This document shows, piece after piece, positions 1-42,558 of a DNA stretch of 42,558 nucleotides. A program made the translations under genes and the position numbers. The number at the start of each line of letters is the position of its first letter. Position 1 is the stretch's first letter. Source of the stretch: Bacillota bacterium (GTDB taxonomy: Bacteria > Bacillota > Sulfobacillia > JAJZIM01); the NCBI GenBank assembly GCA_021810565.1, contig JAJZIM010000024.1:1-42558 (forward strand), written 5' to 3'. The notes under the pieces were generated by a model. The model searched no databases, was not told where the DNA came from, and worked only from the letters and a program-made list of their open reading frames with translations.

Positions 1-2
1 GG

Positions 3-557
3 AGTCCCGGGGTAAGGGAAAATATTAAGGAAGTTGCCCCGGATATAAATGTCACCGCGCCGGTGCCCCCATCTAACAATCGATGTGATTTGTTCCCCAA
101 AACGGACTTCGCTATAGATACCGAAAATCATACCGTCACCTGCCCCGCGGGAGAAACGACCAGTTACCAGCCCAAACTCCTACTGCCCAAACAGAAGGCC
201 ACCCAGGTGGTAAAGATGGACTCTGTAGCCTGCAATGCCTGCTCAATGCGGGGCCAATGCGTAAAAGGTGCAGGAGCCCGAACAATTAGGGTTAGGGCCG
301 ATGAGGCTGAAATACAAACACTACGTGCTAAACAGGAAAGTGGAGAATGGAAAGACCATTATAAGGAGCGGCCTCGAGTTGAGCATGTCAATGCGCAGCT
401 AACTCGACATTGTGGTCGCAAGGGCCGCTATTTTGGAACCCGCAAGATCCTATTTCAGGAGCGTATCTGTGCCTTCGCCTATAATCTGAAGGAGATATCT
501 AGAATCGTAGGAACTGGTTGGCCGCCAGGTGTTCGTCTAAGGCCCCAATCTGCCTAA
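3..557 (+). CDS. IS1182-type transposase, C-terminal part (cut by window start)
   Basis: The frame is open from the window edge, so the gene begins outside and only about 184 C-terminal residues are visible. The piece has features of the IS1182 / DDE_Tnp_1_6 group: an 'F.ID....TCPAG' block, a cysteine cluster (CNAC...GQC) that looks like the zinc-knuckle insert, and a final segment RPRVEHVNAQL followed by GRYFGTRK and a helix ending in YNLKEI. The Glu in RPRVEH would be the last acidic residue of the DDE triad. Whether the element is complete cannot be judged from here. The DNA is visibly less GC-rich than the region after 2486, which fits acquired DNA. The family name rests on motif memory; another DDE family is less likely. 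Confidence 0.75.
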   Translation, partial: SPGVRENIKEVAPDINVTAPVPPSNNRCDLFPKTDFAIDTENHTVTCPAGETTSYQPKLLLPKQKATQVVKMDSVACNACSMRGQCVKGAGARTIRVRADEAEIQTLRAKQESGEWKDHYKERPRVEHVNAQLTRHCGRKGRYFGTRKILFQERICAFAYNLKEISRIVGTGWPPGVRLRPQSA

Positions 558-1251
558 AACCAGAAGAAAGAGCTGAAAAGGGAAGACTAAAGGGGGAACG
601 TATGTTGCTAGACGGCCAATGTACCCCATGATCTACCAGATGCGCCTTTGCAGTAGGCCCGGATGGCTATTCAGCGATCAAGAAATCCGAGAAAATCACA
701 GGATCTCTAGGAGTGGGGCGAGATGCCGGATGGCTGGGTTAAGGGTTCAGCCATGTTCTAATATAGCGGATGGGTCAGGGATGGACCGGGAGTGAGATTG
801 GTTTTGTATGGTAGCGGCTGCGCTGTAGTGTCAGGAGGGTGGCCCTTGGTGGGCTTCAGTGTGGTTGCGTTTTCCTGTGACGCGTGTTATAGCAGTGACG
901 CCCTGGCATAGACAGAAGGTGAGCGTCGTTGCGGATGGCCGGTAGATGTCAATTGGCGAAGATAGAAGGAACGGCTGGGTAACCCTTTAGGTTGCGGAAG
1001 AATACTTGGATGGCTACCTGTGAGTAGAAGTTGGCTCCACAATCACCCCGGCGTTCTCCACAGATTTGCGCGGTTAGCAAAGGACGGCGCAGATGCTTTA
1101 CGGAAGACTTATTACTTGTGCAAGAGGTTGTTGCTATCTAAATTCCTGGAGGTATATAGGAGTGAGCGCGTGAGTTGCCGGATCGCGTGGGAATTTTGGC
1201 GGACCGCGCGGCCATCGCACCGATCGTGCTTGGGCATAAAGGAGGACGGAG
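558..1251. other. Intergenic region without a convincing gene
   Basis: About 690 bases between the transposase fragment and the glycosyltransferase gene. Short open frames exist on both strands (for example 1020-1331 +), but they lack ribosome binding sites and recognisable composition, and one runs into the real glycosyltransferase start. I see no tRNA and no clear inverted repeat marking the insertion-sequence end. It probably contains the right end of the IS and the glycosyltransferase promoter. Confidence 0.5.
1116..1144 (+). promoter_or_regulatory. Weak candidate promoter for the glycosyltransferase gene
   Basis: TTGTGC (1116-1121) and TAAATT (1139-1144) are separated by 17 bases, in an AT-rich patch about 110 bases before the ATG at 1252. 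The matches to TTGACA and TATAAT are only moderate, so this is a suggestion. Confidence 0.25.
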
Positions 1252-2454
1252 ATGAAAGTAATCTTCTTGGTTCAGGAGAATATGCCGCAGGAAACCAGCA
1301 AGGCAATTTGGCAACGATTAGGCTGCATTAGCCATGAGTATGACTCGTATCTCATCACAGGCGGCACCAAACCTTCCAATTTGCCTGACACGAAGACGGT
1401 AAAGTTGGAAGGGGTCGGGACAAGCAATGAAGGATCGATCTCTCGGCGGATCATATCAAAAATACGATACAGCTTCAGGTGTTACTATGAGTTGAGGGAT
1501 ATTGGAATAGAAAGGGGTGATATTGTTTATACATTCCAAACCTATGATCTACTATTAGGGTTTGTGTTCAAATACATCTGCGGGCTCAAGTGGGTAGTAG
1601 ATATTTTAGATCTCCCAGAATTCCAGCTAGAAGACATCAGAGCAGCTATCAAAAAAGCGCGAATAGGAAAGATAGCTATGATTGTTCTCTTCTTGGTTTT
1701 GGCCAGGCTTGGCATTAAGCATAGCAACTTAGTTATAACTGCCGCCCGAAACGAGGGCGAAGGATTTGCCCGTGTCTTATTGGAAAAATACCAGGTCAGA
1801 ATGGCCTCGATAGTTGCGATACCCAACGGCGTAGATCCTGCTCTGATTGTAGATGTGTCCACTGCGGTGCCGGAAAGAAGTAAATATGGAGGCAGATTAC
1901 GGCTGATATATATAGGAGGAGTTGGGGAGCGTCGCGGAACATTGTTTCTTCTGAATGTATTGTGTAGGATCCAACAGGAAATCCCCTCGGCCGACTTGGT
2001 TCTGGTTGGGGAGGTTGAGAGAGGATTTGCTGAGAAAGTTAGGGCATCCATGGTGTTGCTTGGTTTGGCTAAAGACGTTTTTCTTCGCGGCGAGATGAAC
2101 CATAATGATGTTATTGCTGAGCTGGACGCATCGGACGTGGGGCTATATCCGTTCCCGAGCCAGGGAGTGCATGACTATGCAATTCCTGTAAAGGTGGGTG
2201 AATATCTGGCCAGAGGGAAGCCGGTTGTCGCGACAGCACTGGAAGGCGTGAGAGGTTCTGTAGATCATGGAGTTAATGGGTTCTTGTTGCCTTATGGAGA
2301 TGTTGCAGCTTGGTCTGAGTGCATATGCAGTCTATGGAGGGATCAAGAGCGGTATCGAGAAATGGCAATTAATGCCGTCAAGAAGGCTCAAAAGATGGAA
2401 TGGAGCGCGTTGAATGAGCGAGTCTTGGCAGCTATGTCCCGTCTGAGTGAGTAG
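1252..2454 (+). CDS. GT4-family glycosyltransferase
   Basis: A 400-residue protein with the GT-B organisation of family 4 glycosyltransferases: an N-terminal acceptor domain (about 1-190) and a C-terminal nucleotide-sugar domain. Visible landmarks are IPNGVDPA near residue 190, the strand RLIYIGGVGERRG at about 215, and the ExxxxxxxP-type loop around VGLYPFP...AIPVKVGEYLARGKPVVA. It probably adds a sugar to a lipid-linked or envelope glycan at the inner face of the membrane. The start at 1252 is well supported by AAAGGAGG at 1238-1245. The gene is clearly AT-richer than the polysaccharide genes that follow, so it was probably acquired separately. Substrate cannot be told. Neighbouring rfbD suggests an O-antigen- or EPS-like polymer. 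Confidence 0.85.
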   Translation: MKVIFLVQENMPQETSKAIWQRLGCISHEYDSYLITGGTKPSNLPDTKTVKLEGVGTSNEGSISRRIISKIRYSFRCYYELRDIGIERGDIVYTFQTYDLLLGFVFKYICGLKWVVDILDLPEFQLEDIRAAIKKARIGKIAMIVLFLVLARLGIKHSNLVITAARNEGEGFARVLLEKYQVRMASIVAIPNGVDPALIVDVSTAVPERSKYGGRLRLIYIGGVGERRGTLFLLNVLCRIQQEIPSADLVLVGEVERGFAEKVRASMVLLGLAKDVFLRGEMNHNDVIAELDASDVGLYPFPSQGVHDYAIPVKVGEYLARGKPVVATALEGVRGSVDHGVNGFLLPYGDVAAWSECICSLWRDQERYREMAINAVKKAQKMEWSALNERVLAAMSRLSE

Positions 2455-2485
2455 GAGACCAGGCTGTGGTTGAGGGAGGGGTTTT

Positions 2486-3334
2486 ATGCGCATTTTGATC
2501 ACTGGGGCTGGGGGGCAACTGGGGAGGGCTGTCACCTCCCGTTTTGGCCACGGTTGCGAGGTGGCCGCCTTTCCCGAAGAGGCGCTGGACGTCACCGATG
2601 GGGCGGCTGTTTTCAGAGCCGTTCATTCTGTGCGGCCGCAGGTGGTGCTGCATCCTGCCGCCTTGACCAACGTGGACGCCTGTGAGACGGACCCCGAGGC
2701 GGCCTTCCGGGTGAATGCCCTGGGCACCCGCAATGTGGCGATGGCCTGCCTGGAGGAGGGCGCCTTGCTGGTCTACATCAGTACCGACTACGTCTTCGGC
2801 GGGGATAAGGGCGCCCCCTACACCGAGTTCGACCGGCCGGGTCCCATCAACGTCTACGGTCATTCGAAGCTGGCCGGTGAGGAGTATGTGCGGCAGATCA
2901 TTCCCCGCCACCTGATCGTGCGCACCGCTTGGCTCTACTCCGGCCGGGGCGAGATCGATTTCGTGCACACGGTGCTCAGCCTCCTGGCCACCGGACGGGA
3001 GATCGCCATGGTCGACGATCAGCACGGCTCGCCTACCTACGTGCCGCATCTGGCTGCGGCTTTGGAGGGACTGGTGCGGGAGGAGGTACTGGGCACCTAC
3101 CATCTGGCCGGCACCGGGGAGTGCTCCCGCTTCGAGTTTGCCCGGGCCATCGCGAGGCTGACCGGGCGCGACCCCGAATGCATCCGGCCCGTGCCCACTT
3201 CCGCCTTCCCGCGTCCGGCCCGGCGCCCCTGCCGCACCTCCCTGCGCTGCTATGTGGCGGAGCTGGAGGGACGCCCCCCCTTGCCTCCCTGGGAGGCAGC
3301 CCTGGAGGAAGAGCTGCGGCTTCATGTGGATTGA
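2486..3334 (+). CDS. rfbD: dTDP-4-dehydrorhamnose reductase (RmlD/RfbD)
   Basis: Last step of dTDP-L-rhamnose synthesis: NAD(P)H-dependent reduction of dTDP-4-dehydrorhamnose. At 282 residues it has the usual family length. It carries the Rossmann motif GAGGQLG at 7-13, the ALTNVDACE segment, the catalytic STDYVF with the paired YGHSK (Tyr/Lys of the SDR active site), and the WLYSG and DQHGSPTY blocks typical of RmlD. The start ATG is preceded by a GAGGG-type site. The rest of the pathway (rfbA, rfbB, rfbC) is not in this window, so rhamnose synthesis must be completed elsewhere. It stands at the head of an envelope-polysaccharide locus, so rhamnose is a likely component of that polymer. Confidence 0.93.
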   Translation: MRILITGAGGQLGRAVTSRFGHGCEVAAFPEEALDVTDGAAVFRAVHSVRPQVVLHPAALTNVDACETDPEAAFRVNALGTRNVAMACLEEGALLVYISTDYVFGGDKGAPYTEFDRPGPINVYGHSKLAGEEYVRQIIPRHLIVRTAWLYSGRGEIDFVHTVLSLLATGREIAMVDDQHGSPTYVPHLAAALEGLVREEVLGTYHLAGTGECSRFEFARAIARLTGRDPECIRPVPTSAFPRPARRPCRTSLRCYVAELEGRPPLPPWEAALEEELRLHVD

Positions 3335-3431
3335 GGTCGCTGCGGGATCGGGCGATCCGGTAGTGCATCCGCAGTACATCGGTGTTTCGGATCCAAGATC
3401 CCCGCAATCCGGGATGGGGAGGGTTGACCGA

Positions 3432-3926
3432 ATGGAGCATCGCCGCGTGACCCCAAAGGGAAGTGCCCGGCTATCCGCGGCGATAGCCGTCTACATCTGC
3501 CTGCTGCTTCTCTTGGCCCTGTTGCCCAATGGTGAAATTGCGGGCCTGGTGGCGAGTGTTCGGAGCCTGTTCCACCTCCCAGGCCATGGGGCCACGCTGG
3601 GTGAGGTGCCTTTCCCGGGGCACCTTGCCGCCGCTTCCGGGAAGGGGCTCCTGCGCAAGGCGGGGGACGTCCTGCAGTATGGGCTGCTCTGGCTGCTGCT
3701 GGTTGTGCGGCTGCGCGGCCCTCGGCGCGGCCCGGCGGCCTTCGGGGCGACCATGGCGGTCAGCGCGGTGAACGAGACCGAGCACCTTTGGGCTCCCGGC
3801 CGCGTATTCGAGCCGGGCGACGTGCTGCTGGTGGGGGCGCTGTTGTTGCCTTTCACCCTTGCCATCATGCTGTGGCCGCGTGTCGGGGGTGGGGCGAGCA
3901 AACTCGCGGGACGAGGCGAAGGATGA
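3432..3926 (+). CDS. VanZ-like membrane protein
   Basis: A 164-residue membrane protein with hydrophobic stretches at about 15-35, 75-95 and 130-150. It has a VanZ-type arrangement: a first TM ending near LLPNGE, a helix with KAGDVLQYGLLWLLL (family form 'K..H...Y..L..L'), and then NETEHLWAPGRVFEPGDVLL, resembling the VanZ end motif 'E..Q...p.R..d..D...N'. The start at 3432 follows a GGGGAGGG site; upstream in-frame Met codons have poorer context. VanZ-family proteins are membrane proteins of unclear function in Gram-positive bacteria and often sit in polysaccharide loci. The gene lies between rfbD and the polymerase-like gene, so a role in the same envelope process is plausible but unproven. 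Confidence 0.65.
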   Translation: MEHRRVTPKGSARLSAAIAVYICLLLLLALLPNGEIAGLVASVRSLFHLPGHGATLGEVPFPGHLAAASGKGLLRKAGDVLQYGLLWLLLVVRLRGPRRGPAAFGATMAVSAVNETEHLWAPGRVFEPGDVLLVGALLLPFTLAIMLWPRVGGGASKLAGRGEG

Positions 3927-4017
3927 AGCGGCGTGGGGTGCTGGATGGCCCGCGCCCAGTGCTGCCCGGAAAGCGGGTGCGGCCATGGCCCTCCCAAGGA
4001 CGCCCCAATTTCGCAGG

Positions 4018-4205
4018 ATATGCCTGACCAGATAAGTCAGCCGCAAGCTATTGTCTTCAGCAGAGGGCCCTCTCCCGCTGCTTTCGTCCTGCCATTCCGG
4101 TGCTTCCCGGTTCTTTCTTTCGCTGGTCCACGTGTGAGGCTGGTTCCGAGATCGACAAATTGCCCTGGCCCCAATGTCAGGTGGACTTATCTGGTCAGGC
4201 ATATT
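4018..4205. mobile_element. MITE-like element with perfect 21-bp terminal inverted repeats
   Basis: The 21 bases at 4018-4038 (starting ATATGCCTGACC) are the exact reverse complement of 4184-4204 (ending GGTCAGGCATAT). Immediately outside them is GCAGG at 4013-4017 and again at 4206-4210, a 5-bp direct repeat that looks like a target-site duplication. The 145-base interior has no open frame with coding character and carries a 12-bp palindrome AGAGGGCCCTCT around 4061-4072. These are the marks of a short non-autonomous transposable element. The right-hand copy of the target repeat is part of the purine-rich site before the downstream gene, so the insertion lies directly at that gene's start. 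The parent transposase family is not identified. Confidence 0.7.
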
Positions 4206-4224
4206 GCAGGAAGGGGTGTTGCCC

Positions 4225-6573
4225 TTGCCGCCGGCTGAAAAGAAGGCCCCACCGCTGATCCATGCCGACCTGCGGGTGTTCGCCGCCTGGGGTTTCTACC
4301 TGCTCCTGTTCCTGGCGCCCTTCATGCGGGGGCTGTTCTATGCCCCGGAGCAGTTCCAAACGGAGATGTTCCTCGGCGTGCTGCTGGTGTTGGCGGGGCT
4401 GGGGCTTCTGGTTCGCCGCGAGGCGATGGTCTTGGACCTCGCCGACCTGCTGGCCCTGGTTTTAGTGGGCGCCTTCCTCTTCGCCTTCCGGCAGCAGCCG
4501 GTGAACCAGGAGATGGCTATGCGCACCAGTCTGCTCATGGCCTTCGGCGTGGGCTGCTACCTGCTGGCCTCGCGGGTGCTCCTGGCGCTGCCTGGCGGGG
4601 TGGTGCGCGCCCTGTGGGCGGTCTATCTGGCGGCCTTGGGAGTGGCCGCGGTCGGCTTCTTGGGAGAGGCGAAGCTCATGCCCCTGCCCTTCACCGTGGC
4701 CAACGGGATGATGCTGTCCACTTTTCAGTACCACAACACCTTCGGCTCTTTTGTGCTCTTCGGAAGCCTGCTGGGTCTGACCCTGGCCGCCCGCCAGGGG
4801 GATGAACTGCCCCAAGCCCTCTTCCGCGCCGGCCTGGTGGCCGGAAACGTGCTCTTGTTGCTGGCCCTCCTGGCCTCCCAGTCGCGCGGGGCGTGGGTGA
4901 TGGGGGTGGTGGCCTACGCCCTCTTCTTCCTACTGGTGCGGGGAAAGGAGCGTGCCGAGGCGCTGACGGTTTTCCTCTGGACGGCAGGGGTGGTCCTGCT
5001 GCTGGGGGCGCCGGTGCTGGGCCACCTGGCGGAGGGCGACGGCAGGACCGCCCTGGGGCTTCTGCTGGGGGGGATGGTGCTGGCAGTAGGGGGTTACTTG
5101 GGCCACCGCCACCATTTCCGCCGCTGGCTGCGCGAGCGCATGGTGTCGCCGGAGGTACGCGGGGTGCTGGGCGCCTTTGCCGTGCTTTACCTGGTGGCGG
5201 TGGTGCTCGTTTTCGTCAGCTATGAGAGCGGCCTGCCCTCACCGACCTTGGGCAACCCCCTGTCTGGACCGGTGAGCGCCCGGGCAGTGAGCATAGGCCC
5301 CTCGGTGCAATCGGTGGGGGTGCGTCTGGCTTATCTCCAGGCGGCGATTCAGATCTTGCTGCACCACCCCCTAGGGGTGGGCGGTGGCGGCTTCAATGCC
5401 CTGTATCACCGCTACCAGCACGCCCTGTTCTACAGCACCCAGGCCCACGATGGCTTTATCCAGATGGGTGTGGACGGGGGCGCCGTGGCCTTGCTCTCGG
5501 TCCTGGTCTTGGTGGGGCTGATGTTCTGGAACCTGCGCCGGCTCTCCTTTGGTGGGATGCCGGCGGCCCTGCCCGGGGGGCTCACGGCGGCGGCGGGGGG
5601 GCTGGTGCTGCACGCCTTCATGGACTTCGACCTGACTTACGGCGCCATGCTGGCCCTGCTGTGGCTCCTGATCGGGCTGGCCCGTCGGCGGCTGCGTCCC
5701 TGGGTGGCTTCCCGGCTGGGACCGCTGGTGCTCCTGGCCGCGGGGGTGCTCCTCTTCTGGCCCGCCTACAACTTCTACTCAGCCGGCGTGGTCGGGGCGC
5801 AAGGTGCCCAGGCGATGCAGCAGCGCCGGTACGGCACTGCCCTGGTGCTATACGCCCACGCGATCCGCCGCAACCCTTACCAGCCCACCTACCGCGCGGA
5901 CCAGGCGGAGATGGAGGCGGCATTGGGCCGGGCCGTGGGCAACCGGACGATGGAGCGGGATGCGGCCGGGGCCATGCAGACCGCCCTTTCCCTTGCCCCC
6001 TACGACATCTCGCTGACCATGCGGGGCGTCCAGGTCTATCTCACGGACGGAGACTGGGCTCGGGCGGTGCGGGCTGCCCGTTCCCTGGTGGCCATGGACC
6101 CGCTGGAGCCGGCAGGCTATGAGGAACTGGGCCACACACTGATCGTGGCCGCCGCCGGGGAGCTGCGCCAGGGCCGGCCAACCCAGGCCGAGAAGTACCT
6201 GCAGGAGGCGCAGCGTCTGCCCGCCCGGGTGGCGGTCGCCGACCGGCGGATAGACCCCGCCGTGGCGGCGGCCGTGGGGGCGCCGCCCTCCGTCATGGTG
6301 GATGCCCAGGTGCCTTTGGCCCAAGCCCAGGCGAGCTACCTGGAACAGCGGTTCCCGCAGGCGAAGCAGGAATTCTCACGCATTTTGTCAAAACATCCGG
6401 GGGGGAGAATCGAGGACGACACAGAACTGTGGCTGGCCGCGGACGAGATGCACCTGGGGGAGAAGGCCGCCGCGGGGCGACAGCTGCAAGTATTGCAGCG
6501 GCAGTCGCCGGCGGTGGCGGGGGAGTTCAGCGAGGTGTTGCAGTTGGGTGGCTTGTTGAAAGGGGTGCGCTGA
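4225..6573 (+). CDS. O-antigen ligase/polymerase-like membrane protein with C-terminal TPR region
   Basis: About 780 residues. The first two thirds hold roughly a dozen hydrophobic segments. A large loop contains the family-typical stretch HHPLGVGGGGFNALY...YSTQAHDGFIQMGVDGG, as in O-antigen ligase/Wzy proteins, where a conserved His-containing periplasmic loop is essential. The last ~240 residues are soluble and helical with TPR-like pairs (YGTALVLYAHAIRRNPYQP, then LVAMDPLEPAGYEELGH). It probably polymerises or transfers lipid-linked polysaccharide. The frame is open back to 4174, but that part lies inside the MITE-like element. TTG at 4219 or 4225 after AGGAAGGGG (4208-4216) is the more likely start. 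It is followed immediately by the Wzz-like gene. Confidence 0.8.
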   Translation: MPPAEKKAPPLIHADLRVFAAWGFYLLLFLAPFMRGLFYAPEQFQTEMFLGVLLVLAGLGLLVRREAMVLDLADLLALVLVGAFLFAFRQQPVNQEMAMRTSLLMAFGVGCYLLASRVLLALPGGVVRALWAVYLAALGVAAVGFLGEAKLMPLPFTVANGMMLSTFQYHNTFGSFVLFGSLLGLTLAARQGDELPQALFRAGLVAGNVLLLLALLASQSRGAWVMGVVAYALFFLLVRGKERAEALTVFLWTAGVVLLLGAPVLGHLAEGDGRTALGLLLGGMVLAVGGYLGHRHHFRRWLRERMVSPEVRGVLGAFAVLYLVAVVLVFVSYESGLPSPTLGNPLSGPVSARAVSIGPSVQSVGVRLAYLQAAIQILLHHPLGVGGGGFNALYHRYQHALFYSTQAHDGFIQMGVDGGAVALLSVLVLVGLMFWNLRRLSFGGMPAALPGGLTAAAGGLVLHAFMDFDLTYGAMLALLWLLIGLARRRLRPWVASRLGPLVLLAAGVLLFWPAYNFYSAGVVGAQGAQAMQQRRYGTALVLYAHAIRRNPYQPTYRADQAEMEAALGRAVGNRTMERDAAGAMQTALSLAPYDISLTMRGVQVYLTDGDWARAVRAARSLVAMDPLEPAGYEELGHTLIVAAAGELRQGRPTQAEKYLQEAQRLPARVAVADRRIDPAVAAAVGAPPSVMVDAQVPLAQAQASYLEQRFPQAKQEFSRILSKHPGGRIEDDTELWLAADEMHLGEKAAAGRQLQVLQRQSPAVAGEFSEVLQLGGLLKGVR

Positions 6574-6574
6574 G

Positions 6575-7858
6575 TTGGAGGAGAAATCCCGGCTGGGTTC
6601 CGTGATGCCGGAGGTGGACCTGAAGCACTACCTGGCGGTGCTGGGCAAGTGGAAGTGGATCATCGTCGGCATCACGGCCGTGGCGGTGGTGAGTGCCGGG
6701 TTGCTCAGCAAATTCATGCTGCCCAAGGTATATGAGTCCACGGCCGAGGTGATGGTCAGCGCCAGCAACGGACAGCAGCCCCAGGTGATCAACCAGAACG
6801 GTCTGGCCGAGGTTCTCGGCAACCTTTCCGGTCTGCCCCAGCCCACGGTGGACACCTATGCGGGGGAGATGACCGGCAATGCCATCCTCTCCCAGGTGGC
6901 CAAGCAGGTGCCGGCCCCGCCGGGGGGCCTGCCCTACACTTCCGCCCAGCTCAGGCGGATGGTCAAGGTGACCGTGGTGCCGGGCAACAATCAGCAGAAC
7001 ACCAACCTGATCCAGGTGCAGGCCTCCAACACCGACCCGAAGCGGGCGGCCCTCATCGCCAACACCGTGGTGGCCGACTTCATCCAATTCATCAGCCAGC
7101 AGAACAAGTCCCAGATGTCCGGCTCGGTTAGCTTTCTGCAGGCCCAGGCCAAGGTCATCGGGGGTAAGCTGGCCGCGGCCAATCAGCAGTTGAGCGTCCT
7201 GCAGGCATCCTCCGATGTGACCCAACTGCAAAGCGAACTCGCCGCCAAGGACAAGTCCCTGAGCGGGTTGGAAGACAGCCTCCAGGGGGCCCAGGTCAGT
7301 TTGGCCGAGCAGCAGGCGGCGGTGACCTACCTGCAGCAGAAGCTGGCGTCCCTCTCGGCGGATCACTCCGCCGCAAGCCAGAGCCTGCAGGCCACGGTGC
7401 AGCAGGATCTGGTCGGAGCCCAGTCCCAGGCAGCCCAGTCCCAGGCGGAGGTGAGTGTGCTGGGGAGCCAGGTGGGCGCGACCAAGACCGACATCGCCGG
7501 CCTCCAGCAGCAGTTGGCGGCGGCAAACCTGAAGCAGCAGGACCTACAGAACGAGATTACCATACTGGGCGGCACCTATCATACTCTGAAGGGCAAGGAG
7601 ACCGACGCCCAGGTGGCCGAGGCCGCAAACCTGGGGGACGCGACGGTCAGTGTGGTGTCCAAGGCGCTGCCGCCCACCAGCCCCTCCGAGCCGAAGTCCT
7701 CCCGCAATGTGGCGGTGGCCGGGATGCTGGGGCTGCTGGTGTCCGTCGCCTTGGTCTTCCTGCTGGAGTATCTGGACAGCACGGTCAAGACTCCGGAGGA
7801 TGTGGAGCGCCTGGTGGGCCTGAGCACGTTGGGGGTGATCCCGCACCACCAAGGGTAG
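6575..7858 (+). CDS. Wzz-like polysaccharide co-polymerase / BY-kinase adaptor
   Basis: 427 residues with the classic Wzz plan: a short N-terminal cytoplasmic part (MPEVDLKHYLAVL), a first TM helix at about 30-50 (WIIVGITAVAVVSAGLL), a large external region rich in predicted coiled coil (Gln/Ala/Leu-rich, about 180-340), and a second TM at about 375-395 before EYLDSTVKTPEDVERLVGLSTLGVIP. That last stretch is typical of proteins that activate a separate BY-kinase. It regulates chain length and export of the polymer. The gene starts one base after the previous stop; TTG at 6575 is the assumed start, with ATG 6605 as an alternative. It is co-transcribed with the upstream polymerase-like gene and followed by the kinase and phosphatase genes. 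Confidence 0.85.
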   Translation: MEEKSRLGSVMPEVDLKHYLAVLGKWKWIIVGITAVAVVSAGLLSKFMLPKVYESTAEVMVSASNGQQPQVINQNGLAEVLGNLSGLPQPTVDTYAGEMTGNAILSQVAKQVPAPPGGLPYTSAQLRRMVKVTVVPGNNQQNTNLIQVQASNTDPKRAALIANTVVADFIQFISQQNKSQMSGSVSFLQAQAKVIGGKLAAANQQLSVLQASSDVTQLQSELAAKDKSLSGLEDSLQGAQVSLAEQQAAVTYLQQKLASLSADHSAASQSLQATVQQDLVGAQSQAAQSQAEVSVLGSQVGATKTDIAGLQQQLAAANLKQQDLQNEITILGGTYHTLKGKETDAQVAEAANLGDATVSVVSKALPPTSPSEPKSSRNVAVAGMLGLLVSVALVFLLEYLDSTVKTPEDVERLVGLSTLGVIPHHQG

Positions 7859-7953
7859 CGCTGGGTGGCGGGAGGCCGCAGGGTTCCGATGACGGGGGCA
7901 AGCGCTGAAAGGGGGCAAACCGGACCGTCCTCCGGGGGACGGCCGGAAGAAGA

Positions 7954-8658
7954 ATGGCGGTGCAGGAGATGAAGGGGTACAACCCCTACCTCGTCGTTTT
8001 GGAGCGGCCGCAGTCCGTCATGTCGGAGGCTTTTCGTTCGGCCCGAACCAGCCTGCAGTTCGCCCTGCGGGGGCAGGAAGTCAAGACCATACTGGTGACC
8101 AGCTCCGTGACCGAGGAGGGGAAGACCACCGCGGCGGTGAGCCTGGCCATCACCCTGGCCCAGTCCGGCAGCCGGGTGGTGCTGGTGGACTGCGACCTGC
8201 GGCGGCCGAGCCTGCACAAGATCTTTGGGTTGCCGGGGAGGATGGGCGTGTCCCATCTGCTAACCCAGGACTTGGATCCAGGGGAAGTTGCCCAGACCAC
8301 CGAGTTGGAAGGGCTCAAGGTCATTGTGGCTGGCCCCCGCCTGCCAAACCCGGCGGAAATGCTGGGCCAGGACCGCATGCACCGGATCCTGGAACGGCTT
8401 GAGGAGCAGGCGGACCTGGTGGTCCTGGACTCCTCGCCGGTGCTGGCGGTGACCGACCCGGTGGTCCTGGCGGCCAAGGTAGACGCGGTGGTGCTGGTGG
8501 CCCGCTTTGGCGTCACCCGCAACGAGGCCCTGCGGGAAACCCACAAGCGCCTGGATCAGGCCGGAGCCCGCATCTTGGGCGTACTCATCAATAACATGCA
8601 GGCCCGGGAGGGCGGCTACTACGCCTACTACAACTACGAGTACAAACCCCGGGAATGA
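7954..8658 (+). CDS. Bacterial tyrosine kinase (BY-kinase, CpsD/CapB type)
   Basis: 234 residues, the length of a stand-alone Gram-positive BY-kinase catalytic domain. It shows the P-loop (SSVTEEGKTT, about 50-59), the Walker A' block VVLVDCDLRRPSLHK, and the Walker B strand LVVLDSSPV. It ends in a tyrosine cluster (GGYYAYYNYEYKPRE), the usual autophosphorylation tail. The kinase works with the membrane adaptor encoded just upstream, and phosphorylation cycles of the Tyr cluster control polymer synthesis. The gene is separated by 95 bases containing a small hairpin (CCGTCC...GGACGG, about 7936-7953) and overlaps the phosphatase gene by four bases (ATGA), showing translational coupling. Confidence 0.9.
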   Translation: MAVQEMKGYNPYLVVLERPQSVMSEAFRSARTSLQFALRGQEVKTILVTSSVTEEGKTTAAVSLAITLAQSGSRVVLVDCDLRRPSLHKIFGLPGRMGVSHLLTQDLDPGEVAQTTELEGLKVIVAGPRLPNPAEMLGQDRMHRILERLEEQADLVVLDSSPVLAVTDPVVLAAKVDAVVLVARFGVTRNEALRETHKRLDQAGARILGVLINNMQAREGGYYAYYNYEYKPRE

Positions 8659-9377
8659 AGATCGACATCCACTGTCACCTCCTGCCGGGGTTGGACGACG
8701 GCCCCGCGAAGCGGTCCACCAGTCTGGCCATGGCCCGGGCGGCGGTGGCGGATGGACGAGAGGTGGTGGTGGCCACGCCCCACTACTGGCCGGACCACTG
8801 GACGCCAAGTCCAGACCGCGTCCGGGAGACGCTGCGGGAGCTGCAGGCCGCCCTGGACGAGGCGGTGGTGCCGCTGCGCCTCCTGGCCGGGCATGAGGTC
8901 CGGCTGGCACCCCAGGTGCCCGACTGGATCGGTGAAGGAAAGGTCCTGACCCTGGCCGATGCGGGCAGGCTGGTGCTGCTGGAACTGCCGCCCCAGGAGT
9001 GGCCCATCTTCACTGAGCACGTGTGCTACCGGCTCCGGCAGCTGGGGATTACCCCGGTCATCGCCCACCCGGAGCGGAACGATCTGGTGGTGCGGGATCT
9101 CCGGCGGCTGTCGGCCTTGGAGGAAGCGGGGTGCCTGCTGCAGGTAAACGCGGGGAGCCTGACCGGCCGGGCGGGGCGCGCGGTGCAGCGCACGGCGAAG
9201 CGGTTGTGCCGGCAGGGGCGGGTGCGCTTTGTGGCCAGCGACGGCCACGACCTGGGCCGGCGCCCGATGGAGCTCAGCTTGGCATACCGGATGGCGCAGC
9301 GGCTGGGCGGCCAGGGGTGGGAGTCGGCCGGTTTTGAGGTCATCGGCGGGACGGCGAGGACCGGACCGCCGGGCTAG
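8655..9377 (+). CDS. PHP-family tyrosine-protein phosphatase (CpsB/CapC type)
   Basis: 240 residues, usual length for CpsB/YwqE phosphatases. The N-terminus carries the metal-binding DIHCHLLPGLDDGP motif. Further PHP ligands appear in TPHYWPDHW, GHEVRL, IAHPERN and ASDGHDLGRRP near the C-terminus. The enzyme dephosphorylates the tyrosine tail of the BY-kinase and uses metal ions rather than a Cys nucleophile. The start ATG overlaps the kinase stop. Together with the kinase and the Wzz-like adaptor it makes a complete tyrosine-phosphorylation switch for polysaccharide production. Confidence 0.9.
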   Translation: MKIDIHCHLLPGLDDGPAKRSTSLAMARAAVADGREVVVATPHYWPDHWTPSPDRVRETLRELQAALDEAVVPLRLLAGHEVRLAPQVPDWIGEGKVLTLADAGRLVLLELPPQEWPIFTEHVCYRLRQLGITPVIAHPERNDLVVRDLRRLSALEEAGCLLQVNAGSLTGRAGRAVQRTAKRLCRQGRVRFVASDGHDLGRRPMELSLAYRMAQRLGGQGWESAGFEVIGGTARTGPPG

Positions 9378-9425
9378 GGCCGCAGCCCCACGGTGAGAAA
9401 TTTCAGAAAGAAAGCCGCGGAATGC

Positions 9426-9454
9426 TTTACGCCGAAGCCGGCAAGTGCTAAAAT
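9426..9454 (+). promoter_or_regulatory. Promoter for the SLH protein gene
   Basis: TTTACG (9426-9431), a 17-base spacer and TAAAAT (9449-9454) preceded by TG two bases upstream (extended -10). It lies about 125 bases before the likely GTG start, in an AT-rich patch after the end of the phosphatase gene. This suggests the SLH gene has its own transcript. Confidence 0.5.
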
Positions 9455-9579
9455 ATACCTTGGCCGACTTGGCGATAAGTGGCCTGGGGAGTACGGGTTT
9501 CCTAATCCGGGGCCAGGGCCGGGTCGGTCGGGAGTCACGAGGCGATGGCCGATTCCGGCCAGTAGCGCCAAGGAAGGGG

Positions 9580-11052
9580 GTGAAACAGGTGTATTTCCGT
9601 GACAGAAACACCAAAGGAAACGTCGCTGTAGGGCTCGTCTTGAGCCTGTTGCTGTTTCTGGCGGCCAGTTTCGCGCCTGGTGCACCGGCGTATGCCCAGA
9701 CACCCATCACCAACGGCACGGGCAGCCCGCTAAACATAAGCGGAACCAACGTGGCGTATTGGAACAGCGTGAGCAACCAAGTCACCATCGAATTCACTCC
9801 GTCGTCTTCCCTGAACTTCAGCAATGCTTTTCTGGATTATGTGTTCACGCTGAACAACACAGTGATGGGAACCATACATGTCGGCCAAGTCTATGCAGGC
9901 GTCTATAATGGTGTCTACAAGATGGTCTACATGGTGTATGGAATGCCTACCGGCTACCATGTCACCGGTCTGCAGTCAGTCTACGCCGGCGTCTACCAGA
10001 CGCACGGGATCCTGTTCACCGTCTACTTGGCAGTAGCGACGCCGCCTCCGCCTCCGCCGGCGCCAATCGGCGGTGGAGGTGCTCCGGCGGCATCGCCGAC
10101 CACCATCACCACCGCCACCGCCTCCATCGGTCCCGCGGGCGGCACGGTGGCCACCTCCGACAACTCGGCGGTAGTAGTGGTTCCGCCGGGCGCCTTCTCC
10201 ACCACCGTGACCATGTCCTTGACGGCGGTGTGCGTACCGACCGCTCCGGCGCCTCCGGCGGGCTTTGTGGCCGCCGTGGCCTGGTGCATCAATACCGGCG
10301 GGGTTCAGCCCACCAAGCCGGCGTTGGCCACCTTCAAGTACGACCCCACGATCCTGAACGGTCGCAGCCCGTCGCGGCTGGGGGTGTACCTATACAACAC
10401 CTCCACCGGAAAGTGGAGCTGGGTGGCCGGTATGGTCAACACCAGCAACGACACCATCACCGCGCCGTTGAGCGAGTTCAGCACCTACGCCGTCTTGGCC
10501 AACACGCAGGTCTTCACCGACCTGGGCCAGGTACCGTGGGCCAGGAGCGCGGTGGACACCCTGCTGGGGGCGGATCTGGTGGCAGGGATGGCGCCGGGGA
10601 TCTTCGATCCAGACGGCACCCTGACCCGGGCTCAGTTCACGACCTTCCTGGTCAAGGCCGACGGCCTGGCACCGGTGTCCTCGGGAACCACGCCCTTCAC
10701 GGACGTGCCGGCCACGGCTTGGTACGCGCCGTATGTGGCGGCGGCGTACCAGGCGGGATTGGTGGCGGGGGTCAGCTCCACCAGCTTCGAGCCCAACGCC
10801 TCCATCACCCGGGAGCAGATGGCGGTGCTGCTGGGCAAGCTGCTGGGGAGTTCCGCCCCTGCGGGCTCCTTGAGCCAGTTCTCGGACGCCTTCTCCATCG
10901 CGCCGTGGGCGCAGTCGGGGGTTAAGGCGGCGGTGGGTGCCGGACTGATGACCGGCTTCCCGAACGGCACCTTCCAGCCCACGGGAACTGCCACGCGCGC
11001 CCAGGCGGCGGTGGTCGTCGCCGGCTACCTGAAGTACCTCGGCAAGGTATAG
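9580..11052 (+). CDS. Secreted surface protein with three SLH domains
   Basis: About 490 residues. From the chosen GTG (9580; 9589 is equally possible, both behind AAGGAAGGGG) the protein begins with a basic segment, a hydrophobic core VGLVLSLLLFLAASF and a likely cleavage after AYA in GAPAYAQ. Residues about 45-150 form a Tyr/Val-rich unknown domain. A proline/glycine linker follows. A domain starting ASIGPAGGTVAT...VVVPPGAF then resembles the ZU5-like domains of bacterial surface proteins. The last ~180 residues hold three S-layer homology domains (FTDLGQVPWARSAV, FTDVPATAWYAPYV, FSDAFSIAPWAQSGV), each ending in an LTRAQ/ITREQ/ATRAQ motif. SLH domains anchor proteins to secondary cell-wall polymers, which fits its place next to the polysaccharide genes. 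Confidence 0.85.
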   Translation: MKQVYFRDRNTKGNVAVGLVLSLLLFLAASFAPGAPAYAQTPITNGTGSPLNISGTNVAYWNSVSNQVTIEFTPSSSLNFSNAFLDYVFTLNNTVMGTIHVGQVYAGVYNGVYKMVYMVYGMPTGYHVTGLQSVYAGVYQTHGILFTVYLAVATPPPPPPAPIGGGGAPAASPTTITTATASIGPAGGTVATSDNSAVVVVPPGAFSTTVTMSLTAVCVPTAPAPPAGFVAAVAWCINTGGVQPTKPALATFKYDPTILNGRSPSRLGVYLYNTSTGKWSWVAGMVNTSNDTITAPLSEFSTYAVLANTQVFTDLGQVPWARSAVDTLLGADLVAGMAPGIFDPDGTLTRAQFTTFLVKADGLAPVSSGTTPFTDVPATAWYAPYVAAAYQAGLVAGVSSTSFEPNASITREQMAVLLGKLLGSSAPAGSLSQFSDAFSIAPWAQSGVKAAVGAGLMTGFPNGTFQPTGTATRAQAAVVVAGYLKYLGKV

Positions 11053-11078
11053 CGGCAAGAGAAGCCGCAGGGAACGAA

Positions 11079-11102
11079 GGGGCCTTCCTCGGGGGAGGCC
11101 CC
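11079..11102 (+). terminator. Hairpin after the SLH gene (possible terminator)
   Basis: GGGGCCTTCC (11079-11088) pairs with GGGAGGCCCC (11093-11102) around a TCGG loop: ten pairs with one G-T. The U-tract is poor, so termination efficiency is uncertain. Confidence 0.45.
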
Positions 11103-11265
11103 CCGTTATGCGGACGACCACCGCTGCACCGTCCGACGGAGGGAAGCACGAGCCGATTGCCGCGGCCTTCCGGTGCGGCACGGAAGGAATTTCAGGCATG
11201 ATTGCCGAATATATCTTAGGAGCCGGCGCCCCGGGGCGGAAGTGATCCGGGAAGGAGGAAGCGGC

Positions 11266-12705
11266 ATGTCCCGTTTGAAAGCGGTGCGTAGCGCGGTCTG
11301 GCTGCTTGCCGCGCTCGCGGTGCTGGCGGCCTGCGGCACCACCCCCGCCACCGCCCCTGCCTTCCGGGTGCACGGCAAGGTGATCGTGGGGGCCTACGAT
11401 CTGGGGGCCGACTACCTGCATGGCCGAGCCGACCTGTCCATGGCGGCAGGGGAGATGGACGACGCTGTGGCGGCCGGCATGGACTTGGCGGTGACCTACG
11501 GCCAGGACCAAGCCATGCTGCTCGATCCGAGCACGCCCATCGGGTCTCTTTTCCGGCGCAATCGCATCATGCTCCTGGACAACACTACGGCCTTCATCCG
11601 GGACGTGCTGCCCTTCCCCGTGCATCCCGGCCAGACCACGGTGCCCATCGCCCACACCGTGGCGGGGACCTCCGTCTTCAAGCTGCAGCCGGTGACGCGT
11701 AACGGGAAGCCGCTGCCGTCCCGGGGCAGCCTGCAAATCGGCGGCGACAGCGTGCGCTACACCGGCATCGTCGCCGACTACGGAACTTTGAACGGCCAGA
11801 CTTACTCCGCCCTCACCGGTTGCACCGTGACCGGACCGCAGAACCCGGTGCCCGCCCGCACCATGGTGCTGAACAGCCCGGGACTGGCGGCCCACCTGGC
11901 GCGGATCGCCGCCTACCATCGGTCCAACCTGTGGGGTTTCTACACCAAGGACGACTTTTTCTACGGGGACCAGGAGTTGGCGGCCCTGCAGCAGGAGTAC
12001 GCTCAGATCAAGGCCTCCTTCCCCGGCTACCCGGTGGTGGCGGGCTACGGGGCACCCAGTTGGCGGCTCATCGCCTCCGCCTACGGCCCGAGGATGGCGG
12101 ATCTGGTCTTCATCTACCTGTACCCCTTCGAGAAGCACACCGGGGCGGCGAAGGATCTGGCGACTTTCCGGCGGCAGCTGGCCACCCTGCTGCGGGGGCT
12201 GCACCGGTACGGCCCGCGCCTGCCCTGGGTGGGTGTGCTGCAGGCCAACCTCGGGGCGCGCAACGACCATGCCATTCCCTCTCCCGGCCTGTCGCTGCGC
12301 CAGACCAGGATATATCTGAGGGAGGGCGCCGCCGGGCTGTTCTCGTTCCAAATGATAGACCAATATCGCATCCCCGCCCTGCGCCGGGATGTGGTCTACG
12401 GGGACGAGTTGGCGGCCCAGACGCTCACCCCCGGGAAGTTCACGGTGCGGGTGGCCAAGGGGGGGGCCTCCCTCCGGCTGTCCGGCACGGCCACGGCCTT
12501 CAACTTGCCGGGCGGCCTCACGGCGACCCTGCGCGGCCCGACAGGGAGCAGCTCCCTTCCCATCCGGGTGGCCGGCCCCGCCGCGGCGGCGGCGAAGCTG
12601 CCCGTCCCCCTTGCCTCCGGCGGCTATGTGCTGACCCTGAACAATCCGTATTGGCTGCGGCCGCTTGGCGCCTCTTTCTGGGTGATCTCGCCGCCGTGGC
12701 GTTGA
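11266..12705 (+). CDS. Exported lipoprotein of unknown function
   Basis: 479 residues. The start ATG at 11266 follows GGGAAGGAGG. The N-terminus is a lipoprotein signal: SRLKAVR, a hydrophobic core, then LAVLAAC with the lipidated Cys at about residue 21. The mature part begins with [17 protein letters not shown]. It later shows [35 protein letters not shown] and [16 protein letters not shown], a spacing of hydrophobic strands and acidic/aromatic turns that recalls TIM-barrel glycoside hydrolases. A beta-rich tail follows (about 390-479). I do not recognise a named family. Position at the end of the envelope locus suggests a surface role, perhaps acting on glycans, but this is inference. Confidence 0.7.
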
Positions 12706-12883
12706 CCTCCCGGCGGCGAGACCGGAATAACCAAGCAGTGCGATCGGCCAAGGGCAACCGGAGCGGGGCGGGGCGGGGAGGCAGGAGCGAGGATGCCCTG
12801 CGCCGGAGCCTTGGGGGAGGGGGGCGCGGCCGGGGAGGAATCCCCGAAGAGGGCTCCCGGCCGGCTAAAACGGGCAAGGGGGC

Positions 12884-13558
12884 ATGGGAGTGGACTCGGC
12901 ACGACCGCTGGAGGAGGCCCGCCGCTACATCCCCGGGGGGTCAACAGTCCCGTGCGTTCCTTCAGCGCGGTGGGCACCACTCCGCCCTTCATCGCCCGGG
13001 GCCGGGGCTCCCGGCTGTGGGACGTGGAGGGGCGCGAGTACGTGGACTACGCGGGCTCCTGGGGGCCTTTGATCCTGGGGCACGCCCACCCCCGGGTGGT
13101 GGCGGCGGTGCGGGAGGCGGCGGATCTTGGCACGAGCTTCGGCGCGCCCACGCCGGGGGAGGTGGCGCTGGCCCGCCGCCTGGTGCAGGCCCTGCCGGCG
13201 GTGGAGATGGTGCGCCTGGTCAACTCCGGCACCGAGGCCACCATGAGCGCCCTGCGCCTGGCCCGGGCCTGCACGGGCCGCGAGCGGCTGGTGAAGTTCG
13301 CCGGCCGACCGGCGAGCACGGGGTGCCCCTGGTCTACGACGAGGCGATCCCCGGTTTTCGGGTGGGGCCGCGGGGGGTCCAGGGCCTGTTCGTCCAGGAT
13401 CCGGACCTGACCTGCCTGGGCAAGATCATCGGCGGCGGCCTGCCGGTCGGCGCCTGCGGCGGGCCGCGGGACTGGCCACCCTGGAGGAGCTTTCCGGCCT
13501 CGAGCCCTTCGCTGTAGTTGGCCGATTTCTTGGTCCTGATTTCAGGAGTTTTGGCCGG
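12884..13558 (+). pseudogene. hemL: Decayed glutamate-1-semialdehyde 2,1-aminomutase gene (hemL remnant)
   Basis: Pieces of a class-III aminotransferase can be read in successive frames: [19 protein letters not shown], then after a +1 shift in the G-run near 12935 [20 protein letters not shown]...LGHAHPRVV...[17 protein letters not shown]...LVKFAG. After a jump comes [16 protein letters not shown]...[22 protein letters not shown], and after another [18 protein letters not shown]. About 210 residues remain of roughly 430. The segment with the substrate loop (CYHGHAD region) and the one after GGLPVGA are missing, while the PLP lysine (GKIIGGG) survives. Two internal deletions plus frameshifts make this a pseudogene and not a sequencing slip. 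A functional hemL must lie elsewhere if the cell makes haem by this route. Confidence 0.85.
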
Positions 13559-13618
13559 TGACCTTGCCACCGGCAGGGAAAGGGCCCGGTGGCAGCGAAG
13601 GTCACCGGGCCCCTTTGC
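13557..13618 (+). terminator. Rho-independent-type hairpin with an overlapping alternative stem
   Basis: GGGCCCGGTG (13582-13591) pairs perfectly with CACCGGGCCC (13603-13612) and is followed by CTTTGCTT. A second stem can form instead: GGTGACCTT (13557-13565) with AAGGTCACC (13598-13606), and inside it GCCACC (13566-13571) with GGTGGC (13588-13593). The two structures share bases and exclude each other. The terminator reading is sound; attenuation is a hypothesis. Confidence 0.55.
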
Positions 13619-13698
13619 TTGGCCCTACTCTCCGAACCTCCTCCCGCACGGTTTAGCGGCCAACCGAAAGCGAGGAAAGAGGGCCTCCCAGGTTGAGG

Positions 13699-13869
13699 AT
13701 GGGTTCCGCCGTCGAGCAAGGAAAGCATGTTCTTACCGGCCGCTGCCCGATGTGCAGGGAGCAGTTGCGGCGGCAGCTGCCCTCCGTGCGCTGCGTGCCG
13801 CCCCGGTACCGGACCTCGGGCAAGATCGTGGTCGTGCTGGGCCCCCTTTGCTTCGCCTGCCTGCTTTAG
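13699..13869 (+). CDS. Possible 56-aa zinc-ribbon-like microprotein
   Basis: A short frame opening at ATG 13699 encodes a basic 56-residue protein with CPMC at residues 16-19 and CFAC at about 52-55. This is the spacing of two Cys-x2-Cys knuckles as in small zinc ribbons. Between them is an Arg-rich stretch (REQLRRQL) and a hydrophobic strand GKIVVVLGPL. The ribosome binding site is weak (GAGG almost touching the start). No family is recognised. The alternative overlapping frame from ATG 13727 has a better purine-rich site but protein composition typical of out-of-frame GC-rich DNA. Treat as tentative. Confidence 0.35.
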   Translation: MGSAVEQGKHVLTGRCPMCREQLRRQLPSVRCVPPRYRTSGKIVVVLGPLCFACLL

Positions 13870-14082
13870 GGCTGGCCGAGAGGCGGTACCTTCCCCGTGC
13901 CGGGGCGGATGTGCTACTATTGATGAGCACAGGGGGGAAGCGCGCGGCGCAAGGGATCCCTGGCGGCCCTGCCGCTCGCTGCGACACGGCAATGCACGGC
14001 GGTTTCGGAAGGGGGAAGCGGCCATTCCTTCCGGGGCTGAACCTGGGGGCTTGGTGGCCGCGATGCGGTGAGGTGCGGCACG
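13870..14082. other. Short region without a recognised gene
   Basis: About 210 bases between the possible microprotein and the nucleotidyltransferase module. It includes a locally AT-richer stretch, GTGCTACTATTGATG at about 13910-13924, that could hold a -10 element for the downstream pair, but no matching -35 is evident. Confidence 0.4.
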
Positions 14083-14322
14083 ATGCGCAAGGATGAGTGG
14101 TTGGCCAGGCGCGGCGAGTGGGAGCGTTTTGCGGCCTGGGAGCGCCGCGAGGCGCTGGCCCATCCGCCGGATTCGGCCTGGGCCCTGGGCTGGATGGAGG
14201 ATGCATGGGAAGTGGCCGGCGGCTTGGTTCCGGGTTGGCGCGCCGGGGAGCTGGATATGGACAAGGTGGAGCGCCTGGTGCGGCAACGCCGGATCCTGGC
14301 CCGGCTGGGCTGGCGGACGTGA
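14083..14322 (+). CDS. Small protein coupled to a nucleotidyltransferase (putative partner)
   Basis: 79 residues, rich in Trp, Arg and Glu (WLARRGEWERFAAWERREA, then WMEDAWEVAGGL) and ending in a charged helix VERLVRQRRILARLGW. No family is recognised. Its stop codon overlaps the GTG start of the next gene by the four-base GTGA arrangement, so the two are translated together. Small genes in front of AbiEii/DUF6036-type nucleotidyltransferases are often their partners or antitoxins. That role is inferred from position only. Start ATG 14083 has a weak GAGGTG site; an in-frame ATG at 14068 is an alternative. Confidence 0.6.
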   Translation: MRKDEWLARRGEWERFAAWERREALAHPPDSAWALGWMEDAWEVAGGLVPGWRAGELDMDKVERLVRQRRILARLGWRT

Positions 14323-14897
14323 ACCGCTTGGAGCGGGCCTTGGAGGAGCTGGTGGATTTCCTGGAGGCGCGCGGCATCCCCTACATGCTCATCGAAGGTC
14401 TGGCCAACCTGGTCTGGGGCGAGGCGCGCCTGACCAGGGACATCGACGTTACCGTGCTGGTGCAGGAGGATGAGGTCGCGGCCTTCATTGCCGAATTGGC
14501 GTTGCGCTTTCGGGTGCTGCCCCCCGACCCGCTGGCTTTCGTCACCGAGACCAGGGTGCTTCCCCTGGGATCCGCGGCGGGGGTGCGCCTCGATCTGGTT
14601 TTCGCCGCCCTTCCCTACGAGACGGGGGCGATCGGTAGGGCCGTGGCGGTATCCATCGGCGGGGTGAACTGCCGTGTGTGCACGGCGGAGGATCTGATCA
14701 TCCACAAGATCATCTCGGAACGTCCCCGGGACCGGGAGGACGCGGTCGGCGTCATTCGCCGGCAGGCGGGCGCCCTGGACCGGGGCTACCTCGACCTCAT
14801 CGTTCGCGAACTGAGTGACGCGCTGGAACGTTCTGAGTGGTGGGAGTTCTACGCGCGGTGCATGGGGGAGCCGCCCGACGGTGGCGAGGGGTGCTGA
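14319..14897 (+). CDS. AbiEii/DUF6036-like nucleotidyltransferase
   Basis: 192 residues. The N-terminal helix (LERALEELVDFLEARG) is followed by YMLIEGLANLVWGEARLTRDIDVTVLV. This corresponds to the 'GG.A....G..R.T.DiDl' signature of the DNA polymerase beta-like nucleotidyltransferases found in AbiEii toxins and related solo proteins, with the two metal-binding Asp in DIDV. Later landmarks are VRLDLVFAALPYE (third acidic position) and CTAEDLIIHKIISERPRDREDAVGVI, the conserved 'edLi..K......kD..Dl' helix. Such enzymes transfer a nucleotide to protein or tRNA. It is coupled to the small gene before it. Toxin-antitoxin or other regulatory function is possible. Confidence 0.8.
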   Translation: MNRLERALEELVDFLEARGIPYMLIEGLANLVWGEARLTRDIDVTVLVQEDEVAAFIAELALRFRVLPPDPLAFVTETRVLPLGSAAGVRLDLVFAALPYETGAIGRAVAVSIGGVNCRVCTAEDLIIHKIISERPRDREDAVGVIRRQAGALDRGYLDLIVRELSDALERSEWWEFYARCMGEPPDGGEGC

Positions 14898-14968
14898 GGG
14901 AGGAAGGCCTTGGCCCTCGCCGCTGGGTGCAATATAAGCGGTGGAGATTGCTTGGAAGAGGGGAAATC

Positions 14969-15508
14969 GTGAGCGACATGGACACCCTGGACCTCCTGGA
15001 GGAGGAGCACCAAAGCGTCACCGAGAAACTGGCGCTGTTGGAGCGCGCCATCGGCTGGCTGGAGGAGATCGACCAGCAGTTGGAGCTCGGGACCCAGGCG
15101 GTGGCGGAGATGCGCCGCTACCTGGCCGACGAGTTCCGGCTGCACGTGGCGCACGAGGAGGACGTGCTGCTGCCGGTCTTGGAACAAACCCCCGGCGCGC
15201 CGCAGGCGCTTTTGCCGGAGTTGCGGTCGGAACACCGGGAGTTGGAGGACCTGGCGGTGGAACTCATCCGCAAGGTGCAGGCCTTCGCGCGGCTGCGTGG
15301 ACCGTGGAGCGCGGCGCGGGACGAGTTGTCCGGCGTGGCCTGGCGCTTCTATCGGCTGCTGGACCAACACAAGGACAAGGAGGATCGGGAGGTCTTCCCG
15401 GCGGCGCGGCGGCTCTTCGGGGCGGCGCAATGCGAGGAGTTGGCGCGGCGCCTGGACGAGCTGCAGGCCCCCAAGAGACCCCGGGAGGGGAAGAAGCAGG
15501 CCAGGTAG
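14969..15508 (+). CDS. Hemerythrin HHE-domain protein
   Basis: 179 residues. A four-helix hemerythrin-like domain with His/Glu ligands at the expected places: EEEHQSV near the N-terminus, FRLHVAHEEDVLLPVLE in helix 2, RSEHRELE in helix 3, and LLDQHKDKEDREVFPAAR in helix 4. Proteins of this group bind a di-iron centre and serve in oxygen or NO sensing, iron handling or oxidative-stress repair. GTG 14969 follows GGAAGAGGGG; ATG 14978 is an alternative. The C-terminus is basic (KRPREGKKQAR). It stands alone between two nucleotidyltransferase modules and converges with the minus-strand HEPN gene. Confidence 0.88.
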   Translation: MSDMDTLDLLEEEHQSVTEKLALLERAIGWLEEIDQQLELGTQAVAEMRRYLADEFRLHVAHEEDVLLPVLEQTPGAPQALLPELRSEHRELEDLAVELIRKVQAFARLRGPWSAARDELSGVAWRFYRLLDQHKDKEDREVFPAARRLFGAAQCEELARRLDELQAPKRPREGKKQAR

Positions 15509-15534
15509 CACGGCCCGTCAGGGTGGGGGCGGCG

Positions 15535-15993
15535 CTAGGTTGCCTCCGGAGTTTGGGCCTCCGATGCTTCCGGCTTTATACGGGTCAAGCGCTGGGCGTA
15601 GATCTGTTGGCACTGGCCGCAGATGGCTTCCGCCTCGGAGGCAGCGTCCAGGGCGTTTTCCGCGGTATAGGTCGCGGCCGGCGCGGCACCGATGTCGCGG
15701 ACGAAGTAGCGGGTGCCGATGTAGTACGCGTTTAGAACCGCCGCCGCGCTGCGATATCGCTCCAGCTCGGGATGTACGGCGGCCACGCCGTCCAACAGGC
15801 TGCTGATGGCGTGGACCTGGGGGAAGTCCACGTCATGGGTGAGATAGACGGCGTTCAAGGCTTTTTCCGCCGCCTGCTGCGCATGGAAGCAGGCCACGTT
15901 CGGATGAGAATTGGCCAGGGCACGGGCGGCGGAGAGATCGACCTCAGCTTCGGCCAGCCAGACGGCCGCCTCTTCCAGAAACTGCGAACTCAC
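15535..15993 (-). CDS. HEPN-domain protein, partner of the nucleotidyltransferase (copy 1)
   Basis: 152 residues. The all-helical HEPN core is visible as ACFHAQQAAEKALNAVYL, the most conserved segment, followed by HAISSLLDGV and ...NAYYIGTRYFV...ATYTAENALDAASEAE. The GTG start overlaps the stop of the upstream nucleotidyltransferase by four bases. MNT/HEPN pairs act as toxin-antitoxin systems, with HEPN as an RNase or the modified partner. The RX4HXY toxin motif of the HepT type is not seen near the usual C-terminal helix, so RNase activity is doubtful. The closest relative is the HEPN protein at 20762-21223. Confidence 0.82.
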   Translation of the reverse strand: MSSQFLEEAAVWLAEAEVDLSAARALANSHPNVACFHAQQAAEKALNAVYLTHDVDFPQVHAISSLLDGVAAVHPELERYRSAAAVLNAYYIGTRYFVRDIGAAPAATYTAENALDAASEAEAICGQCQQIYAQRLTRIKPEASEAQTPEAT

Positions 15994-16337
15994 AGCCTGA
16001 TCCCTTCTTCCAAAAGGCGCGCCAGGGAACGGGAACGCCGCGGGGAGGACGCCTCCTCCGGAGTGAAGACCAAAAGATCCACCGGCACCCGCGGTCGAGC
16101 GGCGGCCACGGCCTGCTGGTACGGCACGCTGCGTTTGGGGGGGGGTGAGTCGCTGGGCGCGATTATCAGCAGGTCCAGATCGCTGTCGGCGCCAGCGGTC
16201 CCTTTGGCCAAAGAGCCGAAGACATAGACATCCCGCGCTCCCAGGCCCCGCAATATCACCGCCAACCGGCGTGCTTCCGCCCACAGGAGTGCCAGGTGGC
16301 GGGTCTTTTGCTCCAACAGGGTCGCGAGATCAGGCAT
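15990..16337 (-). CDS. Minimal nucleotidyltransferase (MNT), copy 1
   Basis: 115 residues, typical of a minimal nucleotidyltransferase. It has an N-terminal helix with ALLWAEARRLAVILRGLGARDVYVFGS, the GSLAKG active-site turn (41-46), the two Asp in DSDLDLL (53, 55), and the third acidic position in VPVDLLVFTPEE. In characterised pairs such enzymes transfer AMP onto the partner HEPN protein. The gene starts 18 bases after the lysR stop on the same strand, so it may be read through from the regulator's promoter. Ribosome binding site is weak. A paralogue with the same active-site layout is at 20409-20756. Confidence 0.85.
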   Translation of the reverse strand: MPDLATLLEQKTRHLALLWAEARRLAVILRGLGARDVYVFGSLAKGTAGADSDLDLLIIAPSDSPPPKRSVPYQQAVAAARPRVPVDLLVFTPEEASSPRRSRSLARLLEEGIRL

Positions 16338-16355
16338 GAACCGGTTTGACTTCTT

Positions 16356-17258
16356 TCAGGCCTCGCGTGCCGCCTCCGGAGCGTTGCAAAGCTGCAGGAA
16401 GCGGCGGGCGGCCGGTGCGGCCAGGGTATGGCGCCCGGTGGCGATCCCAAGGGCGCACTTGACGGTGAGGCCCCGGACGGGCACCGTTCGCAGCCGCCGG
16501 GCGTGCAGATCCTCCCGCACCGCCATCCGGGGCAGGAAGGCCGGCCCCAGACCGCACCGCACGGCGCTTTTCAAGGTCTCGGTGGTAGGGAATTCCCCGG
16601 CTACGCTTAAGTCCGAGACGGATAGCCCGTGGTGGGACAGGGTATCCTCCACGGCGGCGCGGGAGCCGGACCCCTCCTGGCGCAGCAGCAGCGGCACCCC
16701 GGCCAAATCTGCGGGGGAAAACTCCCCTTTGGGCAGGGGGTGTGCGGCGGCGACCACCAAGGGCAGGTCCCAGGCGACGGCCGGGTGGAGGGGGAGGAGC
16801 CGGTGGTCCTCCGGACCGTCCACCAGACTCAAGGACAGGCTGCCCGCGGCGGTGCAGCGGGTGATCTGTTCGGAATCGCCCACCTGCAGGCGGATCTTGA
16901 GCTGCGGGTGGGCGGCTTGGAACGTCGCCAGGAGCGGCGGCAGGAAATACTGGGCGGCCAGGGTGGACGCTCCGAGCAGCAGGGAGTTTTCGGCGGCGTG
17001 GGCCAAGGACTGCAATTCGTGCTTGGCCCGCTCGGCCAGCTCCAGCATCTGTCGGGCGTAGGGTAGAAGGGAATGACCGGCGGGGGTCAGGAAGGTGCCC
17101 CGCCGCTCCCGCCGAAACAGGCGCACCCCCAGCGACTCCTCCAGGGATTGGATGTGGAAGCTCACCGCCGGCTGGGTCAGGTGCAGGTCCTCGGCGGCCT
17201 CCGAGAAGCTGCCCCGGGTCGCGACGGCCAGGAAGGCGCTGAGTTGGCAGTTGGTCAC
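16356..17258 (-). CDS. LysR-family transcriptional regulator of the sulfur operon
   Basis: 300 residues, normal LTTR length. The N-terminal winged helix is clear: LSAFLAVATRGSFSEAAEDL, then LTQPAVSFHIQSLEESLGVRLFRR and TPAGHSLLPYARQML. The rest is the two-lobed effector domain (LLLGAST...EFPTTETLKSAVRCGLGPAFLP), close in style to the CysB/CysL/CbbR group. GTG start at 17258 follows GAGAAGGTGGG. It is divergent from tusA-sqr-DUF1641-dsrE with 149 bases between, the standard LTTR layout, so it probably senses a sulfur metabolite and controls that operon and itself. Downstream on the same strand are the nucleotidyltransferase and HEPN genes. Confidence 0.9.
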   Translation of the reverse strand: MTNCQLSAFLAVATRGSFSEAAEDLHLTQPAVSFHIQSLEESLGVRLFRRERRGTFLTPAGHSLLPYARQMLELAERAKHELQSLAHAAENSLLLGASTLAAQYFLPPLLATFQAAHPQLKIRLQVGDSEQITRCTAAGSLSLSLVDGPEDHRLLPLHPAVAWDLPLVVAAAHPLPKGEFSPADLAGVPLLLRQEGSGSRAAVEDTLSHHGLSVSDLSVAGEFPTTETLKSAVRCGLGPAFLPRMAVREDLHARRLRTVPVRGLTVKCALGIATGRHTLAAPAARRFLQLCNAPEAAREA

Positions 17259-17295
17259 GAACCCACCTTCTCTCTTTGTTGTCCCGGGACGGCGG

Positions 17296-17315
17296 GCATA
17301 AAGCGGGGCTTATGC
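17296..17315. promoter_or_regulatory. Candidate LysR operator
   Basis: GCATAA (17296-17301) and TTATGC (17310-17315) form a perfect inverted repeat with an 8-base spacer. It lies between the divergent lysR and tusA genes, roughly 65 bases upstream of the predicted tusA transcription start. That is the usual place of the primary LTTR recognition site. Confidence 0.55.
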
Positions 17316-17333
17316 ACCCATAGAATAGATTGA

Positions 17334-17363
17334 TTGTACGCGACCGCCCGCATCTTTTATCAT
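17334..17363 (+). promoter_or_regulatory. Promoter of the tusA-sqr operon
   Basis: TTGTAC (17334-17339) and TATCAT (17358-17363) are separated by 18 bases in a markedly AT-rich stretch 45 bases before the tusA start. Several overlapping T/A-rich hexamers make the exact -10 uncertain. Confidence 0.5.
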
Positions 17364-17407
17364 AAATAATAGCACGTCGCGGCGGTGCTGGAAAGGAGGT
17401 TTGTGCG

Positions 17408-17644
17408 GTGGCGGAGGGAGAGGCGAAGGTCATCGATGCCCGCGGCTCCTACTGCCCGGGACCGCTGATGGAGCTGATCAGAGCCATCCAGACCGAGCCG
17501 GTGGGCACGGTGCTGGAGGTGCTGTCCAGCGACCGGGCCTCGTCCAACGACATCCCGGAGTGGGTGAAGAAGGTGGGACAGGAGTACTTGGAGACGGTGG
17601 CCGAGGACGGCTACTGGCGGGTTCGGGTCAGGAGGGTGAAGTGA
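17408..17644 (+). CDS. tusA: TusA-family sulfur carrier protein
   Basis: 78 residues, the family size. It has the diagnostic RGSYCPGPLMELI segment, with the sulfur-binding Cys16 in the CPxP context at the start of helix 1, and the later strand/helix pattern VLEVLSSDRASSNDIPEWVKKVG. TusA proteins carry persulfide sulfur between enzymes; in sulfur oxidisers they hand sulfane sulfur to the oxidising system. GTG start follows GAAAGGAGGT. First gene of an operon with sqr, DUF1641 and a DsrE-type gene, so it probably accepts sulfur released by sulfide oxidation. Confidence 0.92.
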   Translation: MAEGEAKVIDARGSYCPGPLMELIRAIQTEPVGTVLEVLSSDRASSNDIPEWVKKVGQEYLETVAEDGYWRVRVRRVK

Positions 17645-17675
17645 ACCGTAGTAAATTCGGAAGTGAGGGGTAGGC

Positions 17676-18818
17676 ATGGGCAAGCGTGTGGTGGTGGTGG
17701 GCGGCGGCGTGGGGGGCACCATCGTGGCCAACCACCTGGCCCGCAAGCTGGGGCGAGAGTTGGAGCTGGGGGACCTGGAGATCACCATGATCTCTCCCGA
17801 CGCCCAGCACTTCTACCAGCCGGGGCTTTTGTACGTGATGTTTGACCTGACCCGCCCGGAGGAGCTCAGCCGCAGCCAGGCTTCCCTGTTGGAGCCGGGC
17901 ATCCGGTTGGTGCAGGACTGGGCGGATCATATCGACAAAGACAAGGGCGAGGTCCGCACCCGGGCCGGCCAGACCTTTCCCTACGACTTCTTGCTCCTGG
18001 CCACCGGTTCCCGGCCCAGCCCGCAGCTGATCCCCGGCCTGGCCGAAGGGGGGCACCTTTTCTACACCCTGGACGGAGCCCTGAAGCTGCGGGAGGCCCT
18101 GTTCAACTTCCAGGGCGGCAAGGTGGTGGTCACCGTGGGGGTGCCGCACAAATGCCCCGTGGCGCCCTTGGAGGTGACCTTCATGCTGGACGCCTGGTTC
18201 CGCCAGCGCGGCCTGCGGGACAAGGTGGAGCTGACCTACACCTACCCCATCGGGCGCCTGCACGCCCTGGAGCCGGTGGCCAACTGGGCCGTGCCCCAAT
18301 TCGCCGCCCGGGATATCCACGGGGAGACCTTCTTCAACCTGAAGGAGGTGGACGCCAAGGCCCGTCAGCTCACCAGCATCGAGGGGACCACCCTGCCCTA
18401 CGACCTTTTGATCAGCGTGCCGCCCCACCAGGGGGCACAGGTGATCATCGACTCGGGGGTGGGGGACAAGGGCGGCTGGGTGCCCACCGGCAAGCACACC
18501 CTGCTGATGGAGGGCACCGACAACGTCTTCGTGGTGGGCGACACCACCAATCTGCCCATCAGCAAGGCCGGATCCACCGCCCACTTCGAGGCCGACGTCA
18601 TCGCCGACAACCTGGCCTCCCGCCTTCAGGGCTACCCCGGCGGGCGCAGCTACGACGGCAAGGTGTTCTGCTTCGTGGAGACGGGTCTGGAGCAGGCCAC
18701 CTACGTCTGGTTCAACTTTGAGACGCCGCCCAACCCCGTGCCGCCCTCCCAGGCCATCCACTGGTTCAAGCTGGCATACAACAAGGCCTACTGGCTCACG
18801 CCCAAGGGGGTGCTGTGA
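17676..18818 (+). CDS. sqr: Sulfide:quinone oxidoreductase-like flavoprotein
   Basis: 380 residues. It has an N-terminal FAD-binding motif VVVGGGVGGTIVA (6-18), DFLLLATGSRP (about 104-113), and the C-terminal FAD block FVVGDTTNLPISKAGSTAHFEA (285-306). Only two cysteines stand out: Cys160 in GVPHKCPVAP and Cys332 in KVFCFVETG. They correspond to the pair that forms the catalytic persulfide relay in SQR. The C-terminus has aromatic helices (YVWFNFE, WFKLAYNKAYWL) suited to membrane attachment and quinone access. It oxidises sulfide to sulfane sulfur and passes electrons to quinone. Relatives include other NDH-2-like flavoproteins, but the cysteines and the tusA/dsrE context favour SQR. Confidence 0.88.
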   Translation: MGKRVVVVGGGVGGTIVANHLARKLGRELELGDLEITMISPDAQHFYQPGLLYVMFDLTRPEELSRSQASLLEPGIRLVQDWADHIDKDKGEVRTRAGQTFPYDFLLLATGSRPSPQLIPGLAEGGHLFYTLDGALKLREALFNFQGGKVVVTVGVPHKCPVAPLEVTFMLDAWFRQRGLRDKVELTYTYPIGRLHALEPVANWAVPQFAARDIHGETFFNLKEVDAKARQLTSIEGTTLPYDLLISVPPHQGAQVIIDSGVGDKGGWVPTGKHTLLMEGTDNVFVVGDTTNLPISKAGSTAHFEADVIADNLASRLQGYPGGRSYDGKVFCFVETGLEQATYVWFNFETPPNPVPPSQAIHWFKLAYNKAYWLTPKGVL

Positions 18819-18819
18819 G

Positions 18820-19410
18820 ATGGCCGAGAGGGCGCCGGAGAACGAGAGCCTGAACAACCTCCTGAGCAAGGCTCGGGAGCTGGACGAGCTGGCCACCGTG
18901 GCCAAGGCCCTGCAGGACGGCACCACCTCCCAGATGGTGGAGCGGGTGGTCGGCCTGGGGGAGCGGCTGCTGGAGGCGGCGGACCTCTTGGCCCGCCCGG
19001 GGATGCTGGAGCTCTTGCGGGAGCTGTCCGGGGCCGCCCGGGGCTTGACCGAGCTGCTCCAGACCTTGCGCATGCTGCAGGACACGGGCACCCTGGAGGC
19101 GCTGACGCAGTTGGCGCTTCTGGCGGGAGCCTTCAAGAACTCCGCCACCGACGCCATGGCCACCCGGGTGGCGGGGCTGGCCGCCTCGGGCCTGGAGCTG
19201 GCCGACCAGGCGGTATCCTCCGGCGCCGGCCATATGCTGGCCGGCCTGGGGCGCGCCAGCGGCGAGGCCCTGGCGGAGGCGGAGCGCGATCCCCGACCGG
19301 TGACCCTGTGGGGACTCAGGGGCCAACTGCGCGATCCCCAGGTGCAAAAGGGGGTCAAGTTGCTGCTGGCCTTGACCCGCCGGCTGCCCGGCATTCTGGG
19401 GGCGTCCTGA
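18820..19410 (+). CDS. DUF1641 protein
   Basis: 196 residues, almost entirely helical, with Leu/Ala-rich amphipathic repeats (LLSKARELDELATVAKAL, LGERLLEAADLLARPG, LLRELSGAARGLTELL). This is the character of DUF1641 proteins, which are encoded beside SQR-like flavoproteins and formate dehydrogenase-type enzymes. The sequence ends LWGLRGQLRDPQVQKGVKLLLAL, resembling the family's conserved 'G......dp.v...l..l' tail. Its role is not known; a scaffold or membrane-proximal partner of SQR is a reasonable guess. ATG 18820 lies right after the sqr stop with GGGGG upstream, and the gene is followed one base later by the DsrE-type gene. Confidence 0.8.
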   Translation: MAERAPENESLNNLLSKARELDELATVAKALQDGTTSQMVERVVGLGERLLEAADLLARPGMLELLRELSGAARGLTELLQTLRMLQDTGTLEALTQLALLAGAFKNSATDAMATRVAGLAASGLELADQAVSSGAGHMLAGLGRASGEALAEAERDPRPVTLWGLRGQLRDPQVQKGVKLLLALTRRLPGILGAS

Positions 19411-19411
19411 G

Positions 19412-19807
19412 GTGGATGCGAACCGCCTGTGCCTGCTCTTGACCTCCGGGGAGTTGGAGCGGGTCCAGCTGGCGGCCATGCTGGCCTCCGTGGCCTCCGT
19501 CTCCGGCACCGAGGTGGACCTCTTCGTCTCCATGAACGCGGTGCTTTTCTTCAAGAAGGGCACTACTCCCCAGGAGGTGCCGGTGGGCGGCGCCCTGGGC
19601 AAGCTGATCTGTACCCGGAACGTGCCCGCCTTCGCCGACCTGTTTCGCCAGGGCAAGGCCCTGGGCAGCCTGCGGGTTTACGCCTGCGCCATGGTCATGG
19701 ACCTGTTGGGCTGGCACCAGGACGATCTGGAGGATTTCTTCGACGACGTCATCGGGCTGTCCGCCTTCCTGGGAAAGGCGGAGGGGGCCCAGCTGACGGT
19801 GATCTGA
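19412..19807 (+). CDS. DsrE-superfamily sulfur-transfer protein (DsrE2-like)
   Basis: 131 residues with the DsrE/F fold pattern: strand CLLLTSG, helix LERVQLAAMLASVASV, then VDLFVSMNAVLFFKKG, and the block LRVYACAMVMDLLGW. Cys92 sits in the ACxMxMD context of DsrE2-type proteins, where this Cys binds sulfane sulfur. Additional cysteines are Cys7 and Cys67. GTG start begins two bases after the DUF1641 stop. As in other sulfur oxidisers, a DsrE-type protein together with TusA would form a cytoplasmic relay taking sulfur from SQR products to the oxidising enzyme. No sHdr or rDsr gene is in this window. It is the last gene before a good terminator. Confidence 0.85.
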   Translation: MDANRLCLLLTSGELERVQLAAMLASVASVSGTEVDLFVSMNAVLFFKKGTTPQEVPVGGALGKLICTRNVPAFADLFRQGKALGSLRVYACAMVMDLLGWHQDDLEDFFDDVIGLSAFLGKAEGAQLTVI

Positions 19808-19820
19808 GGGAAGGGGAAAG

Positions 19821-19847
19821 GCCTCCCGCAGCCGCGGGGGGCTTTTT
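19821..19847 (+). terminator. Rho-independent terminator of the sulfur operon
   Basis: GCCTCCCGC (19821-19829) pairs with GCGGGGGGC (19834-19842) around AGCC, nine pairs including one G-T, followed directly by five T. It lies 14 bases after the dsrE-type stop codon. Confidence 0.8.
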
Positions 19848-19901
19848 CCGCGTGAAGGAGGCATGCCGGTGGGGGGGCACGGGGCAACGGCGTGCCATCT
19901 G

Positions 19902-19930
19902 TTGCCCCCTCCGCGTTCCATTGGTACAAT
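19902..19930 (+). promoter_or_regulatory. Orphan extended -10 promoter
   Basis: TTGCCC (19902-19907), 17 bases, TACAAT (19925-19930) preceded by TGG. The next protein-coding start on this strand is almost 480 bases away, so the promoter may serve a non-coding transcript over the IS200/IS605-like remnant or a long leader of the nucleotidyltransferase-HEPN pair. Confidence 0.4.
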
Positions 19931-19990
19931 GGGTTCGCGGTCGCAATTCCGCCCACGCGGAGGCGGCCAGCGATATGATCAGCTGACGCT

Positions 19991-20376
19991 CTCCCACGGC
20001 TGAAGTCGTGGGCATCTGCCGGAAGACCCCATCACGCCTCTTCCGGGCTCTCCTGGCCCCGTGGCCCCATGCCTCAGGCCGGCAAGGCCAGGGACACGGG
20101 CCTCAGCGCGACGGCTTCCACGATTTCCGACCGTGGCTCCGGCTTTCGCCGCGACGGACTCCGACCCCCTTGGGGTGTCCCGGCTCAAGCGGGACCTCGT
20201 CCGTTATTGCCGCCCATGCGCCGCGTGCGGGAGGGCGTCCCCACCATGATTTCTTCGCGCATGGGCCGAGAAGTTCACCTCGCCTTCAGTCAAATTATAA
20301 CATCGAGACCAGGGAACTTCAAGCAGGCGCTTCATCCCACCCCTGAAGGAGCGGGCTTTCGCGCCGGTTTTCTGTA
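19991..20376. mobile_element. IS200/IS605-like non-autonomous remnant marked by two end hairpins
   Basis: Two 20-base hairpins with the same plan, an 8-bp stem with a TGAA loop, lie at 19993-20012 (CCCACGGC...GTCGTGGG, only one G-T) and 20336-20355 (CCCACCCC...GGAGCGGG, two mismatches). The flanks of the second (GCTTCATCCCAC before, GGGCTTTCGCG after) resemble the subterminal structures of IS200/IS605 and IS1341-type elements. No tnpA or tnpB coding sequence is recognisable between them. This is best seen as a decayed or mini-element. Boundaries are approximate and the family call is moderate. Confidence 0.4.
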
Positions 20377-20408
20377 AGGGATCGGGATGCCGGCTTGCGG
20401 AGGACGCC

Positions 20409-20756
20409 ATGGAAGAGTTCACTTTGCAAAATCTGCTGGACCAAAAGGCGGCCCATGTGGCTTCGTTGTGGCAGGAGGCGCGGCGCCTCGCGGTGATTTT
20501 CAGGCGGATGGGCGCGCTGCAGGTATACGTCTTCGGCTCCCTGGCCAGGGGCGAAGCCGATGCCGCCAGCGATCTGGATCTGGCCGTAATCGCGGGAACC
20601 GACGCACCGTATCCCGAGAGGTCCCTGCCTTTTTACCGCGCCCTTGGAGGCTGCGCCGTGCCCGTGGACATAGTGGTGATAACCCCGGAGGAGGTCCAGG
20701 CTTCACCCAAGTCGATCCTGTGGTCCGAGATCATCGAGGAAGGATTGGAGGTCTGA
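20409..20756 (+). CDS. Minimal nucleotidyltransferase (MNT), copy 2
   Basis: 115 residues. Motif order is the same as in copy 1: ASLWQEARRLAVIFRRMGALQVYVFGS, GSLARGEAD at 43-51, the metal-binding pair in SDLDLAVI (55, 57) and VPVDIVVITPEE. All catalytic acids are present, so nucleotidyl transfer is likely intact. ATG follows GGAGG (20398-20402). Together with the HEPN gene five bases downstream it forms a complete pair, opposite in orientation to copy 1 and at the other side of the sulfur operon. Confidence 0.88.
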   Translation: MEEFTLQNLLDQKAAHVASLWQEARRLAVIFRRMGALQVYVFGSLARGEADAASDLDLAVIAGTDAPYPERSLPFYRALGGCAVPVDIVVITPEEVQASPKSILWSEIIEEGLEV

Positions 20757-20761
20757 CGCCG

Positions 20762-21223
20762 GTGCCCAATTTGGAAGAGGCCGCCTTATGGTTGGGACAA
20801 TCGGAAATGGATCTGGACACCGCGCGGAAGATGGCGGATGCCGCGCCCTACGCCGCGTGCTTCTATGCCCAACAGGCCGCCGAGAAGGCCCTGAAGGCGG
20901 TCTGCCTGGCCGCCAGCGGCGTCGTTCCACCGCGCATCCGCTCCGTCGGCCGGCTAATCTCCGGTCTGATGGACACCTATGGGCAGTTTAAGCCATTTCT
21001 CGATTCGGCCGCCCAGTTGGATTCGTACTACATCGGCACCCGCTACCCGCACGCCGAGCTCGGACAGGTGCCCGGCAGGAGCTACACTTCCCGAAACGCC
21101 CACGACGCCGTTCAGGCCGCCGAACCCATGGTGCGGGAGTGCCAGCTCGTATATGGCGGCTTGGTCGAAGCGGCCCGGGCGAGCAGGGAAAAGCGCCTCC
21201 GGGGGCCCAGACCCGAGCGGTGA
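20762..21223 (+). CDS. HEPN-domain protein, partner of the nucleotidyltransferase (copy 2)
   Basis: 153 residues. It begins with NLEEAALWLGQSEMDLDTARKM and contains the HEPN signature ACFYAQQAAEKALKAVCL. The DSYYIGTRYPH...SYTSRNAHDAVQAAE part follows, matching copy 1 in layout. No Arg-x4-6-His RNase motif is seen at the expected place, so this belongs to the HEPN branch that pairs with MNT without the HepT catalytic motif. GTG start is supported by GGAGGT (20747-20752). The C-terminus is basic (REKRLRGPRPER). Confidence 0.82.
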   Translation: MPNLEEAALWLGQSEMDLDTARKMADAAPYAACFYAQQAAEKALKAVCLAASGVVPPRIRSVGRLISGLMDTYGQFKPFLDSAAQLDSYYIGTRYPHAELGQVPGRSYTSRNAHDAVQAAEPMVRECQLVYGGLVEAARASREKRLRGPRPER

Positions 21224-21379
21224 CCCGCCCGCTTCCCGGAGGTTCAACACCATGCTGCGGGCGCCCTCCTCCAGATCATGGGCGGCTGAGTTTGCTCGGG
21301 CCCTCGGCGGGCGGTTCCAAGCCGCGCCGGGGCCCATCTTTGGCTACCAGCTTCCAGTCAGTTGAAGGAGGTGGCGCGG

Positions 21380-22453
21380 GTGGCTCGCCGGTTGGATTTG
21401 GGGATCGTGCCGGCGCTGCGCTCCCTGGCCGTGTTCCACGCCGTGGCCCAGGGGATGGGGGAGGACGACCCGCCCACCCTGATCCTGGTGCAGCCCGAGC
21501 ATCCCTTCGTTTCCGTGGGCTACCACCAGGAGGCGGAGCGGGAGGTCGACCTGGAGCGGTGCGCCGCCCTGGGGCTGCCGGTCTATCGCCGCCGGGTGGG
21601 CGGCGGCGCGGTGCTCTTGGACCGGGGCCAGGTGTTCTTCCACCTGGTGCTCCCGGAGCGCCGCGCTCCCGCGGCGGTGGAGGAGCGCTACCGGCGCTAC
21701 ACCCTGCCGGCGCTGGAGACCTATCGGGACCTGGGGGTGCCGGCCCGCTTTCGACCGGTAAACGACCTGGAGGTGGAGCATCGCAAGATCGGGGGCACGG
21801 GCGGGGCCACCTTGGGGTGCGCGGCCGTCTTCGTGGGTAGCATCCTCTTGGAGTTCGATGCGGACACCATGGCTCAGGTGCTGCGGGTGCCGGACGTCAA
21901 GATGCGGGACAAGCTGGTGCGAAGCCTGCGGGAGTACGTCACCTGCGTGCGCCGGGAGACGGGAGCGGTGCCGGACCCCGCTCGGGTGAAGGAGCTCTTG
22001 GCCGGGCATTTCGCTGCCGTCCTGGGCGAGCCCCTGGTCCGGGGGGAGCTTTCCGCACCGGAGCGGGAGCTTTTGCCCCAGGTGGAGCGGGAGTTGGCCT
22101 CCCCGGAGTTCCTGCACCGCGTACGCCTGCCGGGGGACGAGCGACCCCGGCGGGTGAAGGTGTCCGGTCGGGCCGCGGTGCGGGAGGCCGTGCGCAAGGC
22201 CCCCGGGGGCCTGCTGCGGGCCGTGGCCCGGGTGGCCGACGGTCGGTTGGAGGAGGTGCTGGTCAGCGGTGACTTCTACGTCTATCCCCAGACGGCCTGG
22301 GAGCGGCTGCCCGAGCGCCTGCGCGGGGTGTCCCTGGAGCGGGAGGCGTTGGAAAGGGCCGTGGAGGGTTTCTTCCGAGACGCGATGATCGTGATGCCAG
22401 GGGTGGGGCCGCAGGAGGTGGTGGAGCTATTGCGTCAGCTGGCCGAAGGATAG
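21380..22453 (+). CDS. lplA: Lipoate-protein ligase A family protein
   Basis: 357 residues. The catalytic domain shows SVGYHQEAEREVDLERC, YRRRVGGGAVLLDRGQVFFHLVL (the family 'R.sGGGav.hd.Gn..y' block), RFRPVNDLEVEHRKIGGTGG with the Lys that contacts lipoyl-AMP, and ILLEFDADTM. About 90 C-terminal residues form a small extra domain (VRKAPGGLLRAVARVADGRLEEVLVSGDF), as in the LplA accessory domain. The start GTG 21380 lies seven bases after AAGGAGGT; an in-frame TTG at 21362 overlaps that site and is unlikely. In bacteria using the sHdr sulfur pathway a dedicated lipoate ligase loads the lipoate-binding protein, so the nearby sulfur operon may be relevant. It could also serve ordinary 2-oxoacid dehydrogenases. 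Confidence 0.88.
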   Translation: MARRLDLGIVPALRSLAVFHAVAQGMGEDDPPTLILVQPEHPFVSVGYHQEAEREVDLERCAALGLPVYRRRVGGGAVLLDRGQVFFHLVLPERRAPAAVEERYRRYTLPALETYRDLGVPARFRPVNDLEVEHRKIGGTGGATLGCAAVFVGSILLEFDADTMAQVLRVPDVKMRDKLVRSLREYVTCVRRETGAVPDPARVKELLAGHFAAVLGEPLVRGELSAPERELLPQVERELASPEFLHRVRLPGDERPRRVKVSGRAAVREAVRKAPGGLLRAVARVADGRLEEVLVSGDFYVYPQTAWERLPERLRGVSLEREALERAVEGFFRDAMIVMPGVGPQEVVELLRQLAEG

Positions 22454-22459
22454 CGCCGG

Positions 22460-22652
22460 TCCGGACAGCCGCCCCACAAGCAACCTGTTGCGCAAAACTC
22501 TGGAGCCAGCCGGGGCTTGTGTCGGCGTTCGTGGCCTTGCCGGGGCTGGGTATGGCCGCGTCCGAGAACATCGTGGAGGCACCCGGGAGGCGGAGCCCTT
22601 CGATTACCGGCGGGACCTGAAGGAAAGGACGCTGGTCCAAGAGCAGCTTCAT
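22460..22652 (-). pseudogene. Decayed VapC-type PIN toxin gene
   Basis: Directly overlapping the antitoxin stop (ATGA) is a start followed by MKLLLDQRPFL, which matches the usual VapC opening MKLLLDTHAFL with its first catalytic Asp. The next stretch, VPPVIEGLRLPGASTMFS, still resembles the helix and strand that follow in VapC ('lp......l......vfvSa.s.wE'). Then the similarity is lost and the remaining acidic residues are absent. The normal length would be about 130 residues. It looks like a truncated toxin whose antitoxin gene is intact. Confidence 0.6.
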
Positions 22653-22882
22653 TTTTTGAAAGCATTCAGCAGGGCATCGGGCAGCGCGGCATCGAAGTCC
22701 TCGGACATGGTCACCAAGTTGCGGGCGTTTCCCGGTTGTCGCTGCTTCGTCGGCCGGATCGGGACCAGACGAGCTACCGGACGGCCGGCCTTGACGATGA
22801 CGATGTCCTCCCCCTGACGAACGCGCTCGATGAGCTTGGAGAACGAAGTCTTGGCCTCATGGATGTTGTACACCGTCTCCAA
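22649..22882 (-). CDS. Phd/YefM-type antitoxin
   Basis: 77 residues. It opens METVYNIHEAKTSFSKLIERVRQGEDIVIVKAGRPVARLVPI, the classic Phd/YefM DNA-binding fold ('..i.eak..fs.li..v..Ge.i.i.r.GkpvA.lvp'). The C-terminal arm (EDFDAALPDALLNAFKK) would wrap the VapC toxin. Such antitoxins bind their own promoter and repress it. The partner toxin gene immediately downstream is damaged, so this copy is probably an orphan antitoxin that could still protect against related toxins. Confidence 0.87.
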   Translation of the reverse strand: METVYNIHEAKTSFSKLIERVRQGEDIVIVKAGRPVARLVPIRPTKQRQPGNARNLVTMSEDFDAALPDALLNAFKK

Positions 22883-22992
22883 CGGACTTCACCCCCGGAA
22901 CCAATGATAGACTAAGCAATAAGACTAAGTTAAGGATCGCGCCGGCCCGTCTAGCCTCGCAATTTGGTCGTGCACCCGGATGGCGGGGCGGC

Positions 22993-23021
22993 TTGCATCG
23001 CGGCCCCCGGTGTGATATATT
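22993..23021 (+). promoter_or_regulatory. Promoter of the rimP-nusA-infB operon
   Basis: TTGCAT (22993-22998), a 17-base spacer and TATATT (23016-23021) with TGA just upstream (extended -10). The predicted start of transcription is near 23028, about 55 bases before rimP. Confidence 0.55.
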
Positions 23022-23038
23022 GCTATCGGCGGATGTCG

Positions 23039-23065
23039 GGAGTGGGTCTGAGCCCACTCCTTTGT
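23039..23065 (+). promoter_or_regulatory. Leader hairpin before rimP
   Basis: GGAGTGGG (23039-23046) pairs perfectly with CCCACTCC (23053-23060) around TCTGAG, followed by TTTGT. It lies between the promoter and rimP. A stem of this type before rimP-nusA could be a weak terminator controlled by NusA itself, but this is inference. Confidence 0.5.
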
Positions 23066-23081
23066 GCGAGGGGGAGACGGT

Positions 23082-23549
23082 GTGGCGTCGGGGGTGTGGG
23101 AGACGGTTTGGTCCTTCATGGAGCAGGCGGCGGCGCGCCACGGCCTGGAGCTGGTGGACGTGTCTTTTCGCCAGGAGGGGGGCGCGTGGCACCTGCGGGT
23201 CTTCCTGGATCGGCCGGGGGGGCTGCGCTTGGAGGATTGCGAGACCGTGAGCGGGGAGCTCTCGCGCTTCCTGGACGCCACCGACCCCATCCCCCAGCGC
23301 TACTACCTGGAGGTTTCCTCACCGGGTGAGGAGCGGCCCCTGCGGCGGGAGTCCGACTTCGTGCGCTTTGCCGGCCGGCCGGTGCAGCTGCGCGTGGGAC
23401 ACCGCAAGCTGCGGGGGGTGCTGGAGGGCGCGGCGGCGGGTCGGGTGCGCGTGCGCCGGGAGGACGGGGAGTTGGAGGAGATAGCCTTGGGAGAGGTGTC
23501 GGAAGCCCATCTGCGCCGCACACAGGAGGGGGTAGGTAAAAAAAGATGA
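23082..23549 (+). CDS. rimP: Ribosome maturation factor RimP
   Basis: 155 residues. RimP helps assembly of the 30S subunit. The N-terminal alpha/beta domain is visible in [39 protein letters not shown], the centre in [28 protein letters not shown] ('y.LEVSSPGldRpL'), and the C-terminal SH3-like part follows ([18 protein letters not shown]). GTG 23082 gives a normal length and is preceded by GAGGGGGAGA. The stop overlaps the nusA start by four bases. First gene of a long translation/RNA operon. Confidence 0.93.
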
Positions 23550-24610
23550 ACGGCGAGCTCTTGAACGCCCTGGACCAATTGGAGCGGGAGCGGGGCATAT
23601 CCAAGGATGTGCTCATCGAGGCGATAGAGGCGGCCCTCATCTCCGCCTACCGGCGCAACTTCAACTCCGCCCAGAACGTGCGGGTGGCGGTGCATCGGGA
23701 CACGGGGGAGATCAAGGTGTACGCCCGTCGCACGGTGGTGGAGGAGGTGAACGACCCTCGGGAGGAGATCTCCCGGGAGGAGGCGCGGGAGAAGGATCCC
23801 AGCCTGGACCTGGGGGATGTCTACGAATCGGAGGTCACCCCGCGCGACTTCGGCCGCATCGCCGCCCAGACCGCCAAACAGGTGGTGGTACAGCGGATCC
23901 GGGAAGCCGAACGGGGGATGATCTTCGACGAGTTCTCCGAGCGGGAGGGGGATATCGTCACCGGTATCGTTCAGCGGGTGGAGCATCGCCTGGTCATCAT
24001 CGACCTGGGTAAGGCCGAGGCGGTGTTGGGGCCCGGAGAGCAGATGCCGGGCGAGTTCTACCGCCCCGGGGAGCGGATCAAGACCTACGTGGCGGAGGTC
24101 AAGAAGACCACCAAGGGGCCGCAGATCGTGGTCAGCCGCACCCATCCCGGGCTGCTCAAGCGCCTTTTGGAGTTGGAGGTGCCGGAGATCCGTGACGGCA
24201 CGGTGGAGCTCAAGGCGGTGGCGCGGGAGGCCGGATCGCGTTCCAAGATCGCCGTGCAGGCCCGGGAGGAGAACGTGGACCCGGTGGGGGCCTGCGTGGG
24301 CGCGAAAGGTTCGCGCATCCAGGCCGTGGTCACGGAACTGCGCGGGGAGAAGATCGACGTCATTTCCTGGGACCCTGACCCGCGCACCTTCGTGGCCAAT
24401 GCTCTGTCGCCGGCCAAGGTTCTGGAGGTGCAGGTGGACGAAGGCGAGAAATTGGCGCGGGTGGTGGTGCCGGACTACCAGCTGTCCCTTGCCATCGGCA
24501 AGGAGGGCCAAAACGCGCGGCTGGCGGCCAAGCTGACCGGTTGGCGCATCGACATCAAGAGCGAGAGCCAAATCCGAGAGGCCGCGCCGGAAGGAGATAG
24601 CGATGCCTAA
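23546..24610 (+). CDS. nusA: Transcription elongation/termination factor NusA
   Basis: 354 residues, the Firmicutes length without C-terminal acidic repeats. Domains in order: N-terminal RNAP-binding domain (1-125; [21 protein letters not shown]), S1 domain (about 135-200; [13 protein letters not shown]), KH1 (about 205-280; [19 protein letters not shown] and [18 protein letters not shown]) and KH2 (about 285-345; [19 protein letters not shown]). Both KH GXXG loops (GAKG, GKEG) are present. Binds RNA polymerase and nascent RNA, and modulates pausing, termination and antitermination. Overlaps rimP at its start and ylxR at its end. Confidence 0.97.
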
Positions 24611-24887
24611 GGCCCGCAGGCTTCCCCAACGCACCTGTTTGGGCTGCCGCGAGATCCACGGCAAGCGGGAGCTCTGGCGCATCGTGCGCACCGCCCAGGG
24701 TGAGGTGGTGTTCGATCCGTCGGGGAAGCTGGCGGGCAGGGGTGCCTACGTCTGCCCCAAGGAGGAATGCGTCCGCGAAGCGCTGCGGGGGAAGCGGCTG
24801 GAGAAGGCCCTGCGGGGAGATTTGCCGGAAGGCGCGGCCCAGCGCCTGCTGGCGGAACTGGCCAGCCGACTGAGCGGCGGCGCGTGA
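24603..24887 (+). CDS. ylxR: RnpM/YlxR RNA-binding protein
   Basis: 94 residues of the DUF448/YlxR family (B. subtilis RnpM, a modulator of RNase P). Landmarks: [23 protein letters not shown] at the N-terminus and the GRGAYVCP motif near the middle, followed by a helix with [14 protein letters not shown]. The Cys in TCLGC and YVC are the usual family positions. ATG lies inside the end of nusA (eight-base overlap) behind AAGGAGAT. The stop overlaps the following gene by GTGA. Confidence 0.93.
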
Positions 24888-25204
24888 GCGGCCCGACGGA
24901 AGGGTATCTGGGCCTGGCCCATAGGGCCGGGCAATTGGTGGGGGGCGATGCGGCCTGCCGGGACGCCATGAAGGCGGGGGCGGCAAAGCTGGTGCTGCTG
25001 GCCGGGGATGCCGGCTCGGCCGTTGGCCGCACCTTCCGCCGCCTGGCGGCGCAGCAGGATGTGCCGGTGCGCCGCTGGGGGAGCAAGGAGTCGTTGGGAC
25101 GCGCCACCGGATCGCGGCCGCGAGCGGTTTGGGTGGTGCGCGATCCAGGGCTGGCGGAGGTTCTGTGCCGCCTGCTGGATGAAAATGGGGGTGTTGTCCG
25201 ATGA
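24884..25204 (+). CDS. ylxQ: L7Ae/YlxQ-like K-turn-binding ribosomal protein
   Basis: 106 residues. L7Ae/L30e fold: [43 protein letters not shown] is the family start ('.ll.lA.rAg.lv.G.....a...gka.LvilA.DaS'). It is followed by [17 protein letters not shown], matching the conserved 'G...' RNA-binding turn. GTG start overlaps the ylxR stop, and the stop overlaps the infB start (ATGA). Probably binds kink-turn RNA; exact role in bacteria is unsettled. Confidence 0.88.
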
Positions 25205-27522
25205 GGGTGTACGAATTGGGCAAGGAGTTGAATCTGGACAGCCGCCGGCTGATCGACCTCCTCCATCGCTTGGGGGTGGAGGTCAAAAACCACATGAGCA
25301 AGCTGGATGATCCGGTGGTGCAGCAGGTGCGCGACATCGTGGAGGGAAAGCTGCCGGAACAGCCTCCGGCGGCCAAGGCACCGGCCCGCACGGGGCAGCC
25401 TCCCGCCCGGACGGGACAGCCCCCGGCCCGCACGGGGCAGCCCCCGGCTCGGACGGGACAGGCACCGGCCCGCACGGGGCAGCCCCCGGCTCGGACGGGA
25501 CAGGCACCGGCCCGCACGGGGCAGCCGCCGGCTCGGACCGGGCAGGGACCGGCCCGCCCGGGGCAGCCCCCGGCTCGGACCGGGCAGGGACCGGCCCGCC
25601 CGGGGCAGGGACCGGCTCGCCCGGGGCAGGCACCAGCCCGCCCGGGGCAGGCACCAGCCCGCACCGGTGGTCCGGGACGCAAGGGCGGCTTCGCTCGACC
25701 GGGCGGACCGTCGGCGAAACGGGGTCCCAGGCGCCGGCCGCCGCGGGAGAAGACCAAGGCGCCGCAGGAGCGGGTGGTGCTGCTGGACGGGCCGGTCACG
25801 GTGCAGGATCTGGCCGAGCGCATGGACGTGAGCGCGACGGAGATCATCAAGATCCTCATGCGCCTGGGCGTGATGGCCGCCGTGAACCAAGAAGTGGACT
25901 CGGAGACGGCGGGTATCGTGGCTTCGGAGATGGGTTTCCAGGTGCGGGAACGTCCCGCGGACCAGCCGGAACCGGAGGAGCTGCCGGTGGAGGACGAGCC
26001 GGCCGAACTGGAGAGCCGCCCCCCGGTGGTGACGGTCATGGGCCATGTGGATCACGGCAAGACGTCGCTTTTGGACGCCATCCGCAGCACCAACGTCACG
26101 GCTCGGGAGAGCGGCGGGATTACCCAGCATATCGGCGCCTACACGGTGAAGGTGGGGGAGCGCCAGGTGGTATTCCTGGACACGCCTGGACACGAGGCCT
26201 TCACCGCCATGCGGGCCCGTGGGGCCAAGATCACCGACGTGGCCGTGTTGGTCGTGGCGGCGGACGACGGCGTCATGCCCCAGACCATCGAGGCGATCAA
26301 CCACGCCCGTGCCGCCGGCGTACCCATCGTGGTGGCGATAAACAAGATGGATAAGCCGGACGCCAACCCGGATCGGGTCAAGCAGCAGCTCACCGAACAC
26401 GGCCTGGTGGCGGAGGAGTGGGGCGGGGAGACCGTCTTCGTGCCGGTGTCGGCCAGGGCCCACACGGGGCTGGAGCAACTGCTGGAGATGATCCTGCTGG
26501 TGTCCGACGTGCAAGAGTTGAAGGCCAACCCGCACCGACCGGCCCGCGGCACGGTGGTGGAGGCGCAGCTGGATCGGGGGCGCGGCCCGGTGGCCACGGT
26601 ACTGGTGCAGACCGGAACCCTGCGCGTGGGAGACGCCTTCGTGGTGGGGACCACCGCGGGGCGGGTGCGCGCCCTGGTGGACGACAAGGGTCGGCGCATC
26701 AAGCGGGCGGGTCCCGCCGCTCCGGTGGAGGTCCTGGGTCTGGAGCAGATACCAGAGGCCGGAGATACCTTCCTGGTGGTGGCGGACGAGAAGCGCGGTC
26801 GGGAGATCGCCGATCGGCGGCGGATCCGCCAGCGGGAGCGGGAGCTCAAGGCGGTCCGCCGGGGCACCACCCTGGAGGACCTCTTCCGAGAGGCCAAGGA
26901 GGGCGAGAAAAAGACCCTCAACCTGGTGGTCAAGGGGGATGTGCAAGGGTCGGTGGAGGCCCTGGTGGAAGCCCTGGAGAAGCTCTCTGGGGAGGAGGTG
27001 GCCATCCGGGTGATCCATCACGGCGTGGGGGCCATCAACGAGTCCGACGTGATGTTGGCCGCCGCCTCGGGGGCGTCGGTGATCGGGTTCCACGTGCAGC
27101 CGGACCCGGCGGCGCGCAAGGCGGCGGAGCGGGAGCACGTGGAGATCCGGACCTACCGGGTGATCTACGAGGTGACCGACGACATCCACGCGGCCGTCAC
27201 CGGCATGCTGGAGCCCACCCTGCGGGAGGAGGTCTTGGGGCGTGCCGTGGTGCGCCAGCTGTTCAAGGTGCCCAAGGTGGGCACGGTGGCCGGCTGCTAC
27301 GTGGAGCAGGGCAAGCTTACCCGCAACGCCACCATCCGGGTGCTGCGGGATGGCGTGGTGACCCACGAGGGGGCCGTGGCCTCCCTGAAGCGATTCAAGG
27401 AGGATGTGCGGGAGGTGGCTGGCGGCTTCGAGTGCGGCGTGGGGTTGGAGCGGTTCAACGACCTCAAGGAGGGCGACGTGCTGGAGGCCTTCCAGATGCA
27501 AGAGGTCCGGCGGGAGGCCTAA
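25201..27522 (+). CDS. infB: Translation initiation factor IF-2
   Basis: 773 residues. N-terminal IF2_N helices ([20 protein letters not shown]) are followed by a long low-complexity linker (61-157) made of 14 heptapeptide repeats, then a second IF2_N ([21 protein letters not shown]). The G domain has GHVDHGKTS at 281-289, DTPGHEAF at about 327 and NKMDKPDA at about 381, followed by SARAHTGL. Domains II-IV follow, with the C-terminal fMet-tRNA binding domain ending near 773. GTPase that brings fMet-tRNA to the 30S subunit. The repeat linker is the only unusual part. Confidence 0.97.
25381..25671 (+). repeat. 21-bp tandem repeat coding 14 heptapeptides in IF-2
   Basis: Fourteen consecutive units read P-A-R-[T/P]-G-Q-[P/A/G], the last one cut short. 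Unit length is 21 bases. Neighbouring units differ at third positions (cgc acg versus cgg acg) and alternate in type, as expected after duplication by unequal exchange. The segment makes a flexible, basic, Pro/Gly-rich linker. Confidence 0.95.
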
Positions 27523-27524
27523 GG

Positions 27525-27806
27525 GTGGCGCTGGGCAGCCTGGAGGTGGAATTGCGCCTATTCGGGGTGGACAACCTGAAGGCCAAGCGGCGCATCCTGC
27601 AGGGGTTGCTGGCGCGGCTGCGCCAAAGCTACCGGGTGGCGGCGGCGGAGGTGGACCGTCAGGACGACCTGCGGCGCGCGAGCCTCGAGATGGCCTGCGT
27701 GGCGGCGGACGGCGGCCAGGTGCGCCGGGTGTTGGACCAGGTGCTGCGCTCCATCGAGGGCCACGGTGAGCTGGAGGTCCTGGAGCACCGCCTGGAGTTG
27801 TGGTAG
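27525..27806 (+). CDS. ylxP: YlxP (DUF503) protein
   Basis: 93 residues of the DUF503 family, which is encoded between infB and rbfA in many Firmicutes. Typical features: an N-terminal strand VELRLFGVDNLKAKRRILQGLLARLRQSYRVAAAEVD ('L.S.sLKdKR.vl..l...lr..fnvsvaEv') and a C-terminal segment RSIEGHGELEVLEHRLELW. Single-domain ferredoxin-like fold. GTG starts two bases after infB with a GGAGG in the infB end. Function in ribosome maturation is assumed from context. Confidence 0.9.
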   Translation: MALGSLEVELRLFGVDNLKAKRRILQGLLARLRQSYRVAAAEVDRQDDLRRASLEMACVAADGGQVRRVLDQVLRSIEGHGELEVLEHRLELW

Positions 27807-27818
27807 GGGGGAACGCGG

Positions 27819-28208
27819 GTGACCACAGGACGGGCGCGGCGGGTGGGAGAGGCGTTGCGGGAGGAGACGGCGGACATCCTGCGGCGCGTGAAGGATCCCC
27901 GCATCGGCTTCGTTAGCGTGACGGGGGTGGAGATGTCCGCCGACCTGCGGCAGGCCAGGATCTTCGTGAGCGTGATGGGCAGCGAGGAGGAGCGGCAGCG
28001 CACCATGCAGGGCTTGGAGAGCTGCCGGGGCCATGTCCGCACCGAGTTGGGCCGACGGGTGCGCCTGTTCAGGACGCCCCAGATCAGCTTCCACCTGGAT
28101 CGCTCCATCGACCGGGGCATGCACCTGGACGAGTTGCTGCGGTCGGCGCAGACGAGGGGAGGCGAGGAGGACGCAACGGGAGATCGCGGCGGCCCTGCTA
28201 AGGGGTGA
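27819..28208 (+). CDS. rbfA: Ribosome-binding factor A
   Basis: 129 residues. KH-type fold of RbfA: RRVGEALREETADILRRVKDPRIGFVSVTGVEMSADLRQARIFVSVMG ('r...i...l..il....kDPri.fvtvt.V.vs.Dl..AkVyvsv'), then RLFRTPQISFHLDRSIDRGMHLDELL ('...P.l.f..D.s...g..i..ll'). GTG start after GGGGGGAACGCG. Needed for 16S rRNA 5'-end processing. The last 15 residues (Gly/Asp/Thr-rich) overlap the putative beginning of nrnA in another frame. Confidence 0.94.
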   Translation: MTTGRARRVGEALREETADILRRVKDPRIGFVSVTGVEMSADLRQARIFVSVMGSEEERQRTMQGLESCRGHVRTELGRRVRLFRTPQISFHLDRSIDRGMHLDELLRSAQTRGGEEDATGDRGGPAKG

Positions 28209-29130
28209 GCGGCACCTGTTGATCCTGCACCAATATCCCGACGGGGATTCCATCGGGTGCACCCTGGCCGTGGCCAGGGCGCTGGCCTTGCTGGGCAAAG
28301 AGACGGTGGTGTGCGGCGAGGGGCGGTTCCCGGCCACCTACCGCTTTCTGCCCGGAGCCGCGGCGGTGCGCTCGTGGGAGGAGGCGGGCGGCGGCTTCGA
28401 CACCGCCGTCCTTTTCGATTGTGCCGAGCCCGCCCTCACCGGCCGCGGGGAGGAGTTCCGCCAGCGTGCCGCCACCGTGATCAACGTGGACCATCACCGC
28501 TCCAATTCCCGGTACGGCGACCTCAACTGGGTGGACCCCACCGCAGCGGCGGCGGGGGAGTTGGCCATGAGTCTGGTGGACGAGCTGGGAGCGCCGCTGG
28601 ACCCCGAGATCGCCACCTGCCTGTATACCTCGCTGATCACGGACACCGGGGACTTTCGATATGAAAGCACCACGGCCGCCACCCACCGGATGGCTGCCCG
28701 GCTGCTGGAGGCCGGCGTGCGCCCGGGCCGGGTCTCCGAGGCGCTCTACGAGAGCCGACCCTTGGGGGCGCTCCGGCTCTTGTCCCTGGCCCTGGGACGG
28801 CTGGAGGTGACGCCGGGAGGCAGGGTGGCCTGGATCAGCCTGCCCCGCGAGCTGTTGGTCGCCGCGGGGGCGGCGGAGGAGGACGTGGAGGGCATCGTGA
28901 ACTATCCCCGCTCCCTGGCCGGGGTGCAGGTGGCCCTGCTGCTGCGGGAGACGGCGGACGGCCGGATCAAGGTCTCGGTGCGCACTCGGGAGCCGGTGGA
29001 CGCGGGCGCGCTGGCGCGGGAGTTCGGCGGGGGAGGACATGCCCGGGCGGCGGGCTGCGTCCTGGCCGGTCCCCTGGAGCAGGCGCGCGGGCTGTTGGTG
29101 GCCGCCGCCGGGCGCGCCGTCGGAGGGTAG
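28171..29130 (+). CDS. nrnA: DHH-family bifunctional oligoribonuclease/pAp phosphatase (NrnA)
   Basis: About 319 residues. DHH domain: LLILHQYPDGDSIGCTLAVARAL (motif I), VINVDHHRSNSRYGDLNWVD (DHH motif III), and SLITDTGDFRYESTTAATHRMAARLL (motif IV). The DHHA1 domain ends EFGGGGHARAAGCVLAGPL. NrnA degrades short RNA oligomers and hydrolyses pAp to AMP. The start is a problem: no ATG, GTG or TTG lies in frame near the expected N-terminus. The listed 28171 is ACG directly behind AGGAGG. TTG 28219 would cut into the first strand, and the only upstream ATG (28033) adds 46 residues of shadow-like sequence. Confidence 0.88.
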   Translation, partial: TQREIAAALLRGERHLLILHQYPDGDSIGCTLAVARALALLGKETVVCGEGRFPATYRFLPGAAAVRSWEEAGGGFDTAVLFDCAEPALTGRGEEFRQRAATVINVDHHRSNSRYGDLNWVDPTAAAAGELAMSLVDELGAPLDPEIATCLYTSLITDTGDFRYESTTAATHRMAARLLEAGVRPGRVSEALYESRPLGALRLLSLALGRLEVTPGGRVAWISLPRELLVAAGAAEEDVEGIVNYPRSLAGVQVALLLRETADGRIKVSVRTREPVDAGALAREFGGGGHARAAGCVLAGPLEQARGLLVAAAGRAVGG

Positions 29131-29145
29131 CCGAAACTGGACGGC

Positions 29146-30021
29146 GTGCTGAACCTACTAAAGCCGCCGGGGATGACTTCCCACGACGTGGTGGCCGCGG
29201 TGCGCCGGCTTAGCGGTCAGCGGCGGGCGGGCCACGCCGGCACCCTGGATCCTGCGGCGGCGGGGGTGCTGCCGGTGGCGCTGGGACAGGCCACGCGCCT
29301 TTTGGAGTACCTGGCGGGAACGGACAAGGCCTATCGGGCCGAGGTGACCTTCGGGCGGCGCACCGACACCCTGGACGCCGCGGGGCGGGTCCTGGAGGAG
29401 CGGCCGGCGCCCGGGCTCAGCGCGGATCGGGTGGAGGCGCTTTTGGCGGCCTTCCGGGGGGAGATCCTCCAGGTGCCTCCGGCGTATGCGGCCGTGCGGG
29501 TGGGCGGGGAGCGGGCGCACCGCCTGGCGCGGCGGGGGGTGGCCGTCCAGCTGCCGCCCCGGCGGGTGCGGATCGGGCGCCTGGAGCTGTTGGATTTCAC
29601 TCCCGGGCGCTTCCCCCGGGCCATGCTGGATCTGGTCTGCTCCAAGGGCACCTACGTGCGATCCCTGGCCCGGGATCTGGGCGAGGCGGCCCGCACCGGC
29701 GCCTATGTCTCCTTCCTGCTGCGCCTCAGGGTGGGGCCCTTCCCGGTGGAAGAGGCGTGCACCCTGGAGGAGCTGGGACGGGATGGAGTGGCCGCGCACC
29801 TGTCGGAAGTACGCTCCATGCTGGGAGGCGTGCCGGCGGTGACGGTGACGGCCGCCGAGGCCGCGCTCATCCGCAACGGGGTGGCCCCGGGGCCCGCCCC
29901 GGGCCGGTACCCCGACGGCCCGGTGCAACTATTGGATGCGGAGGGGATGCTGTTGGCCATGGGCGAGGCCCGTCAAGGGGTCTGCCGGCTACGCAAGGTG
30001 TTGGGGCCGTGGAATTCTTGA
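29146..30021 (+). CDS. truB: tRNA pseudouridine(55) synthase TruB
   Basis: 291 residues. Catalytic region GHAGTLDPAAAGVLPVALGQATRLLEYL with the nucleophilic Asp at about residue 36. KPPGMTSHDVV at the N-terminus, YRAEVTFGRRTDTLDAAG, and CSKGTYVRSLARDLGEA are further family blocks. A PUA-like C-terminal part follows (LIRNGVAPGP). Makes pseudouridine 55 in the T-loop of tRNAs. GTG start 29146 gives GTG-CTG-AAC as in related TruB proteins. Overlaps ribF by 13 bases. Confidence 0.95.
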   Translation: MLNLLKPPGMTSHDVVAAVRRLSGQRRAGHAGTLDPAAAGVLPVALGQATRLLEYLAGTDKAYRAEVTFGRRTDTLDAAGRVLEERPAPGLSADRVEALLAAFRGEILQVPPAYAAVRVGGERAHRLARRGVAVQLPPRRVRIGRLELLDFTPGRFPRAMLDLVCSKGTYVRSLARDLGEAARTGAYVSFLLRLRVGPFPVEEACTLEELGRDGVAAHLSEVRSMLGGVPAVTVTAAEAALIRNGVAPGPAPGRYPDGPVQLLDAEGMLLAMGEARQGVCRLRKVLGPWNS

Positions 30022-30920
30022 GAGAGCCGCCGCCCGGTCCCGCGCCCTGCGCGGTGGCGGTGGGCAGCTTCGACGGCGTGCATCTGGGCCACCAGGAGAT
30101 CCTGCGGCGGCTGCGGGAGCGCTCGGCGGCGGGCGGGTTGGTCGGCACGGTGCTGACCTTTGAGCCCCATCCGCTGCGGGTGCTGACCCGGCATCCGCCC
30201 CTGTTGCTGACGGTCCTGGAGGAGAAGGTCGCACTGCTGGAGGGGATGGGTGTCTCCCGGGTGGTGGCGCTGCCCTTCGACCGGGAGTTGGCCGGCATGG
30301 CGCCGGCGGACTTCGTCCAGGACATACTCCAGCGGCGCTTGGATGCTCGGGAGGTGCTGGTGGGCTACAACTTCACCTTCGGCGCCCGGGGCGAGGGAAC
30401 CGCCGAGACCCTTTGCCACCTGGGAGAGGCGGCGGGGATGCGGGTCTTCGTGATCCCGCCCCAGGAGGTGGGAGGGCGGGTGATCTCCAGCACCCTGATC
30501 CGGGAGCGGCTCTCACGCGGGGAGGTGGAGGAGGCGGCCCACCTCCTGGGACGTCCCTTCAGCGTGCGCTCCCGGGTGGTGGTCGGGGAGGGGCGGGGCC
30601 GCGGCCTGGGCTTTCCCACCGCCAACCTGCGGTTGCCGCCGGAGAAGCTGCTGCCGGCCGAAGGGGTGTATGCCGCCCGGGTGCTTTGGAGGGAGCGGGA
30701 GTGGTCCGCGGTGGTGAACCTGGGACGGCGTCCCACCTTCGGGGCCGGGGAGGCGGCCCTGGAGGTGCACCTTTTGGACTTCGGGGCGGATCTGTACGGG
30801 GCGCTATTGGAGATAGCCTTCCTGCATTTCCTTCGTCCAGAGCGCTCCTTCGCCTCGCCCGCGGAACTGGTGCTCCAGATCCGCCGCGATGTGGCGCGCG
30901 CCCGGGAACTGCTGCGCTGA
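30009..30920 (+). CDS. ribF: Bifunctional riboflavin kinase/FAD synthetase RibF
   Basis: 303 residues. The N-terminal FAD synthetase domain has AVGSFDGVHLGHQEILRRL ('GnFDGvHlGHq.il') and TFEPHPLRVL, then VGYNFTFGARGEGT and ISSTLIRERLSRGEVEEAA. The C-terminal riboflavin kinase domain has GRGRGLGFPTANL (about 200) and GVYAARV...VVNLGRRPTFG, ending ...LLDFGADLYG. Converts riboflavin to FMN and FAD. GTG 30009 lies within the end of truB. Confidence 0.95.
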   Translation: MEFLREPPPGPAPCAVAVGSFDGVHLGHQEILRRLRERSAAGGLVGTVLTFEPHPLRVLTRHPPLLLTVLEEKVALLEGMGVSRVVALPFDRELAGMAPADFVQDILQRRLDAREVLVGYNFTFGARGEGTAETLCHLGEAAGMRVFVIPPQEVGGRVISSTLIRERLSRGEVEEAAHLLGRPFSVRSRVVVGEGRGRGLGFPTANLRLPPEKLLPAEGVYAARVLWREREWSAVVNLGRRPTFGAGEAALEVHLLDFGADLYGALLEIAFLHFLRPERSFASPAELVLQIRRDVARARELLR

Positions 30921-30938
30921 GCCACTTTCGCCAATGCG

Positions 30939-30967
30939 TTGAATTGGAACGGCGCTTGTGTTAGAAT
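30939..30967 (+). promoter_or_regulatory. rpsO promoter
   Basis: TTGAAT (30939-30944), 17 bases, TAGAAT (30962-30967) preceded by TGT (extended -10). It stands in the only AT-rich patch between ribF and rpsO and predicts a leader of about 85 bases. Confidence 0.6.
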
Positions 30968-30974
30968 GCTCTGG

Positions 30975-31060
30975 GTTGCCAATAACCTCGGGCGCGGACC
31001 GTGCGCTGGCTCCGGCGACCGCCTGGGCCCGGGGGGATGGAGAAAGGGAGGTGGGAGGGC
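30975..31060 (+). promoter_or_regulatory. Structured rpsO 5' leader
   Basis: The transcript leader contains the stem GCGC (30992-30995) with GCGC (31003-31006) and G/C-rich complementary runs further on (CTCCGG, GGGCCCGGGGG). Leaders of rpsO often bind S15 for autoregulation. I see structure but cannot assign a known S15 motif. Confidence 0.25.
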
Positions 31061-31330
31061 TTGGCCCTCACCCAGGAGAAGAAACGGGAGATCATCGAAA
31101 AGTACAAGTTGCACGACCAGGACACGGGTTCCCCCGAGGTGCAGATCGCCATCCTTACGGAGCGGATCAACTACCTGACGGAGCACCTGCGGGTGCACAA
31201 GGGCGACCACCACTCGCGGCGGGGCCTGCTTATGATGGTGGGGCAGCGCCGGGGTCTGCTCAACTATCTGCGCAGCAACGAGCCGGCGAGGTACCAGGGC
31301 ATCATCCAGCGCTTGGGACTGCGCCGCTGA
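31061..31330 (+). CDS. rpsO: Ribosomal protein S15
   Basis: 89 residues from TTG 31061, exactly the universal S15 length, reading (M)[35 protein letters not shown]. The 16S-binding [29 protein letters not shown] block is intact and the end [12 protein letters not shown] is standard. AGGGAGGT at 31045-31052 supports this start. ATG 31037 would add eight non-homologous residues. It has its own promoter and is followed by a terminator before pnp. Confidence 0.97.
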
Positions 31331-31333
31331 GGG

Positions 31334-31356
31334 GAGCGGGACTACCCGCTCTTTTT
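31334..31356 (+). terminator. Rho-independent terminator between rpsO and pnp
   Basis: GAGCGGG (31334-31340) and CCCGCTC (31345-31351) form a perfect 7-bp stem with ACTA loop, followed by five T. pnp starts 32 bases later, so it may be partial read-through or mRNA processing control, as is common between these two genes. Confidence 0.75.
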
Positions 31357-31387
31357 GCGTAGGCGCATGGCCGTTAGGAGGAGTGAA

Positions 31388-33517
31388 ATGGAAGCTAAAA
31401 AGTTCGAAATGGAGTTGGGGGGGAGGACCTTCTCCATCGAGGTGGGAAGGTTGGCCCGTCAGGCCAACGGCGCTGCCATGGTCCGCTACGGCGACACGGT
31501 TACCCTGTCGGCGGCCACCGCCTCCAAGCAGCCGCGCCAGGGCATCGACTTCTTTCCCCTGACGGTGGACATGGAGGAGCGGCTGTACGCCGTGGGCCGG
31601 ATCCCCGGGGGCTTCATCAAGCGCGAGGGGCGGCCCACGGAGAAGGGCATCCTGATCTGCCGGCTCACCGACCGGCCCATCCGTCCGCTGTTCCCCAAGG
31701 GGTTTCGCAACGACGTGCAGGTGGTCAACTCGGCTTTGTCGGTGGACCACGACAACCCGCTGGAAGTCTGCGTCATGAACGGCGCCTCGGCGGCCCTGTC
31801 GGTGTCGGACATCCCCTTCGCCGGGCCGGTGGGGGCGGTCATCGTCGGCCTGGTGAACGATCAGTTCGTGGTCAACCCCACCCTCAAGCAGGCCGAGGAG
31901 AGCCTGCTGCACCTGACGGTGGCCGGCACCAAGGACGCCGTGCTGATGATCGAGGCGGGGGCCAAGGAGGTGCCCGAGGAGACCATCCTGGACGCCATCA
32001 TGTTCGGACATCGGCATATCGTGCAGCTGGTCCAGTTCCAGGAGGAGATCGCGCGGGCGGTGGGAAAGCCCAAGCTGGAGGTTCCCATCTTCCGCCCGGA
32101 GGCGGAGTTGGAGGCTGCGGTGCGGGAGGCGGCCACCGAGCCGCTGCGTCGGGCCATGCGCAATCCGGACAAGCTGGCCCGGGAGGAGGACGTGGAGCGG
32201 GTCAAGGCCGAGGTCAAGGAACGCCTCGGGGAGGTCTATCCCGACCGGGAGCGGGAGATCGGTCAGGTGCTCCACGAGATCCTCAAGCACGAGGTGCGCC
32301 GGGACATCCTGGAGCGCGGCACGCGTCCCGACGGGCGGGGGCCCAAAGAGATCCGTCCCATCTCCGTGGAGGTGGGGGTGTTGCCCCGGACCCACGGCAC
32401 CGGCCTGTTCACCCGGGGGCAGACCCAGGCCCTCACCGTGTGCACCCTGGGCACCGTCAGCGACGTGCAGGTGCTGGACGGCCTGGGAGTGGAGCAGTTC
32501 AAGCGCTACATCCACCACTACAGTTTCCCGCCTTTCTCCACCGGTGAGACCAAGCCCATGCGGGGGCCCAGTCGGCGGGACATCGGCCACGGCGCCTTGG
32601 CGGAGCGGGCCTTGTTGCCCATGATCCCCACGGTGGAGGAGTTCCCCTACACCCTGCGCCTGGTCTCGGAGATCCTGGAATCCAACGGATCCAGCTCCAT
32701 GGCCAGCGTATGCGGGAGCACCCTGGCGCTGATGGACGCGGGAGTGCCCATCAAGGCTCCGGTGGCGGGCGTGGCCATGGGCCTGGTGAAGGAGGAGGAC
32801 GGAGCGGCCATCCTCACGGATATCCAGGGGATCGAGGACGCCCTGGGGGACATGGATTTCAAGGTGGCCGGCACCCGCGCGGGCGTCACCGCCATCCAGA
32901 TGGACATGAAGATCGCCGGCATCGACCGGGAGCTGTTGAGCCGCGCCTTGGCGCAGGCCCGGGAGGGAAGGCTGTTCATCCTGGACCAGATGCTCGAGGT
33001 CATCGACGCGCCGCGGCGTGAGATGTCCCCCTACGCGCCGCGGATCATCGTCACCCATGTGCCGCCGGACAAGATCCGGGAGGTGATCGGACCCGGCGGG
33101 AAGACCATCAACCACATCATCGAGGCCTCCCAGGTGGACGACAAGAAGGTCGAGATCGACATCGAGGACGACGGCACCATCTACATCGCCTGCGCCAACG
33201 CGGCGGCGGCGCAGAAGGCCCTCCAGATGATCGAGGACCTGACCCGACCGGTGGAGGTGGGCGGCGTCTACACCGGACGGGTCACCCGCGTGACCAATTT
33301 CGGCGCCTTCGTGGAGATCGCCCCCGGCAAGGAAGGGCTGGTACACATCTCCCAGTTGGCGCGGGAGCGGGTGGGACGGGTGGAGGACGTGGTGAACGTG
33401 GGCGACGAGGTGACGGTGAAGGTCACCGAGATCGACCGGATGAACCGCATCAACCTGTCGCGCAAGGACCTGCTCCCGCCGGGAGAGCCGGCGGTTGCAC
33501 CGGCGCGGCGCGAATAG
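31388..33517 (+). CDS. pnp: Polynucleotide phosphorylase
   Basis: 709 residues. Two RNase PH domains: the first (about 1-230) has [34 protein letters not shown]; the second (about 310-540) has [14 protein letters not shown] and [16 protein letters not shown], the phosphate and metal sites. A KH domain has [12 protein letters not shown] (about 566), and an S1 domain [15 protein letters not shown] (about 628). 3'-5' phosphorolytic RNA decay. The start ATG 31388 follows TAGGAGGAG; upstream in-frame Met 31355 and 31370 overlap the terminator region and are unlikely. Confidence 0.97.
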
Positions 33518-33551
33518 CGGCGGCACCGCCAGCGGCGCGCCGACGAAAAAA

Positions 33552-33580
33552 CGGCTCCCCCGGGGGAGTCGATTTTTTTT
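33552..33580 (+). terminator. Rho-independent terminator after pnp
   Basis: A 10-bp stem (CGGCTCCCCC with GGGGGAGTCG, one G-T) is followed by A and eight T. The end of the large operon is here or shortly after. Confidence 0.85.
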
Positions 33581-33644
33581 GCACCGGTGGCCTGCCCGCG
33601 CAGGGGCCGGCATATCCTCTGACGACGGCGAGAGGAGGGCCGGG

Positions 33645-34334
33645 ATGCGGCGCTGCGGCGGGCGGGGCATGCTGCTCCTGGGGGCGGCGGCCAGCGCCCT
33701 GTGGCTGGGAGCGGCGGCGGTGGGAGGACCGCCGCCCGGCGCGGTCTATCGGGGCGATGCGCGCCATCCCCGGGTGGCCCTGGAGTGCAACGTGGACTGG
33801 GGTGGGGAGTACCTGCCGGGGATGCTGGACGTGCTGCGGCAAGACCACGCCCACATCACCTTTTTCCTGACCGGCGCCTGGGCCCAGGCCCACCCGGCCC
33901 TGGCCCGGGAGCTGGCCGCGGCGGGGGAGGAGATCGGCAACCACGGCTGGCGCCACGTGCACGTGGCCGCCCTGTCGGAGCAGGCCAACCGCCGGGAGAT
34001 GGCGCACGGCCAGCGGGTGATCGCGGCCGCCAGCGGGGTGGTGCCGCGCCTGTACGCCCCCCCCTACGGGGAGCTGTCCCCGGCGGTGCTGGCGGCGGCG
34101 GCGGGTTTGGGGCTGCGGGTGATCATGTGGACGGCGGACACCGTCGACTGGCAGCCCCAGCGCACGCCTGCGGCGATCCGGCAGCGGGCCGTGGTCCGCG
34201 CCAAAAACGGCGCCCTGATCCTGATCCACCCCACTGCGCGCACCCTGGCCGCGCTGCCGGGAATCCTGGCGGGGCTGCGGAGGCGGGGCTATCAGGTGAC
34301 CACGGTGTCCCAGGTGCTGGGAAGCCCGCGGTGA
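33645..34334 (+). CDS. ylxY: YlxY-type polysaccharide deacetylase-like protein
   Basis: 229 residues with a signal peptide (MLLLGAAASALWLGAAAVGG). NodB-fold landmarks: VALECNVDWGGEYLPGMLDVL, HITFFLTGAWAQ, EEIGNHGWRHVHV, PRLYAPPYGEL, and GALILIHPT near the C-terminus. The metal-binding His pair (HGWRH) is present, but the first motif reads NVDWGGE instead of the TFDDG of active deacetylases, as in YlxY of Bacillus. Position behind pnp and before the M16 peptidase and dut genes is the YlxY location. ATG follows GAGAGGAGGG. Catalytic activity uncertain; probably a wall- or spore-related exported protein. Confidence 0.87.
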   Translation: MRRCGGRGMLLLGAAASALWLGAAAVGGPPPGAVYRGDARHPRVALECNVDWGGEYLPGMLDVLRQDHAHITFFLTGAWAQAHPALARELAAAGEEIGNHGWRHVHVAALSEQANRREMAHGQRVIAAASGVVPRLYAPPYGELSPAVLAAAAGLGLRVIMWTADTVDWQPQRTPAAIRQRAVVRAKNGALILIHPTARTLAALPGILAGLRRRGYQVTTVSQVLGSPR

Positions 34335-34372
34335 GGCGCCCCGACTTGCCGCGGCTCCGGCGGTGCTGGGAT

Positions 34373-35161
34373 TCAGTAGCAGTAGCCGAAGCCGAGGCGG
34401 TACCAGCGGCGCACCCAGGGGTCAGGCGTCGGCGCCGGTGCGGGGTACAGGATCGGGGCCGGCGGGACGTATTCGGCCGGGGCCGCGGCGGGGGCATACG
34501 AGACGGTGAAGCCGCCGCGGCGAGTGAGGGGTCCCGGAGCGGCCAGGACGGGCCCGTAGGGGCTGCCGATGCTCAGGGCCAGGTTGTCGAGCCGGGCTGG
34601 AGAGTAGCGGCTTCCTCCCAGGGTGAGGCCGGCGCTGCGGAAGGTGGCCGCCCCGAAGTCGGCCAGGGGCAAGGGGCCTCCGCCCCATTGGGAGGGATCC
34701 TCCACCACCCACTCCGCGGAGGCGCCGCTGGAGCGGTAGCGAACCAGGTGGGTGAAGCCCTGTCCGGAGGTCTCGTCCAGCACCCGCAGCCGCCACAGGT
34801 TGGCCGCCACCTCCCGGACGGAGGCGTGCACCGTGTCCCCCGGCTCCACGGGCAGCACCACGCGCTGGGCTCCCGGCAGGGCCTCCCACCAGGCGAAGTA
34901 GGCGAGGCCGTAGGGGGTCAGGTTCTGCTCCGTGCCGGCCTGCACCAAGCCGCCGTCGTGCAGCCCGCCCACCCCCACCCAGACGGAGGAGTAGCCGTAA
35001 CCCGACACCGCGGGCACCGTCCAGGTGCCCGCCGCGCCGGTCACCCCCGCTCGCGCCACGGCGTAGCCGGCCCAGTTGCTGCTGGTGACGGAGTAGGTGG
35101 TGGCCGTCACGCCGGTCGAGCCCACCAGGCAGCCCATGAGGAGACAGATCAGAAAGCGCAT
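34373..35161 (-). CDS. Secreted G1-family (glutamic) peptidase-like protein
   Basis: 262 residues. The signal peptide is MRFLICLLMGCLVGSTGVTA. The mature part begins SVTSSNWAGYAV and contains WTVPAV, SSVWVGVGGLHDGGLVQAGTEQ with the putative catalytic Gln74, AWWEALPG, and ASAEWVVEDPSQW with the Glu150/Glu154 pair. This is the order of the eqolisin (peptidase G1) fold, whose members use a Gln/Glu dyad and work at acid pH. The C-terminus is Pro-rich and ends in a Tyr/Arg-rich segment. ATG 35161 follows AAAGGGGGG. The gene is opposite to its neighbours and interrupts the conserved ylxY-mlpA-dut order. Function as secreted scavenging peptidase is inferred. Confidence 0.8.
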   Translation of the reverse strand: MRFLICLLMGCLVGSTGVTATTYSVTSSNWAGYAVARAGVTGAAGTWTVPAVSGYGYSSVWVGVGGLHDGGLVQAGTEQNLTPYGLAYFAWWEALPGAQRVVLPVEPGDTVHASVREVAANLWRLRVLDETSGQGFTHLVRYRSSGASAEWVVEDPSQWGGGPLPLADFGAATFRSAGLTLGGSRYSPARLDNLALSIGSPYGPVLAAPGPLTRRGGFTVSYAPAAAPAEYVPPAPILYPAPAPTPDPWVRRWYRLGFGYCY

Positions 35162-35355
35162 CCCGTATCCCCCCTTTGGACCCAGGATATCGCGGGAGGG
35201 GGCCGCGGGTCCTGACCGGGGGCTGATAAAGGGCTGACAATGGGGGAGCCGTCCGGTGCGGGCCTTGCAGGAATTCTGAGCCGCGGAGTCGAATATGTCC
35301 CCTCCTGCAAGAGCCGCGAGCTCTCCCAATCTCGGGCAGCGGAGGGTTTTAAGGC
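35162..35355. other. Divergent intergenic region
   Basis: 194 bases between the minus-strand peptidase and the plus-strand M16 peptidase. It contains a 9-bp inverted repeat, CTTGCAGGA (35264-35272) and TCCTGCAAG (35303-35311), 30 bases apart, that could be an operator. No confident promoter hexamers seen. Confidence 0.4.
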
Positions 35356-36621
35356 GTGACTTTCTATCGCAAGACGGAGCTTCCCAACGGGCTGCGGATC
35401 ATCAGCGAGGAGATCCCCCACCTGCGATCCGTGGCCGTGGGGGTGTGGGTGGTTTCCGGCTCCCGCTACGAGGCGGCGGAGGTGGCGGGCGTGTCCCACT
35501 TCCTGGAACATCTGTTGTTCAAAGGGACGGAGCGGCGCAGCGCCCGGGAGATCGCCCAAGCCATGGACGCCGTGGGCGGCCAACTGAATGCCTTCACCGG
35601 GAAGGAATACACCTGCTTCTACGCCAAAGTGTTGGACCAGCACCTGCCGTTGGCCCTGGATCTGCTGGCGGACATGCTGCTTTGCTCCCGGATGGATGCG
35701 GCGGACATCCAGAAGGAGAAAGGCGTGATCGTGGAGGAGATCAAGCTGTACGAGGACACCCCGGACGAGTTGGTGCATGACCTGTTCACCCAGGCGGTGT
35801 GGGAGCGCCATCCCCTGGGACGGGCCATCCTGGGCACCGCCCAGACGGTGGAGGGGCTGTCCGGGGAAGCCATCGGGGAGTACTACCGGTGCCGCTACGC
35901 CCCCGGCAACATGGTGGTGGCCGCCGCGGGCCACCTGAACCACGATCGGCTGGTGGAGGAGGTGGCCCGCCTCTTCGAGGGCTTCCGACGGCCGACGGTG
36001 CGTCCCCAGGTCCAGCCGCCGCGCAACCAGAGCGGCGTCCTGGTGCGCCCGAAGGACACGGAGCAGGTGCACCTTTGCCTGGGCACTCCCGGCGTGAGCC
36101 ACGACGACGCGGCCCGCTATCCGCTGCACATCCTGAACACCATCCTGGGGGGCGGCTCCAGCTCCCGCTTCTTCCAGGAGATCCGGGAGGAGCGGGGCCT
36201 GGCCTACTCGGTATACTCCTACGAGACCACCTACAAGGACACCGGGCTGTTCACCGTGTACGCCGGGATGAGCCCCCGCTACGTCCGGGAGGTGGTGGAC
36301 ATCATCACCCGGGAACTGGAGGCGGTGCGCCGGGAGGGGATCCGGCCCGAGGAGCTGGCCCGGGCCAAGGAGCAGCTGAAGGGCAACCTGGTCCTGGGGC
36401 TGGAGAGCTCCTCCAGCCGCATGAGCCGGCTGGGCCGCCAGGAGCTGTGCCTGCGCCAGGTGGAGAGCCCCGACGAGGTAATCGCCGCCATCGACGCGGT
36501 GGAGCTGGACCAGGTGCGCGAGTTGGCCGCCTCCCTCTTGCGCCCGGAGGAGCTGGCCCTGGCGGCCATCGGTCCGGTGCCCAAGGAGCTGGACCTGCCG
36601 GGGATGTTGCGCCCGTGCTGA
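35356..36621 (+). CDS. mlpA: M16-family zinc peptidase (MlpA/YmxG type)
   Basis: 421 residues, the one-subunit bacterial M16 size. The inverted zinc motif HFLEH is at 48-52, followed about 75 residues later by [14 protein letters not shown] providing the third ligand. The second half carries the non-catalytic M16 lobe ([38 protein letters not shown], the family R/Y block). Located between ylxY and dut as in Bacillus, hence the mlpA symbol. GTG 35356 is preceded by GGAGGG. Overlaps dut by seven bases. Role: processing peptidase in the cytoplasm, substrates unknown. Confidence 0.9.
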
Positions 36622-37058
36622 TCGTGGAGGCCCGGCGGCTGGACGGCGCTTCGGACCTGCCCCTGCCCGCCTACCAAACCGCCCTGGCCGCCGGCATGGA
36701 CCTGGTGGCGGCGGTGGAGGGCGAGGTGGTCATCGCGCCGGGGGAGCGGCTTTTGGTGCCCACGGGGATTTCCCTGGCCATCCCCGAGGGGCACGAGGGG
36801 CAGGTGCGTCCCCGCAGCGGCTTGGCCCTGCGCCACGGGATCACCCTCCTGAACAGCCCCGGCACCGTGGACGCAGACTACCGGGGAGAGGTGAAGGTGC
36901 TCCTGGTGAACCTGGGGCAGGACCCCTTCACCCTGCGTCGGGGCGAGCGCATCGCCCAGTTGATCTTCGCCAAGGTGGAGCAGGCCAAGCTGGTGGAGGC
37001 CCCGGTGCTGGACGACACCGGGCGGGGGCAGGGGGGATTTGGCCACACCGGACGCTGA
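36615..37058 (+). CDS. dut: Deoxyuridine 5'-triphosphate nucleotidohydrolase (dUTPase)
   Basis: 147 residues. All five dUTPase motifs are seen: AGMDLVAA (I), [11 protein letters not shown] (II), [20 protein letters not shown] (III, catalytic Asp and sugar-stacking Tyr), GERIAQLIF (IV) and [10 protein letters not shown] (V). Hydrolyses dUTP to dUMP, keeping uracil out of DNA. Start GTG 36615 overlaps the peptidase gene end, indicating coupling; GTG 36624 is an alternative. Trimeric cytosolic enzyme. Confidence 0.95.
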
Positions 37059-37388
37059 ACAACAACAGATAATTTGTTAAATTCACATTATACCGCAGGA
37101 ATCCCGGCTCCGGGGGCGAAATAAGCGGTGATATGGCCTGGTGCCAGCCACTGACGGATGGCCTTCCCGGCGAGCGCCCGGGGAGGAGCCGGCGCGCGAC
37201 CGGCCTTCGCGGATGGCCGGTTTTGTCGTTGGGGGCAGCGCCCCCCCGGTACGAGCCGGCGGCCCGGACGGGTCCCAAGACGTGGGTTTGCGGCAGGGAT
37301 GCGCGGGATATTTTTTCAGGTTCCCGTCAGCCGGGTGTCAGGACGTCCTCGCAAGGCATGGTGTACCCTGGAGCAGGGGTGATGGACC
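37059..37388. other. 330-base gene-free region rich in hairpins
   Basis: It begins with an AT-rich stretch (37065-37095) suited to a promoter, though I find no pair of hexamers at proper spacing. Then come several G/C-rich stems, including GGGGGC...GCCCCC near 37231-37246. GGATGGCC occurs twice (about 37156 and 37211). The second copy is part of the terminator-like hairpin. No open frame with coding character. It may be a structured leader of the downstream regulator gene; no known riboswitch recognised. Confidence 0.4.
37199..37224 (+). terminator. Terminator-like hairpin
   Basis: ACCGGCC (37199-37205) pairs with GGCCGGT (37215-37221) and ends in four T. It could end the dut transcript or act in a leader of the next gene. 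Confidence 0.5.
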
Positions 37389-39800
37389 ATGGCGGATGAC
37401 GACGCGGCGCCCCTCCGGCAGGCCGGGTGGGAGCTGCGGCTATTGGGCGGGTTTGCCCTCACCGGCGCGGGCGGGGAGCCGATGCCGCCCATCGCCCCGC
37501 GGCTGCGGCTGCTTCTGGCCAGCCTGGCCCTGTTCCCGGGGGAGGAACAGGGCCGCGAGGGTTTGGCCAGCCGGTTGTGGCCGGAGTCGGATCAGGAGCA
37601 GGCCCGCACCAACCTGCGCAAGGCGTGGCACGAGCTGCGCCGGCGGCTGCCGCAGGCCGAGCGGCTGGTGGACGCGGCGGGGGAGACCCTGACCTGGCGC
37701 GCGGATGCCCCCTGCCGGGTGGACGCGGTGGAGTTTCGCCGCGCGGCGGAGGGGCGCACGGTGGAGGAGCTGGTTCGGGCGGCAGGGCTGTACCGGGGGG
37801 ATTTCCTGCCGGATCACTGGGAGGAATGGGTGCTGTCCCGCCGGGAGGAGCTGCGCCACCAATACCTGGGAGTCCTGGAGCGCCTGGCGGCCCTGATGGA
37901 GAGCCGCGGGCAGTACCGGGAGGCGCAACGGCGGGTGCGCCAACTCCTGGCGGAGGATCCGCTGCGGGAGGAGCACTGGCGGCGGCTCTTGCGCCTGGCG
38001 GGGCTGCAGCATGACCGGGCCGCGCTGGAGCACGCGTGGCGGGAGTGCGGCGAGTGGCTGCGCCGGGAGCTCGCGGTGGCGCCCAGCGAGGCCACGCGGC
38101 GCGCCTACGAGGCGGCGCGGGAGGAGGCCGAGCGCCCCGCCGTGAGGACGGCGGGCACCGCGCGCTGGGAGGAGCTTTTGGAAGGGGTGGAGGAGGAGCT
38201 CTTCGTGGGGCGCGAAGCGCTACGGGAGTGGTTCGCCACCTGGCTGACCACGGATGCGCCGCCGGCGTTGCTGGCGGTGCACGGACCGGGCGGCGTGGGG
38301 AAAAGCGCCCTGCTGCGCGCTTTCGCCCGCCAGGCGGCGCGGCAGGGGTGGGCCGTGCGAGTGCTGGACGCCCGGGACGTGCCGGACGTGCCCCGCGCCT
38401 TGGGGCGGGCCCTGGGGCGGGGGCAGGGGAGGCGGCTGGTGCTCCTGGACACCTGCGAGGCGGCGCCGGGGTTGGGGCGGCACCTGGCGGAGCACCTTTT
38501 GCCGCGGCTGGAGCACGGCTCGCGCCTGGTGGGGGCGGGTCGGTTTCCCCTGGGGCGCGCCTGGGCGGCGGACTCGCCTTGGCGGCGGGTGGTGCGGGAG
38601 GTGGCCCTGGCCGGCTTCAGCCCGGCGGAGAGCCGCGAGTACCTGCGCCGGCGCGGGGTGGTTTCCGAGCCGGTGGCGCAGCGGATATTGGACATGGGGG
38701 GCGGCAGTCCCCTGGCCCTCTCCCTGGCGGCGGACCTGGCGGTGGGAGCGGGGGCGGTGCGCTTTCCGGCCCCCGGGCAGTGGTCCCGGGTGCTGGGGGA
38801 GCTTTGCGACCAGCTGCTGCGGGAGGTGCCGAACCCCCAGCTGCGGGAACTCTTGGAGCTGGGCTGCGTGGTGCGCCAGTTCGACGCGGGTCTCCTGGAG
38901 GCCCTGGCCGGGCGCGGCGTGGGGCAGCAGGACCTGGAGCGGCTGGCCGGGCTGTCGGTGGTGGAGCCGTCCGAGCACGGGCTGCGGGTGCATGAGGAAG
39001 TGCGGGAACTGGTCCTAAAGCGGCTGGATCCGGCGGTGCTGCGGCGGCTGCAGGCGCAGGCGGCGGAGTGGTACCGGCGCCGCGCCGCGGCGGCCGAGGC
39101 CCGGGAGCGGGAGTGGCTGGTGGCGGAGCGGCTGTTTTTGTGCGGGGATCGGGTGGTGCACCAGTTCGTCTTCCCGCGGGAGCCGGAGGCCGAGGCGGTC
39201 TACCTGGATGCGGTGGGGGCGGCGGAGGCGCCGCGGCTGCGCCAGATCTGGCGCGTCTGGGCGGAGCAGGTCACCGGTGCCCCGCCCCGGGCCGCTATGC
39301 TCCGCGCGGTGGAGCGCCTGCTGGCCTATCCCGGTCTGGAGCTGCGGGCGGTGCGGGACGACTCGGGCAGCCTGGAGGGCTTTCGCGGCGTGCTGCCGGT
39401 GTGCCGGGAGTCGCTGCCGTTGCTTTGGGACCACCCCGCCTTCGGCAGCCTGGCGCACTCCCTCTGGAGCGATGCCTCCCAGTTGGCGCCGACCCCTCAG
39501 GAGAGCCGCTCCTACCACTTCACCTTCTCGGCCTTTTTGCCCCGGCTGGCGGGTCCGGTCCGGGCGGCCCTGGTGCGGGACGTGTTCGGATCCCTGGCCC
39601 GGGAGGGCAGCTACTACGTTTCCACCCCCGCGCCGGAATACAAGGCGCTTTTGGGGGTCTTCGGCTTTCGGCACCTGGCGTCCTTGCGCAACTGGGCCTA
39701 CGGGCCCCGCTGCCCCTGCGACCACTATGTGCTGGACCTGAGCCAAAGGGGCTTCGACGCCTGGGCGGAGGAGCTGGTGCGCCGGGTGTCCTCCTCCTGA
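37389..39800 (+). CDS. SARP/BTAD-type regulator with NTPase domain and GNAT-like C-terminus
   Basis: 803 residues. N-terminal OmpR-like DNA-binding domain (about 14-105: LRLLGGFALTGAGG...RLRLLLASLAL...ASRLWPES...RTNLRKAWHELRR). BTAD helical repeats (about 115-245: GLYRGDFLPDHWEEWVLSRREEL...LAEDPLREEHWRRLLRLAGL). A STAND/NB-ARC-type NTPase has Walker A HGPGGVGKSALL at 298-309, Walker B RLVLLDT near 350 and a winged-helix region to about 600. The last 170 residues (YYVSTPAPEYKALLGVFGFRHL near the end) have a GNAT-like look. A large one-component switch: ligand or protein binding would release DNA-binding through ATP hydrolysis. ATG 37389 has a poor site; context is otherwise clear. Confidence 0.82.
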   Translation: MADDDAAPLRQAGWELRLLGGFALTGAGGEPMPPIAPRLRLLLASLALFPGEEQGREGLASRLWPESDQEQARTNLRKAWHELRRRLPQAERLVDAAGETLTWRADAPCRVDAVEFRRAAEGRTVEELVRAAGLYRGDFLPDHWEEWVLSRREELRHQYLGVLERLAALMESRGQYREAQRRVRQLLAEDPLREEHWRRLLRLAGLQHDRAALEHAWRECGEWLRRELAVAPSEATRRAYEAAREEAERPAVRTAGTARWEELLEGVEEELFVGREALREWFATWLTTDAPPALLAVHGPGGVGKSALLRAFARQAARQGWAVRVLDARDVPDVPRALGRALGRGQGRRLVLLDTCEAAPGLGRHLAEHLLPRLEHGSRLVGAGRFPLGRAWAADSPWRRVVREVALAGFSPAESREYLRRRGVVSEPVAQRILDMGGGSPLALSLAADLAVGAGAVRFPAPGQWSRVLGELCDQLLREVPNPQLRELLELGCVVRQFDAGLLEALAGRGVGQQDLERLAGLSVVEPSEHGLRVHEEVRELVLKRLDPAVLRRLQAQAAEWYRRRAAAAEAREREWLVAERLFLCGDRVVHQFVFPREPEAEAVYLDAVGAAEAPRLRQIWRVWAEQVTGAPPRAAMLRAVERLLAYPGLELRAVRDDSGSLEGFRGVLPVCRESLPLLWDHPAFGSLAHSLWSDASQLAPTPQESRSYHFTFSAFLPRLAGPVRAALVRDVFGSLAREGSYYVSTPAPEYKALLGVFGFRHLASLRNWAYGPRCPCDHYVLDLSQRGFDAWAEELVRRVSSS

Positions 39801-39819
39801 GGGAACGCTGAGGGAACGC
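39798..39819. repeat. 11-bp tandem direct repeat
   Basis: TGAGGGAACGC occurs twice without a gap (39798-39808 and 39809-39819), beginning at the stop codon of the regulator gene. Probably a recent slippage duplication. Confidence 0.7.
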
Positions 39820-39871
39820 TGCCCCTGCTACGCTGAAGCGCGGCTGAAAGTCGGGCAAAAGGGGGGGGCGC

Positions 39872-40072
39872 ATGATTTCGGAAGGAGGGCCCAGGTCCCA
39901 ACTTTTCACGGTGCGCCTGTGGCGGGAGCAGTTGAACGGCGACCGCGAGGAGCTGCGGGGGCAGGTGCGCGACGTGGCCAGCGGCGAGGAACGCTATTTC
40001 CGCGATTGGGCGGACCTGGAGCGCTTCTTGCGGGAGAAGCTGCCGCCGGGCAAGGCTTCGCGCGACGGCTGA
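39872..40072 (+). CDS. Small conserved-type hypothetical protein (66 aa)
   Basis: 66 residues: SQLFTVRLWREQLNGDREELRGQVRDVASGEERYFRDWADLERFL. The pattern 'F.VR.W.E.l..gr.E.RG.v..v.sGe.ryFrdw..L..Fl' is one I know from many small Chloroflexi- and Firmicutes-type proteins of unknown function. It forms a compact beta sheet plus helix. ATG follows AAAAGGGGGGGG. It sits 71 bases after the SARP/BTAD regulator gene on the same strand, so it may be a target or partner. No function can be given. Confidence 0.7.
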   Translation: MISEGGPRSQLFTVRLWREQLNGDREELRGQVRDVASGEERYFRDWADLERFLREKLPPGKASRDG

Positions 40073-40539
40073 GGGAGGTCGGGCTATGGGGGAGCGGCGC
40101 GGGCTGGCGCTCCGGGAGTTGGGCTCTCCCAGCCCGGTGGACCGGGCGGCGCCGGGCCGGTTCCATGCGGCCCGCTGGCGCCGCTTTGGAACGGACGGTC
40201 GCTGTATCGGCGGGGCGGCGGCTGCGGTCGGACGTGCGGGGCAGGGCCGGCGGACCGAGAAGCGGGCCTGGGAGCATCCGGAGCGAGCATGGCGCCCGGT
40301 CCCGGATGATCCCGGGCTGCACGTCGGTACCGGCACGCTGCCCTCGGTGTGGCAGGACTGGGCGCCGGCCGAGGCGCACCTTCGCCGAGGGCTTGGCAGC
40401 TACAACCATGGCACGGATTGTTCCCCGTGCTCAGTACTGCCGGACAACTTTTAAGGGGACCAGTGGTTGGACCCCCTACGGCTTCCCCGAATAGATACAA
40501 AATGAGGCATACTCATGGGCCTCAAGAAACAGTACATGG
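40073..40539. other. Gene-free junction into an AT-rich island
   Basis: The first 370 bases are GC-rich and contain overlapping open frames on both strands without homology-like features. Base composition drops sharply near 40480. A hairpin with GGGGACCA (40455-40462) and TGGACCCC (40468-40475) lies near that change. The junction may be the insertion boundary of the following two-gene island. Confidence 0.45.
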
Positions 40540-41106
40540 CTAGTGTCCCATAGGCATCACAAACATCAGCTGCTCATGTTTCAGTGACTCGATTCGAGAA
40601 AATAACTTGATCTTTTTATTGCCCTTCTCCTTGGCGGCTTCCGACATAAAGGAGAGGATTTCCTCGAGTTGCTTCACGTTAGCAACGTCCTTGAAGAGTC
40701 TAGCTTTATTCACGAAGACGGTCGATTGCTTCTTGCGCATTAAGAGTTCTATAATATTACCCAAAGTGCCTGTGCTTTCGGCGTCCCAAATCATCAAACC
40801 CATATCTGCCATCTCTGCCATGCGAATGTCCTTCGCAGTGAAGAACGCCCGCGAACCTTCAGCGTGCTTTGTATCAACTCGTTGCACGGGCCAGTTGCCC
40901 ACGTTGTTTCTCGGTTTGAGTCCGCTACAATATATAGTGGTCTTCTTCGCGCCATGGTTGAACAGGTACGATTGGACTAGTGTATCGGCGCCATCAGCAT
41001 CACCCACCACAATCTCGTAGTCGTTGGCCAGAAGTCTGTCAATATGTCTTTTTACCAGAGGATCAAGGTATCTGATTTTCATCGAACCAGCAATGAAAAC
41101 GCGCAT
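40540..41106 (-). CDS. SLOG-superfamily (YspA-like) nucleotide-binding protein
   Basis: 188 residues from ATG 41106. Rossmann-like SLOG layout: first strand RVFIAGSMK, then LANDYEIVVGDADGADTLVQSYL ('GdadGaD' is the YspA/DUF2493-type nucleotide loop), TTIYCSGLKPRNNVGNWPVQRV, FTAKDIRMAEMADMGLMIWD and STGTLGNIIELL. The C-terminal 50 residues are Lys-rich and helical (EAAKEKGNKKIKLF). SLOG proteins bind or hydrolyse nucleotides, and in conflict systems they sense or make nucleotide signals. It follows the phosphoribosyltransferase gene after five bases. Base composition is much lower in GC than the rest of the window, so it is probably acquired. Confidence 0.8.
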   Translation of the reverse strand: MRVFIAGSMKIRYLDPLVKRHIDRLLANDYEIVVGDADGADTLVQSYLFNHGAKKTTIYCSGLKPRNNVGNWPVQRVDTKHAEGSRAFFTAKDIRMAEMADMGLMIWDAESTGTLGNIIELLMRKKQSTVFVNKARLFKDVANVKQLEEILSFMSEAAKEKGNKKIKLFSRIESLKHEQLMFVMPMGH

Positions 41107-41111
41107 AGCCC

Positions 41112-41870
41112 TTACTTTACCTCCCCCCACGTTAGCACAGCCACGTAGATATCTCGTACCTTATTGTAGGTTCGCAGCACCCGGCAGGCTGCCTCCATTG
41201 AAGCTCCGGTTTGGAATAGATCATCGACGATTAGTACATTCCCTGGGCCGTGTTCTTTAACCCTATCATTTATCTGGAGGCTATCACCAATTGCCCGGAA
41301 CTTTTCTTCCTTTGTCCTGAAATCCTTAAGCGGTGTCTCATTAGGGGCTTTAATCAACACATTCTCGGCCACTGGCAGTTGCACTAGTATGCCCAATTCT
41401 TTGGCTATTTCGCTGACCGGCTGGCGGGGCCTACTGGTAGAGGCTGGCATCGGGACGATCATTTTGACCGAAGTGAACTTTGGATAAATGTTATCAAAAA
41501 TAGCTTGTGCAAGCGGTTTTGCCTGCTCCCAGTTGTTGCGGTACTTGAGTTGGAAGTGGGCCTCACCCACCTCAGTGCGAGTCGTATTGAATATGGGATG
41601 CCCGGAATCGTGGTCCCCAATATATTCGCTTCGGACGCTGTGTTTGTCAAGTACCCAACCATCAGCCCAAGGACCGTGAATCTGTTTGAGCATAACCCTC
41701 AAGACATGCCCCTCCAAGCTACTTGCGTACTTTGTCGAGGCCAGGATTGCTCTCGATCCGAGGTCTTTGATGCGTCTATTCGGTGCAACTACCGGGTTCT
41801 CCTGCAAGGAGTCAAGGTCTTCCGTCAGTGGGGTTGGGTGGGCTAGGGTTGGGGTACTTCGTCGGGGCAC
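41112..41870 (-). CDS. ComF-like phosphoribosyltransferase
   Basis: Up to 252 residues. The N-terminal half has WADGWVLDKHSVRSEYIGDHDSG...FNTTRTEVGEAHFQLKYRNN, a pattern seen in a ComF-related group with a treble-clef-like lead domain, here without obvious Cys ligands. The C-terminal PRTase domain has KMIVPMPASTSRPRQPVSEIAKELGI and the PRPP loop NVLIVDDLFQTGASMEA. It would transfer or release phosphoribosyl groups. The exact start is uncertain: GTG 41870 gives the longest form, and inner starts at about 41811 (TTG) are possible. Operon with the SLOG gene; AT-rich DNA. Confidence 0.82.
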   Translation of the reverse strand: MPRRSTPTLAHPTPLTEDLDSLQENPVVAPNRRIKDLGSRAILASTKYASSLEGHVLRVMLKQIHGPWADGWVLDKHSVRSEYIGDHDSGHPIFNTTRTEVGEAHFQLKYRNNWEQAKPLAQAIFDNIYPKFTSVKMIVPMPASTSRPRQPVSEIAKELGILVQLPVAENVLIKAPNETPLKDFRTKEEKFRAIGDSLQINDRVKEHGPGNVLIVDDLFQTGASMEAACRVLRTYNKVRDIYVAVLTWGEVK

Positions 41871-42042
41871 CCATCCTGAGGGAATGATGGGGAGTAGAGA
41901 GGGGGACAGGATGAGGCCTGCCTTCCATTCCGGTCGCGCGGACTGGGTCTTTCACCGAAAACTGGGTGGTGGCGGGCATGCCGTTGCCGAACAGTTGTCT
42001 GGAACTTGCGCCGCTGGGGGCTGGGAACTGCTCACGACTTTA
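41871..42042. other. Short non-coding stretch before the IS607-type gene
   Basis: 172 bases back between the island and the recombinase gene, GC-rich again. It should contain the left end of the IS607-type element. No clear inverted repeat end seen, as expected for this family. Confidence 0.35.
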
Positions 42043-42071
42043 TTGACAAACTGTACATGGTATATTAAAAT
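42043..42071 (+). promoter_or_regulatory. Promoter of the IS607-type gene (predicts a leaderless mRNA)
   Basis: Perfect TTGACA (42043-42048), 17-base spacer, TAAAAT (42066-42071). The ATG begins at 42078, seven bases after the -10, so transcription would start at or next to the start codon. There is no Shine-Dalgarno sequence upstream. Confidence 0.65.
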
Positions 42072-42078
42072 GATACCA
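42058..42078. promoter_or_regulatory. Inverted repeat overlapping promoter and start codon (candidate operator)
   Basis: TGGTAT (42058-42063) and ATACCA (42073-42078) form a perfect inverted repeat with a 9-base spacer. It covers the -10 box and the first base of the start codon. Binding here would shut off the transposase gene. Confidence 0.5.
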
Positions 42079-42558
42079 TGAAACTGAGTCAGTGGGCCAA
42101 GGAGCAGGGAGTGAGTTACCGCACGGCCTGGCGGTGGTTCCGGGACGGCAAGCTGCCGGTGGCCGCCGAGCAGTTTCCCACCGGGACCATCCTGGTGAAG
42201 GAGGCCAAGTCCGCGGCGAACACCGCCGCCGTATATGCCCGGGTGTCTTCGACCGATCAGGCGGGGGATCTGGACCGGCAGGTCGCACGGGGGTCGGAGC
42301 ACCTCAACGCGCAGGGGATTGCCGTGATCCGGACGGTGCGGAAAGTGGGGTCCGGTCAGAACGGACACCGGCGGAAGCTGCTGTGCCTTCCGGCCGATCC
42401 CAAGATATCCATGGTGGCCGTGGAGCACCGGGACCGCCGCCTGCGCCTGGGCGCGGAATACGTGGAGGCGGCGCTGGCCGCGCAAGGAAGAAAGCTCCTG
42501 GTGGTGGATCCCGAGGAGATGAAGGACGACCTGGTGCGGGACATGATCGACGTGCTGA
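42078..42558 (+). CDS. IS607-family serine recombinase (TnpA), N-terminal part, runs off the window
   Basis: 160 codons are visible and the frame is still open at the end. The N-terminal MerR-like helix-turn-helix domain reads KLSQWAKEQGVSYRTAWRWFRDGKLPV. The serine recombinase domain has AVYARVSSTDQAGDLDRQV, where the second Ser of RVSS is the likely nucleophile by homology, then KVGSGQNGHRRKLL, VAVEHRDRRLRLGAEYVEAAL and KLLVVDPEEMKDDLVRDMIDVL. This is the IS607 OrfA order. These enzymes move DNA by serine-linked strand exchange; a TnpB gene normally follows. The usual EHRDRLMRFG reads EHRDRRLRLG here. Complete element is outside the window. Confidence 0.88.
   Translation, partial: MKLSQWAKEQGVSYRTAWRWFRDGKLPVAAEQFPTGTILVKEAKSAANTAAVYARVSSTDQAGDLDRQVARGSEHLNAQGIAVIRTVRKVGSGQNGHRRKLLCLPADPKISMVAVEHRDRRLRLGAEYVEAALAAQGRKLLVVDPEEMKDDLVRDMIDVL

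Follow-up and report, generated by a model that had tools for sequence, protein, structure and literature searches.

A small phosphoribosyltransferase (PRTase) and a single-domain SLOG protein, encoded side by side near the end of a Bacillota contig, very likely form a type II-like toxin-antitoxin module with a logic resembling that of ShosTA and PsyrTA. The PRTase is read as the toxin and the SLOG protein as the antitoxin because gene decay falls lopsidedly on the PRTase, because some SLOG proteins carry helix-turn-helix (HTH) tails, and because the pair is related to ShosTA and PsyrTA. The balance also tilts, by a smaller degree, towards an anti-phage role, and the module is probably used in both phage defence and plasmid maintenance.

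The locus and its two proteins

The window, meaning the whole stretch of DNA that was analysed, is a complete contig of 42,558 bases. Both reading frames of the pair were found on its minus strand with a spacing of 5 nt, which agrees with the original prediction of a ComF-like PRTase gene and a SLOG gene five bases apart. The module lies less than 1 kb from the contig end and comprises the following features, listed together with its neighbour:

40540..41106, minus strand: predicted antitoxin gene encoding the 188-aa SLOG protein from an ATG start, with a YspA/DprA-type Rossmann-like fold
41112..41702, minus strand: predicted toxin gene encoding the 196-aa PRTase from a TTG start, which was placed by start context and homologue starts; the product is identified by PRTase, ComF, PsyrT and ShosT matches
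41703..41870, minus strand: in-frame stretch upstream of the PRTase gene, probably non-coding, judged from homologue starts and free of any RT or HTH remnant
41709..41715, minus strand: putative ribosome-binding site GGAGGGG, 6 nt before the PRTase TTG, assigned from its position
42078..42558, plus strand: IS607-type serine transposase gene, incomplete at the contig end, a neighbour outside the module

The PRTase had been given a GTG start at 41870 and a length of 252 aa. We moved the start to TTG 41702, since GGAGGGG lies 6 nt upstream and the homologue starts match: nine of ten aligned PRTase sequences begin at the residue corresponding to this TTG or within one residue of it. The protein is thus probably 196 aa long. 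A promoter and terminator scan gave no signal above chance for the pair, and RNA and tRNA scans across the window found none.

The low-GC island reported around the pair is real: GC content is 0.48-0.52 across 40.5-42.0 kb, whereas the chromosomal DNA around it has about 0.65-0.77. The island is not unique on the contig, as the first 2.5 kb of the window are equally low. The adjoining IS607-type gene, which runs off the contig end, was verified with NF033518 (E=6.6e-42). Other features of the contig were noted in passing. The second low-GC stretch (1-2454) holds, by eye, a transposase-like remnant and a glycosyltransferase-like gene. An 803-aa BTAD and AAA/STAND-type regulator (37389-39800) adjoins the island, and a 66-aa ORF (39872-40072) lies near it.

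The PRTase carries a PRPP-binding loop, VLIVDDLFQTGAS, that includes D160 and D161; these two residues and G166 are invariant in 71/71 PRTase sequences. Its AlphaFold2 model (pLDDT 91.7) matches H. pylori ComF best (7p0h, Z 16.5). ShosT comes next at Z 11.2 and 11.1, tied within the stated error with ordinary PRTases at about 10. Sequence searches against solved structures returned weak loop matches only. Among PADLOC models, the protein matched PsyrT (2.7e-10) and ShosT (8.4e-9, 33.6 bits). The match to PsyrT covers its last 145 aa, which correspond to the C-terminal PRTase part; the helicase part is absent from the 196-aa protein according to both the PADLOC search and the length of the frame.

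The model of the SLOG protein (pLDDT 96.4) places it in the SLOG superfamily by its predicted SLOG/DprA Rossmann-like fold. The matches to YpsA (Z 14.3), DprA (13.2) and ShosA (12.9) are tied or nearly so, and H. pylori DprA and ShosA hold the top Foldseek ranks. A sequence search of solved structures with this protein matched none. It shares its fold class and an N-terminal motif with YspA-type proteins (YAcAr, DUF2493), but its match to PF10686 (YAcAr), at 14.1 bits, stays below the Pfam gathering score of 28.2, and unlike them it is coupled to a PRTase. The VIA-align lists omit some SLOG families, and absence from these lists was not counted as evidence.

Many SLOG residues are strongly conserved. 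Long SLOG proteins occur in 18/110 pairs, and the extra part is an XRE-type HTH in those inspected. Some of these HTH-tailed proteins are annotated as 'addiction module antidote protein'. Antitoxins that act as repressors of their own operon commonly have such tails.

Pairing, spread and lopsided loss

Several phyla contain homologues of both proteins, about 45-69% identical, with gene order and spacing unchanged. SLOG homologues were found at 80 bacterial genome loci and, in addition, on IMG/VR contigs and plasmids; the GenBank phage collection yielded no homologue at E 1e-3. The PRTase gene precedes the SLOG gene in 110/110 distinct pairs; in 109 of them the spacing is between -4 and +14 nt, and in the remaining one it is 40. 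The two proteins co-evolve: their pairwise distances correlate at r=0.80, against a maximum of 0.34 in 1000 shuffles. The co-occurrence search proposed with the original prediction returned a constant arrangement, and not genes that are rarely adjacent.

The distribution of the family is patchy. Members occur in Pseudomonadota, Bacillota, Acidobacteriota and others. In the phylum of the window, family-level PRTase matches were found in 3/398 genomes, one of which (G191) shares a near-identical cassette with a Peptococcaceae MAG contig and may be mis-binned, and all other matches were at the ComFC level. Among 299 Pseudomonas genomes, the PRTase was matched in 16 and the SLOG protein in 22. Both genes were present in 4/240 alphaproteobacterial genomes, and a match was found in 33/5,426 E. 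coli genomes. Housekeeping ComFC genes are separate from the PRTase family. The pairing is thus not a rare arrangement. Nor is it a fixed housekeeping locus shared by all relatives, which was the other outcome that would have spoken against it.

Loss within the pair is uneven. The PRTase is truncated, interrupted or gone, with the SLOG frame whole, in 25/127 SLOG-bearing loci, although closely related Pseudomonas account for many of these broken loci, and frameshifts in three of them, from metagenome assemblies, may be errors. Mapped on the SLOG tree, the PRTase losses require about 17 changes under the simplest account, and at least 7 are forced by well-supported branches. Because an intact SLOG gene was the starting point for finding most loci, samples selected by PRTase matter. 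Among loci chosen in that way, an intact SLOG gene lay next door in 33/34, and the contrast between 25/127 and 1/34 gives p=0.017. Unbiased whole-genome scans of Pseudomonas (n=299) gave seven cases of SLOG without an intact PRTase and one of the reverse (sign test p=0.035). When 19 genomes were searched whole (16 with a broken or missing PRTase and three intact controls), an intact family copy elsewhere was found in 0/16.

Plasmids follow the same pattern, with SLOG present in 55/57 PRTase records; the two plasmid PRTases without it are both broken, one cut by IS1 (L214) and the other by a frameshift (L230). In Enterobacter plasmids, an IS3 element splits the PRTase and the SLOG gene is kept. 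In Rhizobium CC1099, a stop codon falls inside the PRPP loop (DDVF*SGTT). Few PRTases lack an adjacent SLOG gene, and each of these is broken, altered at a conserved site or located beside another antitoxin. A toxin that is hardly ever kept alone and an antitoxin that outlives it form the genomic signature of toxin-antitoxin systems, and this signature is seen here with one exception. The exception is a Pseudomonas locus (L138), the only case of a PRTase whose frame is open although a partner is missing. It carries K126S at a residue otherwise invariant in 71/71 sequences. Its most conserved residues are otherwise kept, and this protein counts against a toxin-antitoxin reading.

Relation to known systems

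The closest functional relatives of the pair have been studied, and it is established that PRTases can be toxic and are paired with DprA-like antitoxins. Toxicity of RqlH depends on its PRTase residues, and RqlI binds RqlH (PMC4670107). A DprA-PRTase pair located in a P2 hotspot protects against T7 and lambda (PMC9122126). According to a review, ShosT is reported to have both PRTase and pyrophosphatase activity and to disturb purine metabolism, its trigger being T7 Gp0.7 (PMC12593503).

The window pair resembles ShosTA (PDB 8zvd, 8zvc, 8zva, 9vzo) in joining a ComF-type PRTase with a SLOG-superfamily protein in a two-gene operon, in having the same catalytic loop, and in a PRTase model whose second-closest fold is ShosT. 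It also differs in several respects. The predicted antitoxin of the window, at 188 aa, is a single SLOG domain and lacks the additional domains of DprA. Its gene follows that of the PRTase, whereas 3/5 of the ShosTA loci seen have the DprA gene in first place. The ShosT score of the PRTase (E=8.4e-9) falls short of true ShosT loci, which reach 8e-23 to 3e-49 and 79-166 bits. The PADLOC ShosA and PsyrA models gave zero matches to the window SLOG protein, against 223-321 bits for true ShosA. Membership in ShosTA was rejected on these grounds, although the adjacency of the two genes agreed. Profile comparison did not alter this outcome: for ShosT its alignment was limited to the catalytic loop, and for ShosA to a weakly matching SLOG core (129 columns, E=0.0086), and membership is not claimed.

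PsyrTA/RqlHI likewise places the PRTase toxin gene ahead of a SLOG-superfamily antitoxin gene. However, PsyrT has a RecQ-like helicase ahead of its PRTase and PsyrA is DprA-like, whereas the window PRTase lacks the helicase and both partners consist of one domain only. Membership in PsyrTA/RqlHI was rejected, as the helicase is missing and the SLOG protein has no PsyrA match.

Sequence matches in two genomes nevertheless indicate that the window family and PsyrTA swap partners, which represents the strongest link to known toxin-antitoxin systems. At the first locus (L237, 758-4724), a full PsyrT with helicase and PRTase (E=4e-213) is followed not by PsyrA but by a 645-aa protein with a SLOG region of the window type (28% identity, E=3e-11). 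At the second (L238, 1314-3528), the genes for a PRTase of the window family and a full PsyrA (E=3.5e-131) are convergent; the PRPP loop of this PRTase is altered and degenerate (DDVCRSRAT).

PRTase effectors are also typical of type III-A retrons (PMC12548924). There, too, the PRTase is the toxic part restrained by its partners, but the window has neither a reverse transcriptase (RT) nor an ncRNA. A separate observation concerns type VI retrons. At five loci (L013, 4247-5989; L014; L015; L016; L094), a type VI retron (HTH_VI 1.5e-33, RT_VI 2e-76) ends 5 nt before the pair, and a further locus (L017) carries a remnant of such a retron. L016 and L094 possibly represent one contig. With RT identities of 98-100% across Thiobacillus, Ramlibacter, Accumulibacter and a Peptococcaceae MAG, the four-gene cassette must have moved recently. 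The pair could be the effector of the type VI retron or a chance capture. The Peptococcaceae MAG cassette (L016 / G191:C44, L094) lies on a short contig and is nearly identical to the betaproteobacterial copies; mis-binning is possible.

The expectation of an undescribed system is not borne out in the sense of an isolated kind, as the nearest functional relatives have already been studied. No paper naming a PRTase-SLOG pair was found among openly readable articles, and ShosA and PsyrA models of the PADLOC type miss the SLOG protein. A PRTase system shown in a DefensePredictor figure (PMC13092281), but not named in the text of that paper, might be the window family.

Genomic context, mechanism and rival explanations

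The proposed mechanism follows the logic of a restrained toxin. A free PRTase of the ComF/ShosT type, with its PRPP-binding site intact, would consume or misuse PRPP or nucleotides, thereby poisoning DNA replication and the supply of nucleotides. Encoded right after it, the SLOG protein would hold the PRTase in check, probably through direct binding, and its nucleotide-binding pocket would be the likely sensor input. A phage that disturbs nucleotides or replication, or the loss of a plasmid, would cause the SLOG brake to fail, and growth would stop.

The genomic surroundings of the family bear on which of these roles is selected. Many plasmid copies adjoin ParA/ParB, resolvases, ParDE and replication genes, as would be expected if the pair were a plasmid or prophage addiction module, that is, a toxin-antitoxin system selected only for maintenance of its element and without a specific anti-phage role. 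We regard this explanation as rather unlikely. Chromosomal and prophage copies are common, and the E. coli chromosomal copy examined belongs to a P2-like prophage, where it is flanked by the portal gene and the replication gene, in a region like that described as a hotspot of antiviral systems (PMC9122126); judging from gene order, its position would be exactly the published hotspot slot. Known defence genes also lie nearby, including Hachiman, CBASS, DRT8 and restriction-modification genes. On plasmids, CBASS genes adjoin the pair in Agrobacterium and Rhizobium, and restriction-modification genes are near some copies. In the flanks of 14 chromosomal loci, at least 7/93 ORFs belonged to defence systems against 2/88 control ORFs, an enrichment that is suggestive only (p=0.17); those listed are Hachiman HamA and HamB, a CBASS cyclase with a 4TM effector, DRT8, RmrA and a type II methyltransferase. 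Overall, the family is conserved as a pair, patchy, mobile and often near defence or plasmid-stability genes, which bears out the earlier view of an acquired two-gene module. In the cargo of an E. coli P2-like prophage (L211, 9870-13142), RelA/SpoT-domain and ParA-family genes lie beside the pair and possibly form another defence or toxin-antitoxin unit.

The original prediction had proposed a nucleotide-signal system, in which the PRTase makes or releases a signal that the SLOG protein binds as sensor or effector. The SLOG domains of Thoeris ThsA and TRPM2 bind ADP-ribose-type ligands, and the window SLOG model matches them at Z about 9-11; the strong conservation of many SLOG residues also counts in favour of such a system. 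This account now appears improbable. The SLOG protein carries no fused effector domain, whether nuclease, membrane or NADase, and the HTH tails suit an antitoxin better. Moreover, a synthase-effector pair predicts that loss of either gene is harmless, yet the observed loss falls on the PRTase. Together with the kinship to ShosTA and PsyrTA, the evidence points instead to the toxin-antitoxin reading.

A pair acting in competence, DNA uptake or repair, composed of a ComFC-like PRTase and a DprA-like SLOG protein, is very improbable. It draws on the fold similarities, as H. pylori ComF is the nearest solved fold to the PRTase and DprA is among the nearest to the SLOG protein. The pair, however, is plasmid- and prophage-borne and missing from most genomes. 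Unlike ComFC, the window PRTase is mobile and patchy and far under the comF cut-off (TIGR00201, 25.5 bits against 233.55), and the housekeeping ComFC genes form a separate set.

Least probable of all is a remnant of a retron with the PRTase as effector: the five retron-linked loci and the PRTase effectors of type III-A retrons favour it, but tblastn with the type VI RT and HTH found no homologue in the window at E 0.01, the translation of 41703-42120 upstream of the PRTase contains no RT, most family members have no RT nearby, and the near-identical RTs of the retron loci mark one recent event.

Beyond the toxin-antitoxin reading itself, we tentatively suggest a wider scheme, which is possible but doubtful. 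The family could be a third widespread branch of PRTase toxins beside ShosTA and PsyrTA, in which a minimal SLOG antitoxin reads a nucleotide (for example, one derived from PRPP or altered by phage), unlike the DNA-binding ShosA. The nucleotide pool would then set toxin release, and the module would guard plasmids and P2-like prophages against phages.

If the toxin-antitoxin reading is correct, the annotations 'ComF family protein' and 'hypothetical protein' have hidden a toxin-antitoxin family that is carried on conjugative plasmids and in prophages of E. coli, and the defence catalogue used here misses the PRTase-SLOG family. The PRTase toxin-antitoxin logic of the ShosTA/PsyrTA type was known already; the window family would differ from it by a smaller antitoxin of a different family. 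With one domain in each partner, the pair would provide a simple system for the toxic PRTase chemistry and its restraint by SLOG, and the two partner exchanges with PsyrTA (L237 and L238) would serve as natural specificity tests.
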